Assembly (NCBI GenBank): GCA_949287105.1
Contig: CASEFE010000142.1
Coordinates: forward strand, 1-46,119
Origin: an uncultured Bacillota bacterium
Lineage (GTDB): Bacteria; Bacillota; Clostridia; Christensenellales; Borkfalkiaceae
DNA length: 46,119 nt
Direction: 5' to 3'
The notes beneath the pieces are model-generated. The model worked only from the letters and a program-made list of their open reading frames with translations, was not told the DNA's origin and made no database searches. This document shows, in pieces, positions 1 through 46,119 of this stretch. The stretch's first letter is position 1. Every line of letters starts with the position of its first letter. A program made the position numbers and the translations under genes.

Positions 1-1098
1 AATTACAATCGCTCGAATTACAATGAACATATTTATAGCGACTTGCAGGAAATGAATGCATCGACATGGATGAAGATTGTTCGACGCAATGAATTGAACA
101 GCCCGATTGTCGGTATTTTTTGGAATTACGGGACAATTATGCTGTATGCAGTTGCGTTTTTGATGTTGCCGTATGGGTATTTTTCGGAAGGTCCGGGAAC
201 GGTAATTGCATTTTTAAGCTATATGGGACTTTTCTCTACTCCGTTGATGCAATTGTCTGCAATAATACAGAATCTTGCGCAAGTATCTGCAAACTTGGAA
301 AGAATTTTTGAAACCATCGATACACCGAACGATATAGCCGATTCCGAAGACAGTGTTGAGCTAACCGATGTACGAGGTGTGGTGGATTTTAACGATGTTA
401 CTTTTGGGTATGAAGAAGGAATCAATGTATTGGAACATTTTGATCTTCATGTAACACCGGGAGAAAAGATTGCTTTGGTGGGTCCGACGGGTGCGGGTAA
501 AACAACAGTAATCAACTTACTGACACGTTTTTACGATGTAAAATCCGGTTCAGTATGTATTGATGGCGTAGATGTGCGCAATATAAAATTAAAATCATTG
601 CGGAAAAAAGTTGGCGTACTTATGCAGGATCCGTTTATTTTTAAGGGTACGGTACTGGAAAATATTCGATACGGAAGACCGGAAGCAACGGATGAAGAAT
701 GTATAAATGCTGCTAAAATGATTTTTGCGGATCATTGTATTGAAAGATTTCCCAATAAATATAATGAAGAATTGGCGGAAAGAGGGGAAGGCCTTTCATC
801 CGGTGAAAAGCAGCTTATCAGTTTTGCGCGTATTATTTTGAAGAATCCTTCAGTGATCATTTTGGATGAAGCGACGAGTTCTATTGACTCAGATACGGAA
901 AAGCTTATTCAGGACGCGCTTGATGTTATTCTGAAAGGCAGAACGTCGTTTATAGTGGCTCATCGATTGTCAACGATTCGCAATGCAAATCGGATACTTT
1001 TCATAAAAAATAAAGGAATTTGTGAAGAAGGTACGCACGAACAGTTGCTAAAAATGCACGGTTTGTATTATAATTTATATAAAAACATGAATAAGTGA
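1..1098 (+). CDS. ABC exporter, permease-ATPase (5' truncated by window edge)
   Basis: This is the C-terminal part of a half-transporter of the exporter type, in which one polypeptide carries a transmembrane domain and an ATPase. The frame is open from base 1, so the start lies outside the window. The first ~100 codons are the end of the membrane domain, including a hydrophobic segment around nt 100-180. The nucleotide-binding domain follows: Walker A GPTGAGKTT at nt 481-507, Q-loop MQDPF near nt 622-636, signature LSSGEKQ at nt 793-813, Walker B VIILDEATSS near nt 853-882, and H-loop VAHRLST near nt 955-975. Such proteins usually pair with a second half-transporter encoded just upstream, which cannot be seen here. 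The stop codon overlaps the GTG start of the next gene (GTGA), so the two are translationally coupled. The substrate is unknown; the downstream LtaS-like neighbour hints at an envelope-related job, which is inference only. Confidence 0.93.
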   Translation, partial: NYNRSNYNEHIYSDLQEMNASTWMKIVRRNELNSPIVGIFWNYGTIMLYAVAFLMLPYGYFSEGPGTVIAFLSYMGLFSTPLMQLSAIIQNLAQVSANLERIFETIDTPNDIADSEDSVELTDVRGVVDFNDVTFGYEEGINVLEHFDLHVTPGEKIALVGPTGAGKTTVINLLTRFYDVKSGSVCIDGVDVRNIKLKSLRKKVGVLMQDPFIFKGTVLENIRYGRPEATDEECINAAKMIFADHCIERFPNKYNEELAERGEGLSSGEKQLISFARIILKNPSVIILDEATSSIDSDTEKLIQDALDVILKGRTSFIVAHRLSTIRNANRILFIKNKGICEEGTHEQLLKMHGLYYNLYKNMNK

Positions 1099-3554
1099 AT
1101 GGTGACAATAAAAGAACAGGGCAAAGCGGAATACAAGCAAAGAGTCACCCACTTCTGAATGAAGGAGTTGTTGGCGCGTTAATGGAAAGCGGATTGAGAA
1201 GTCTTGAATATGGCCGAATATTGCGGAAAAAGGCTTTTTATGTCGGAACATACATTTTTTTCGCATTATTGACGGAAATGACAACCTTTGTTGCGTTAGG
1301 GATCGGTATTTTTCCTGAATATATCGGATTGGATATAGGGGTAATACTGTTGTTTGCAACAATGATTTTTATGATACCGAATTTTAAGGTATCGGCAATT
1401 GCAGTTGTTTTTTTGCTGTTAGTGCAGTGTGTTGTTTCCGGGGTAAACGGTACGCTTTATGAGATGAGCGGTTTTGTTTTTACGTTTTCGCTATTGCGTT
1501 TGCTAAACGAAGCAGGTGACGTATTTCGGTTTGATATGCTGGATGTATGGTTAATCGTTGCGTTGATTTTATACATTGCAGTAGAGTGCTTTCTTTTATC
1601 TGCAACAAGGCGTTATAGGGCATCCGGATATATCAAACAGCAAATTGCATTATCATTGTCGATTGTGTGCTGTTTTATCGGGATCGGTTCATTGGGACTG
1701 TTTTGCGGAACGCAATATGGTTTTAAGACCGTTGATAAAGAAGATCCGTATTATATACTTCACGATGATTCCTATTTGTGGGATACACTGTATATCACAG
1801 GGAAGGCTTACAGTAAATTTGGAACATTCGGATTTTATTATAAAGATATCCAGAATACATTGTTTCCGCAAAAAACAGAAGTAGAAGAAGATATTTTTTC
1901 GCATGATGAAGCATGGAGTTCAGAGCTTAAACCTTACGGTGGCAATGAAAACATAATGACCGGGAAATTTGAAGGGCAGAACCTTATCCTTGTGACGATT
2001 GAGACGGGAGAATGGTACGCGATCAACGGGGATTATACGCCTACGCTTTTTGCTTTGGCAAGTCAAGGGATAGCAATGACAAATTATTATGCGAAAGATA
2101 AGACCAACCATTCGGAAGCGATGTCGATTCTTGGAAGTTATCCTTTAAAAGTCGGGGAAATAGCCGATATTAACAACCATTATTTGCCGTTTACAAGTGC
2201 AAACATCATGAAATCTGACGGTTATACGACAAGCTATTTTCATGCGAACGACGGGTATTTTTATAAACGGCATGATACGCATGGCCCTTTGTACGGATTT
2301 GAATACACGCATTTTCTGGATACAATGGAGCGATTAAAGGGCTATGATAATTACAGCACAAAAAACTTTTATGATTTCGATAAAGACAGCGAAATGATTT
2401 CGCAGTATCTTGATGAATTTATGAAGGTAGATGAGGATGATCAGAATTTCTTTACGATGATGATGGGGCTTACTTCGCACGGTCATTTCGAAGATTTAGT
2501 GGAATATGGAGATTACACAAGTGATCTTTCGGATGCGGAGAAAGCAAAGAGATCCAGTAAATATAACGTAAAGGGTCTTGAAACTTATTACGAGAGGATC
2601 AATGATTATCCGACGAAATATTTTGATGAAAAATTTGTTTTGAATAAGACGCGGGAAGAAGATGAGAATCTGTTTTTGCGCTACAAACGGTATCAGGCAG
2701 GTCTAATGGATTTAGACGTCGGGTTAAACAGACTGATAAATGCGTTGGATGAGCGTGGAGAGTTAGATAATACGACATTTGTCGTATATGCTGATCATAA
2801 CTGCTATTATAACAGCCAACAATACAATATAAAAGAGATCGATCCGAGTGAATATTGGAATACAAATCTTTTTAATATTCCGTTTTTTATTTGGTCAGGC
2901 TCTTGTATGAACTTGAATGTTTCAAATTATTACGAAGGAATTTCTTATGTAGCGGATCCTTCTGTAGAGTCGGTTTATGATGGTGAGTTTTATTATACGA
3001 TCAATCATACATGTGAAGGTGAATCGATTGGCGGAATAAAACATACGAAGTTTTGTAATTCATTGGATGTGCTTCCTACGATTTTGGAATTATTCGGATT
3101 TGATTATAATCGCGAACTTTATCAAGGTGTCAGCGTATTTAAAGAGGATCAAACTTCTTTCGTCAGTCGGGAATCAGGGCAATTCAATGATAATATGTAT
3201 CTGACTCCGACAAACAGTATTTATCTTATGGCTTCGCGGGCAGGAGATAGGATTGTATCAAAAGACGGCGAAACGATTATTGATGGAGAAACGCTGCGCG
3301 TTTACCAAAACGGGGATTGGATAGAATATAATTTGAAGGATACCGGCGGCTTGGTCAGTGTATATAGCGGGACTTATGATTATATAGTCATTGCCAATAC
3401 ACAGGAAAGTATCATTTATTTCAGCGATGCTGTCGATTCGTTTTTGCTTGCGACGGTAGATTATTATGAACGGCAGGATAAGTTGGAAAAAATGTATGAA
3501 ACAGATTATTTTGCCGATCATAGTATAGATGAATTTCTGAGAAAAATATCTTAA
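1095..3554 (+). CDS. LTA synthase-like membrane sulfatase-fold transferase
   Basis: This is a membrane phosphoglycerol (or phosphoethanolamine) transferase of the LtaS/alkaline phosphatase superfamily, 819 aa. About five membrane helices lie within residues 45-215, followed by an extracytoplasmic catalytic domain. The metal and catalytic residues of the family can be placed: E303 in the VTIETGEW segment, the nucleophile T337 in KTNHSEA, an SHGHF segment, and D567-H568 in YADHN. Known LtaS enzymes polymerise glycerol phosphate from phosphatidylglycerol on the outer face of the membrane. At 819 aa this is longer than typical LtaS (about 650 aa), with inserts in the catalytic domain, so it may act on another polymer or glycolipid. 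The GTG start overlaps the stop of the ABC gene by four bases. A later in-frame ATG (MESGLRSLEYG) is possible, but the coupled GTG is preferred. Confidence 0.85.
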   Translation: MNGDNKRTGQSGIQAKSHPLLNEGVVGALMESGLRSLEYGRILRKKAFYVGTYIFFALLTEMTTFVALGIGIFPEYIGLDIGVILLFATMIFMIPNFKVSAIAVVFLLLVQCVVSGVNGTLYEMSGFVFTFSLLRLLNEAGDVFRFDMLDVWLIVALILYIAVECFLLSATRRYRASGYIKQQIALSLSIVCCFIGIGSLGLFCGTQYGFKTVDKEDPYYILHDDSYLWDTLYITGKAYSKFGTFGFYYKDIQNTLFPQKTEVEEDIFSHDEAWSSELKPYGGNENIMTGKFEGQNLILVTIETGEWYAINGDYTPTLFALASQGIAMTNYYAKDKTNHSEAMSILGSYPLKVGEIADINNHYLPFTSANIMKSDGYTTSYFHANDGYFYKRHDTHGPLYGFEYTHFLDTMERLKGYDNYSTKNFYDFDKDSEMISQYLDEFMKVDEDDQNFFTMMMGLTSHGHFEDLVEYGDYTSDLSDAEKAKRSSKYNVKGLETYYERINDYPTKYFDEKFVLNKTREEDENLFLRYKRYQAGLMDLDVGLNRLINALDERGELDNTTFVVYADHNCYYNSQQYNIKEIDPSEYWNTNLFNIPFFIWSGSCMNLNVSNYYEGISYVADPSVESVYDGEFYYTINHTCEGESIGGIKHTKFCNSLDVLPTILELFGFDYNRELYQGVSVFKEDQTSFVSRESGQFNDNMYLTPTNSIYLMASRAGDRIVSKDGETIIDGETLRVYQNGDWIEYNLKDTGGLVSVYSGTYDYIVIANTQESIIYFSDAVDSFLLATVDYYERQDKLEKMYETDYFADHSIDEFLRKIS

Positions 3555-3579
3555 AAACATTTGAAAACAGGAGAAAGAA

Positions 3580-3819
3580 ATGCCACATATTTCCGTAAAA
3601 ATGTTGCAAGGCAGAAGTGAGGATCAAAAGAAAAGGTTAGCGGCTGCGTTAGTGAAAACCTTGACGCAGGAATTGCATTGTTCAGAGACGCATGTTACGT
3701 GTACAATTGAAGATTATGATGCGCATGAATGGCAGGAAGTATTTCGGCATGAGATCTCTGAAAAACCGACAGAGAAAGTTTATAAAAAGCCGGAATACGA
3801 CCCGAAGGATTTATTATAA
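3580..3819 (+). CDS. 4-oxalocrotonate tautomerase-family protein (PptA-like)
   Basis: This 79 aa protein belongs to the tautomerase superfamily. It starts MPHISVKML, so removal of Met exposes the catalytic N-terminal proline of the family. The middle (DQKKRLAAALVKTLTQ) is the conserved helix, and the late EWQEV and KKPEYD segments resemble E. coli PptA (YdcE) more than the xylene-pathway 4-OT enzymes. Family members tautomerise enol/keto compounds as small oligomers; the physiological substrate of PptA-like members is not established. The ribosome site is the GGAG of AGGAGAAAG just before the ATG. It lies 25 bases after the LtaS-like gene and is followed directly by a terminator, so it is probably the last gene of that unit. 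Confidence 0.85.
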   Translation: MPHISVKMLQGRSEDQKKRLAAALVKTLTQELHCSETHVTCTIEDYDAHEWQEVFRHEISEKPTEKVYKKPEYDPKDLL

Positions 3820-3827
3820 AGGACGTT

Positions 3828-3857
3828 AAGACGCCTCATTCTTTCGAGGCGTCTTAT
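3828..3857 (+). terminator. Hairpin terminator after tautomerase
   Basis: A 10-bp perfect stem, AAGACGCCTC (3828-3837) with GAGGCGTCTT (3846-3855), has an 8-base loop. The following T-tract is weak (TTATTCC). It begins nine bases after the tautomerase stop and closes the ABC/LtaS-like/tautomerase unit. Confidence 0.72.
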
Positions 3858-3915
3858 TCCTAGAATGTATAGAAGGACGTCAATCGTTTCAAATAAAAAA
3901 AGAAGGGATAAAAAA

Positions 3916-4722
3916 GTGGCTAAAGAATGTACGCATGATTGCGGGAGTTGCAAAGAAGAGTGTTCGCAACGCGATATGCATAAAAAACCGCACGAATTAA
4001 GCAATATAAAAAAAGTAATCGGTGTAGTCAGTGGAAAAGGTGGAGTAGGGAAATCTCTTACGACTGCGATGTTAGCCGTAACATCTGCTCGCAACGGATA
4101 TAAAACTGCAGTTTTGGATGCTGATATTACGGGGCCGTCTGTACCGAAAATGTTTGGCATAAAAGAAAAAGCGATGGGTACGGAAATGGGCATTTTACCG
4201 GCTATCAGTAAAACTGGGGTCGAAATAATGTCGATGAATTTGCTTTTAGAAGATGATTCAGAACCTGTTATTTGGCGCGGTCCGATAATTGCGGGAACAG
4301 TTTTGCAATTTTGGACGGATGTGATTTGGAATGATGTCGATTATATGTTTGTGGACATGCCGCCCGGAACGGGGGACGTGCCGTTAAGCATTTATCAATC
4401 GATTCCTTTGGATGGAATTATTTTGGTAACGACGCCACAAGAATTGGTATCCATGATCGTTAAAAAAGCGGCTGTAATGGCGGAAAAGATGAATATTCCG
4501 ATTTTGGGAATCGTGGAAAATATGAGCTACGTTTTATGTCCGGATTGCGGTAAAAAGATCGAAGTTTTTGGGAAGAGCCGTGCAGAGGAGCTTGCAAAGA
4601 AATATAATGTTGAGGTCGCTCGGATTCCGTTCGATTCTTCATTAACAACATGTGCGGATAGAGGATTGATTGAGCTGTTTGAAGGAAATTATATAGAAAA
4701 GCTGTTTGATAAGTTAAAATAA
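3916..4722 (+). CDS. Mrp/NBP35-family iron-sulfur carrier ATPase
   Basis: This P-loop ATPase of the Mrp/NBP35 (ApbC) family, 268 aa from the chosen start, carries and delivers Fe-S clusters in the cytoplasm. Residues 5-16 form a C-x3-C-x2-C-x3-C set (CTHDCGSCKEEC), like the N-terminal cluster site of NBP35-type proteins. Then come the deviant Walker A GKGGVGKS, the switch DADITGPSVP, and MPPGTGD. C208 and C211 (LCPDCGKK) are the conserved CxxC that bridges a cluster across the dimer. I chose GTG at 3916 because AGAAGGGA (3901-3908) sits seven bases upstream and the protein then begins right at the Cys motif. The ATG at 3865 lies next to the preceding terminator. It is a single-gene unit with a strong terminator behind it. 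Confidence 0.9.
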   Translation: MAKECTHDCGSCKEECSQRDMHKKPHELSNIKKVIGVVSGKGGVGKSLTTAMLAVTSARNGYKTAVLDADITGPSVPKMFGIKEKAMGTEMGILPAISKTGVEIMSMNLLLEDDSEPVIWRGPIIAGTVLQFWTDVIWNDVDYMFVDMPPGTGDVPLSIYQSIPLDGIILVTTPQELVSMIVKKAAVMAEKMNIPILGIVENMSYVLCPDCGKKIEVFGKSRAEELAKKYNVEVARIPFDSSLTTCADRGLIELFEGNYIEKLFDKLK

Positions 4723-4761
4723 AAAAACAGCCGCACCAAGATAGGGCGCGGCTGTTTTTTT
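4721..4761 (+). terminator. Intrinsic terminator after mrp-like gene
   Basis: The stem CAGCCGC (4728-4734) pairs with GCGGCTG (4748-4754) and is extended by an A-tract facing a run of seven or more T. This is a classic Rho-independent terminator that begins at the mrp-like stop codon. Confidence 0.9.
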
Positions 4762-4922
4762 ATAGAATGTTTTTAAGGCAAAAAAGTCTCAAAAATAAAG
4801 AATGGGATTTTTGCTTGCAAACCAAAATAGTTTAGAGCCTAAAAAGTAAGCATAATTTGAGGCAGGAACTTGACAATTTTTAGGTCAATACGACTTTAAG
4901 GAAAGGATCGATAAGAAATATA

Positions 4923-4956
4923 AAGAAGGTATGCCGGAAAATTGGCATACCTTCTT
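4923..4956 (-). terminator. Hairpin terminator of the DUF1508 gene
   Basis: A perfect 13-bp stem, AAGAAGGTATGCC (4923-4935) with GGCATACCTTCTT (4944-4956), has an 8-base loop. On the minus strand it is followed by a T-rich stretch. It ends five bases from the stop of the minus-strand gene at 4962. The bases between 4762 and 4922 show no convincing gene or RNA. Confidence 0.8.
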
Positions 4957-4961
4957 GCTTG

Positions 4962-5822
4962 TTAATCTTCTTTTTCTTCTTCTTTGACGACGACAATGGC
5001 TGTTTCTGCAAAACGTTTTACAGATTCAACTGCATTTTCACAGCCGTTTTTTGAAGGATAAGTTTCACCTGTACAAAGGAGCTGTTTAGAACCGTTGAGT
5101 AATTTGAAAAAGTATTGACCCTTTTTGTTTTGTGTAATCACAATGTTGTTTTTCAAAATATTGTTTTTATGAGTTTTGATTCCGTTTTTTGCACCGCTGA
5201 CAGAGGTGTATTCAATACTGCTCAACAACTTTTCGCCGTTTGAAGCGCGAAGTTCAAAAGAGTATAAACCGCTATCAACATTTTTTGAAATGACCCATTT
5301 ACCGGTATATGAAGATTTCTTTTCTTCTTCGGCAGAAACTTTTTTTTCAACGGAAGGCGCTTTCTTTTCAGTATTCTCGCTTACATGATTGTTGATAAAA
5401 GTTTGAGAATCGCTTGCTTCGTATATGGAAGGAATATCTTCTGACTTGTCTTGTGAATATTTGTTTTCTTCTGATAAAGAGGTTTCTTTTTTAGCTTCAT
5501 GTTCGTCGTTATTTTGCTGAAAAGACGGAATCGTGTGGATGTCGTTAGATTCATCCGTTTGTGAAGATACCGCGGCATTTGCTTTTTCTTCCGAAGTAAT
5601 TTGAGAAGGTTTTTGTGAGGCGGATGCAATATCATTCTGATTGGAAGGTTGCTTTACAGCAACTGTTTTATTCGCTTGCTGTTTGGTATTGCTTTTTTTG
5701 ATCTTGTTGACTATCATAATGATTATGACGAGAACGATTAAAACGAGTATAGCGATTGCTATATAAAAATAGGTGGGGTTATTTTGAAAATAGTTATAAA
5801 GTTTTTCAAAGAAATCTTTCAT
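4962..5822 (-). CDS. Membrane-anchored protein with two DUF1508 (YegP-type) repeats
   Basis: This 286 aa protein starts with a short amphipathic stretch and one strongly hydrophobic helix (residues ~18-39) followed by a Lys-rich stop (NKIKKSN), which suggests an N-in anchor. Residues ~45-175 are a low-complexity linker rich in Ser, Gln, Asn, Glu and Lys. Residues ~175-275 hold two tandem ~48-residue units, one around FELRASNGEKLLSS and one around FFKLLNGSKQLLCTG. Both match the DUF1508 pattern in which an aromatic-x-L-(K/R)-x-x-N-G core is followed by S-x-x-G-x-x-N-x-(I/V). DUF1508 proteins such as YegP are small soluble proteins of unknown role. A GGAG ribosome site lies eight bases before the ATG. 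It stands alone between a terminator and a divergent promoter. Confidence 0.78.
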   Translation of the reverse strand: MKDFFEKLYNYFQNNPTYFYIAIAILVLIVLVIIIMIVNKIKKSNTKQQANKTVAVKQPSNQNDIASASQKPSQITSEEKANAAVSSQTDESNDIHTIPSFQQNNDEHEAKKETSLSEENKYSQDKSEDIPSIYEASDSQTFINNHVSENTEKKAPSVEKKVSAEEEKKSSYTGKWVISKNVDSGLYSFELRASNGEKLLSSIEYTSVSGAKNGIKTHKNNILKNNIVITQNKKGQYFFKLLNGSKQLLCTGETYPSKNGCENAVESVKRFAETAIVVVKEEEKED

Positions 5823-5850
5823 GTCTTTTCTCCGAATATTTGATATGTAT

Positions 5851-5879
5851 ATGGTAATACAAAAAGTCTAAAAAGTCAA
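5851..5879 (-). promoter_or_regulatory. Promoter of the DUF1508 gene
   Basis: On the minus strand TTGACT (5874-5879) is separated by 17 bases from TACCAT (5851-5856), giving a short leader that ends in the GGAG ribosome site. The -10 is only a 4/6 match. Confidence 0.5.
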
Positions 5880-5904
5880 GTATCCTGAATTTTTTATTAT
5901 TATA

Positions 5905-5933
5905 TTGACAAAAAAAACAAAATGATATACAAT
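5905..5933 (+). promoter_or_regulatory. Promoter of the HI0933-family flavoprotein gene
   Basis: TTGACA (5905-5910), a 17-base spacer and TACAAT (5928-5933) predict transcription from about 5940. That is downstream of the ATG at 5922 and supports the start at 5961. It is divergent from the DUF1508 promoter. Confidence 0.75.
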
Positions 5934-5960
5934 ACATCCAACAAATTTCAGGTCAAAAAA

Positions 5961-7172
5961 ATGGAAAAATTCAAAGTTATAATCGTTGGAGGCGGAGCCT
6001 CCGGGCTGATGTGTGCATTGCGATTGCAGGAGATGAAGGTTAAAAATATTTTGTTGTTGGAAAGGAACGAACGGGTAGGGAGAAAATTATCTGCAACAGG
6101 CAATGGGCAAGGCAATTTGACCAATATTTCAATTTCAGAAGCCAATTATTTTTCATCGGATATAAAAAAGGCTTTTACTGTTATAAATCAATTTGGCAGA
6201 GAGCAGCTACTTAGTTACTTATCTTCTTTGGGCGGTTTATTTGTTGCAGATGATCGAGGCAGAATATATCCGGCTTCGAAGCAGGCAGCTTCAGTGACGG
6301 ATTTGATTCGTTTTGAACTTACGCGCGGAAGTACTGTTATCAAAACAGGTGAATTTGTAAAGTCTGTTTATAAGGATAAAGACAGTTTTGTATTGCTTTC
6401 AGATAAGGATGAATACAGATCAGAATTTGTAGTTCTTGCATGTGGAGGGAAAGCGGCTGCGCATTTTGGTACAGATGGAAATGGCTATCGCTTAGCCGAA
6501 ACATTTGGGCACACTGTTACGACTCTTACACCTTCGCTTGTGCAATTAAAGACGGAATCTGCCCCCATTAAAGGCTTAAAAGGAGTTCGATGTGACTGTC
6601 GTGTAAAGTTAAAACGACCCGGTAGAGAGGATGTGGTTTTAAGCGGAGATGTAATATTTACTGAATATGGTGTCAGCGGCGATGTAATTTTCCGTATGTC
6701 TGCTTTTTGTAGAAAAGGGGATGAAATATTTATTGATTTTTTACCGGATTTTCAAAGGCATGAAGTTTTATTGCTTTTGCGTGAAAAGATCCGCCGCAGT
6801 GGCTTTTTGAAGGCGGAGGATTTGTTGCGCTGTATAGTAAACAGTGCAGTCGGTAAAGTGGTTTTGCGCCGATGCGGCATAGAATTGTCAGCTTGCGCAG
6901 GGGATTTGACAGAAAAAGCAGAACAAATTGTTTCCATGATAAAAGCTTTTCCGTTGCATATTGAGGGTACAGCAGGTTTTGAGAATGCGCAAGTGACCAA
7001 AGGTGGTATACCAATGGATGAACTGGATGAAAATTTAATGAGCAAAAAAGCTGAAAATTTGTTTATAGCGGGAGAGATGTTGGATGTTGACGGTGAATGT
7101 GGCGGGTATAATCTTCAGTGGGCTTTTTCAAGCGGCGCCTTGGTTGCGGCGGCGATAGCTAAACATAAATAA
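5961..7172 (+). CDS. FAD-dependent oxidoreductase, HI0933/BaiN family
   Basis: This 403 aa flavoprotein has an N-terminal Rossmann dinucleotide fold (VIIVGGGASGLMCALRL), then LLERNERVGRKLSATGNGQGN, the hallmark of the HI0933/YhiN/BaiN family. The C-terminal FAD-contacting stretch (LFIAGEMLDVDGECGGYNLQ) is also present, so the protein is full length. Family members are predicted NAD(P)/FAD-dependent reductases. One member, BaiN, has been linked to bile-acid dehydroxylation, but most have no known substrate, so BaiN should not be read as function here. The start at 5961 is chosen over 5922 because the promoter places the transcript start between them. The gene appears monocistronic. Confidence 0.87.
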   Translation: MEKFKVIIVGGGASGLMCALRLQEMKVKNILLLERNERVGRKLSATGNGQGNLTNISISEANYFSSDIKKAFTVINQFGREQLLSYLSSLGGLFVADDRGRIYPASKQAASVTDLIRFELTRGSTVIKTGEFVKSVYKDKDSFVLLSDKDEYRSEFVVLACGGKAAAHFGTDGNGYRLAETFGHTVTTLTPSLVQLKTESAPIKGLKGVRCDCRVKLKRPGREDVVLSGDVIFTEYGVSGDVIFRMSAFCRKGDEIFIDFLPDFQRHEVLLLLREKIRRSGFLKAEDLLRCIVNSAVGKVVLRRCGIELSACAGDLTEKAEQIVSMIKAFPLHIEGTAGFENAQVTKGGIPMDELDENLMSKKAENLFIAGEMLDVDGECGGYNLQWAFSSGALVAAAIAKHK

Positions 7173-7284
7173 AAAGCAGGTGGTTTGTTCGTAAAACATG
7201 TATAAAGATAAATTGAATTGGCTATGATTAAGATATAAGAATTGAAAAAATTTCGCAATAATTTTTATGAGAGTGTCATAATTT

Positions 7285-7324
7285 TTTCATGAAATAATCA
7301 TATTCATGCGTTATAATATGCATG
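7285..7324 (+). promoter_or_regulatory. Candidate promoter with dyad operator
   Basis: TATAAT (7312-7317) is preceded at 17 bases by ATGAAA (7289-7294, 4/6 match to TTGACA). The -35 side is embedded in the palindrome TTTCATGAAA. The -10 is bracketed by CATGC and GCATG in inverted orientation, ten bases apart. The geometry suggests a repressor-controlled promoter; no promoter activity is shown. Confidence 0.4.
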
Positions 7325-7412
7325 TCAAATGAATCAGACCACACAACTTTTTTCATATTCTCTCACTATAACATGCCGGTTTGCGCTTGCGCAGACCGGC
7401 ATGTTATTTTTC
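7323..7412 (+). ncRNA. Candidate ~90-nt small RNA ending in a strong terminator
   Basis: If the TATAAT at 7312 is active, transcription would start near 7323 and stop at the hairpin 7368-7407 followed by TTTTTCTG. That gives a ~90-nt RNA with a ~45-nt single-stranded, pyrimidine-rich 5' part and a terminator hairpin, the common layout of trans-acting small RNAs. The only internal reading frame, from the ATG at 7322, has no ribosome site and would run through the hairpin. The alternative is that the hairpin merely ends a long 3' tail of the flavoprotein transcript 195 bases upstream. The sequence matches no RNA family I recognise. Confidence 0.3.
7368..7412 (+). terminator. Strong intrinsic terminator
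   Basis: A 13-bp stem, ATAACATGCCGGT (7368-7380) with ACCGGCATGTTAT (7395-7407), continues after one mismatch into TGCGC/GCGCA and ends in a T-tract (7406-7411). It reads on the plus strand; the minus strand lacks the T-tract. Confidence 0.88.
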
Positions 7413-7449
7413 TGTGTTATTATTTTTTGTGAAGAGTGATTTTCAAACA

Positions 7450-7482
7450 AAAATAAAAGCCGTACAATAAAAGTTGTACGGC
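7450..7482 (-). terminator. Intrinsic terminator of pyk
   Basis: A perfect 9-bp stem, GCCGTACAA (7459-7467) with TTGTACGGC (7474-7482), has a 6-base loop. On the minus strand it is followed by TTTTATTTTTG. It begins 12 bases after the pyk stop. Confidence 0.88.
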
Positions 7483-7494
7483 GAATAAAATCCA

Positions 7495-8901
7495 TTATAT
7501 TTGCTCGATATTGATTACGTTGGAATTTCCGGGTTTACCGTTGGGATTGCCGCCTGTAATGACAATGCGGTCTCCTTTTTTGACTAATCCTGATTGAATA
7601 GCAGCTCTTTTTGCGTGATAAAATAACACATCCATGGAATTAAATTCTTCTGAAAGAACCGGTATGACGCCCCAGGAAAGAGCTAGTTTGCGATAAGACA
7701 TGGGCTCAATGGTCATTCCGATAATGTCGATATTGGGGCGGAATCGCGATACAAGCCGCGCAGTGCCGCCAGTACGTGAGCAAACGACAATTGCTTTTGC
7801 TCCAATGTCTTCGGCAAGTACACAGGCCGAATGGGAGAGGGCATCGGTCGGATTTTGGATAACAAACTCTTTGTCTGCATATTTGTTTTCCAAATGTTTT
7901 TCCGTTTCAAGAGCAATTTTCGCCATGGCCTCTACGGCTTGAACAGGATATTTACCGCCGGCTGTTTCACCGGAGAGCATGATAGCACTGGTACCATCAT
8001 AAACGGCGTTGGCTACGTCAGAAATTTCCGCACGGGTAGGGCGAGGTTGGCTGATCATGGATTCAAGCATTTCTGTTGCTGTTATGCAACGTTTGCCGCT
8101 TAAACGGCATTTGTTAATGAGCATTTTTTGAATTTGAGGCAATTCTTCATAGGGGATTTCTACGCCGAGATCGCCTCGGGCGACCATAATGCCGTTGGCG
8201 ACTTGCAAAATCTCATCGATATTGTTTACTCCGCTGCGGCTTTCAATTTTTGCAATCAGATCGATATCAGGATTTCCGTTTTCTTTTAAAAGGTTTCGTA
8301 TATCAATAATATCTTGTGCTTTAGAAGTAAATGAGCAGGCGATAAAATCAATTCCCTGTTCTACCCCGAATAAAATATCTTGTATATCTTGTTCACTCAA
8401 ATATTGAAGGCTTAAAGTTTTGTCGGGGAAAAACATGCTTTTTTTATCCGATAGCGTTCCTCCGATAACAACTTTCGTTTGAACATTTCTGCTGTCGACG
8501 TCAGTAACTTTAAAAACCAACAATCCATTGTTCAATAAAATTGTGTCGCCGGGTTCCAGATCGTTTACGATACCCTTATAAGATACGGCTACCTTCTTTT
8601 CATCGCCTTCAACATCGTCGATCGTAAAGGTAAATGTATCGCCTTCGTTTAAAAAGATTTTATGATCTTTAAATGTGCGTATCCGCAGTTCGGGCCCTTT
8701 TGTATCCAGCATAATCGGCAGCGGAACATTCAATTTTTCCCGAACTTGTTTAATAAGCTCTATATTTTTTTTATGTTCTTCGTAATCTCCGTGAGAAAAA
8801 TTTAACCTTGCAACATTCATGCCGGCAAGAACCATTTTGGTCAGAGTGTCTTCATTGCGGCAGGCAGGGCCAAGTGTACATACAATTTTTGTCTTTTTCA
8901 T
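7495..8901 (-). CDS. pyk: Pyruvate kinase
   Basis: Pyruvate kinase converts phosphoenolpyruvate and ADP to pyruvate and ATP, the last step of glycolysis. The 468 aa protein opens with MKKTKIVCTLGPAC and has the conserved NFSHGDYEEH and MLDTKGPELR blocks. The B-domain follows, then the active-site signature (LIAKIESRSGVNNIDEI and MVARGDLGVEIP, with TATEMLESM). The C-terminal allosteric domain ends in NVINIEQI. It has the length of the E. coli-type enzyme and lacks the extra C-terminal PEP-utiliser domain of Bacillus-type enzymes. A GGAG lies 13 bases before the ATG, a rather long spacing. The gene is a single transcription unit divergent from rnpB, with its own terminator, and supplies pyruvate to Ldh and the Pta-AckA route encoded nearby. 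Confidence 0.97.
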   Translation of the reverse strand: MKKTKIVCTLGPACRNEDTLTKMVLAGMNVARLNFSHGDYEEHKKNIELIKQVREKLNVPLPIMLDTKGPELRIRTFKDHKIFLNEGDTFTFTIDDVEGDEKKVAVSYKGIVNDLEPGDTILLNNGLLVFKVTDVDSRNVQTKVVIGGTLSDKKSMFFPDKTLSLQYLSEQDIQDILFGVEQGIDFIACSFTSKAQDIIDIRNLLKENGNPDIDLIAKIESRSGVNNIDEILQVANGIMVARGDLGVEIPYEELPQIQKMLINKCRLSGKRCITATEMLESMISQPRPTRAEISDVANAVYDGTSAIMLSGETAGGKYPVQAVEAMAKIALETEKHLENKYADKEFVIQNPTDALSHSACVLAEDIGAKAIVVCSRTGGTARLVSRFRPNIDIIGMTIEPMSYRKLALSWGVIPVLSEEFNSMDVLFYHAKRAAIQSGLVKKGDRIVITGGNPNGKPGNSNVINIEQI

Positions 8902-9036
8902 AATTCAGTATATTCTCCAAATAAAAAATTTAATATTCTTATGAAATACCAAATCCCCCATATACATTTTATATAATTTATAAGTAAAACACAAGTATTT
9001 CAAAGAAATTTTTTTGGAAAAATTTTGTATGAGAAG

Positions 9037-9065
9037 TTGACAATGAAAACCGAATTATGTATAAT
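9037..9065 (+). promoter_or_regulatory. Consensus promoter of rnpB
   Basis: TTGACA (9037-9042), a 17-base spacer and TATAAT (9060-9065) form a perfect vegetative promoter. The predicted start is near 9072, just before the RNA. Confidence 0.88.
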
Positions 9066-9079
9066 AAGATGACCATTTT

Positions 9080-9414
9080 AAGTTGGCTGTACGGTCGCAT
9101 GGCGGTAACCGTCATGAGGAAAGTCCGGGCACCACAGAGCAGGACGCCGGATAACGTCCGGTGGAGGTAACTCCAAGGAAAGTGCAACAGAAACAGACCG
9201 CAAAGCAATTTGTAAGGATGGAAAGGGGAGGTAAGAGCTCACCGGCGTTTTGGTAACAAAACGCGCAGTGTAAACCCCGTTCGGTGCAAGATTGGGTCGT
9301 TGCCAATCGGGTAGCTCGCCCGGTAACGGCTGTGAATATCGCTTGAGCACATCGGTGACGATGTGCCTAGATAGATGACCGTACAAGACAGAACCCGGCT
9401 TACAGGCCAATCTT
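9080..9414 (+). ncRNA. rnpB: RNase P RNA
   Basis: This is the catalytic RNA of ribonuclease P, which trims the 5' leader of pre-tRNAs. The universally conserved cores are plain: GAGGAAAGTCCGGGC (CR I) near 9116-9130, CACAGAGCAGG just after it, GGTAAGAGCTCACCGGC in the specificity domain near 9231-9247, and GACAGAACCCGGCTTACAG (CR V) near 9387-9405. The two ends pair as helix P1 (AAGTTGGC with GGCCAATCTT, one wobble). The CR I arm near the 5' end and the 335-base length indicate a standard bacterial RNA. The ends are set by P1 and could shift by a few bases. It is driven by a perfect promoter and ended by a 19-bp terminator. Confidence 0.95.
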
Positions 9415-9425
9415 AAAGTAGGTTT

Positions 9426-9471
9426 AATAAAAGAGGCAGAGCCGCATTATTTCGGCTCTGCCTCTTTTATT
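9426..9471. terminator. Bidirectional terminator shared by rnpB and tmcAL
   Basis: A perfect 19-bp stem, 9426-9444 with 9453-9471, has an 8-base loop. The stem ends are A-rich on one side and T-rich on the other, so it works as an intrinsic terminator in both directions. It ends rnpB and overlaps the stop codon of the convergent tmcAL gene (9467-9469). Confidence 0.92.
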
Positions 9472-10648
9472 CGATAAAGATAGGTCCTTTGTTATATGCA
9501 TGTGTTTCGGAAATCAAAGAATAGACATCATCGGCGAGTGTATCTACAGAACAGGATTCGCGAGCTGTTTTATCAAGTTTTGCAAAGTCGCTCTTTCTGG
9601 CAAGCACGGGCGATGAAGCGGTAGATAATACAGCGAAAATTTCGTTCGAACGTTCTTTTTTTATTGCCAATGGTTTCAAATAGAGGGTGGACTTCAAACA
9701 TTTACTTATAAATTCTTGGGTTATACCAAGCAGAGATGCTGCAAAAATGCGGCGGATTCTGGAAGATGTGTATCGTTTGGTCGTTATTTTTGAAATAAGT
9801 TCATCATAATCCGAAGTCGATTTAGCAAAAGCTTTGATGCGATTTTCCAGACCTTCGGTACAGTCTGCAATTTTGCGAAGCTCGGTTTCTGATTTGGAGA
9901 GCGCAGAGTAAATAGCTAATTTTTTATATAATGAGGGATCAATTCGGCGCGAAAGATCTTTGTAAACAAACGCAGGTACGTTTTTGCGGATAGCACGTAA
10001 ATTATTTTCGTAAGAGGCAGAGCGTATTGCTGAAGAAGAAGAGAGGCCGGATTGTAATTCTTTGTCGTTATGCATTGCGCCAGTACGATGGATAGGTAAT
10101 ATTTCAGCATTTGATTTATAATAAAGCAAAGCTTTCATATATTCAGTTCCCAAAATATTGTTGGGCAAACGAAGGAATTCGGCAATAGTATTATTTCCTT
10201 CAGCAAAAAATGCTTCTGTTCTTGCCCGAAGATAACTTTTTCCTGCTTTTAGGCAGGCATGAAGCACGGACTTAAATTTATTGCTTTCGGAAAGAGAAAA
10301 TTCTGCGGCTTGCAAAAAATCTTTTTTTTCGCCGGTCTCACAGCCGAAAGCCAGTACTGAAAAATCAGGTAGAGAACAAAGAAGCTTGATGCCGCCTTTT
10401 GCAAAGAGCTCTGCGGGTGAAATCGAGAAGACGGCGGGCAGCTCAAATACCGCATCAGCACCGGCAAGGATGGCATGTTTGGCGCGCGTATATTTATCCA
10501 GAATAGCGATGTCGCCGCGTTGGGTAAAGTTTCCGCTCATGACGCAGACTATGGTATCGCAACCGCTGATTTCGCGGGCGTTTCGAAGCAAAAAAGCATG
10601 CCCGTTATGGAAGGGATTATATTCGCAAATAATACCGCAAATTTTCAT
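9467..10648 (-). CDS. tmcAL: tRNA(Met) cytidine acetate ligase TmcAL
   Basis: TmcAL (formerly YlbM, DUF795) uses ATP and acetate to make N4-acetylcytidine at the wobble position of elongator tRNA(Met). The 393 aa protein starts MKICGIICEYNPFHNGH, the nucleotidyltransferase HxGH-type site of the family. It continues with VCVMSGNFTQRG and YTRAKHAILAGADAVFELP. These three blocks are diagnostic. I chose the Met at 10648 because the family begins at MKxxGIIxEYNPFHNGH; the open frame extends 18 codons further upstream with no sequence like the family. The ribosome site (AAAAGAAG) is weak. The stop lies inside the shared terminator with rnpB. The use of acetate is interesting beside pta-ackA, transcribed divergently next door, but that link is inference. 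Confidence 0.93.
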   Translation of the reverse strand: MKICGIICEYNPFHNGHAFLLRNAREISGCDTIVCVMSGNFTQRGDIAILDKYTRAKHAILAGADAVFELPAVFSISPAELFAKGGIKLLCSLPDFSVLAFGCETGEKKDFLQAAEFSLSESNKFKSVLHACLKAGKSYLRARTEAFFAEGNNTIAEFLRLPNNILGTEYMKALLYYKSNAEILPIHRTGAMHNDKELQSGLSSSSAIRSASYENNLRAIRKNVPAFVYKDLSRRIDPSLYKKLAIYSALSKSETELRKIADCTEGLENRIKAFAKSTSDYDELISKITTKRYTSSRIRRIFAASLLGITQEFISKCLKSTLYLKPLAIKKERSNEIFAVLSTASSPVLARKSDFAKLDKTARESCSVDTLADDVYSLISETHAYNKGPIFIE

Positions 10649-10664
10649 TCTTCTTTTCAAAACC

Positions 10665-10693
10665 TTTACTTTTTTGAAGAAATAATATATAAT
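10665..10693 (+). promoter_or_regulatory. Candidate promoter of pta-ackA
   Basis: TTTACT (10665-10670, 4/6), a 17-base spacer and TATAAT (10688-10693) would give a ~110-base leader before pta. The leader can fold a weak hairpin (AGGGC...GCCCT, 10726-10755), but I recognise no riboswitch. Confidence 0.5.
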
Positions 10694-10809
10694 AAAAAGC
10701 AATGAATGCCGCGAGGCGCAGACAAAGGGCTTTTTAAGAAACTTTATGTTGCCCTATGATTATACACCAAAAACGGCAAAAAATAAAGCGATTGAGGTTA
10801 ATAGGTACT

Positions 10810-11811
10810 ATGGCAACTTTTATGGAACGCATCAAAGAGAGAGCTGCGGTATTGAATAAGCATATTGTTCTTCCGGAAGGGGAAGACAGCCGGGTGGTAA
10901 AAGCAGCGGCGGACGTAGTAAAGCAGAAAATTGCGAAGGTAACGTTGCTCGGGAACCCGGATGAAATCAAAAAGAATAATCCCGACGTTGACTTGCTGGG
11001 GGTAAATATAATTGATCCGGCCAAGAGTGAAAAAAGAAAAGAGTATGCAGAGTTATTGTATTCACTTCGTAAGGCAAAAGGCATGACCATGGAAGAAGCT
11101 GAAAAGCTTTCTTACGATAATACCTATTTTGGGGTATTGATGCTGAAAGCGGGCGACGTTGACGGCCTTGTTTCGGGTGCGTGTCATTCAACGGCAAATA
11201 CGTTGCGTCCGGGGTTGCAAATCGTAAAAGCGGCTCCCGGAGTACCGTTGGTTTCCAGCTATTTTCTTATGATTGCGCCGGAAGGCGGAAATCAATATTG
11301 TGAAGACGGGGCGTTTATTTTCTCTGATTGTGGATTAAATGAAAACCCGACCAGTGAACAGCTTGCAGAAATAGCGATCATTTCTTCCAAGACAGCCAAG
11401 CAAATTGCTTGTATGGAACCGAGAGTTGCTATGCTGTCATTTTCGACAAAGGGGAGCGCAAAGCATGCGGATATTGATAAGGTTACGACGGCGCTTGCCT
11501 ATGTTAAAGAGAAGGCCCCTGAATTAAATATTGACGGAGAACTTCAATTGGATGCAGCGATAGTTCCGTCGGTTGCAAAATCGAAGGCTGCCGGTTCAAA
11601 GGTGGCGGGGCATGCAAATGTTTTGATTTTTCCGGATTTGGATGCCGGAAATATTGGATACAAATTGGCGGAACGTCTTGGCGGTTTCCAGGCTGTCGGG
11701 CCTCTTTGCCAAGGCTTTGCAAAGCCTATCAACGATCTTTCAAGAGGCTGTAAATCCGATGATGTTGTTGCGGCGGTAGCAATTACTGCACTTCAGACGC
11801 AATTAAATTAA
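10810..11811 (+). CDS. pta: Phosphate acetyltransferase
   Basis: Pta interconverts acetyl-CoA plus phosphate and acetyl phosphate plus CoA, the first step from acetyl-CoA to acetate. The 333 aa protein is the short single-domain form: IVLPEGEDSRVVKAA near the start, then DGLVSGACHSTANTLRP, VSSYFLM and MLSFSTKGSAKH. The C-terminal block is NVLIFPDLDAGNIGYKLAER and GPLCQGFAKPINDLSRGC. The start at 10810 (MATFMERIKER) fits the family, with GAGG upstream at 10794-10797; an ATG four codons later is possible. The gene is 15 bases before ackA and surely forms an operon with it. Confidence 0.97.
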   Translation: MATFMERIKERAAVLNKHIVLPEGEDSRVVKAAADVVKQKIAKVTLLGNPDEIKKNNPDVDLLGVNIIDPAKSEKRKEYAELLYSLRKAKGMTMEEAEKLSYDNTYFGVLMLKAGDVDGLVSGACHSTANTLRPGLQIVKAAPGVPLVSSYFLMIAPEGGNQYCEDGAFIFSDCGLNENPTSEQLAEIAIISSKTAKQIACMEPRVAMLSFSTKGSAKHADIDKVTTALAYVKEKAPELNIDGELQLDAAIVPSVAKSKAAGSKVAGHANVLIFPDLDAGNIGYKLAERLGGFQAVGPLCQGFAKPINDLSRGCKSDDVVAAVAITALQTQLN

Positions 11812-11826
11812 CAAGGAGAGAGATTT

Positions 11827-13026
11827 ATGAAAATATTGGTTGTAAATGCGGGAAGTTCGTCCTTAAAATACCAGTTGATCGATATGGAAACAGAAAAGGT
11901 AATTGCAAAAGGTGGAGTAGAACGTATCGGGATACGCGGATCACTTTTAAAACATAAAACAGAAAAAAGTGAAAAAATAATCGAACAAGATATGCCGAAT
12001 CATAAGGTAGCGTTAAAATTTGTTTTGGACGCGCTTGTTAATCCGGAATACGGTGCTATTCGATCCATGAACGAAATTGATGCCGTGGGGCACAGAATGG
12101 TGCACAGCGGAGAAGATTTTAATCAATCGGTACTTCTGACGGATGAAGTCATGGAGAAATGCAGAAACAATGCGGAGCTTGCGCCTCTGCATATGCCTGC
12201 GAACATTCTGGGCGTAGAGGCATGCAAAGAGGTTATGCCGGATACTCCGATGGCATTGGTGTTTGACACAGCTTTCCATTCTACTATGCCTGCGTATGCA
12301 TATATGTATGCGATTGATTATGACGATTATAAGTCATATAAGATTCGTCGGTACGGTTTTCATGGTACAAGCCATAAATATGTTTCGCAAGAAGCTATCA
12401 AATATCTTGGCCGCGGGGCAGAGAATACGAAAATTGTTACTTGTCATTTAGGCGGCGGATCTTCAATAAGCGCAGTCAAAGATGGTAAATGTATTGATAC
12501 AAGCATGGGCTTTACTCCGCTTGCGGGTGTTCCGATGGGGACGCGATCCGGCGATATAGATCCGGCAGTTCTTGAATATTTGGCTGCGAAAAAGGGATAT
12601 ACAATTTTAGATTGTGTCAATTATCTCAATAAAAATTGCGGTGTTGCGGGAATTAGCGGCGTTTCCAGTGATTTTAGGGACCTGACAAAAGCAGCTGACG
12701 AGGGGAATGAACGTGCAAAGCTTGCGTTGGATGTATTTGTTTACAATGTAAAAAAATACATTGGTTCTTATATTGCCGCTATGGATGGGATAGATTGTCT
12801 CGTGTTTACAGCGGGAATAGGGGAAAACACGTGGCTGGTTCGTAAGGCAATTTGTGAGAACATGGATTGCTTTGGAATTCAGATCGATGAATCATTGAAT
12901 GAGAAGAAAAACGATGGGACGATTCATGATATTACAGCGCGTGGTTCCAAGGTAAGGGTTTTGATTATTCCTACGAATGAAGAGCTTGTGATAGCGCGGG
13001 AAACAAAAGAACTTTTACAGGCGTAA
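11827..13026 (+). CDS. ackA: Acetate kinase
   Basis: AckA converts acetyl phosphate and ADP to acetate and ATP, the energy-yielding end of acetate fermentation. The 399 aa protein has the full set of ASKHA-fold family motifs: VNAGSSSLKYQ at the start, GHRMVHSG, VFDTAFHSTMP, RRYGFHGTSHKYV, TCHLGGGSSISA (phosphate loop), MGTRSGDIDPA and FTAGIGENTWLVR. The length is standard. AAGGAGAGA lies just before the ATG. It follows pta by 15 bases. A separate consensus promoter for rpmF lies behind it, and I see no terminator between ackA and rpmF, so some read-through into rpmF is likely. Confidence 0.98.
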   Translation: MKILVVNAGSSSLKYQLIDMETEKVIAKGGVERIGIRGSLLKHKTEKSEKIIEQDMPNHKVALKFVLDALVNPEYGAIRSMNEIDAVGHRMVHSGEDFNQSVLLTDEVMEKCRNNAELAPLHMPANILGVEACKEVMPDTPMALVFDTAFHSTMPAYAYMYAIDYDDYKSYKIRRYGFHGTSHKYVSQEAIKYLGRGAENTKIVTCHLGGGSSISAVKDGKCIDTSMGFTPLAGVPMGTRSGDIDPAVLEYLAAKKGYTILDCVNYLNKNCGVAGISGVSSDFRDLTKAADEGNERAKLALDVFVYNVKKYIGSYIAAMDGIDCLVFTAGIGENTWLVRKAICENMDCFGIQIDESLNEKKNDGTIHDITARGSKVRVLIIPTNEELVIARETKELLQA

Positions 13027-13061
13027 AGCGACTGTTTCTTTGTAAAACAGACTTAAAAAAG

Positions 13062-13090
13062 TTGACACATTTACGGAAATAGTATATAAT
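13062..13090 (+). promoter_or_regulatory. Consensus promoter of rpmF
   Basis: TTGACA (13062-13067), a 17-base spacer and TATAAT (13085-13090) give a predicted start near 13097. This makes rpmF independent of pta-ackA. Confidence 0.88.
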
Positions 13091-13143
13091 CATAGAGTCA
13101 ATATTGATTTGAATGGAAAACATAGAAAAGAGGTGTAAATAAA

Positions 13144-13329
13144 ATGGCGGTACCCAAGGCAAAACAATCCAAACAGAGAACAAATACAAGATATGCAAAT
13201 TTTAAGGCTACGGCGCCGACTTTGGTCGAATGTCCGCATTGCCATGAATTAAAGCAACCGCATGTGGTATGCAAGAAATGCGGCTACTATGACGGGAAAG
13301 AAGTTGTCAGCATGGAAGAGCAAAAATAA
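13144..13329 (+). CDS. rpmF: 50S ribosomal protein L32
   Basis: This 61 aa protein of the large ribosomal subunit begins MAVPKAKQSKQRTNTR, typical of L32. It carries a zinc-binding pair of Cys motifs, CPHCHE and CKKCGYY (C-x2-C...C-x2-C, the C+ paralogue type), and ends in an acidic-basic tail. The ribosome site is AAGAGGTG. In many Firmicutes the DUF177/YceD gene sits directly before rpmF and plsX or fapR follow. Here ackA precedes it, no YceD gene is present, and a convergent ldh follows after two hairpins, so the usual fatty-acid linkage is broken. Confidence 0.98.
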   Translation: MAVPKAKQSKQRTNTRYANFKATAPTLVECPHCHELKQPHVVCKKCGYYDGKEVVSMEEQK

Positions 13330-13343
13330 GCATGAAAAATGAT

Positions 13344-13370
13344 AAAAACGGCAGGATATCTGCCGTTTTT
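13344..13370. terminator. Bidirectional terminator after rpmF
   Basis: A perfect 11-bp stem, AAAAACGGCAG (13344-13354) with CTGCCGTTTTT (13360-13370), has a 5-base loop. T-runs exist on both strands, so it ends rpmF on the plus strand and can also stop ldh on the minus strand. Confidence 0.87.
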
Positions 13371-13403
13371 AGATTTTTAAGATAAATCATTTTAATAGAT
13401 TTG

Positions 13404-13441
13404 TACCTGTTGTCTTTAAATTTTGACAACAGGTATTTTTT
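13404..13441. terminator. Second hairpin between rpmF and ldh
   Basis: An 11-bp stem, TACCTGTTGTC (13404-13414) with GACAACAGGTA (13425-13435), has a 10-base loop and is followed by TTTTTTATA on the plus strand. The minus side lacks a T-tract, so it is mainly a back-up terminator for rpmF. Confidence 0.75.
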
Positions 13442-13463
13442 ATAAAGTTAAAAATGCAAAAAT

Positions 13464-14417
13464 TTAAGAGAACATTTTCTGAACATCATGAAAAATGCTG
13501 TTCAGCATATCGGCGGAATAAAGAAGTTTCGTGTGTTCTTCGTTATTTAGTGCAATAGGAACTGTTTTTTCAACGCCGTTTGCACCGATGATAGTAGGCA
13601 CGCTAAGAGTTACGCCATTGATATCAAATTCTCCGTGTAAAGCAACAGAGACGGGCAGGATTGATTTTTCGTCGCGAACTATGGCTTCACAGATACGTTG
13701 AACGGCCATAGCAATGCCGTAATAGGTGGCTTGCTTGCGTTCTATAATTTTATATGCGCTGTTTTTTACGGAGTCTCCGATTTCACGCATTGCGTTATCA
13801 TGGTCATAATGGCCACGCATTTCGCAGAATCTGTTTAGGGGGACGCCGGAAACATGGGCACTGCTCCACACGGGAATTTCACTGTCTCCGTGTTCTCCGA
13901 TAATAAAAGCGTGAACACTTCGATTGTCTACGCACAAATGTTCGCCCAATAAGTATCTCAATCTTGCAGTATCCAATACCGTTCCGGATCCAAATACTTG
14001 TGATTCAGGCAGTCCGGAGTAAGTTTGGGCTACTTTGGTCAGAATATCGACAGGATTCGAAACAACAACCAGTATGCCGTTAAAATTTACTTTTTGAAGA
14101 GATGTGAGAACAGAGCATAAAATTTTGCTGTTTTTTCGAACGAGATCAAGGCGTGTTTCACCTTGTTTTTGGTTGGCGCCGGCAGTAATAATAGCTATCG
14201 CGGCATCAGCCGCGTCTTGATAATCTCCGGCATAAATACTCATGGGTTTTGCAAAAAGCAAACCATGGCTTATGTCCATTGCTTCACCTTCGGCGCGTGC
14301 GTGATCAATATCAATTAAAACCATTTCAGAAAATAATCCATGTTGCATTAAAGTAAAAGCTGAGGCAGCGCCTACAAAACCGCAGCCGATAATCGCGACT
14401 TTACGAAAATTTTTCAT
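13464..14417 (-). CDS. ldh: L-lactate dehydrogenase
   Basis: This NAD-dependent enzyme reduces pyruvate to L-lactate to recycle NADH. It has 317 aa, standard length. The Rossmann motif is VAIIGCGFVGAASAF. The substrate-loop Arg is in KQGETRLDLV and the coenzyme-site Asn in VVSNPVDILT. The substrate-binding Arg is in DTARLRYLL and the catalytic His in IIGEHGDSEIPVW. The TARLRYL and GEHGDSE set separates it from malate dehydrogenase. AGGAGA precedes the ATG at a good distance. It is a single gene, convergent to rpmF and divergent from the dinB pair. Together with pta-ackA it indicates mixed lactate/acetate fermentation. Confidence 0.96.
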   Translation of the reverse strand: MKNFRKVAIIGCGFVGAASAFTLMQHGLFSEMVLIDIDHARAEGEAMDISHGLLFAKPMSIYAGDYQDAADAAIAIITAGANQKQGETRLDLVRKNSKILCSVLTSLQKVNFNGILVVVSNPVDILTKVAQTYSGLPESQVFGSGTVLDTARLRYLLGEHLCVDNRSVHAFIIGEHGDSEIPVWSSAHVSGVPLNRFCEMRGHYDHDNAMREIGDSVKNSAYKIIERKQATYYGIAMAVQRICEAIVRDEKSILPVSVALHGEFDINGVTLSVPTIIGANGVEKTVPIALNNEEHTKLLYSADMLNSIFHDVQKMFS

Positions 14418-14477
14418 TTCTAAGTTCTCCTTTTTGAAAATTGGATAAAATTTTTTGCCTTTTACAAACTATATAGT

Positions 14478-14744
14478 ATGGAATATGAAAAAATTTATGT
14501 AGAAATGGTAGTTCGCTTTATGGAACAAGGAGGAATGCGTCCGCTATATTTGGTATGGAGGGATGGTTCACGCTATAAAATAGATAAAGTAAAAAAGATT
14601 CAGGCAATGAAGGCGCATGTATCAAGTATTATGCCGATTCGATTCGATTGTGAAATTTCTGGTCAAGAAAAATATTTATATTATGAGACAGATGGCGAAC
14701 GCTGGTTTGTGGAAAGGAAAAAAATTGAGAACCATCTTGCATAG
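14478..14744 (+). CDS. Small conserved protein preceding dinB (DUF6504-like?)
   Basis: This 88 aa protein has a clear conserved core: PLYLVWRDGSRYKIDKV in the middle and KYLYYETDGERWFVE near the end, which looks like a small beta-rich domain. I recall similar ~90-residue proteins (x-W-x-D-G-R-x-Y-x-I-D ... R-W-F-V-E) next to DinB-family polymerases in other Gram-positives, and the DUF6504 family looks like that, but I cannot confirm the family here. The function is unknown. The start is uncertain: no ribosome site precedes the ATG at 14478, and a TATAGT hexamer touches it. The gene overlaps dinB by 20 bases, so translation is coupled and a role with the polymerase is plausible. Confidence 0.7.
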   Translation: MEYEKIYVEMVVRFMEQGGMRPLYLVWRDGSRYKIDKVKKIQAMKAHVSSIMPIRFDCEISGQEKYLYYETDGERWFVERKKIENHLA

Positions 14745-15969
14745 TGATTTGGATAATTTTTATGCTTCCGTGGAGCTGTTGAGATATCCGGATTTACGAG
14801 ATAAACCAATAGCGGTATGTGGAGATATTGAAGAACGTCATGGGGTAGTTCTTGCAAAAAATTTAATAGCGAAAAAAGCGGGTGTAGCTACGGGTGATGT
14901 AATTTGGCAGGCAAAGAAAAAATGTCCTGATTTAATTGAATTGCCGGCAAAATTTTCAGATTATTTACGTGTATCGAAAGCGGTGCGTAAGATTTATGAG
15001 CGTTATACGGATAGGATTGAAGCTTTTGGAATTGATGAATGTTGGTTGGATGTTACAGATAGTGTATCTATGTTTGGAGGGGGAGAGAAGATTGCAAGGG
15101 CTATCCAACAGTCGATCAAAGAAGAAATAGGTATTACTGCAAGCATTGGTATTAGTTGGAACAAAATTTTTGCTAAATTAGGATCGGATGTGAATAAGCC
15201 TGATGGAATTTTTCAAATAACCTTAGAGAATTATAAAAATGCAGTATGGAATCTTCCTTGTGATAAATTGTTGTATGTGGGTAAGGTGACGGCTGAAAAA
15301 CTAAGAAGACAAGGGATAAATACGATCGGAGAAATTGCACAATCGAAGAAAGAAAAATTAGTAGCCCTTTTGGGGAAATGGGGTGAATATCTTCACACGT
15401 TTGCAAACGGAAACGATTTAACAACGGTGCTTCGCAAAGAGGAAGAACGAAATATAAAAAGTATAGGAAACAGTTTAACAAATTATAGAGATTTAGAAGA
15501 TGAAGATGATGTAAAAATTTTGATTTATTTGCTTTCAGATAGTGTGGCTTCACGATTGCAAGATGCAAAATTTGGTTGTGCGGCGTGTATAAAAATTAAT
15601 ATTATTGATTCTCAATTAAATCGATATTCTAAGCAAGGAAAACCCCTGAATGCGGTTTACTTTGGTACAGATATCGCAGAATTTGCTTTACAATTGTTTC
15701 GCAAAGTTTATCCATGGAATTTTCCGGTTCGGGGGGTAGGGGTGTCTGTAAGTGAATTTACATTTGGTACTGAGCAAATGGATATTTTTTTTGATAAAAA
15801 TAAGCGTGAACGGGATGAGCGCTTAGAGAAGGCATTGAAAAACTTACGTAAAAAGTATGGAAATACCATTGTACAACGAGCAACTATTTTAAAAGATGAA
15901 CGGCTTTGTAAAATGGATATTCGCGAAGAACATGTGATACGTCCGGAAAATTTTTTTGGAAAGCAATAA
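14725..15969 (+). CDS. dinB: DNA polymerase IV (Y-family)
   Basis: This Y-family translesion DNA polymerase has 414 aa from the chosen start. The palm residues are in HSDLDNFYASVE (first Asp and steric-gate aromatic) and EAFGIDECWLDVT (catalytic Asp-Glu). SIGISWNKIFAKLGSDVNKP is the family's nucleotide-binding stretch, followed by a thumb HhH region near LLYVGKVTAEKLRRQGI and the little-finger domain. QMDIFF near residue ~350 matches the sliding-clamp motif. I set the start at TTG 14725 because GGAAAGG stands seven bases upstream and the protein then begins exactly at the conserved LRTILHSDLD. The upstream extension to ATG 14617 only overlaps the small gene. No SOS box is evident. Confidence 0.92.
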   Translation: MRTILHSDLDNFYASVELLRYPDLRDKPIAVCGDIEERHGVVLAKNLIAKKAGVATGDVIWQAKKKCPDLIELPAKFSDYLRVSKAVRKIYERYTDRIEAFGIDECWLDVTDSVSMFGGGEKIARAIQQSIKEEIGITASIGISWNKIFAKLGSDVNKPDGIFQITLENYKNAVWNLPCDKLLYVGKVTAEKLRRQGINTIGEIAQSKKEKLVALLGKWGEYLHTFANGNDLTTVLRKEEERNIKSIGNSLTNYRDLEDEDDVKILIYLLSDSVASRLQDAKFGCAACIKINIIDSQLNRYSKQGKPLNAVYFGTDIAEFALQLFRKVYPWNFPVRGVGVSVSEFTFGTEQMDIFFDKNKRERDERLEKALKNLRKKYGNTIVQRATILKDERLCKMDIREEHVIRPENFFGKQ

Positions 15970-16006
15970 TAAAGTTCGAAACAACGGACAGTTCTAATAG
16001 TGATTT

Positions 16007-16040
16007 AAAGAGCGAGGATTTTTGAAAATCCTCGCTCTTT
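16007..16040. terminator. Inverted repeat after dinB
   Basis: A near-perfect 16-base inverted repeat, 16007-16022 with 16025-16040 (core AGAGCGAGGAT). It would terminate dinB, although the T-tract is contained in the arm itself and not beyond it. Confidence 0.6.
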
Positions 16041-16070
16041 GCTATAAAGAAAATTGTGGTGATCGTAATA

Positions 16071-16108
16071 TGCCCCCTTGTAAAGTGTTTAACTTTTTTG
16101 AGGGGGCA
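16071..16108. terminator. Stem-loop 3' of the P-loop kinase gene
   Basis: TGCCCCCT (16071-16078) pairs with AGGGGGCA (16101-16108), with an inner AAAGT/ACTTT pair. It lies 28 bases past the minus-strand stop at 16136. There is no T-tract on either side, so it may end or protect transcripts from either direction. Confidence 0.45.
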
Positions 16109-16135
16109 AGATAAATAGAAGTAGATGATTCTTGA

Positions 16136-16624
16136 TCAATTGCAATTTAAATATTTATCTATTTCCGCTCTTGATTTAAAAATTATAATTTGTTTATCGG
16201 CTTTATATTTTTCTAATAAGTCCAGGATTTTCGGTAGTGATTTGTAGGGATAATCACATATCCACTGCTTAAAATCTTCTTCAAATTCTGTTTCCAGCCA
16301 AGGCAAATCTTCACGTTTTTTGCCAATGCGAGATTTCGCGCTTTCCAAGCAGATTTGTGTCGGAATGTCTAAAAGAAATACCGTATCGCATTCTTTCAAA
16401 CGCATTTCGAGCGTCCTTTGATAATTGCCGTCTATTATCCATTTATCTTTTTGCAACAGAGTTTTAAGCTGTTCATCAAATTCTTTTTCTGTGATCGTAG
16501 TTTTATCGGGCTTATGCCAAATCATGTCCAAATAATAAAGCGGAATATTTATTTTGGCGGATAATTTTCGAGCAAATGTACTTTTTCCGCTGCCGGAACA
16601 GCCAATAACTATAATTTTTTTCAT
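16136..16624 (-). CDS. Adenylate kinase-like P-loop kinase (topology modulation/FlaR type)
   Basis: This 162 aa P-loop nucleotide kinase starts MKKIIVIGCSGSGKSTFARKL (Walker A GCSGSGKS). It has LYYLDMIWHKPD, the W(H/I)-rich segment typical of proteins annotated as DNA topology modulation protein or FlaR. WIIDGNYQRTLEMRL and DTVFLLDIP follow, then an Arg-containing lid with KSRIGKKREDLPW and the final KSRAEIDKYL. The fold is that of adenylate/shikimate kinases. The substrate is unknown and the topology-modulation name is historical. No good ribosome site precedes the ATG. The gene stands alone between stem-loops. Confidence 0.82.
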   Translation of the reverse strand: MKKIIVIGCSGSGKSTFARKLSAKINIPLYYLDMIWHKPDKTTITEKEFDEQLKTLLQKDKWIIDGNYQRTLEMRLKECDTVFLLDIPTQICLESAKSRIGKKREDLPWLETEFEEDFKQWICDYPYKSLPKILDLLEKYKADKQIIIFKSRAEIDKYLNCN

Positions 16625-16692
16625 AATAACGATTTATTACATTCTTGTTTGCTTTTAAAATTATAATAAAAACAACTTAAAATTTATAGTAA

Positions 16693-16730
16693 TCGGCGCA
16701 CTGCTTTGCTTGCAAAGTATAGTGCGCCGT
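16693..16730 (-). terminator. Hairpin after the PadR-membrane gene
   Basis: CGGCGCACT (16694-16702) pairs with AGTGCGCCG (16721-16729), with an inner CTTTG/CAAAG. It sits 57 bases past the stop of the minus-strand PadR gene. The downstream T-tract is poor (ATTACTATAAATTTT), so termination strength is uncertain. Confidence 0.5.
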
Positions 16731-16786
16731 ACTTATTATTTTATGGTAAGATCCATGTAGGAGTTTTCGAGATGCGAGTAATTTTA

Positions 16787-18574
16787 TTACTGCTTATTAC
16801 TGTTATAATTATAAAGCAATGCAAATAAAGGTATATTAAATAGATAAATACAGGGGAAAATGGCATATTTAAGAATTTGGATGAAGGTAAGTTCTGCGGA
16901 ATCAAACCAAATCAAGAGATAAGCAATAACGCAGACAATCAGAACAAGATTGGCGTATAGGATAAGGCTGGCTGAAATATAAGACCGAGCCTGCGATTTC
17001 CGGCTGTTTTTCCCGTAGCCACGCAAATACAGGAAAAGGAAAACTCCCAGCATCACAAAATCGATCACGAAAGGAAGAATAACATAGGCATCGCTGGTTT
17101 TCAAAGAGCTTTTCAAACTAATATTAATGATTGATTCTATAATAGCGATAACAAAGACAACAAGAGCGGAAACAAATAAAACGCGTCCTTTGTCAAAAGT
17201 ATTTGTTGTTGATTTGGTAACGGTACGGTTTTTGGAGCCGTTCGATGTTGTTATGCGAAGCCCGTCATTCTCAGCCTTTTCTTCTAAATCATAAAATTCT
17301 ACATTGCTGGCAGTGTTTCCTTGCGGATATACGGTTTGTTTCGGAGCTTCGGATTTTACTTGTTTTATGGGTTCGGTTGATTGATTTTGCGTATTTTCCT
17401 GGTATTCGGCATTTGTTTCATCTTGAGAACGCTGTGTGTTTTCATATAATTTTGATAAAAGTGATTTATAATTGCGCTCTGCGGGCGGTTTATTAGAATA
17501 CAAAAGATCTGTTGAACTATCATTTTCCTGTACGAATTGCCGAGTTGCATAGTCCTGTTCAAAGTCCTGATCGTAGTTTTGTTCGGTATAAGAAGAGGTT
17601 GTGTCTTCAAACACATTGTTTTGTTGAAACTGTACAGGCTCCTCCGATTGAGATCCGTTAAAATTATCTTCTTGGTTAATGCGTGTACCTTTGTCTTTTC
17701 TGGCGACTTGTGAAAAATAATATGATGTAGCATCTGAATTGTCACCGATAAGAACTTTATAATTTTCGTGAATGCGTTGTTTTTCTTCTTCCGTCAATGG
17801 GATTGCTTCATCGGTATGGGAGGAAGTATCATCTACCGTTACATTTTCTTGTATATTATCCTTATGGACTGTTTGAGAAGAAGATTCAAAAACTGATTGC
17901 TGATTTGTTTCGTTTTCGGTTACTTTGATGTCGGCAAATGAATCATCAAGCTCATTTTCAATATTTTTTGTTGACTGTTCGTTATTTTCGATTTGATTTT
18001 CTTCAAATTCCTGAATAGGAGCGGCTATGTTATTGGTAAGGTTTTCATCTGTTTGAGTTGAGTCCACTTCTTCTTCGGGAAAGAAATCTTCATCATATTC
18101 AGGTTGGGCGTCGCTTTTGATGAGCGGAACGCGTGTGGTCGATTTTTTTAATAGATTAAAATCTACGCCGGAAGTGGGGGGAGGGTTATTAAAATCGTAA
18201 TCTTTTTCGGAAATAAGGCTGTCGATAACAGTGCGTGAATATTCCCATTCGGCTAAATTTTGTTCAACAATTTTTTTCCCTTTTTCTGTAATTTGAAAGT
18301 ATTTGCGTCGGCCTCCGTTGCTTGCGCCACCCCAATAAGAAGTAATATAATCCTGGCTTTCCAATCTTTTTAAAGCGCTATATAAAGTAGGCTGTTTCAG
18401 TGAATACTGGCCTTTACTTTTTTCTTCAATTTCATTAATGATTTCATATCCATATTTGTCGCTGTCATACAAAGTACGCAAAATAATTGTATTTATATGT
18501 CCGCGAATCAGATCGCTGCTGATAGAGGAATTGGTTTCACTCAGCTTTTCATTGTCATTTGTATCCATAATCAT
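16787..18574 (-). CDS. PadR-type regulator fused to a four-helix membrane domain
   Basis: This 595 aa protein has three parts. Residues ~20-115 are a PadR winged-helix domain: IRGHINTIILRTLYDSDKYG, then KQPTLYSALKRLESQDYI, then GGRRKYFQITEKG, the three hallmark blocks. Residues ~130-455 are a long linker rich in Glu, Asp, Gln, Asn, Ser and Thr, with no globular pattern. Residues ~465-590 contain four membrane helices (about 465-487, 497-519, 531-555 and 563-588). The winged helix would lie in the cytoplasm tethered to the membrane. Ordinary PadR proteins are soluble, 100-200 aa. AAGGAGG stands seven bases before the ATG at 18574, which fixes the start. The frame is intact throughout. No transporter gene, the usual PadR target, lies beside it; its own promoter carries phased repeats. 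Confidence 0.83.
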   Translation of the reverse strand: MIMDTNDNEKLSETNSSISSDLIRGHINTIILRTLYDSDKYGYEIINEIEEKSKGQYSLKQPTLYSALKRLESQDYITSYWGGASNGGRRKYFQITEKGKKIVEQNLAEWEYSRTVIDSLISEKDYDFNNPPPTSGVDFNLLKKSTTRVPLIKSDAQPEYDEDFFPEEEVDSTQTDENLTNNIAAPIQEFEENQIENNEQSTKNIENELDDSFADIKVTENETNQQSVFESSSQTVHKDNIQENVTVDDTSSHTDEAIPLTEEEKQRIHENYKVLIGDNSDATSYYFSQVARKDKGTRINQEDNFNGSQSEEPVQFQQNNVFEDTTSSYTEQNYDQDFEQDYATRQFVQENDSSTDLLYSNKPPAERNYKSLLSKLYENTQRSQDETNAEYQENTQNQSTEPIKQVKSEAPKQTVYPQGNTASNVEFYDLEEKAENDGLRITTSNGSKNRTVTKSTTNTFDKGRVLFVSALVVFVIAIIESIINISLKSSLKTSDAYVILPFVIDFVMLGVFLFLYLRGYGKNSRKSQARSYISASLILYANLVLIVCVIAYLLIWFDSAELTFIQILKYAIFPCIYLFNIPLFALLYNYNSNKQ

Positions 18575-18594
18575 GAATAATCCTCCTTATAGAT

Positions 18595-18623
18595 ATTATA
18601 AAATATTTGTCATAATTTGTCAA
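18595..18623 (-). promoter_or_regulatory. Consensus promoter of the PadR-membrane gene
   Basis: On the minus strand TTGACA (18618-18623), a 17-base spacer and TATAAT (18595-18600) form a perfect promoter, followed at once by the AAGGAGG leader. Confidence 0.85.
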
Positions 18624-18633
18624 TGTTTTGTCA
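18606..18633. repeat. Three phased TTTGTCA repeats over the padR promoter
   Basis: TTTGTCA occurs at 18606-18612, 18616-18622 and 18627-18633, start-to-start 10 and 11 bases, so all three lie on one face of the helix. They cover the spacer and -35 of the minus-strand promoter. This looks like an operator array for a protein that binds cooperatively; autoregulation by the PadR protein is an inference. Confidence 0.6.
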
Positions 18634-18784
18634 AAACAATTATTAAGAAGTTATTTTTGCAAAGTATTATGTGTGATATAATACAAGTTAAAAGTTTCTT
18701 TACGATGCTATATTTTTATTCAAAAAAGATAGACAAATTAAGTTATATATTGTAAAATAATGAAAAGCGTAGAGGCAAGTCAAT

Positions 18785-19531
18785 ATGGTTAACAATAAGA
18801 TTACCAATATCATTAAAGTTCATGGATTTGAAACAGATTTTGAAGGGGAAATCAAACCTTCCTCGATTTTAGGGATATTGCAAGAGATAGCGACTGAGCA
18901 TGCGGAAGAGATGGGCCTTGGTTATGCCGATTTGATTCAAAGTGGCTATATTTGGGTTTTATCTAAAATATTTGTTTCGATAGAAACTCGACCTAAGATA
19001 TTAGATACAGTAGAGGTTTCATCTTGGCCGCATAGTCCTGGTAAAGCGGTTTTTGATCGTAGTTTTCTTGTGAAAGACACCAAAGGAGAAATCTGTCTTC
19101 GTTCGTATTCGCGTTGGTGCATATTAAAGGCGAGCAATTTCAGAATTATGCCGACGAGCCAATTTCCGAATCGGATAGGGCAATTTATTGAAACGCCAAG
19201 TATAGAATTTAATGATTGGAATATTCCTTCAATAAAACCGGAAGGGAGTGCGGATTATAAAATAAGAATTGCCAATTCTGAGTATGACCGAAATTGTCAT
19301 GTAAATAATACGAAATATGCAGATTATATTTTCAATTGCTTTCATATTGAAGAACTGAAAAAATTACAAATAAAGAGCTTTCAGTTGCATTATTTGAAAC
19401 AAAGTTATGAAGGTGATGTATTATCTTTTTACAGGCAAAAAGTAGAAGAAGATGTTTATATCGTGGAGGGAATTAGAAACGATTCTGAAAAAGTTGTTTC
19501 AGCAAGAATATGTTTTCAGGAGCGCGCATGA
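18785..19531 (+). CDS. Acyl-ACP thioesterase
   Basis: This double hot-dog thioesterase of the FatA/acyl-ACP family, 248 aa, releases free fatty acids from acyl carrier protein. The first hot-dog helix is SILGILQEIATEHAEEMGL, followed by WVLSKIFVSIETRP and the RSYSRWCIL strand. The second domain carries NCHVNNTKYADYIF, which holds the conserved Asn-His of the catalytic site. AGAGG precedes the ATG by nine bases. A TATAAT at 18677-18682 is the likely -10, without a good -35. The stop overlaps the next gene's ATG (ATGA), so expression of the YgjP-like protein is coupled to it. Confidence 0.88.
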   Translation: MVNNKITNIIKVHGFETDFEGEIKPSSILGILQEIATEHAEEMGLGYADLIQSGYIWVLSKIFVSIETRPKILDTVEVSSWPHSPGKAVFDRSFLVKDTKGEICLRSYSRWCILKASNFRIMPTSQFPNRIGQFIETPSIEFNDWNIPSIKPEGSADYKIRIANSEYDRNCHVNNTKYADYIFNCFHIEELKKLQIKSFQLHYLKQSYEGDVLSFYRQKVEEDVYIVEGIRNDSEKVVSARICFQERA

Positions 19532-20181
19532 CGGAAATTTTTTACACAGTGGAACGCTCGGACAGAAAAACTATCTTGTTGCAGGTGCGGAACGGGAAAG
19601 TGACGGTGCGCGCGCCTTACGGTATTCAGGAAGAAACAATACAAAGGTTTGTTTCGGAAAAACGGGATTGGATCCGAAAAAAACTTTCATTTTGCAGCGA
19701 TACATCAGATAGATTTTCTTCAATCGCGAGAGGCGGATGCTTGTTGGATGCGGGAATTCCAAAAAAAGTTATTTATGGTGCAAGAAAGAATGCGGAGACG
19801 TCCGAAGCTTTTTATTTGAACGCGCCCAAAAGCGTTCGGTCTTATTTTATTAAGTCGCGTGGGTGGATTTTGGCAGAAATTGTGCATTCTTATGCGGAAA
19901 CAATGAATCTTTTTCCTTCTGATGTTGTTTTATATGATTTTAAGGCAAAGTGGGGCAGTTGCGATTCTCGTGGTGTTATAAAATTAAACTGGCGGGTGTT
20001 GATGCTGCCGGTTGCTTTGCGGGATTATATAATCATACATGAATTGTGTCATATGTTTGAAATGAATCATTCATCTCAATTTTGGGCGCGAGTTTGTCTC
20101 TATTGTCCAGATTATCGAGAAAAACGAAGGTCTTTGAAGGAATATGATTTTTTGACTGAAATGTATCGTCAAAAGATTTAA
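19528..20181 (+). CDS. YgjP-type (DUF45) zinc metallopeptidase-like protein
   Basis: This 217 aa protein of the YgjP/DUF45 family has the gluzincin fold. The zinc site is clear: HELCHMFEMNH with H171, E172, H175 and H181, followed by SQFW. Upstream lie KWGSCDSRGVIKLNWRVLMLP, the second family block, and the N-terminal strand region (VERSDRKTILLQVRNGKVTVRAP). Members have been called metal-dependent hydrolases; the E. coli protein is annotated as a UTP pyrophosphatase, but the general substrate is unsettled. The start at 19528 is set by AGGAG at 19518-19522 and the ATGA overlap with the thioesterase. An ATG six codons earlier has no ribosome site. Confidence 0.87.
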   Translation: MTEIFYTVERSDRKTILLQVRNGKVTVRAPYGIQEETIQRFVSEKRDWIRKKLSFCSDTSDRFSSIARGGCLLDAGIPKKVIYGARKNAETSEAFYLNAPKSVRSYFIKSRGWILAEIVHSYAETMNLFPSDVVLYDFKAKWGSCDSRGVIKLNWRVLMLPVALRDYIIIHELCHMFEMNHSSQFWARVCLYCPDYREKRRSLKEYDFLTEMYRQKI

Positions 20182-20201
20182 ATTATATTAAGGAGTTTAG
20201 T

Positions 20202-20753
20202 ATGAAAAAATCGGTAAAGCTCTCGACACATCTTGCTCCGGTTCCGGTAGTGATGGTATCTTGTGGGGATATGCAGTGTTCTGATATTATTACGATTGCT
20301 TGGGCGGGGACGGTTAATTCTGATCCTCCGATGGTATCAATTTCTGTAAGACGCAGCAGATACTCTTATGAGCTGATTCAAAAAACAAATGAGTTTGTGG
20401 TGAATCTGGTAGATAAATCCTTGTTAAAAATCTGTGACGGCTGTGGTGTTGTTTCCGGCCGAGAGGTAGATAAATTCAAGAATTTTTCATTGACAAAGCA
20501 AAAAGGAATTATTGTCAATACTCCTTCGATTGAGGAAAGCCCTGTGAGCTTTGAATGTGTTGTTCGTAATAAAATTGAATTGCCTACACATGTTATGTTT
20601 ATCGGAGAAATTGTTTATGCAACAGCGAAAGAAGAGTGGCTGCAAAATGATAAGCTTGTAATTCCGGAAGATTCGCTGGTGGCATATGTTCAGAATCGTT
20701 ATGTGGCAACGAAGGATACGCTTGGAACATATGGCTATACTTTAAAAAAATAG
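20202..20753 (+). CDS. Flavin reductase-like FMN-binding protein (flavoredoxin type)
   Basis: This 183 aa protein of the flavin reductase/flavoredoxin split-barrel family binds FMN. Diagnostic segments are the N-terminal APVPVVMVSCGD, NIITIAW-like DIITIAWAGTVNSDPPMVSIS, the helix SYELIQKTNEFVVNLV, and the C-terminal FIGEIVYATAKEEW. It probably reduces flavin or shuttles electrons in anaerobic metabolism; no partner is encoded beside it. TAAGGAG lies eight bases before the ATG. It follows the YgjP gene by 20 bases and closes the three-gene unit with the terminator behind it. Confidence 0.88.
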   Translation: MKKSVKLSTHLAPVPVVMVSCGDMQCSDIITIAWAGTVNSDPPMVSISVRRSRYSYELIQKTNEFVVNLVDKSLLKICDGCGVVSGREVDKFKNFSLTKQKGIIVNTPSIEESPVSFECVVRNKIELPTHVMFIGEIVYATAKEEWLQNDKLVIPEDSLVAYVQNRYVATKDTLGTYGYTLKK

Positions 20754-20763
20754 AATAAAAATG

Positions 20764-20809
20764 ATGCAAAATAACAGCGCGGAATTTTAGCCGTGCTGTT
20801 ATTTTGCAT
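20764..20809 (+). terminator. Terminator after the flavin reductase gene
   Basis: A 19-base inverted repeat with one wobble pair, 20764-20782 with 20791-20809 (outer arms ATGCAAAATAACAGC and GCTGTTATTTTGCAT), has an 8-base loop. The T-tract lies within the arm. Confidence 0.78.
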
Positions 20810-20874
20810 AAGAAATTGTATAAATAATATCATAAAACTTTTTTATGCAATAATTTCAAGTATTTTTCGCATAT

Positions 20875-20891
20875 TTATTCATTTTATTCAA
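20875..20891. promoter_or_regulatory. Possible ARG box upstream of argG
   Basis: On the minus strand this reads TTGAATAAAATGAATAA, which resembles the ArgR/AhrC operator pattern (TGAATAAAAAT-like half sites). It lies about 50-65 bases upstream of the -35 of argG. The region is AT-rich, so a chance match is quite possible. Confidence 0.3.
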
Positions 20892-20941
20892 AAAAGTCGG
20901 AATATAATAGAAAAATTATTAAATAATATATCTTAAAATGC

Positions 20942-20970
20942 TTGACTAAAATCAAAAAAATATGTATAAT
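20942..20970 (+). promoter_or_regulatory. Promoter of the arginine cluster
   Basis: TTGACT (20942-20947), a 17-base spacer and TATAAT (20965-20970) give a predicted start near 20977. The ATG at 20962 lies before this point, so argG must start at 21001. Confidence 0.85.
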
Positions 20971-21000
20971 CAAGTGCAATACAGAAAAGAGGAAAGGACT

Positions 21001-22224
21001 ATGAAAAATAAAGAAATAAAAAAGGTAGTATTGGCGTACTCGGGAGGCCTTGATACATCCATTATCATTCCTTGGTTAAAAGAACATTATAATAATTGTG
21101 AAGTGATTGCTGTTTCAGCGGATGTAGGCCAGGAGAGTGAGTTGGAAGGGCTTGAAGAAAAAGCATTGAAAACAGGTGCTTCAAAATTATATATTGAAGA
21201 TTTACGGAAAGAGTTTGTAGAGGATTATATTTTCCCTACAATGAAAGCTGGTGCTGTTTACGAAAACAAATATCTTTTGGGCACATCTTTTGCTAGGCCT
21301 ATTATTGCAAAAAGAATTGTAGAGATTGCAAAACGGGAAAAGGCTGATGCGATATGCCATGGATGTACGGGAAAAGGAAATGATCAAGTTCGGTTTGAAT
21401 TGGCGATCAAAGCGTTTGCTCCGGAGATGACAATAATTGCGCCGTGGCGTATTTGGGATATAAAGAGCCGCGATGAAGAGATCGACTATGCGGAAGCGCA
21501 TAATATTCCGCTTAAGATTACGCGTGAGACAAACTATTCAAAGGATAAAAATTTGTGGCATTTGTCCCATGAGGGGTTGGATTTGGAAGATCCGGCAAAC
21601 GAGCCTAAATATGATGAGATTCTTGAACTTGGAGTGTCACCGGAAAAGGCGCCGGATAAGGCTACGTATCTTACGCTGACTTTTGAAAAGGGTATACCTG
21701 TTGCGTTGAATGGGGAGAAGGTCGGTGCTGTTGAGTTGATTGAAAAGCTGAATAAAATAGGCGGAGCGAACGGCGTAGGTATTGCGGACATGGTGGAAAA
21801 CCGTTTGGTCGGAATGAAAAGCCGTGGCGTGTATGAAACACCTGGAGGTACGATTTTATATCAGGCTCACGAATATTTGGAGATGCTTTGTCTGGATAAA
21901 GAAACGCAGCATTTCAAGCAACATGTGGGGATTCGTTTTGCTGAGCTAGTTTATAACGGACAATGGTTTACTCCGTTACGGGAAGCGTTATCTGCTTTTG
22001 TTGATAAAACGCAGGAGAATGTATCGGGCGAAGTAAAACTGAAAGTTTATAAAGGAAATATTATTTTGGCAGGAATGAAGAGCGAACATTCGTTATATAG
22101 CGAAGAAATTGCAACCTTTGGTGAAGAGGATGTTTATAACCAGCATGATGCGGAAGGGTTTATCAATTTATTCGGCTTGCCTCTCAAAGTTCGTGCTATG
22201 CTTGAAAAAAAGAAACTGAAATAA
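21001..22224 (+). CDS. argG: Argininosuccinate synthase
   Basis: ArgG joins citrulline and aspartate with ATP to give argininosuccinate, the penultimate step of arginine synthesis. The 407 aa protein has the PP-loop [18 protein letters not shown] near the start. [25 protein letters not shown] and [11 protein letters not shown]-like [16 protein letters not shown] follow. The start at 21001 is set by GGAAAGGA just upstream and by the promoter position. It leads the arginine block, 74 bases before argC. No argH is in the window, so the final lyase is encoded elsewhere. Confidence 0.97.
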
Positions 22225-22298
22225 TTTATTGCTTTAAGTTGTAAAAATTGTTCTTTGTGCAAATTAGAAAAGGTGCGAAAGTTTAATTTTAATATTTT

Positions 22299-23225
22299 AT
22301 GATTAAAGTTTTTATTGATGGAAAAGAAGGAACGACCGGATTAAAAATATTTGAACGGTTGGAAAGCCGTCAAGATTTGGAAATTTTGACGTTGCAAGAG
22401 GAGTTCCGTAAAGATAGAGATGCGCGCAGAGAAATGATCAATCAAGCCGATGTTGTTTTTCTGTGTTTGCCTGACGCCGCTTCTGTGGAAGCGGTGTCGT
22501 TATGCGAGAACGAAAACGTGAAAATTATTGATGCTTCGACGGCGCATCGAACTCATCCGGATTGGGCGTATGGGTTTCCGGAATTGTCGAGAAAACATCG
22601 GGAAAAAATACAATCTTCAAAGCGGATTGCGGTTCCTGGTTGTCATGCGAGCGGCTTTATTTCATTGGTTTATCCATTGATTGCGGGAAAAATTGTTGAG
22701 CCGGATTATCCTTTTGTATGCCATTCTGTAACTGGATACAGTGGTGGTGGAAAAAAGATGATTGCGGAATATGAAGCAGAGGATCGATCAATCGCGTTAG
22801 AGAGTCCTAGACAATACGCTTTAACACAGAAACATAAACATTTGCCGGAGATGATGTATGTGTGCGGATTGCAATATGCACCGATATTTAATCCCATTGT
22901 TGCTGATTACTTTAACGGGATGTGTGTGACAGTGCCATTGCATGCTCGTTTGATGAATAAAAAAATGGGTGTTTCGCAATTAAAATCTTATTTTGCAGAG
23001 TACTATGCGTCACAAAATTTCGTGAAAATCATAGATGAAAATGAGATATATTTGGCTGCAAATACATATGCAGGTACAAACCAAATGCGAATTGTAGTTG
23101 ACGGAAATGACGAGCGTATAGTTTTGGCTTCGGTGTTCGATAATTTGGGAAAAGGTGCATCGGGTGCGGCCGTACAGTGTATGAATATAGCATTTGGGCT
23201 GGACGAGCGAGTGTCGCTCAAATAA
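22299..23225 (+). CDS. argC: N-acetyl-gamma-glutamyl-phosphate reductase, short (type 2) form
   Basis: ArgC reduces N-acetylglutamyl phosphate with NADPH to the semialdehyde. The 308 aa protein is the short, type 2 class: it starts MIKVFIDGKEGTTGLKIFER, where the usual ArgC has a GASGYTG loop. It continues with FLCLPDAASVEA and DASTAHRTHPDWAYGFPEL. The nucleophile C115 is in VPGCHASG and SVTGYSGGGKKM follows. The common clostridial ArgC is the longer (~345 aa) type 1, so this class is notable. The ribosome site is poor: AAAAGGTG lies ~25 bases before the ATG. It is followed three bases later by the short leader of argJ. Confidence 0.93.
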   Translation: MIKVFIDGKEGTTGLKIFERLESRQDLEILTLQEEFRKDRDARREMINQADVVFLCLPDAASVEAVSLCENENVKIIDASTAHRTHPDWAYGFPELSRKHREKIQSSKRIAVPGCHASGFISLVYPLIAGKIVEPDYPFVCHSVTGYSGGGKKMIAEYEAEDRSIALESPRQYALTQKHKHLPEMMYVCGLQYAPIFNPIVADYFNGMCVTVPLHARLMNKKMGVSQLKSYFAEYYASQNFVKIIDENEIYLAANTYAGTNQMRIVVDGNDERIVLASVFDNLGKGASGAAVQCMNIAFGLDERVSLK

Positions 23226-23243
23226 TGAATGAGAGGATGGATT

Positions 23244-24458
23244 ATGAAGAAAATAGATGGCGGAGTGTGTGCACCTGTCGGTTTCAAGGCAAACGGCGTG
23301 CACTGTGGAATTCGTAAAAATAAGTTAAAACGTGATCTTTCTTTAATTGTCAGCGAAGTTCGTTGTTCGGCGGCGTGTGTTTATACGCAAAATCTTGTGA
23401 AAGGCGCACCGATTACGGTAACAAAAGAACATGTGAAAGACGGGTATGCACAAGCAATCGTATGTAACAGCGGGAATGCAAACACATGCAATACCAATGG
23501 TGTAGAAATAGCGGAAGGCATGTGCAGCTTAGTAGAAAAAAGTACCGGTATTTCCTCGCAGGATGTCGTTGTGGCATCGACGGGTGTAATCGGACAGCCC
23601 TTGTCTTTGGATCCGATCGCAGCCGGGATGGATGATCTTGTCAAAGGTTTAAGCGATATGGGCAGTTTGAATGCGGCGCAGGGCATCATGACAACAGACA
23701 CGGTCGATAAACAAGTTGCCTATTCGTTCATTTTGGATGGGAAGGAATGTAAAATCGGCGCTATAGGAAAGGGCGTTGGTATGATATGTCCCAATATGGC
23801 GACTATGTTGATTTTTATTACGACGGATGCATCGATTACATCTGAGATGTTGCAAAAAGCTCTTTCCGCTGATGTAAAAGATTCTTTTAATATGGTCAGT
23901 GTTGATGGCGATACCTCAACGAATGATATGGTCTGTGTGTTGGCAAACGGCTTAGCTGGCAACCAAACAATTACGGAGAATGGAAAAGATTTTTTGGCTT
24001 TCAGAAAAGCTTTGAATAAGGTTACAACAAATTTATGTCGCCGTATTGCGAAAGACGGCGAAGGTGCGACAAAGTTGCTTGAATGCAAAGTTACGGGTGC
24101 CAAGTCAAAAACAATAGCCAAAACAGTTGCAAAATCAGTTATCAAATCCTCTCTTTTTAAAGCGGCGATGTTCGGGGCTGATGCGAATTGGGGCAGGGTT
24201 TTGTGTGCGATCGGTTATGCCGGTGCAAAAGTAGATATTTCCAAAATTGACGTTGATTTTAAAAGTCGAATGGGAATGCTGGCAGTATGTCGTAACGGCA
24301 GCGGCGTGTCTTTTTCTGAGGAAGAAGCAAAAAAGATATTATCCGAAGATGAGATTGATGTTTTAATCAATTTGAATGACGGGAATGGAAAGGCAACGGC
24401 ATGGGGCTGTGACCTGACCTATGAATATGTTAAAATCAATGGCGATTACAGGACCTGA
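23244..24458 (+). CDS. argJ: Ornithine acetyltransferase / N-acetylglutamate synthase
   Basis: ArgJ moves the acetyl group from N-acetylornithine to glutamate, closing the acetyl cycle, and in bifunctional forms also makes N-acetylglutamate from acetyl-CoA. The 404 aa protein contains the self-cleavage site KGVGMICPNMATMLIF. Processing before T187 should yield alpha and beta chains with Thr as nucleophile. NSGNANTC and STGVIGQPL in the alpha part and FGADANWGRVLCAIGYAG in the beta part are conserved. The start at 23244 is preferred over 23229 because GAGAGG precedes it by eight bases. Whether it is mono- or bifunctional cannot be read from the sequence. No separate argA or argE is in the window. 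Confidence 0.96.
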   Translation: MKKIDGGVCAPVGFKANGVHCGIRKNKLKRDLSLIVSEVRCSAACVYTQNLVKGAPITVTKEHVKDGYAQAIVCNSGNANTCNTNGVEIAEGMCSLVEKSTGISSQDVVVASTGVIGQPLSLDPIAAGMDDLVKGLSDMGSLNAAQGIMTTDTVDKQVAYSFILDGKECKIGAIGKGVGMICPNMATMLIFITTDASITSEMLQKALSADVKDSFNMVSVDGDTSTNDMVCVLANGLAGNQTITENGKDFLAFRKALNKVTTNLCRRIAKDGEGATKLLECKVTGAKSKTIAKTVAKSVIKSSLFKAAMFGADANWGRVLCAIGYAGAKVDISKIDVDFKSRMGMLAVCRNGSGVSFSEEEAKKILSEDEIDVLINLNDGNGKATAWGCDLTYEYVKINGDYRT

Positions 24459-24472
24459 GAGGAAGTTTTGTC

Positions 24473-25345
24473 ATGAACGATAAGATAAAGAATGAAAAAC
24501 AGTTTCGCGCGCAGGTATTGATTGAGGCACTCCCTTATATACAAGATTATAACGGAAAAGTTGTTGTAATCAAATATGGTGGTAACGCCATGATCAACGA
24601 AGAGTTGAAGATGTCGGTCATGCGCGATATCGTTTTGTTAAATTTAATCGGGGTAAAAGTGGTTCTCGTGCACGGAGGCGGGCCGGAAATATCCGAAATG
24701 CTGAAAAAAATCGGTAAACAATCTGTCTTTATTGACGGACTGCGGTACACAGATGAGGAAACAGCTGAAATTGTCAGGATGGTCCTCGCAGGAAAAATTA
24801 ATAAATCGCTCGTGAACCTACTGGAAAGTATAGGCGGCAAGGCTTTGGGATTGTGCGGTATCGACGGGCATATGATGAAATGTTGCAAAGAGAATGAGAA
24901 GTTGGGATATGTTGGCAAAATTGTAGAAATGAATACAAAAGTTATAACCGACGCGCTGGACGCCGGTTATATTCCGGTTGTTTCTACTGTGGGGTATGAC
25001 GATGAGGGGCATATTTACAATGTTAATGCTGATACAGCTTCTGCTGTGATTGCGGGGGCGCTCGGGGCAACGAGTCTCATATTGATGACGGATATTGCCG
25101 GAGTTTTGCGTGATAAAAATGATGAAAACAGCCTGATAGAAAAAATTTATGTCAGCGAAATTCCTTCTCTTGTAAAACAAGGAATTATTTCGGGAGGTAT
25201 GATTCCTAAGATTGACTGTTGCCGCGAGGCGATTCGCCGCGGGGTTAAAAAGGTATTTATTATTGATGGGCGCGTTGCTCATTCTATTCTGGTGGAGACC
25301 CTTTCTGATCAAGGAATAGGGACAATGTTTGTGAATGAAGACTGA
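24473..25345 (+). CDS. argB: Acetylglutamate kinase
   Basis: ArgB phosphorylates N-acetylglutamate, the committed and often arginine-inhibited step. The 290 aa protein has the amino-acid-kinase blocks VVIKYGGNAMI, VLVHGGGPEIS, RYTDEETAEIV, NVNADTASAVIAGAL, LMTDIAGVL and SGGMIPKIDCC. The N-terminal extension of ~25 residues before VVVIKYGG (QFRAQVLIEALPYIQDYNGK) matches the helix seen in arginine-sensitive hexameric enzymes, so feedback inhibition is likely. AGAGGAAG precedes the ATG. The gene starts 15 bases after argJ and its stop codon lies within a terminator hairpin. Confidence 0.97.
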   Translation: MNDKIKNEKQFRAQVLIEALPYIQDYNGKVVVIKYGGNAMINEELKMSVMRDIVLLNLIGVKVVLVHGGGPEISEMLKKIGKQSVFIDGLRYTDEETAEIVRMVLAGKINKSLVNLLESIGGKALGLCGIDGHMMKCCKENEKLGYVGKIVEMNTKVITDALDAGYIPVVSTVGYDDEGHIYNVNADTASAVIAGALGATSLILMTDIAGVLRDKNDENSLIEKIYVSEIPSLVKQGIISGGMIPKIDCCREAIRRGVKKVFIIDGRVAHSILVETLSDQGIGTMFVNED

Positions 25346-25368
25346 TTTTTCAATCGGTCTTTTTTTTC
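25338..25368 (+). terminator. Intrinsic terminator overlapping the argB stop
   Basis: AAGACTGATT (25338-25347) pairs with AATCGGTCTT (25352-25361, one wobble) and is followed by a run of T to 25368. The 5' arm contains the argB stop codon, so a terminating ribosome would cover the hairpin. That links termination to argB translation. Confidence 0.85.
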
Positions 25369-25398
25369 GGGCTGGCAATAAAATGGATTCCTAAATTA

Positions 25399-25427
25399 TT
25401 GCAATCGGCTTTGTTTTATGATAAAAT
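25399..25427 (+). promoter_or_regulatory. Promoter of argD-argF-carAB
   Basis: TTGCAA (25399-25404, 4/6), a 17-base spacer and TAAAAT (25422-25427, 5/6) follow the argB terminator. It gives the second half of the arginine cluster its own start. Confidence 0.55.
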
Positions 25428-25445
25428 AGATAAAATAGGTGAATT

Positions 25446-26612
25446 ATGAGTTTTACAGAAACAAAGAAATTGGATGAAAAATATATAGCGGGTACATATA
25501 AGCGGTTTGAGACTGAAATATTTGAAGGGCAGGGCGCTACGCTTTATTCGGAAGACGGAAAGAAGTATATTGATTTCGGGAGCGGAATTGCAGTCAATTC
25601 TTTTGGGGTGAACGACCAGATCTGGAAAGATGCCGTGATAGCACAGTTAAATAAAGTACAACATGCAAGCAATTTATATTACACGCGTCCGCAGGCAGAA
25701 CTTGCAAAGCTTTTGTGTGAGCGAACAGGCGCAAAGAAAGTTTTCTTTTCGAATTCCGGGGCGGAAGCGAATGAATGCGCCATTAAAGCCGCTCGGAAAT
25801 ATTCTTTTGATAAATATGGCGAAGGACGTTATGAAATTGTAACGTTAAAAAATTCGTTCCATGGCCGGACTATGGCTACCTTGACAGCGACGGGGCAGGA
25901 CGCAATGCATAAATATTTTATGCCGTTCCTGGATGGCTTTTTTTATGCCGAACCTACTTATGAAGGAGTAAGAAAGGTTTGTTCGAAAAAGACCTGTGCG
26001 GTCATGTTGGAACTTGTTCAGGGGGAAGGCGGTGTTCGTCCTTTGGAAATTGAACAGGTAAAAGAAATTGAATTGTTCTGCAAAAAGAACGATATTCTTC
26101 TTATAATCGATGAAGTGCAAACGGGAAACGGACGGACAGGAAAACTTTACGCCTTTGAATATTATGGGATTCAACCGGACATAGTGAGTACCGCAAAAGG
26201 CCTTGCGGGCGGTTTACCGCTTGGCGCAACGATGCTGTTTGAAAAATGTGAGAAGGTTTTAGGTGCGGGAGATCACGGATCAACATTCGGTGGTAATCCG
26301 GTTGCATGTGCCGGCGCAATCAGTATATTGAAACGACTGGATAAAGAACTTTTATTGGAAGTTCAAGGAAAGAGTGCGTATATGTTTACGCATCTTGGCC
26401 GAATTAAAAATGTAATAAAAGTAACGGGGCTGGGGCTGATGCTTGGCTTGGAGATTACAAAAAATGCGCGAGAAGTAGCAGAAGAATGTTTAAGGCGGGG
26501 CTTGATTGTATTGACAGCCAAAGACAAGATCCGACTACTGCCTCCTCTTACGATCAAAAAGGATGAAATAGATACAGGTTTGAAAATATTGAATGAGGTG
26601 ATATCCGAATGA
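25446..26612 (+). CDS. argD: Acetylornithine aminotransferase
   Basis: ArgD is a class III PLP aminotransferase that turns N-acetylglutamate semialdehyde into N-acetylornithine. The 388 aa protein has YIDFGSGIAVNSFG and FFSNSGAEANECAIKAAR (phosphate-binding). SFHGRTMATLTATGQ follows, then LLIIDEVQTGNGRTGKLYAF (PLP-ring Asp). The Schiff-base Lys is in VSTAKGLAGGLPLGA, and GDHGSTFGGNPVACAGA is also present. Gamma-aminobutyrate and ornithine aminotransferases share this fold, but the arg context decides the call. AGGTG precedes the ATG. Its stop overlaps the argF start (ATGA). Confidence 0.96.
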   Translation: MSFTETKKLDEKYIAGTYKRFETEIFEGQGATLYSEDGKKYIDFGSGIAVNSFGVNDQIWKDAVIAQLNKVQHASNLYYTRPQAELAKLLCERTGAKKVFFSNSGAEANECAIKAARKYSFDKYGEGRYEIVTLKNSFHGRTMATLTATGQDAMHKYFMPFLDGFFYAEPTYEGVRKVCSKKTCAVMLELVQGEGGVRPLEIEQVKEIELFCKKNDILLIIDEVQTGNGRTGKLYAFEYYGIQPDIVSTAKGLAGGLPLGATMLFEKCEKVLGAGDHGSTFGGNPVACAGAISILKRLDKELLLEVQGKSAYMFTHLGRIKNVIKVTGLGLMLGLEITKNAREVAEECLRRGLIVLTAKDKIRLLPPLTIKKDEIDTGLKILNEVISE

Positions 26613-27511
26613 AACATCTATTAAAATTGGCTGATTTGAGTTCTGAAGAGATATTCGGGATATTGAATCTTGCCGATCAGTTGAAGTATGAACGGAAGAA
26701 CAATATTGCGCATCAGCATTTGAAGGGAAAAAAATTAGGGATGATTTTTTCCAAATCATCTACACGTACCCGCGTCAGCTTTGAGGTGGGTATGAATGAA
26801 CTTGGCGGATATGCACTCTTTTTGTCGGACAGAGATCTGCAGCTTGGAAGAGGAGAACCGATTAAAGATACGGCGCGAGTTTTGTCGCGGTATCTCGACG
26901 GAATCATGATTCGTACATTTGCCCAAAAAGATGTGGAAGATTTGGCGGAATACGGTTCTATTCCCATAATCAATGGCTTGACCGACTATTGTCATCCTTG
27001 CCAGGTACTGGCTGATTTGATGACTATCCGCGAGTACAAAGGCAGCTTCAAAGGATTGAAATTGTGTTTTGTCGGAGACGGAAACAATATGGCAAATTCC
27101 TTGATTGTCGGCGGAATTAAAATGGGAATGGAAGTTGCGGTTGCCTGTCCCGAGAATTATCGTCCGGATGCGGGTATTATCGAATGGGCAGAAGCAAACG
27201 GGAAATTATTGATAACATCCGACATGAAAAAAGCGGCGACGGGGGCGGATGTGCTCTATACGGATGTATGGGCATCTATGGGGCAGGAAGGCGAAAAGAA
27301 AGAACGGGAAAAGGTGTTCAAAAATTATTGTGTGAATGCAGATCTGATGTCGGTTGCCAAGACGGATGCGATGGTGTTGCATTGTCTGCCGGCGCATCGG
27401 GGCGAAGAAATAACGGCCGATGTGTTTGAAGCGCACGCGGAAGAAATCTTCGATGAAGCGGAAAACAGGCTTCATGCACAAAAAGCGGTCCTTGTAAAAT
27501 TGCTCAAATAA
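26609..27511 (+). CDS. argF: Ornithine carbamoyltransferase
   Basis: ArgF joins carbamoyl phosphate and ornithine to citrulline. The 300 aa protein has the carbamoyl-phosphate loop SKSSTRTRVSFEVGM, then MIRTFAQKDVEDLA, DYCHPCQVLADLMT, FVGDGNNMANSL and MVLHCLPAHRGEEITADVF (ornithine SMG-loop counterpart and HCLP). It lacks the features of aspartate carbamoyltransferase. It overlaps argD by four bases, with GAGGTGAT as ribosome site inside argD. Next come carA and carB, which make its substrate, so carbamoyl phosphate production and use are co-transcribed. Confidence 0.97.
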   Translation: MKHLLKLADLSSEEIFGILNLADQLKYERKNNIAHQHLKGKKLGMIFSKSSTRTRVSFEVGMNELGGYALFLSDRDLQLGRGEPIKDTARVLSRYLDGIMIRTFAQKDVEDLAEYGSIPIINGLTDYCHPCQVLADLMTIREYKGSFKGLKLCFVGDGNNMANSLIVGGIKMGMEVAVACPENYRPDAGIIEWAEANGKLLITSDMKKAATGADVLYTDVWASMGQEGEKKEREKVFKNYCVNADLMSVAKTDAMVLHCLPAHRGEEITADVFEAHAEEIFDEAENRLHAQKAVLVKLLK

Positions 27512-27540
27512 AAAATATTATACATTCGGATAGGTAAAAT

Positions 27541-28620
27541 ATGAACGGAGAAAAAGTTTATCTTACGCTGCAGAACGGAAAGATTTTTGAGGGTAAAAGG
27601 TTTGGCGCCACGGGCGAAGTGTGCGGAGAACTTGTTTTTACAACGGGTATGACGGGGTATATCGAGACGTTGACTGATCCCAGTTACTATGGTCAGATTG
27701 TTATTCAGACGTTTCCGCTGATAGGAAACTACGGAATGATACTTTCGGACAGAGAAAGTAAGAAACCATATTTATCTGGATATATTGTACGAGAATATTG
27801 TAAAGAACCCTCAAACTTTCGATGCGAAGAGAAAATCGATGATTATTTGAAAGAGCAAAACGTCATCGGAATTTACGGAATCGATACAAGGGAATTAACA
27901 AAGACGGTACGCGAAGCGGGTGTCATGAATGCGGTTATTTCATCTCGACCGATAAGCGATCTATCCTCGATTGCAAATTTCTCGATTCGCGATGCGGTAC
28001 GTGCGTGCACTTGTCCGAAAGTAAAGGTGTATGAACAAGAGAATGCAAAAAGGACTGTGGTTCTTTGGGATTTTGGTGCCAAAGAGAATATTGTGCGCGA
28101 GTTGCAGAAGAGAGGCAACCGAGTTATTCGAGTTCCTGCGTATTTTACTGCAGAACAAATAATGGATTTACATCCGGACGGGGTGATGTTGACCAATGGT
28201 CCCGGAGACCCCGCAGAAAACACAGAAATAATTGAAAATATAAGGAAACTTGCCGGAAAGCTTCCGATTTTCGGTATTTGTTTAGGACATCAGTTATTTG
28301 CTTTGGCGATGGGCGGAAAGACGAAGAAAATGAAATACGGGCATCGAGGGGCTAACCAACCGGTCAAGGAATTGAAGACGGGAACCGTTTATATTTCAAG
28401 CCAAAATCACGGATATGAAGTTATCGCCGAATCGATAAAAGGTGTAGGAGAGCTTAGTTTCATCAATGCAAACGATAACACTTGTGAAGGAGTTGAATAT
28501 CCTGAACTGAATGCGTTTACGGTACAGTTCCACCCGGAAGCGTGTGCGGGGCCGCTGGATGCGAGGGATCTTTTCGATAAATTTATGACGATGATGGACG
28601 GAGGAAAAACAAATGCCTAA
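27541..28620 (+). CDS. carA: Carbamoyl phosphate synthase small (glutaminase) subunit
   Basis: CarA hydrolyses glutamine and channels ammonia to CarB. The 359 aa protein has the N-terminal CarA domain (LTLQNGKIFEGKRFG, ending in IYGIDTRELTKTVREAG). The class I glutamine amidotransferase domain follows: MLTNGPGDPAENTE, nucleophile C247 in FGICLGHQLFALAMG, and catalytic His and Glu in FTVQFHPEACAGP. It starts 29 bases after argF with a modest GGATAGG site, and overlaps carB by eight bases, with the carB ribosome site (GGAGG) inside it. The position in the arg block suggests a copy devoted to arginine; a separate pyrimidine copy may exist elsewhere. Confidence 0.97.
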   Translation: MNGEKVYLTLQNGKIFEGKRFGATGEVCGELVFTTGMTGYIETLTDPSYYGQIVIQTFPLIGNYGMILSDRESKKPYLSGYIVREYCKEPSNFRCEEKIDDYLKEQNVIGIYGIDTRELTKTVREAGVMNAVISSRPISDLSSIANFSIRDAVRACTCPKVKVYEQENAKRTVVLWDFGAKENIVRELQKRGNRVIRVPAYFTAEQIMDLHPDGVMLTNGPGDPAENTEIIENIRKLAGKLPIFGICLGHQLFALAMGGKTKKMKYGHRGANQPVKELKTGTVYISSQNHGYEVIAESIKGVGELSFINANDNTCEGVEYPELNAFTVQFHPEACAGPLDARDLFDKFMTMMDGGKTNA

Positions 28621-31600
28621 AAAGAGTGAAATTAAAAAAGTACTTGTCATCGGATCCGGTCCTATCGTTATTGGACAAGCGGCTGAGTTTGACTATGCAG
28701 GAGCACAGGCTTGCCGTGTTTTGAAAGATGCGGGGGTGAATGTTGTGTTGTGCAACTCTAACCCGGCTACAATAATGACGGACAGTGCGCTTGCGGATGA
28801 AATCTATCTGGAACCGCTTACTTTGGAGACGATCAAAAGAATTATAATCAAAGAGCGTCCGGATAGTTTATTGGCGTCTCTCGGAGGTCAAACAGGTTTG
28901 ACTCTCGGTTGTCAGCTTGCCAAAGAAGGTTTTTTAGATAAGTACGGCGTAAAACTTATCGGAACAAAAGTTGATGCCATAGATCGCGCGGAAGATAGGG
29001 AATTATTCAAGGAAACCATGCAAAAGATCGGGCAGCCGGTTGTTCCTTCGGATATAGCATATACTGTGGAAGAATGCGTTGCCGTGGCTGATAAAATCGG
29101 ATATCCGGTCATTATTCGTCCTGCGTTTACATTGGGTGGCGCAGGCGGCGGGGTCGCTTATAACGAGGAAGAACTCAGAACTATTTCGCACAATGGCTTG
29201 ATGCTTTCCCCGATTACGCAGGTTTTGGTAGAAAAATATATATATGGCTGGAAAGAAATTGAATTTGAAGTATTGAGAGATGGGGCCGGAAATGTAATCA
29301 CTGTATGTTCGATGGAAAATTTTGATCCGGTGGGAATTCATACCGGAGATTCTATCGTTATTGCACCGGCAGTGACGTTGTCTGACAAAGAATATCAGAT
29401 GTTACGCAGCGCATCTTTGAAAATTATAACGGAATTGGGGATCGAAGGCGGTTGCAACTGTCAGTTTGCCTTGAATCCTGATTCTTTTGAATATGCAGTC
29501 ATTGAGGTCAATCCTCGTGTTTCTCGATCTTCGGCTCTTGCATCCAAGGCTACGGGTTATCCGATTGCCAAAGTTGCCACGAAAATTGCGCTCGGCTATA
29601 CCTTGGACGAGATCAAAAACGATGTTACGGGCGAAACGTTTGCTTGCTTTGAACCGACAATTGACTATGTAGTCATTAAATTGCCGAAATGGCCGTTCGA
29701 TAAATTTCTATATGCGAAGCGTGAGCTGGGAACGCGAATGAAAGCTACGGGTGAAGTGATGGCGATCGGCGTAAGCTTTGAAATGGCGATCATGAAAGCT
29801 GTGCGCGGAGCGGAAATTTCGCTTTCTTCCTTAAATTTAGATAAATATGAAGGAAAAGATCTTCGGGAAGAATTGAAAAAATTATCCGATGAAAGGTTGT
29901 TTACGGTATTTGCAGCGCTGAAAGCGGGAATAACAGTTGATGAAATTTTCAATATTACCAAGATCGATCGTTGGTTTTTGAATAAGCTTTTGAATCTTGT
30001 GAAGTTTGAGGAAAAGCTGAAAACGGAAAAACTAACCCGTGGATTGTACGAAGAAGGCAAGCGGTTGGGGTATCCGGATAAGGAATTGGAGAAAATTTCC
30101 GGACAAACTATTCCTTATCATAAAAAAGCAGTTTATAAAATGGTTGATACATGTGCGGCTGAATTTTCGGCGGCTACGCCTTATTTCTATTCTACCTATG
30201 ATGAGGCAGCGCATGATGAAGCAACTCCTTTTATTAAAAACAGTACGAAAAAGCGTATCGTAGTAATCGGATCGGGCCCTATTCGTATCGGACAGGGAAT
30301 TGAATTTGACTATTCATCGGTACATTGCGTCTGGACACTGAAAAAGCTTGGCTACGAAGTTATCATTATTAACAACAATCCGGAAACGGTTTCGACGGAT
30401 TTTGATACGGCTGACAGGCTGTATTTTGAGCCTCTTACTCCGGAAGATGTACAGAATGTACTTGACAAAGAGAAACCTTACGGGGTTGTAATCACGTTTG
30501 GCGGACAGACGGCGATTAAACTATGCAACTATTTGGATAAAAAGGGAGTGAGAATTCTCGGAACATCTGCAGACAGCGTGGATATGGCTGAAGATCGTGA
30601 GCGTTTTGATGAACTTTTGGAGCGCTTTGAGATAAGTCGTCCCAAGGGATTGACGGTCATGACAAAAGAAGAAGCGCTTGCCGCGGCAGAACGCTTGGGC
30701 TATCCTGTATTGCTTCGTCCGTCTTATGTAATCGGCGGGCAAAATATGACAATTGCATTTACGGAGAGTGATATTTCACGTTATATGGATGTCATTCTTG
30801 CGCAACATATCGAAAATCCGGTGCTTTGCGATAAATACCTGATGGGGCAGGAGCTTGAAGTAGACGTAATATGTGACGGAAAAGATGTATTGATTCCGGG
30901 AATCATGCAGCATATTGAGCGTGCGGGCGTTCACAGCGGTGACTCGATAGCTGTTTATCCGCCGTATAATCTGAGCGATCTGATGTTGGATAAGATCATT
31001 GAATGTTCTACTCAGCTTGCGCTTTCCTTAAAAACAAAGGGGCTAATCAATATACAATTCCTCGTATATCATAACGAATTGTATGTAATTGAAGTCAATC
31101 CCCGCGCGTCGCGGACGATTCCGTATATTTCCAAAGTTACAGGCGTACCGATGGTAGAGCTCGCAACGAAAATTATGGTTGGCGCAAAGCTTAAAAAGCT
31201 TGGATATGGAACAGGACTTTATAAATCTTCTCCGTATGTGGCCGTTAAGGTTCCGGTATTCTCTTACGAAAAATTGAATGACGTAAATTCTCAGCTCGGA
31301 CCGGAAATGAAATCCACAGGGGAAGTTCTTGGTCTTGGAAAAACCATTGAAGAAGCGCTGTTTAAGGGACTGATTTCGGCAGGATTCAAACTTTGCCATC
31401 CTACAAAGCAACGGGAAGTTGGCGTTTATTTTACAATCAATGATCAGGATAAATTTGAAATTTTGGGGCTTGCTAAAAAATTCAGCGATCTTGGATTAAA
31501 AATTTATGCAACCAAAGGTACGGCTGATACTATCCGTACGCTCGGAATCGACGTTACAACAGTGGATCGTCTTTCACAGAGTGATGAAATTCTGACATTG

Positions 31601-32659
31601 ATGGAAGACGGAAAGATAGATTATATTGTTTATACGGGCAAGACGGATATGAACTCCATTGGTGATTATATTCGTTTGCATCATCGTGCGGTATTGCTAG
31701 GTATTACAACGCTGACTTCGCTGGATACAGCCAATGCTCTTGCGGACATCATAGCCAGCCGTTTCAATGAAGACAATACAGAGTTGGTAGATATCAATAA
31801 TCTGCGTACTGAACGGACCAAACTGAAGTTTGTGAAGATGCAAAGTTGCGGAAACGATTATATCTTCTTTGATAATATGGACGGTAAGATTACTTGTCCC
31901 GAATCGCTCGCAATCAATTTTGTTGACCGTCATTTCGGAATTGGCGGAGACGGGATCACTTTGATTGAAAAATCGGATGTGGCCGATGCAAAGATGCGGA
32001 TTTTCAATCAGGACGGAAGCGAAGGCGTTATGGCGGGGAACTCTATACGCTGCGTTGCAAAGTATTTATTCGATAACGGGTTTGTTAAGGATAAGAATAT
32101 AACCATAGAAACGCTTTCGGGAATAAAGAAACTGACGCTGTATACATTTAATGGAAAAGTCAGTGCGGTCAGCGTTGATATGGGAAAGGCTGTTTTAGAT
32201 GGAGAAAGGATACCTTCAACATTAAAGGGTGATACGGTGGTAGATAGACCGATCAATGTAGGAGGACAGGAGTACCGTGTAACGCTCGTCAATGTTGGGA
32301 ACCCGCATTGTGTAGTTTTTTGCGATAAAGTAGATGCTGTTGATGTGCCGGGTGTAGGGCCTGCGTTTGAATATTCTTCCTTCTTTCCTCGTCGGGTGAA
32401 TACAGAGTTTGTACGCGTGGTAAATGACAAAACATTAAAGATGCGCGTTTGGGAACGTGGTAACGGAGAAACGCTTGCATGCGGAACGGGGGCTGCTGCT
32501 TCTGTCGTAGCGGCGGTGCTTAACGGATATTGTAAAAAGGACGAAGATATTACGGTGAAAGTCCGGGGCGGGGATTTGATCGTACGATACAGTTCGGACG
32601 GATCAGTTCTTCTTACGGGAAGTGCCAAGCAAGTGTTCGAAGGAACAGTGGAATTTTAA
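28613..32659 (+). CDS. carB: CarB-DapF fusion: carbamoyl phosphate synthase large subunit joined to diaminopimelate epimerase
   Basis: This single uninterrupted frame of 1348 aa holds two enzymes. Residues 1 to ~1065 are a complete CarB: two ATP-grasp halves, starting [21 protein letters not shown] and, near residue 545, [19 protein letters not shown]. The allosteric MGS-like domain ends near ADIIASRF. After a ~15-residue linker, residues ~1071-1348 are a full-length DapF: [36 protein letters not shown], and [17 protein letters not shown] with catalytic C1290. The other catalytic Cys position is Ala (A1141 in VMAGNSIRC). CarB makes carbamoyl phosphate with CarA; DapF interconverts LL- and meso-diaminopimelate. 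GGAGG precedes the start, inside carA. I see no stop, start or ribosome site at the junction. Confidence 0.93.
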   Translation: [1348 protein letters not shown]

Positions 32660-32680
32660 TCATGGGGAGCAGGATTAAAA

Positions 32681-33301
32681 ATGCAAGAAGTTTTTTATGA
32701 GGAAAGTGCAAGCCTTTTGAATGAAAAGCCGGCAAAATTTCGATACAATTTATTGACTATTGTCGGGGTAATTTGTATTCTTTCCGCTGTCTTTGCTATA
32801 ATTATGATCTGGATGGCATTCAGTGTACCGGTGAATGAAGAAGATATGCAATCTTTTGTCTTAAAAGATTTCTTGCTTTCGCTTCTGCCTCTGTTTATCT
32901 TGTTTGTTCTGATGGTTGTTGGGGCTGTTTTGTTGTTCAAAAAAAGGCACTCTGTATATGTAAGTTATGATTACACGTTTGTCACCGGAGAACTTCGAAT
33001 TTGCAAAGTGATCCATAACAGGAAACGTAAATTGTTATACAGGCTCTCCGATGAGCGGTTGATAAAAATCGGGCGTGTCGGTTCAGAATCTTATAAGAAG
33101 CTGAAAGCTTCTCCGGACAACAAAGAAGATATTCTTACACCGAATGAGGAAGCGGCGGAAGGAAAAGAAATTTTCTATATTCAGGCATCGACAAATGTAG
33201 GGAAAAAAATTCTTGTCCTTGAGTGCAGACAACAGATGATATCTACAATTTTAAGATATATGAACAAAAATATTCTTGAATCGGAATTTAACAGAAGATG
33301 A
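32681..33301 (+). CDS. Two-helix membrane protein of unknown function (DUF6106-like?)
   Basis: This 206 aa protein has two membrane helices (about residues 24-46 and 66-88). A soluble domain follows with YVSYDYTFVTGELRICKVIHNRKRKLLYRL, which continues LSDERLIKIGRVGSESY. This layout, two helices then F-(E/D)-Y-T-x-x-x-G-E-L-x-I-x-K-(V/I), resembles a family of clostridial proteins I recall as DUF6106, but I cannot confirm it. The function is unknown. GGAG precedes the start, 21 bases after carB-dapF. Its stop overlaps the start of the cysteine desulfurase gene (ATGA), so it is translated together with the thiolation genes. Confidence 0.75.
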   Translation: MQEVFYEESASLLNEKPAKFRYNLLTIVGVICILSAVFAIIMIWMAFSVPVNEEDMQSFVLKDFLLSLLPLFILFVLMVVGAVLLFKKRHSVYVSYDYTFVTGELRICKVIHNRKRKLLYRLSDERLIKIGRVGSESYKKLKASPDNKEDILTPNEEAAEGKEIFYIQASTNVGKKILVLECRQQMISTILRYMNKNILESEFNRR

Positions 33302-34419
33302 TATATTTAGATAATGCCGCTACTACGCGTCCGGATGAAGCGGCCGTAGACAAAGCTCTTAAATATTTAAAAGAAAAATTTTTTAACCCCTCGTCGCTTT
33401 ATCGCGAGGGGTTTGAAGTGCATCGAGAAATGGAAGCCGCCAGAAAAAATATTATGGCGCATGTTGTAAAAAATGACAAGTATGAAATGATTTTTACTTC
33501 CTGTGGGAGTGAAGCGGATAATATGGCTTTATTTTCATGTGCCAGACGCGGTAATCTTGTTATTACGAAAGGAGAACATGCTGCAATTTATAATTCTGCG
33601 GCGGCGCTTTCAAAGCTTGGAACGGAAGTTCGGTATGCGGAACTCAATGCGGACGGCAGCGTCAATGAAGACAGTTTGTTATCTTTAATTGATGAAGATA
33701 CCAGGCTGGTATCGGTAATTCATGTCAACAATGAAACGGGTGCAATTAACAATATCTTAGATTTATCTGCGAAGGTAAAAAAGAAAAATTCATCCACGGT
33801 TTTTCATTCGGATGGTGTGCAGGCATTCGGAAAAATACCTTTTAATCTGGATAACTGTATTGATTTATACACAATCAGTGCGCATAAAATAGGCGGAATA
33901 CGCGGGGTTGCAGGGCTGATCAAACGGAAAAGCTTGACATTACACCCTCTTATTTACGGCGGAGGACAAGAGAAAGGGCTTCGAGGTGGAACAGAAAACG
34001 TATTTTCTATCAAGCAATTTGAATATGCGGCAGAAAAGAAGTTTTCGATGCTGAAGCATGATTTTAATGCGGTTCAAAGATTAAATGCGTATTTGCGAAA
34101 CGCTTTGTCTTCAGAGCTTTTTGAAATTTTATCTTCGGAAAACGCTTCGCCTTATATTTTAAGCGTTTCAGCAAAAGGTTTACGTGGAGAAATACTTCTT
34201 CATATGCTCAATGATGAAGGCTTGATTGTCGGGACAGGATCAGCATGTTCTTCCAAAAACCGATATAGCCGCGTCATGCTTGCCTGTGGGTTAAATGAAA
34301 AGCGGGCAGACGGAGTATTGCGCCTTTCGTTTAGTCCTTCTAATACGGAAGAGGAAGTAAAGGAGGCGGCGTCTCTTTTGAACCAATGTGCGCAATTATT
34401 GAAAGAAAGGATGCAATAA
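33298..34419 (+). CDS. Cysteine desulfurase (NifS/IscS family) paired with ThiI
   Basis: This PLP enzyme takes sulfur from cysteine as a persulfide. It has 373 aa, MIYLDNAATTRPDEAA at the start and TSCGSEADNMAL. IHVNNETGAINN and HSDGVQAFGKI follow. The Schiff-base K197 is in ISAHKIGGIRGV, and the persulfide-forming C317 is in GTGSACSSKN. In Bacilli a NifS paralogue (NifZ) next to thiI feeds 4-thiouridine synthesis in tRNA; the position three bases from thiI suggests the same role here. It overlaps the upstream membrane protein gene by four bases. A role in Fe-S assembly is an alternative, but no scaffold gene is nearby. Confidence 0.94.
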   Translation: MIYLDNAATTRPDEAAVDKALKYLKEKFFNPSSLYREGFEVHREMEAARKNIMAHVVKNDKYEMIFTSCGSEADNMALFSCARRGNLVITKGEHAAIYNSAAALSKLGTEVRYAELNADGSVNEDSLLSLIDEDTRLVSVIHVNNETGAINNILDLSAKVKKKNSSTVFHSDGVQAFGKIPFNLDNCIDLYTISAHKIGGIRGVAGLIKRKSLTLHPLIYGGGQEKGLRGGTENVFSIKQFEYAAEKKFSMLKHDFNAVQRLNAYLRNALSSELFEILSSENASPYILSVSAKGLRGEILLHMLNDEGLIVGTGSACSSKNRYSRVMLACGLNEKRADGVLRLSFSPSNTEEEVKEAASLLNQCAQLLKERMQ

Positions 34420-34421
34420 AT

Positions 34422-35579
34422 ATGAATAAAGTTGTAATTATCCGTTATTGTGAAATTCATCTGAAAGGAAAAAACCGCGGATACTTCGAACGAGTATTCA
34501 TGAACAATCTTGAAAAATCGCTGACGGGGATTCGTCATGAAATTCATAAGCTTAGCGGGCGATATGTTGTGGACGGTTTTTTGGAGGATGAAGCGGAAGA
34601 AATTGTTTTGCGCCTTCAAAAAGTGTTTGGCGTCCATTCTGTCAGTATTGCATATAAGGTTTCTGCCGGTATGGAATCAATTTGGGAAGCTGTTTTAAAA
34701 GTTGCGCCAGAAAACGGAACTTTTAAGGTACAGGCTAGCCGCGGCGATAAGAGTTTCCCTCTTAATTCTATGCAGATCAATGCAGAGATCGGGGGCAGAC
34801 TTCTTGCGCATAATCCATTGTTAAAAGTTGACGTTCACACTCCTGAGCATGAAGTTTATATAGATGTCCGTGAAAATGGTACAGCACTTGTTTTTTCAAA
34901 AATGATTCCGGGAGCAGGCGGAATGCCGGTCGGAACAGCAGGAAAAGGAATGTTGCTTTTATCGGGTGGTATCGATAGCCCGGTGGCGGCCTATATGATT
35001 GCAAAACGAGGAATGACGCCGATTTGTCTTCACTTTCACAGTTATCCGTATACCAATATGCAGGCACGGGAGAAGGTGGAGGAACTGGCGCATATTCTGG
35101 CGGGATATACAGGCGGATTAGATCTTTTGGTGGTAAAGGTGACCACCATACAGGAAGCGATCCATAAATATTGTGCGGAAGAAATGATGGTGACTTTATT
35201 GCGGCGTTTTATGATGCGGATTGCTGAACGGCTTGCAATTCGGTTCGGGGCGCAGTGTATTGTAACCGGCGAAAGTCTTGGTCAGGTCGCCAGCCAAACA
35301 ATAGAAGGGATGACGTCTTCCAATGCAGTAGTAAAAACCATGCCGGTGCTTCGTCCTGTTGTGGGTTTTGATAAGACGGAAATTATAGAACGTGCGCGAA
35401 AGATAGGAACGTTTGATACTTCTATTTTGCCTTATGAAGACTGCTGTACCGTATTTCTGCCGAAACACCCGATTATTCGTCCTTCCCTTGCTTCAGTGGA
35501 AGAACAAGAGAAAAAATTGAACGTGGATTCGCTGTTGGATGAGGCGATAGAATCTTTGGAAGTTGTGCATATTCAATAA
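34422..35579 (+). CDS. thiI: tRNA 4-thiouridine synthase ThiI (no rhodanese domain)
   Basis: ThiI activates U8 of tRNA with ATP and inserts sulfur to make 4-thiouridine; it can also serve thiamine synthesis. The 385 aa protein has the N-terminal ferredoxin-like and THUMP domains (residues 1-165), then the PP-loop MLLLSGGIDSPVAAY. ICLHFHSYPYTN, VTGESLGQVASQT and CCTVFLPKHPIIRP follow. It ends there, without the rhodanese domain of the E. coli protein, as in Bacilli, so the sulfur must come directly from the partner desulfurase. The start is the ATG at 34422 after GAAAGG; the earlier ATG at 34386 lies inside the desulfurase gene. Its last seven bases overlap the stop region of the convergent PBP gene. 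Confidence 0.95.
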   Translation: MNKVVIIRYCEIHLKGKNRGYFERVFMNNLEKSLTGIRHEIHKLSGRYVVDGFLEDEAEEIVLRLQKVFGVHSVSIAYKVSAGMESIWEAVLKVAPENGTFKVQASRGDKSFPLNSMQINAEIGGRLLAHNPLLKVDVHTPEHEVYIDVRENGTALVFSKMIPGAGGMPVGTAGKGMLLLSGGIDSPVAAYMIAKRGMTPICLHFHSYPYTNMQAREKVEELAHILAGYTGGLDLLVVKVTTIQEAIHKYCAEEMMVTLLRRFMMRIAERLAIRFGAQCIVTGESLGQVASQTIEGMTSSNAVVKTMPVLRPVVGFDKTEIIERARKIGTFDTSILPYEDCCTVFLPKHPIIRPSLASVEEQEKKLNVDSLLDEAIESLEVVHIQ

Positions 35580-37819
35580 ATCAAGAAGGCCGGAAAATTT
35601 TTATTTCCGGCCTTCCACCATTCAGAAGGAATATTTTGCGATTTTTTTATATAGACAGAAGGTAATATTATTTCTTGACCTCGGTGAATTATTCCGTTTG
35701 AGTCTTTGAAATAAGGAATAACGGAGTATACATACCGCGTATTGCTTTGTAGATTTTGATCGATAAACAGAGTATCGCAAGGACCGTCTAACAAAACCCG
35801 GGTGTTTTTCCCGTCGTTTCTTTTGATTATAAAGGAGAAATATTCCGTTTCATTTAATTCGATGACAACTGAAGCGTCTTTGCAAGAAATCGAGGCTTTT
35901 GCTTTGGGATCCGTAAAAAGATTGCTTTTTTCAACAGGAACATTATTTTTACGGAATAATTCCGTAAAAGTGTATTTTTCCGGTTCCGAATCTTCTGCGA
36001 TCAGAAGTTTATGATCTCGTTCATATGCGATCTTATCTAGTTTACATTCAGTAACATCTGTAGATTTTTGAATGGGCGCGGGGGGATTATTTTGATAAAT
36101 TTTTTCGTTCAGTAAACGTGCGTAGTGACAAGGTAAACCTCCGCCGGTAATATCGGTAAGTGAATTATCAGCGTTTCCCATCCATACAGCGATGGTATGT
36201 GCTGATGTGTAAGAGACAGTCCATGCGTCCGTATTTCCTTTGTCTGTTCCGCAGGTACCGGTTTTTGCACAAATGTCATAAGGCAGGGAGGATAGTTTTT
36301 TTGCTGTTCCTGTTTTTGCTGCTGTTTTTAACATATCATTGAGCAGTGAAGTTGTATCTTCGGAAAAAACACGGCGCTTTTGTGCTTGTCTTTCATAGAG
36401 CTTGTATCCATCGGGTAATTCAATTTTTCGTATAAAGGAATAATTTGAGTAGGTTCCGCCATTTGCAAACATGGCATAGGCGGCTGCCAGTTGGTTTAAT
36501 GTAAATCCTTTCGATATTCCACCGAGTGCCAGTGATAAAGTTTTGTCCTGATCAGGAAGGTTCAACCCGGCTTTCTGTAAATAAGCTGCGCTTTTTTCGA
36601 TCCCGAGCATATCAAGTATTTTTACTGCGGGGACATTCATGCTTTCCGATAGTGCTTGCCGTACAGAGATATATCCGTGATAGATATCTTTATAATTGGA
36701 CGGTGAATATCCGTTAAAATTTGTTTTTTCATCTAAAATAGGGCTTGCGGGAGAGATCAAATTTTCTTCCATAGCGGGAGCGTAAACAGCCAGAGGTTTT
36801 AAAAGGGATCCTGGTTGTCTGCTTATATTTCCTTCGGAGGAAAACCAAGCGTTTATTCCTCCGGTTTTGTTGTCAAAGACAGTAATTCCTTTTCCGGATC
36901 GGTCGGCATCGGTTTTTAAGTTTTCTATATATTTTTGCAAGTCGCTGTCCATGTACGTATATATTTTGCAACCGTCCCGTAGTGCGTAAGGAGAAAAGAT
37001 TGGCATGTTTTCAAATTCTTCATATACAGCAGATAAATAACATTGCGAAGAGATTGAATTTTCATTTTTTACGGGAAGCTCTGTTTGTTTTGCGGCGGAA
37101 TATTCGTTTTGGTTCAGGTAACCCAAATTTTTCATCTGTTTTAAAATCTCATCCCGAATCATTTTACATTTTTCAGGATTGATGAAGGGGGAATAATGAT
37201 TAGGTGAGCGAATTACGGCAGCGAGCATCGCACTTTCTGCCGCGTTTAATTCTGTTGGGGACTTTCCGAAATAATAATTGGAAGCGCTGGTAATGCCGTA
37301 ACATGCATGACCGAAATAAATGGTATTAAGGTAATATTCAAGGATTTGATTTTTTGTGAAATGTTTTTCAAGCTGTTTTGTGAGCTTGATTTCCTTTAAT
37401 TTTCTTTCAAGAGTCTTTTCGTTCGTAAGTTGGGTATTTTTAACAAGCTGTTGGCTTATTGTTGAAGCGCCTTGTAAAAAAGAGCGCGCCTGTAAATTTT
37501 TCAGCATGGCTCGTGCCATTCCTTTATAATCGAGTCCATGGTGCTTGTAGAATGAGCGGTCTTCTGCGGTAATGAATGCAAATTTTGTATGATCCGGCAG
37601 TTCATCGGCATGAACGTTTTGTTTTGCACCGCTCAAAGAAATTTCTGCCGCTTTATTATCTTCAATGTCATAGATAGCAATAAATTTGCCTGCCTGTTCA
37701 AATTTCGCGGCGTTTAGCTTGGTATTATGTGTAACAACGAAATAATATACAGCAAATACAGAAACAAGGATAAATAATAAACATAATAGAAGGAGAATTA
37801 CTTTTTTTAAAACTTTCAT
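35573..37819 (-). CDS. Class A penicillin-binding protein (glycosyltransferase/transpeptidase)
   Basis: This bifunctional peptidoglycan polymerase has 748 aa. It has one N-terminal membrane helix (about residues 5-27). The GT51 glycosyltransferase domain follows, with catalytic E86 in ITAEDRSFYKHHG, GASTISQQLVKN, and LEYYLNTIYFG. The transpeptidase domain has S338-x-x-K341 (PGSLLKP), S393-M-N395, and K519-T-G. After residue ~640 comes a fibronectin-III-like tail (SCKDASVVIELNETEY and NTRYVYSVIPY). The start at 37819 is chosen because GAGG lies six bases upstream, inside the alternative ATG at 37831. The tail is encoded through a hairpin shared with thiI. It is a single gene on the minus strand, next to carB-dapF-thiI, with no division genes nearby. 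Confidence 0.94.
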   Translation of the reverse strand: MKVLKKVILLLLCLLFILVSVFAVYYFVVTHNTKLNAAKFEQAGKFIAIYDIEDNKAAEISLSGAKQNVHADELPDHTKFAFITAEDRSFYKHHGLDYKGMARAMLKNLQARSFLQGASTISQQLVKNTQLTNEKTLERKLKEIKLTKQLEKHFTKNQILEYYLNTIYFGHACYGITSASNYYFGKSPTELNAAESAMLAAVIRSPNHYSPFINPEKCKMIRDEILKQMKNLGYLNQNEYSAAKQTELPVKNENSISSQCYLSAVYEEFENMPIFSPYALRDGCKIYTYMDSDLQKYIENLKTDADRSGKGITVFDNKTGGINAWFSSEGNISRQPGSLLKPLAVYAPAMEENLISPASPILDEKTNFNGYSPSNYKDIYHGYISVRQALSESMNVPAVKILDMLGIEKSAAYLQKAGLNLPDQDKTLSLALGGISKGFTLNQLAAAYAMFANGGTYSNYSFIRKIELPDGYKLYERQAQKRRVFSEDTTSLLNDMLKTAAKTGTAKKLSSLPYDICAKTGTCGTDKGNTDAWTVSYTSAHTIAVWMGNADNSLTDITGGGLPCHYARLLNEKIYQNNPPAPIQKSTDVTECKLDKIAYERDHKLLIAEDSEPEKYTFTELFRKNNVPVEKSNLFTDPKAKASISCKDASVVIELNETEYFSFIIKRNDGKNTRVLLDGPCDTLFIDQNLQSNTRYVYSVIPYFKDSNGIIHRGQEIILPSVYIKKSQNIPSEWWKAGNKNFPAFLIY
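35585..35615. terminator. Hairpin at the thiI/PBP convergence, inside PBP coding sequence
   Basis: A 12-bp perfect stem, GAAGGCCGGAAA (35585-35596) with TTTCCGGCCTTC (35604-35615), has a 7-base loop. It begins five bases after the thiI stop and encodes the last residues of the convergent PBP. On the minus strand it is followed by TTGATTTATTG. It probably terminates both, but poly-T is weak. Confidence 0.6.
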
Positions 37820-37886
37820 GATAGACCTCATTTACAGTATTTGAAAAAATATAGAAATTATTTAGTAAGTTATAAAGTTCAATTAC

Positions 37887-37915
37887 TTGAAAAAAAGCTG
37901 GAAAAAAGTTATAAT
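37887..37915 (+). promoter_or_regulatory. Promoter of miaB-mutSL-miaA
   Basis: TTGAAA (37887-37892), a 17-base spacer and TATAAT (37910-37915) predict a start near 37922. That leaves only ~8 bases before the ATG at 37930 and favours the ATG at 37945. Confidence 0.8.
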
Positions 37916-37944
37916 AAAACGGAAAAAAAATGGTAGAAGAAACG

Positions 37945-39264
37945 ATGGAAAAGCAATATTTCGTTATAACATACGGTTGTCAGATGAATGTACATGAGTC
38001 TGAAAAAATAGCAGGAATACTTCGAAAACGTGGTTATGTGGAGGCAAAAAGTGAATCCGATGCAGATATAATTGTATTTAATACATGTTGTATTCGGGAA
38101 AATGCGGAAAATCATGCTTACGGAAATATCGGAGCACTCAAAAAATTAAAAAAGACCAAGCCGGATCTTTTGATTGCTGTAGGTGGCTGCATGACACAAC
38201 AGAATGGTGCGGCAGAAAAACTTCGTAAAAAATTTCCTTTTGTCGATATTGTCTTCGGAACGCATAATCTGGATGAACTGGGGGCATTGATTGATCGTAA
38301 GACCGGTACAAAAAAAGCGATCATAGATATTTGGGAAAAAGAAGGTGAAATCAACGAAACGGATAATTCGTTTCGTACGAGTTTTCCCAATGCTTGGGTC
38401 AACATCATGTATGGATGCAATAATTTCTGTACGTACTGTATCGTTCCATATGTACGAGGAAGGGAGAGGAGCCGTGATCCCGAAGCAATCATTGCGGAAG
38501 TAAATTCATTGCTTGATCAAGGTTATAAAGAGATAACTTTATTGGGACAAAATGTCAATTCATATGGAAATGATAAAGGAAGTGCATTTACATTTCCTCA
38601 GTTACTCCGTAAAATTTGTGAAAGAAAAGAAAAATTTCGTTTGCGGTTTATGACGAGCAATCCTAAAGATTTTGGCGAAGAATTGATACGTGCGATCGCT
38701 GATAATGAACAGATCTGCAATTTGGTGCATCTTCCTGTGCAGTCGGGCTCAGATCGGATATTACGGCTGATGAACCGCAAATATACAGCGGAACAATATT
38801 TGGAGAAAGTGAAGCTTTTGCGCAGGTATATTCCCGATTGTCAATTGACTTCGGATATTATGGTGGGTTTTCCTACAGAAACAGAAGAAGATTTTCGTGC
38901 CACGCTTGATTTAGTAAAGGAAGCGAAATTCGCGACGGCATTTACATTTGTTTATTCAAAGCGTAGCGGTACAATAGCAGCGCAAATGGAAGACCAAATT
39001 TCTGAAGAAGTAAAAAAAGAGCGAATAATGCGTCTTGTGGAATTGGTTAATACACAGACGAGAGAGCAGTCTTCGGCGTATCGTGGCAAGACAATAGAAA
39101 TTCTCTGTGAAGACTATGATGAAAAAAAAGGCTTGTATATGGGGCGTGATGAGTATGGAAGAATGGGATATTTTCAGAGCGATAAAAATGAAGTGGGAAA
39201 TTTTATAAAACTTAAAATTACCGAGACGTCAGGAGTTTCATTGGTCGGCCAAAAAGAGGAATAG
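37945..39264 (+). CDS. miaB: tRNA-2-methylthio-N6-dimethylallyladenosine synthase
   Basis: MiaB is a radical-SAM methylthiotransferase that adds a methylthio group to i6A37 of tRNA. The 439 aa protein has an N-terminal UPF0004 domain with three cluster Cys (TYGCQMNVHES, NTCCIRENAE, VGGCMTQ). The radical SAM motif is YGCNNFCTYCIVPYVRGRERSR, read as C-x3-C-x2-C. The C-terminal TRAM domain is YRGKTIEILCEDYDEKKG. The RGRERSR and GQNVNSYG stretches mark MiaB rather than RimO or MtaB. An ATG five codons earlier (37930) is in frame; the promoter position and AGAAGAAAC favour 37945. It shares the pathway with miaA at the other end of this block. Confidence 0.95.
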   Translation: MEKQYFVITYGCQMNVHESEKIAGILRKRGYVEAKSESDADIIVFNTCCIRENAENHAYGNIGALKKLKKTKPDLLIAVGGCMTQQNGAAEKLRKKFPFVDIVFGTHNLDELGALIDRKTGTKKAIIDIWEKEGEINETDNSFRTSFPNAWVNIMYGCNNFCTYCIVPYVRGRERSRDPEAIIAEVNSLLDQGYKEITLLGQNVNSYGNDKGSAFTFPQLLRKICERKEKFRLRFMTSNPKDFGEELIRAIADNEQICNLVHLPVQSGSDRILRLMNRKYTAEQYLEKVKLLRRYIPDCQLTSDIMVGFPTETEEDFRATLDLVKEAKFATAFTFVYSKRSGTIAAQMEDQISEEVKKERIMRLVELVNTQTREQSSAYRGKTIEILCEDYDEKKGLYMGRDEYGRMGYFQSDKNEVGNFIKLKITETSGVSLVGQKEE

Positions 39265-39325
39265 CATTAATTTTTTCAACCAAAAAAGAGCAAAGAGCGA
39301 GCAGTTTGCAAAGGAAGAGTAAAAT

Positions 39326-41902
39326 ATGAACACCAGTAAAATTTCGCCTATGATGCAGCATTATTTGCAGATTAAAGAAAAATATAAGGATTGTGTTGTT
39401 TTTTATCGCTTAGGCGATTTTTACGAAATGTTTTTTGAAGATGCAAAAGAGGTTTCCCAGCTTCTGGATTTAACATTGACGGGACGCGATTGTGGCCTTG
39501 AAGAGCGTGCTCCTATGTGTGGTATTCCTTTTCATGCTGCAGACACGTACATAGTCAAATTAGTATCGATGGGGAAAAAAGTAGCAGTCTGTGAACAATT
39601 AACGGAGCCTACGCCCGGGAAAGGAATGGTCGAACGTGACGTTGTTCGGGTGGTTTCAGCGGGTACATTGATCGAGGAAAATTTACTGGATGAAAAAGAA
39701 AATAATTATATTTGTTGCGTCTGTAAAGAAGAAAGACGTTATGGGTTGGCATGGTCTGACATAACTACGGGGGAATTCAATTCTGCTGCATTTGACGGGG
39801 ATTCAGGCTCAAAAGATTGTTTGGAATATTTATGCAAAATAGCGCCTGCCGAAATTATTTGCAACGAAGAATTTTTAAGTGCTTCGAAAAGTGAGCCAGT
39901 GCTTCGCATGCTGCCGGCATTATCCTGTTATGCTCCGTGGGCTTTTTCTTTAAGAAGGGCGGAAAATAATTTGTTGGAGCAGCTTGGGTGTAAGACTTTG
40001 GAACCTTTTGGAATCACAAAGAATCCGGAAGTGATCGCAGCAAGCGGTGCGCTCATTGAGTATCTTCGTGAAACCCAGAAACACGCGTTAAAAAATATTG
40101 ACAGTATTCGATTTATAAACGAGCAATCTTCCATGTTTTTGGATAACGCAGCGATACGCAATTTAGAGCTTGTTAAAGCAAACAGTGACGGAAAGAGAAA
40201 GGGCTCCCTTTTATGGTTATTGGATAAAACGCAGACGGCGATGGGGGCGCGATTGATGAATCGATTGATTTTAAGCCCATTGCGTCATAAGGAAGAAATA
40301 GATTTAAGACTTGACGGTGTAGAAGATCTGTACAATGCAACCGTTATAAGATTAGGAATCGTTGACACATTAAAGGGAATACGAGATATAGAGCGTATTG
40401 CAGGAAAGATATCAAACAATAATTTGACTCCTCGTGATTGTGAAAATCTTGCGTCTTCATTGGTTTTATTGCCTAATCTGAAATTTCAGCTGTCTGGTTT
40501 TACGGCTGCTGTATTAAAAGAAATCATGGAAGGGATGGGCGATTTTTCATCTCTTACCGAATTGCTGCAATCTGCGTTTATTGAAAATCCGCCTGTCAGT
40601 ATTAAAGAAGGTGGATTCATTCGTAAAGGATACTGTCGCGAACTGGATGAACTGAGGGATATACGCGATAACGGAGCACAAATGATTGTGGAAATGGAGT
40701 CGCGAGAAAGGGAAAGGACAGGTATTAAAAATCTAAAAATTAAATATAACCGTGTATTCGGATATTCGATTGAAGTAACAAATTCTTTTAAGGATAAAGT
40801 TCCGTATGAGTATGAAAGAAGACAAACTCTCGCCAATGCGGAACGTTATGTCACGAGAGAGCTGAAAGAACTGGAAGAAAGGATTCTTTCCAGTGCGGAA
40901 AAGAGTTTAAGTTTAGAACAGGAACTATTTGCTCAAATTCGTCAGGTTCTTTCTGATCATATTGCAAAATTAAAGCAATTAGCGTCTTCCGTTGCGCTTT
41001 TGGATTGTTTGGTTGCATTTTCTTCTCTTGCCAAAGAGCGTAATTACTGTCGTCCGCAAATATTATCAGAGGGTGGCGATCTTAAGATTTTAGAGGGAAG
41101 ACACCCTGTGGTAGAGGCTCTGACAAAAGAGAGGTTTGTGCCGAATGATACATGCCTTGATCAGGAAACAAGGACTATGGTAATTACAGGTCCCAATATG
41201 GCGGGAAAAAGCACATATATGAGACAAGTAGCTTTAATTGTCCTTATGGCACATATCGGGTGTTTTGTTCCGGCTAAATCTGCACAAATTCCGGTTATAG
41301 ACCGTATTTTTACGCGTGTAGGGGCAAGTGATAACTTAATTCTCGATCAATCGACTTTTATGGTGGAAATGACGGAAGTTGCATCGATCATAAGAAGTGC
41401 AACAAAAAATAGTCTTTTGATCCTTGATGAAGTGGGCAGGGGAACAAGTACTTTCGATGGGCTTAGTATTGCATGGGCCGTTTTGGAATATTTGACAGAA
41501 AATATACAGGCAAAAACTTTATTTGCTACCCATTATCATGAGTTGACGGAATTGGAAGGGAAAATTGATGGCGTCAAGAATTATAAGGTGACGGTAAAAG
41601 AGACGGGGGCAGGTATTGTTTTTCTACGTAAAATTATGCGCGGCGGGGCGAATAAGAGTTTCGGAATAGAAGTAGCAAAGCTTGCCGGGATACCGACGTC
41701 GGTAACTATGCGTGCGAAAGAAATTTTAAAAAAATTGGAAAAGAATGATATTGCAAGAACGGCAGTGGATGCGGTAGCTGAGGAAGAAAAGCAAACATAC
41801 AGTGAAGCAGAACGCATTCTGTCGGAAGTAGATGTCAATAATTTAACACCGATGCAGGCGTTTAATTTGCTGATCGATTTGGCAGAAAAGGTTAAAGGTT
41901 GA
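39326..41902 (+). CDS. mutS: DNA mismatch repair protein MutS
   Basis: MutS recognises mismatches and starts repair. The 858 aa protein has the mismatch-reading FYRLGDFYEMFFEDA (Phe-x-Glu) near residue 30. MCGIPFHAA and the core/clamp region follow. The ATPase at the C-terminus has Walker A TGPNMAGKSTYMRQ, FTRVGASDNL, STFMVEMTE, LLILDEVGRGTSTFDG and FATHYHELTEL. It ends with NNLTPMQAFNLL, the conserved tail. AAGGAAG precedes the ATG. It is four bases before mutL, a canonical pair. It is the full-length MutS1 and not the MutS2 family. Confidence 0.98.
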   Translation: MNTSKISPMMQHYLQIKEKYKDCVVFYRLGDFYEMFFEDAKEVSQLLDLTLTGRDCGLEERAPMCGIPFHAADTYIVKLVSMGKKVAVCEQLTEPTPGKGMVERDVVRVVSAGTLIEENLLDEKENNYICCVCKEERRYGLAWSDITTGEFNSAAFDGDSGSKDCLEYLCKIAPAEIICNEEFLSASKSEPVLRMLPALSCYAPWAFSLRRAENNLLEQLGCKTLEPFGITKNPEVIAASGALIEYLRETQKHALKNIDSIRFINEQSSMFLDNAAIRNLELVKANSDGKRKGSLLWLLDKTQTAMGARLMNRLILSPLRHKEEIDLRLDGVEDLYNATVIRLGIVDTLKGIRDIERIAGKISNNNLTPRDCENLASSLVLLPNLKFQLSGFTAAVLKEIMEGMGDFSSLTELLQSAFIENPPVSIKEGGFIRKGYCRELDELRDIRDNGAQMIVEMESRERERTGIKNLKIKYNRVFGYSIEVTNSFKDKVPYEYERRQTLANAERYVTRELKELEERILSSAEKSLSLEQELFAQIRQVLSDHIAKLKQLASSVALLDCLVAFSSLAKERNYCRPQILSEGGDLKILEGRHPVVEALTKERFVPNDTCLDQETRTMVITGPNMAGKSTYMRQVALIVLMAHIGCFVPAKSAQIPVIDRIFTRVGASDNLILDQSTFMVEMTEVASIIRSATKNSLLILDEVGRGTSTFDGLSIAWAVLEYLTENIQAKTLFATHYHELTELEGKIDGVKNYKVTVKETGAGIVFLRKIMRGGANKSFGIEVAKLAGIPTSVTMRAKEILKKLEKNDIARTAVDAVAEEEKQTYSEAERILSEVDVNNLTPMQAFNLLIDLAEKVKG

Positions 41903-41906
41903 ATTC

Positions 41907-43919
41907 ATGGCGAAAATAAATATCTTAGACAGCAGCATATATAATCGTATTTCGGCAGGGGAAGTTGTAGACAGGCCATACTCTGTCGTAAAAGAATTTG
42001 TAGAAAACAGTCTTGATGCCGGAGCGAAAAATATTACGATTAAAATTGAACGGGGAGGGAAAGAGTCAATTTTAGTCAGTGATGACGGAACCGGAATAGA
42101 AAAAACGGAATTAAAACATGCCTTTTTACCGCATGCAACGAGCAAAATTTCAAAAGTAGAAGATCTCGATCTGATTCGTACTCTGGGTTTTCGTGGTGAG
42201 GCTTTGGCGAGTATCGCGTCTGTTTCGCATACCCGCATTCGTTCGAGGCATAAAGATTGCGACACTGCTTATGAAATTACTTGTTCAGGTGGGGTAATAA
42301 ATGACATTTTTCCGTGTGCTTTGGATACGGGTACGGAAATTTGTGCAGAAAATTTATTTTTTAATACTCCGGTGAGAGCAAAGTTTTTGAAAGGAGATAA
42401 AGGAGAGGAAAGCGAAATAAGCAATTTTGTTTCCCGGTTTATTTTAGGAAATCCCAATGTTGCTTTTCGCTATTTTATTGATGGGAAACTTGTGTTGCAG
42501 TCCTTTGGCGGGGGCATAGAAGAGGCTATCACGGCAGTATATGGAAGTTCCGTAATTGCACAATGTTATCGGCTGAATGCAGAAAAGCATGGAATTCGTT
42601 TGCGTGGGTATATCGGAAAGCCATCTTTTTCCAAAGCGAATCGAACGTATCAAAGTGTATTTGTAAACGGGCGTTACGTAATCAATAGCACGATATCTTC
42701 AGCCATAACCAATGCCTATGGAAGTTATTTGATGAAGCGCCAATATCCTTTTTATGTTTTATTTTTAGATGTTCCGCCGGAAGTTGTCGATGTAAATGTG
42801 CATCCGAATAAATCGGATGTTCGCTTTGAGAATAATCAAGTGATATATGGTATCATATATTCCGTTTTCTCGTCAGTATTAGATGGAAATGCTGCAGCGC
42901 TGGAATATGTTGCAGATGAAAGTAGGAATTCCAATTTTGATGTTAAGAATTCAGTTCCAACAGAAAAAATGACGGATAAGGTTGAAAGCAGGACGGCCGT
43001 TTTTGAAAATTCTTCGGATGGGATTCAGCCTGTTTTAGGTACCGATAGAGAGTTTTCAAGAGACCAGGGTCAATTCAAGTATAAAGTAGAGTTGGATGCG
43101 GAAGGGCCTAAAATAAGTTTGAAAAGTCCTCAAGAATTTGAGGACCAAACAGATAGCCTTAAAGAAGCAAGGATAAAAACTCTTTTTTCTAAGCCTAAGG
43201 ATCCCACCCAGGGTGTTATTTATGAATTTCACGATAGCGGAGTGGTGGCTGATGCGGATGCAACAAGTGAAGATGCTGTCTTTAATGAGAATAAGCGGTA
43301 TCTCGAAGCGTTGGAAAACAAGAAAAAACAACAGAAACTGATTTTTGAACAGGCAGAATATAAAGGGTGTTTATTTAACACCTATCTTTTATATGAAGAG
43401 TCGGAAGGTGTATATATCATTGACCAACATGCGGCGCATGAACGCTTGTTGTATGATCGTTTGAAAAAAGAAATGGAAGAAAGAAAGGTTGTTCAACAAC
43501 CTATGTTAATCCCTTTTGTTTTGAATTTGAACAGAGAAGAATATGCGTTTGTGGAAGAACATCTTTCAGAAATTCAACAAATCGGTTTTGAAATTGAGGA
43601 TTTTGGTGGGGAAAAATTTAAAATTTCAGCAGTCCCTGTGGATTTACAAGATATCGATTTGACTGCTTTTTTTAATGATCTTCTTATGGAAGTGGGCGCG
43701 CTTCGGACAATTCGTCTTTCGGAAGTTTTAAAAGATCGGATTGCAATGACAGCCTGTAAGCATGCGGTAAAAGGAGGAATGCAGCTTTCCGATTCAGAAA
43801 AAGAAAAACTTTTTGAGTTGTTGAAAGGGGATATGGGATTAAAATGTCCGCATGGTCGTCCTGTGGCAATACGAATGACCAAAACAGAGATTGAAAAAAT
43901 GTTCAAAAGGATTGTGTGA
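41907..43919 (+). CDS. mutL: DNA mismatch repair protein MutL (endonuclease type)
   Basis: MutL links MutS to strand removal. The 670 aa protein has the GHKL ATPase motifs: VKEFVENSLDAGAKN, LVSDDGTGI and TLGFRGEALASIA. NVHPNKSDVRF follows, then a ~160-residue linker and the C-terminal domain. The endonuclease site is present: D506QHAAHE512, ACKHAVKGG and CPHGRP near the end. This matches the MutH-less lineages, which nick DNA themselves. The last acidic position of the D-Q-H-A-x2-E-x4-E motif is Asp (D517), not Glu. AAAGG precedes the ATG. It is followed two bases later by the TTG of miaA. Confidence 0.97.
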   Translation: MAKINILDSSIYNRISAGEVVDRPYSVVKEFVENSLDAGAKNITIKIERGGKESILVSDDGTGIEKTELKHAFLPHATSKISKVEDLDLIRTLGFRGEALASIASVSHTRIRSRHKDCDTAYEITCSGGVINDIFPCALDTGTEICAENLFFNTPVRAKFLKGDKGEESEISNFVSRFILGNPNVAFRYFIDGKLVLQSFGGGIEEAITAVYGSSVIAQCYRLNAEKHGIRLRGYIGKPSFSKANRTYQSVFVNGRYVINSTISSAITNAYGSYLMKRQYPFYVLFLDVPPEVVDVNVHPNKSDVRFENNQVIYGIIYSVFSSVLDGNAAALEYVADESRNSNFDVKNSVPTEKMTDKVESRTAVFENSSDGIQPVLGTDREFSRDQGQFKYKVELDAEGPKISLKSPQEFEDQTDSLKEARIKTLFSKPKDPTQGVIYEFHDSGVVADADATSEDAVFNENKRYLEALENKKKQQKLIFEQAEYKGCLFNTYLLYEESEGVYIIDQHAAHERLLYDRLKKEMEERKVVQQPMLIPFVLNLNREEYAFVEEHLSEIQQIGFEIEDFGGEKFKISAVPVDLQDIDLTAFFNDLLMEVGALRTIRLSEVLKDRIAMTACKHAVKGGMQLSDSEKEKLFELLKGDMGLKCPHGRPVAIRMTKTEIEKMFKRIV

Positions 43920-43920
43920 T

Positions 43921-44832
43921 TTGAAGAAAAAGATATTAGTGATTTGTGGGCCGACTGCGTCAGGGAAAACTGCTTTTGCAGTGAATATTGCGAAAAGACT
44001 GGGTGGGGAAATTATCTCTGCTGACTGTATGTTGGTTTATAAGCGTTTGAATATTGGTACTGCAAAGCCCACAAAAGAGGAAATGGGCGGAGTTTCCCAT
44101 CATATGATTGATATTGTGGAGGCATCAGAAAAATATTCTGTTTCAGATTATGAAAAAGAAGCTCGTCCGTTATGTGAGGATTTATTTAATCAAAACAAGG
44201 TTCCTGTTGTTTGTGGAGGAACGGGCTTTTATATAGAATCTGTGTTATTTTCGAGAGGGAATGGACATGTAGGGGCTGATCCGAAGGTACGCGAGGAATA
44301 TGAACGGATCGAAAAAACTTATGGCAGAGAATATCTATTCGGGCTTTTAGAAAAAGTGGATCCGGAGAGTGCTGCTAAATTGCATTTTAATGATGTAAAA
44401 AGAGTCATTCGTGCGCTTGAAATTTTTCGGCTTACGGGAGTGAAAAAATCAGAGCAAAGTGATGGATTTGTTCCGTTAAACCCGTATTTAGCCGTTGCCT
44501 TTGATTATCCTAGGGAAGAGTTATATAGTAGAATCAATCAGCGCGTTGATTTGATGATTCAGACAGGATTGGTTGATGAAGTATCGGCGCTTCTTAAAAG
44601 TGGCGTGTCGGAAAAAAGCCAAAGCATGCAAGGGATTGGTTATAAGGAAGTTGTGCGTTTTTTGAATAATGAAATTTCGCACAGTACTATGTGTGAGCTA
44701 ATTAAAAAGAATACACGTAATTACGCCAAAAGGCAGATTACATTTTTCAAAAAGTTGCCCGGACTTGTTTGGTTAAATCCAAATGAGAAAAATAATATAG
44801 AAAAAGTGTTGGAGCTTTATAATGGAGATTGA
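43921..44832 (+). CDS. miaA: tRNA dimethylallyltransferase
   Basis: MiaA adds a dimethylallyl group to A37 of tRNAs reading U-starting codons; MiaB then adds the methylthio group. The 303 aa protein has the P-loop VICGPTASGKTAFA, then ISADCMLVYKRLNIGTAKP. VSHHMIDIV, CGGTGFYIESVL, NDVKRVIRALEIF and MQGIGYKEVV follow. It ends with KKNTRNYAKRQITFFK, all conserved. I set the start at TTG 43921 because AAAAGGA (43905-43911) lies nine bases upstream and the protein then starts KKKILVICGP like the family. The ATG at 43891 would overlap mutL by 29 bases without a ribosome site. Confidence 0.95.
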   Translation: MKKKILVICGPTASGKTAFAVNIAKRLGGEIISADCMLVYKRLNIGTAKPTKEEMGGVSHHMIDIVEASEKYSVSDYEKEARPLCEDLFNQNKVPVVCGGTGFYIESVLFSRGNGHVGADPKVREEYERIEKTYGREYLFGLLEKVDPESAAKLHFNDVKRVIRALEIFRLTGVKKSEQSDGFVPLNPYLAVAFDYPREELYSRINQRVDLMIQTGLVDEVSALLKSGVSEKSQSMQGIGYKEVVRFLNNEISHSTMCELIKKNTRNYAKRQITFFKKLPGLVWLNPNEKNNIEKVLELYNGD

Positions 44833-46057
44833 ACAATTTTTAAAAGAATGCGAAGAAAAATTAACGGAACAGTTTAATGCTCGTGAAGAAATTGCCTATA
44901 AAAATCAAGTAAAAGTTTTAGAGGCGTTTCAAAAAAACAAAATTGCTTTGCGTCATTTTTCAGGGTCCAACGGATACGGGTATGGCGATGAAGGCAGAGA
45001 CACGCTGAATAATTTGTTTGCGGATGTATTCGGTGCGGAAGCAGCGCTTGTTTCGCCCAATATATTGTCGGGGACGCATGCACTTACAATTGGGTTATTT
45101 GGGCTTTTGTGTACGGGTGATACCCTCTTTTCAATTTCCGGGAATCCATACGATACGTTGCAGGAAGTAATATCAGGTTCAGATATCGGATCTCTTCGCG
45201 ATTATGGAATATCGTTCAAAAAATGCGAATTAAAAAATGGTGAGTTTGATTTTGAGGCAATTCGCGAGGGGTTAAAGGATAATACGGTGAAAGTTGTGTT
45301 TATTCAACGGTCGCGAGGGTATGAGTGGCGGGATGCGTTGAGTGAGTCACAAATTGCTCGTGTGTGTGAATTTGTAAGATCCTGTGGGTTTGAAGGATGT
45401 ATTTTTGTAGATAATTGCTATGGTGAATTTGTGGAATCTACGGAGCCGACTGAAAACGGTGCGGATATAGCGGTTGGTTCTCTAATTAAAAATGCTGGAG
45501 GCGGCATTGCGCCGACCGGTGGTTATATTGTGGGAAAGCGCAAATATGTTGAGAGAATTGCGGGTAGGCTGACTGCTCCGTCGATTGGGGCGGAGGTTGG
45601 GTCTTATGCCCAAGGCTATCAATATTTTTACGAAGGGTTATTTCTTGCTCCGCATATTGTTTGTCAGGCATTAAAAGGTGGAATCTTGATCGGGGCTTGT
45701 TTGGAAAAATTGGGGTACAGCACTTCGCCGTCAATTGATACTGCTCCGTATGATATTACAAGAGCGATACGATTCAATACAGTAGAAGAGTTGATCGGTT
45801 TTATACAAGCAGTACAGGAAGCTTCGCCTGTAGATAGCTTTGTTAAACTTGAACCATGGGATATGCCGGGATATCAGGAACAGGTTATTATGGCGGCTGG
45901 TACGTTTGTACAGGGGGCATCAATAGAATTGTCTGCGGATGCACCGATTAAAGAGCCGTATATTGCGTATTTTCAGGGCGGGCTTACGTATGAACATTGC
46001 AGATATGCATTGACAAAAATATTGAAAAAATTAAATACGACGGTCATTAAGAAATAG
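44822..46057 (+). CDS. YnbB-type PLP enzyme (methionine gamma-lyase/aluminium-resistance family)
   Basis: This 411 aa PLP protein belongs to the family annotated as methionine gamma-lyase family or aluminium resistance protein (B. subtilis YnbB). It has HFSGSNGYGYGDEGRDTLN near the start and SPNILSGTHALTIGLFG. FIQRSRGYEWR follows, then FVDNCYGEFVE (PLP Asp), and K223 in VGSLIKNAGGGIAPTGGYI as the Schiff-base Lys. The late FVQGASIELSAD and PYIAYFQGGLTYEH are family-typical. The real reaction is not established; it is distant from true methionine gamma-lyases. GGAG precedes the ATG, which overlaps miaA by 11 bases. In Bacillus, hfq lies between miaA and ynbB; here it does not. Confidence 0.92.
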   Translation: MEIEQFLKECEEKLTEQFNAREEIAYKNQVKVLEAFQKNKIALRHFSGSNGYGYGDEGRDTLNNLFADVFGAEAALVSPNILSGTHALTIGLFGLLCTGDTLFSISGNPYDTLQEVISGSDIGSLRDYGISFKKCELKNGEFDFEAIREGLKDNTVKVVFIQRSRGYEWRDALSESQIARVCEFVRSCGFEGCIFVDNCYGEFVESTEPTENGADIAVGSLIKNAGGGIAPTGGYIVGKRKYVERIAGRLTAPSIGAEVGSYAQGYQYFYEGLFLAPHIVCQALKGGILIGACLEKLGYSTSPSIDTAPYDITRAIRFNTVEELIGFIQAVQEASPVDSFVKLEPWDMPGYQEQVIMAAGTFVQGASIELSADAPIKEPYIAYFQGGLTYEHCRYALTKILKKLNTTVIKK

Positions 46058-46119
46058 TTTTGAAAGAATTAGTGAAATGATTTAGTCATAATCTAATGAA
46101 TTGTCAAACTAAGTGCAAC

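Follow-up and report, generated by a model that had tools for sequence, protein, structure and literature searches.

A carbamoyl-phosphate synthase large subunit fused to a DapF-like domain that has probably lost epimerase activity in Candidatus Borkfalkia

The analysed window, a 46,119-nucleotide stretch of DNA from a genome of Candidatus Borkfalkia (placed in Christensenellales by NCBI), carries an arginine operon with the gene order argG-argC-argJ-argB-argD-argF-carA-carB::dapF (20962-32659; Table 1). The last gene of this operon is a single open frame (28613-32659, forward strand) of 1348 residues without internal stops. GGAGG at 28600-28604 precedes its ATG start codon at a distance of 8 bases, and the start of the frame shares 8 bases with the end of carA. 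The NCBIfam equivalog model for CarB (TIGR01369/NF003671) matches residues 1-1050 with 1457.6 bits (cut-off 599), and that for DapF (TIGR00652) matches residues 1072-1346 with 266.7 bits (cut-off 114.65); Pfam concurs with the layout of CarB followed by DapF (PF01678). Together with the presence of the same join in other genomes, these results confirm what an earlier note on this DNA had read from the sequence, namely that CarB and DapF, both full length, form one polypeptide of 1348 residues. The 11 Pfam families and the 25 listed NCBIfam families (out of 44) include no joint CarB+DapF model. Immediately 3′ of the fusion (32681-33301) lies a 206-aa ORF without a Pfam match, which is found at the same position in many relatives; gene names in the relatives are BLAST labels taken from the window.

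Table 1. Coordinates of the arginine operon genes and of the parts of the carB::dapF fusion in the window.
Feature	Position	Strand	Basis
argG	20962-22224	+	NCBIfam model above cut-off
argC	22299-23225	+	NCBIfam model above cut-off
argJ	23229-24458	+	NCBIfam model above cut-off
argB	24473-25345	+	NCBIfam model above cut-off
argD	25446-26612	+	NCBIfam model above cut-off
argF	26609-27511	+	NCBIfam model above cut-off
carA (small subunit)	27541-28620	+	TIGR01368, 434.8 bits
CarB part (glutamine-dependent carbamoyl-phosphate synthase large subunit), residues 1-1065	28613-31807	+	NF003671/TIGR01369, residues 1-1050
CarB C-terminal tail (11 residues)	31775-31807	+	similar tails in fused rows
Linker TERTKL, CarB tail to DapF	31808-31825	+	sequence
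DapF-like domain (putative pseudo-epimerase)	31826-32656	+	TIGR00652, AlphaFold2 model, TM-scores
GCG (Ala) at the catalytic Cys73 position	32033-32035	+	Ala in 26/26 Borkfalkia rows, 24 genomes
TGC (Cys), second catalytic Cys217, kept	32480-32482	+	
Stop codon of carB::dapF	32657-32659	+	

The junction spans 17 residues, the last of which is encoded by CTG at 31823, and is followed by K-F-V-K-M of DapF. It consists of CarB's own tail of 11 residues and the 6 residues TERTKL. NTELVDIN is part of that tail, which recurs with small variation in front of DapF in the listed fused rows from other families, and the linker is therefore about 6 residues long rather than about 15 as first estimated. 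Three in-frame codons near the junction could in principle serve as starts (TTG 31784, GTG 31832 and ATG 31838), but inspection by eye revealed no clear Shine-Dalgarno sequence within 20 bases upstream of any of them. An internal start for the DapF half thus appears unlikely, in agreement with the initial observation that DapF here begins CTG-K-F and lacks a ribosome-binding site.

We then considered how widely the join is distributed. A fused domain with CarB in front is present in 22 of the 24 sampled congeners, some of them cut by contig ends; the two genomes without it are G007, with a completeness of 81%, and G015, with 75%. The fusion recurs within the order (396 genomes sampled). In the class sample of 391 genomes, at least 58 have one stop-free match running from CarB into DapF, at least 54 of these lying outside the order (one counted genome, G441, has a contig that ends inside DapF). 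The phylum sample of 398 genomes yielded at least 19 fused genomes, namely the window's own, one from the class (G508) and 17 labelled as outside it; fused counts in the order, class and phylum samples are all lower bounds. CarB-DapF proteins, which the earlier note had proposed to look for in other genomes, are thus present in many families of Clostridia and in some lineages beyond, and were mapped on trees. The source bin is fragmented (176 contigs, 81.6% complete), which might raise the suspicion of an assembly or annotation artefact such as a missed stop or a chimeric contig. However, the same join occurs in the 22 congeners and in four single-contig genomes (G057, G604, G968 and G992). 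Because of this conservation, chance and artefact are excluded, the probability of the latter being negligible, and it is very unlikely that residues 1060 to 1076 hide a stop or a frameshift.

In the phylogeny of CarB (66 rows), a single clade with support of 100 unites the 56 fused rows with G329; G329 is labelled as unfused in this tree, but its frame actually runs into DapF and is cut by a contig end. The DapF tree (196 rows) requires 4 changes between the fused and stand-alone states. From these trees, in which the sampled fused CarBs form one clade, the fusion is old and probably of single origin. Loss of a stop codon within an operon, suggested earlier as the origin, fits these data: in G461 and G680 the two genes share a reading frame, and only one stop codon separates carB from dapF. 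The CarBs of these genomes are only 40-42% identical to that of the window over the junction query, but a layout from which such a fusion could arise therefore exists. Departures from the fused state were also observed. In two genomes of family f4, G121 and G203 (loci L427 and L426), CarB ends at its own tail and lacks DapF, and the CarB of G203 shares 82% identity with a fused CarB of the same genus group, that of G335. Apparently, these are natural deletions of the DapF module, which can thus be dispensable. G019 and G021 encode two fused copies each (L030, L029), one of those in G021 with a TAA inside the DapF domain; recent decay, two strains sharing a bin or a mistake in assembly could explain this. 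Separately, one stand-alone dapF (L404, G679:C48) groups inside the fused clade; it has the end of carA on one side and, as judged by eye, a CTP-synthase-like start on the other, carB being absent from this interval, and is possibly a DapF freed from a fusion.

DapF residues are given in H. influenzae numbering and were mapped by motif; these numbers are in line with those in PMC4227774 and PMC8225329. In the DapF half of the window Cys73 is replaced by alanine and Cys217 is kept. The same alanine is found in all 26 Borkfalkia rows (24 genomes plus two second copies), and Cys217 is retained wherever it is readable. Across 143 fused genomes, a table that leaves out the second copies of G019 and G021, 50, G029 among them, have both cysteines, while 93 have lost Cys73, Cys217 or both. 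Cys73 is missing from 91 of these 93 altered domains (Ala in 68, Gly in 12, Ser in 11), whereas Cys217 is kept in 79 of the 92 that are readable and gone in 13. All 40 aligned stand-alone DapFs have both cysteines. In Corynebacterium glutamicum DapF, for which contacts with diaminopimelate (DAP) were mapped, the C83A and C221A mutants are reported to be almost inactive and N11 is also essential (PMC5296763); more generally, single-cysteine mutants of DapF-type enzymes are described as having almost no epimerase or racemase activity (PMC5296763, PMC8225329). Given these published mutants, the DapF half of the window has probably lost epimerase activity, and because Cys73 is alanine we do not file the domain as an active DapF. 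A clade of altered DapFs comprises 59 rows from 18 families (SH-aLRT 99), and the trees require 9 to 11 changes in all, which means one large old loss plus several independent ones.

The source genome has other routes to DAP. It encodes, besides the fused domain, a second, stand-alone DapF with both cysteines (G000:C65:8416-9225) and a match to meso-DAP dehydrogenase (Ddh), an enzyme that bypasses DapF. The Ddh variant pathway is listed in PMC9026213. Thus, of the two genes whose duplication had been considered at the outset, dapF has a second copy, and carB has a single match. A stand-alone match, 52-58% identical to the fused domain, is present in 22 of 24 congeners, which rules out contamination as its source; G009 and G017 have the fused match only. 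In the source genome (L002:35-3339, G000:C65), the stand-alone dapF (L002:1042-1863) is preceded by a GXGXG (glutamate-synthase-like) fragment and an ANTAR-domain regulator and followed by a glutamine amidotransferase/phosphoribosyltransferase gene, a nitrogen-flavoured neighbourhood. At another locus (L403), a similar ORF end was seen by eye before the stand-alone dapF.

Among genomes with an altered fused domain, a stand-alone DapF is present in 72 and absent from 19, with 2 unscored, as compared to 6, 42 and 2, respectively, among those with an intact one. These scores come from single-protein searches or a profile, by which genes may be overlooked where a genome is incomplete; G030 and G218 owe their positive score to fragments, and 4 of the 143 genomes have no score and stand outside the 139. 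Thirteen of the 19 altered genomes without a stand-alone DapF have a Ddh-family match, so that another DAP route exists in 85 of the 91 scored altered genomes. The remaining six, in which neither a stand-alone DapF nor a Ddh match was found, are G301, G385, G515, G545, G758 and G780, two of them 65% complete. Ddh, sought in 79 genomes, is also present in 5 of 13 tested intact genomes with a single DapF and in 17 of 42 tested altered genomes with a stand-alone DapF. The association between cysteine loss and a stand-alone DapF gives a Fisher p of 2e-14, which is not independent evidence: it rests largely on one deep loss, and a tree-aware independent-pairs test found only 5 pairs on supported branches, too few for significance.

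Despite the loss of Cys73, the altered domain remains under constraint. Using 22 fused and 21 stand-alone Borkfalkia genes (the fused gene of G005 was dropped by the motif filter), we obtained a dN of 0.106 and 85% amino acid identity for fused DapF versus 0.244 and 71% for stand-alone DapF, the fused value being lower in all 136 shared genome pairs. Median dN/dS is 0.087 versus 0.161; for these medians only, pairs whose dS reached 2.5 were excluded. Relative to CarB the picture is different. The ratio dN(DapF)/dN(CarB) is 4.2 in Borkfalkia, 4.3 and 5.8 in its sister genera g20 and g18, and 4.0 in family f76, as compared to 1.9-2.8 in five groups with intact fusions; the altered group f24-g50 is an exception at 2.2. 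Constraint on altered domains is thus mostly weaker than in intact fusions, with about twice the rate relative to CarB in Borkfalkia, g20, g18 and f76. As in pseudoenzymes, a catalytic residue has been lost and purifying selection continues, if less strongly than in the intact fusions. Of 39 positions conserved at 97% or more in intact fused and stand-alone DapFs, Cys73 is kept in 2% of altered domains, while the other 38 are kept in 76-100%. Seven side chains that contact DAP (N64, N75, N157, N190, E208, R209 and T/S219) are all retained in 74 of the 93 altered domains, and in Borkfalkia every readable residue at these positions is the expected one. By contrast, the pocket has drifted in genus g18, where all 8 domains have a changed N190 and 6 of them a changed R209. 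N11 is changed in 10 of the 93.

The AlphaFold2 model of the DapF domain has a mean pLDDT of 91.4, and its highest TM-scores, 0.90-0.92, are to DapF structures with bound DAP analogues (0.92 to 9mro). The structure matches also place it in a fold superfamily that includes dehydratases and an isomerase. A longer model, covering residues 541-1348, has a confident DapF part but a pTM of 0.50, the arrangement of the domains being predicted without confidence; pLDDT falls below 50 at residues 1055-1065 (model residues 515-525), just before the linker. Thus, the domain resembles DapF (TIGR00652, PF01678) in sequence family score, two-domain fold and the DAP-contact residues named in PMC5296763, but differs from it in the replacement of Cys73, the fusion behind CarB and the location in an arginine operon.

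The CarB half belongs to the CarB family (TIGR01369) and differs from it in the extra C-terminal domain. It scores above the curated cut-off across its full length and has both ATP-grasp halves and the oligomerisation and MGS domains; carA adjoins it. Structures of E. coli CarB (1bxr and others) align with residues 1-1019, and the ATP-grasp motifs are conserved in the displayed part of this alignment. The single CarB of the source genome is the only carbamoyl-phosphate synthase (CPSase) large subunit found there, as against two DapFs, and in family f1 (Borkfalkia and sister genera) all 24 fused genomes tested have a single CarB match. Among 12 further f1 genomes for which no fused match had been listed, 6 gave no match to CarB and 4 encode a CarB of a different type, with 41-43% identity across the C-terminal half. 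The other 2 turned out to be fused after all, namely G347 and, truncated by its contig ends, G329. CarB was sought in 1, 65 and 57 genomes in three separate searches. The six f1 genomes without a CarB match (G066, G126, G156, G217, G239 and G418; 97-99% complete) are perhaps arginine and pyrimidine auxotrophs.

What, then, is the DapF half for? The supposition that both halves are working enzymes, with the fusion channelling or co-regulating two live activities and the Ala73 domain retaining useful epimerase activity, draws on the kept substrate contacts and on relatives with intact fusions in which no other DapF was found (42 of the 139 scored genomes). For the source organism we reject it: Cys73 is an acid/base residue, the equivalent alanine mutants are almost dead (PMC5296763), and a two-cysteine stand-alone DapF as well as a Ddh match are present in the genome, so that this reading is highly improbable. 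For the same reasons, the initially proposed coupling of two active assemblies via shared ATP or nitrogen is not the best interpretation. A somewhat less remote, still improbable alternative is new chemistry, in which Cys217 alone would act on DAP or a related diamino acid in a one-base reaction, for instance an elimination or an exchange. The frequent retention of Cys217, including in all readable Borkfalkia rows, and the dehydratases and isomerase of the fold superfamily are compatible with it, but the near inactivity of single-cysteine mutants, the loss of Cys217 in the 13 altered domains and the lack of any partner gene for a new pathway seen in the operon argue against it.

More serious, though on balance unlikely, is the possibility that the domain is a trapped relic without a job, to which CarB has adapted (through folding or C-terminal capping) such that truncation is disfavoured, the pocket being kept for the stability of the fold. 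Constraint relaxed relative to CarB, persistence of CarB without the domain in G121 and G203, the stop inside one G021 copy and the pocket drift in g18 would all be expected of such a relic. On the other hand, the Borkfalkia fused DapF evolves more slowly than its stand-alone counterpart in every pair, retention across the 59-row clade is long for a passenger, and the contact residues have outlived the catalytic base. We therefore consider it probable, from the sequence comparisons, that the DapF half is a pseudoenzyme module of the arginine CPSase with a structural or regulatory role, possibly that of a DAP sensor. The narrower version of this reading, a DAP-sensing CPSase in which the pocket is kept and the base is lost, yielding a built-in allosteric sensor for the level of DAP, is put forward tentatively, as one that may well turn out to be wrong.

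The following scenario may be envisaged for the pseudoenzyme module. An old end-to-end fusion would have joined carB and dapF into an ancestrally bifunctional protein. Many descendants keep both cysteines of DapF, with no other DapF found, and are for that reason presumably bifunctional still. In the lineage of the window, DapF chemistry would have become redundant with the stand-alone DapF and Ddh; the catalytic base has been lost through the change of Cys73 to Ala, and the altered domain would have been retained as a folded, non-catalytic module of the arginine-operon CPSase. Most likely the module dimerises or packs in a way that determines how CarAB assembles or how stable it is; the earlier suggestion that dimerisation of DapF ties the CarAB and DapF assemblies together is possible in this regard. 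Since the DAP-contact residues are preserved, the module may also act as a binding site for DAP, through which carbamoyl-phosphate synthesis would be informed of how much of this cell-wall and lysine precursor is present. Inactive enzymes serving other enzymes have precedents; in yeast Ura2, for instance, a DHOase domain is inactive, comparable to the altered DapF half. E. coli DapF(C73&217A) still binds and stimulates RppH, an effect of DapF on a second enzyme for which its cysteines are not needed, although the two are separate proteins, the client enzyme differs from CPSase and the DapF of E. coli works as an epimerase as well (PMC4227774). Similarly, in Pseudomonas aeruginosa an inactive dihydroorotase chain, an enzyme copy kept for an enzyme of the carbamoyl-phosphate pathway, is needed for ATCase activity, but it belongs to another family with another pathway logic, and is a separate chain serving ATCase rather than CPSase (PMC7053772).

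CPSase is a branch-point enzyme whose control is well studied, and we know of no connection between the arginine/pyrimidine and DAP pathways. No description of a CarB-DapF fusion was found among the open-access PMC titles and abstract openings listed, which does not prove that it is unpublished, and the available parts of PMC9026213 and PMC8225329 do not mention one. If our interpretation is true, the fusion would link these pathways, and a widespread CPSase with a repeatedly deactivated extra enzyme domain would represent a new kind of control or assembly; if the module is indeed a DAP sensor, the output of carbamoyl phosphate for arginine and pyrimidines would be tied to the diaminopimelate level. 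In metabolic models, the fused DapF of altered lineages should not count as an epimerase. A single phylum contains the domain in intact, dead and deleted form, and so offers a natural experiment on how an enzyme becomes a pseudoenzyme after fusion.
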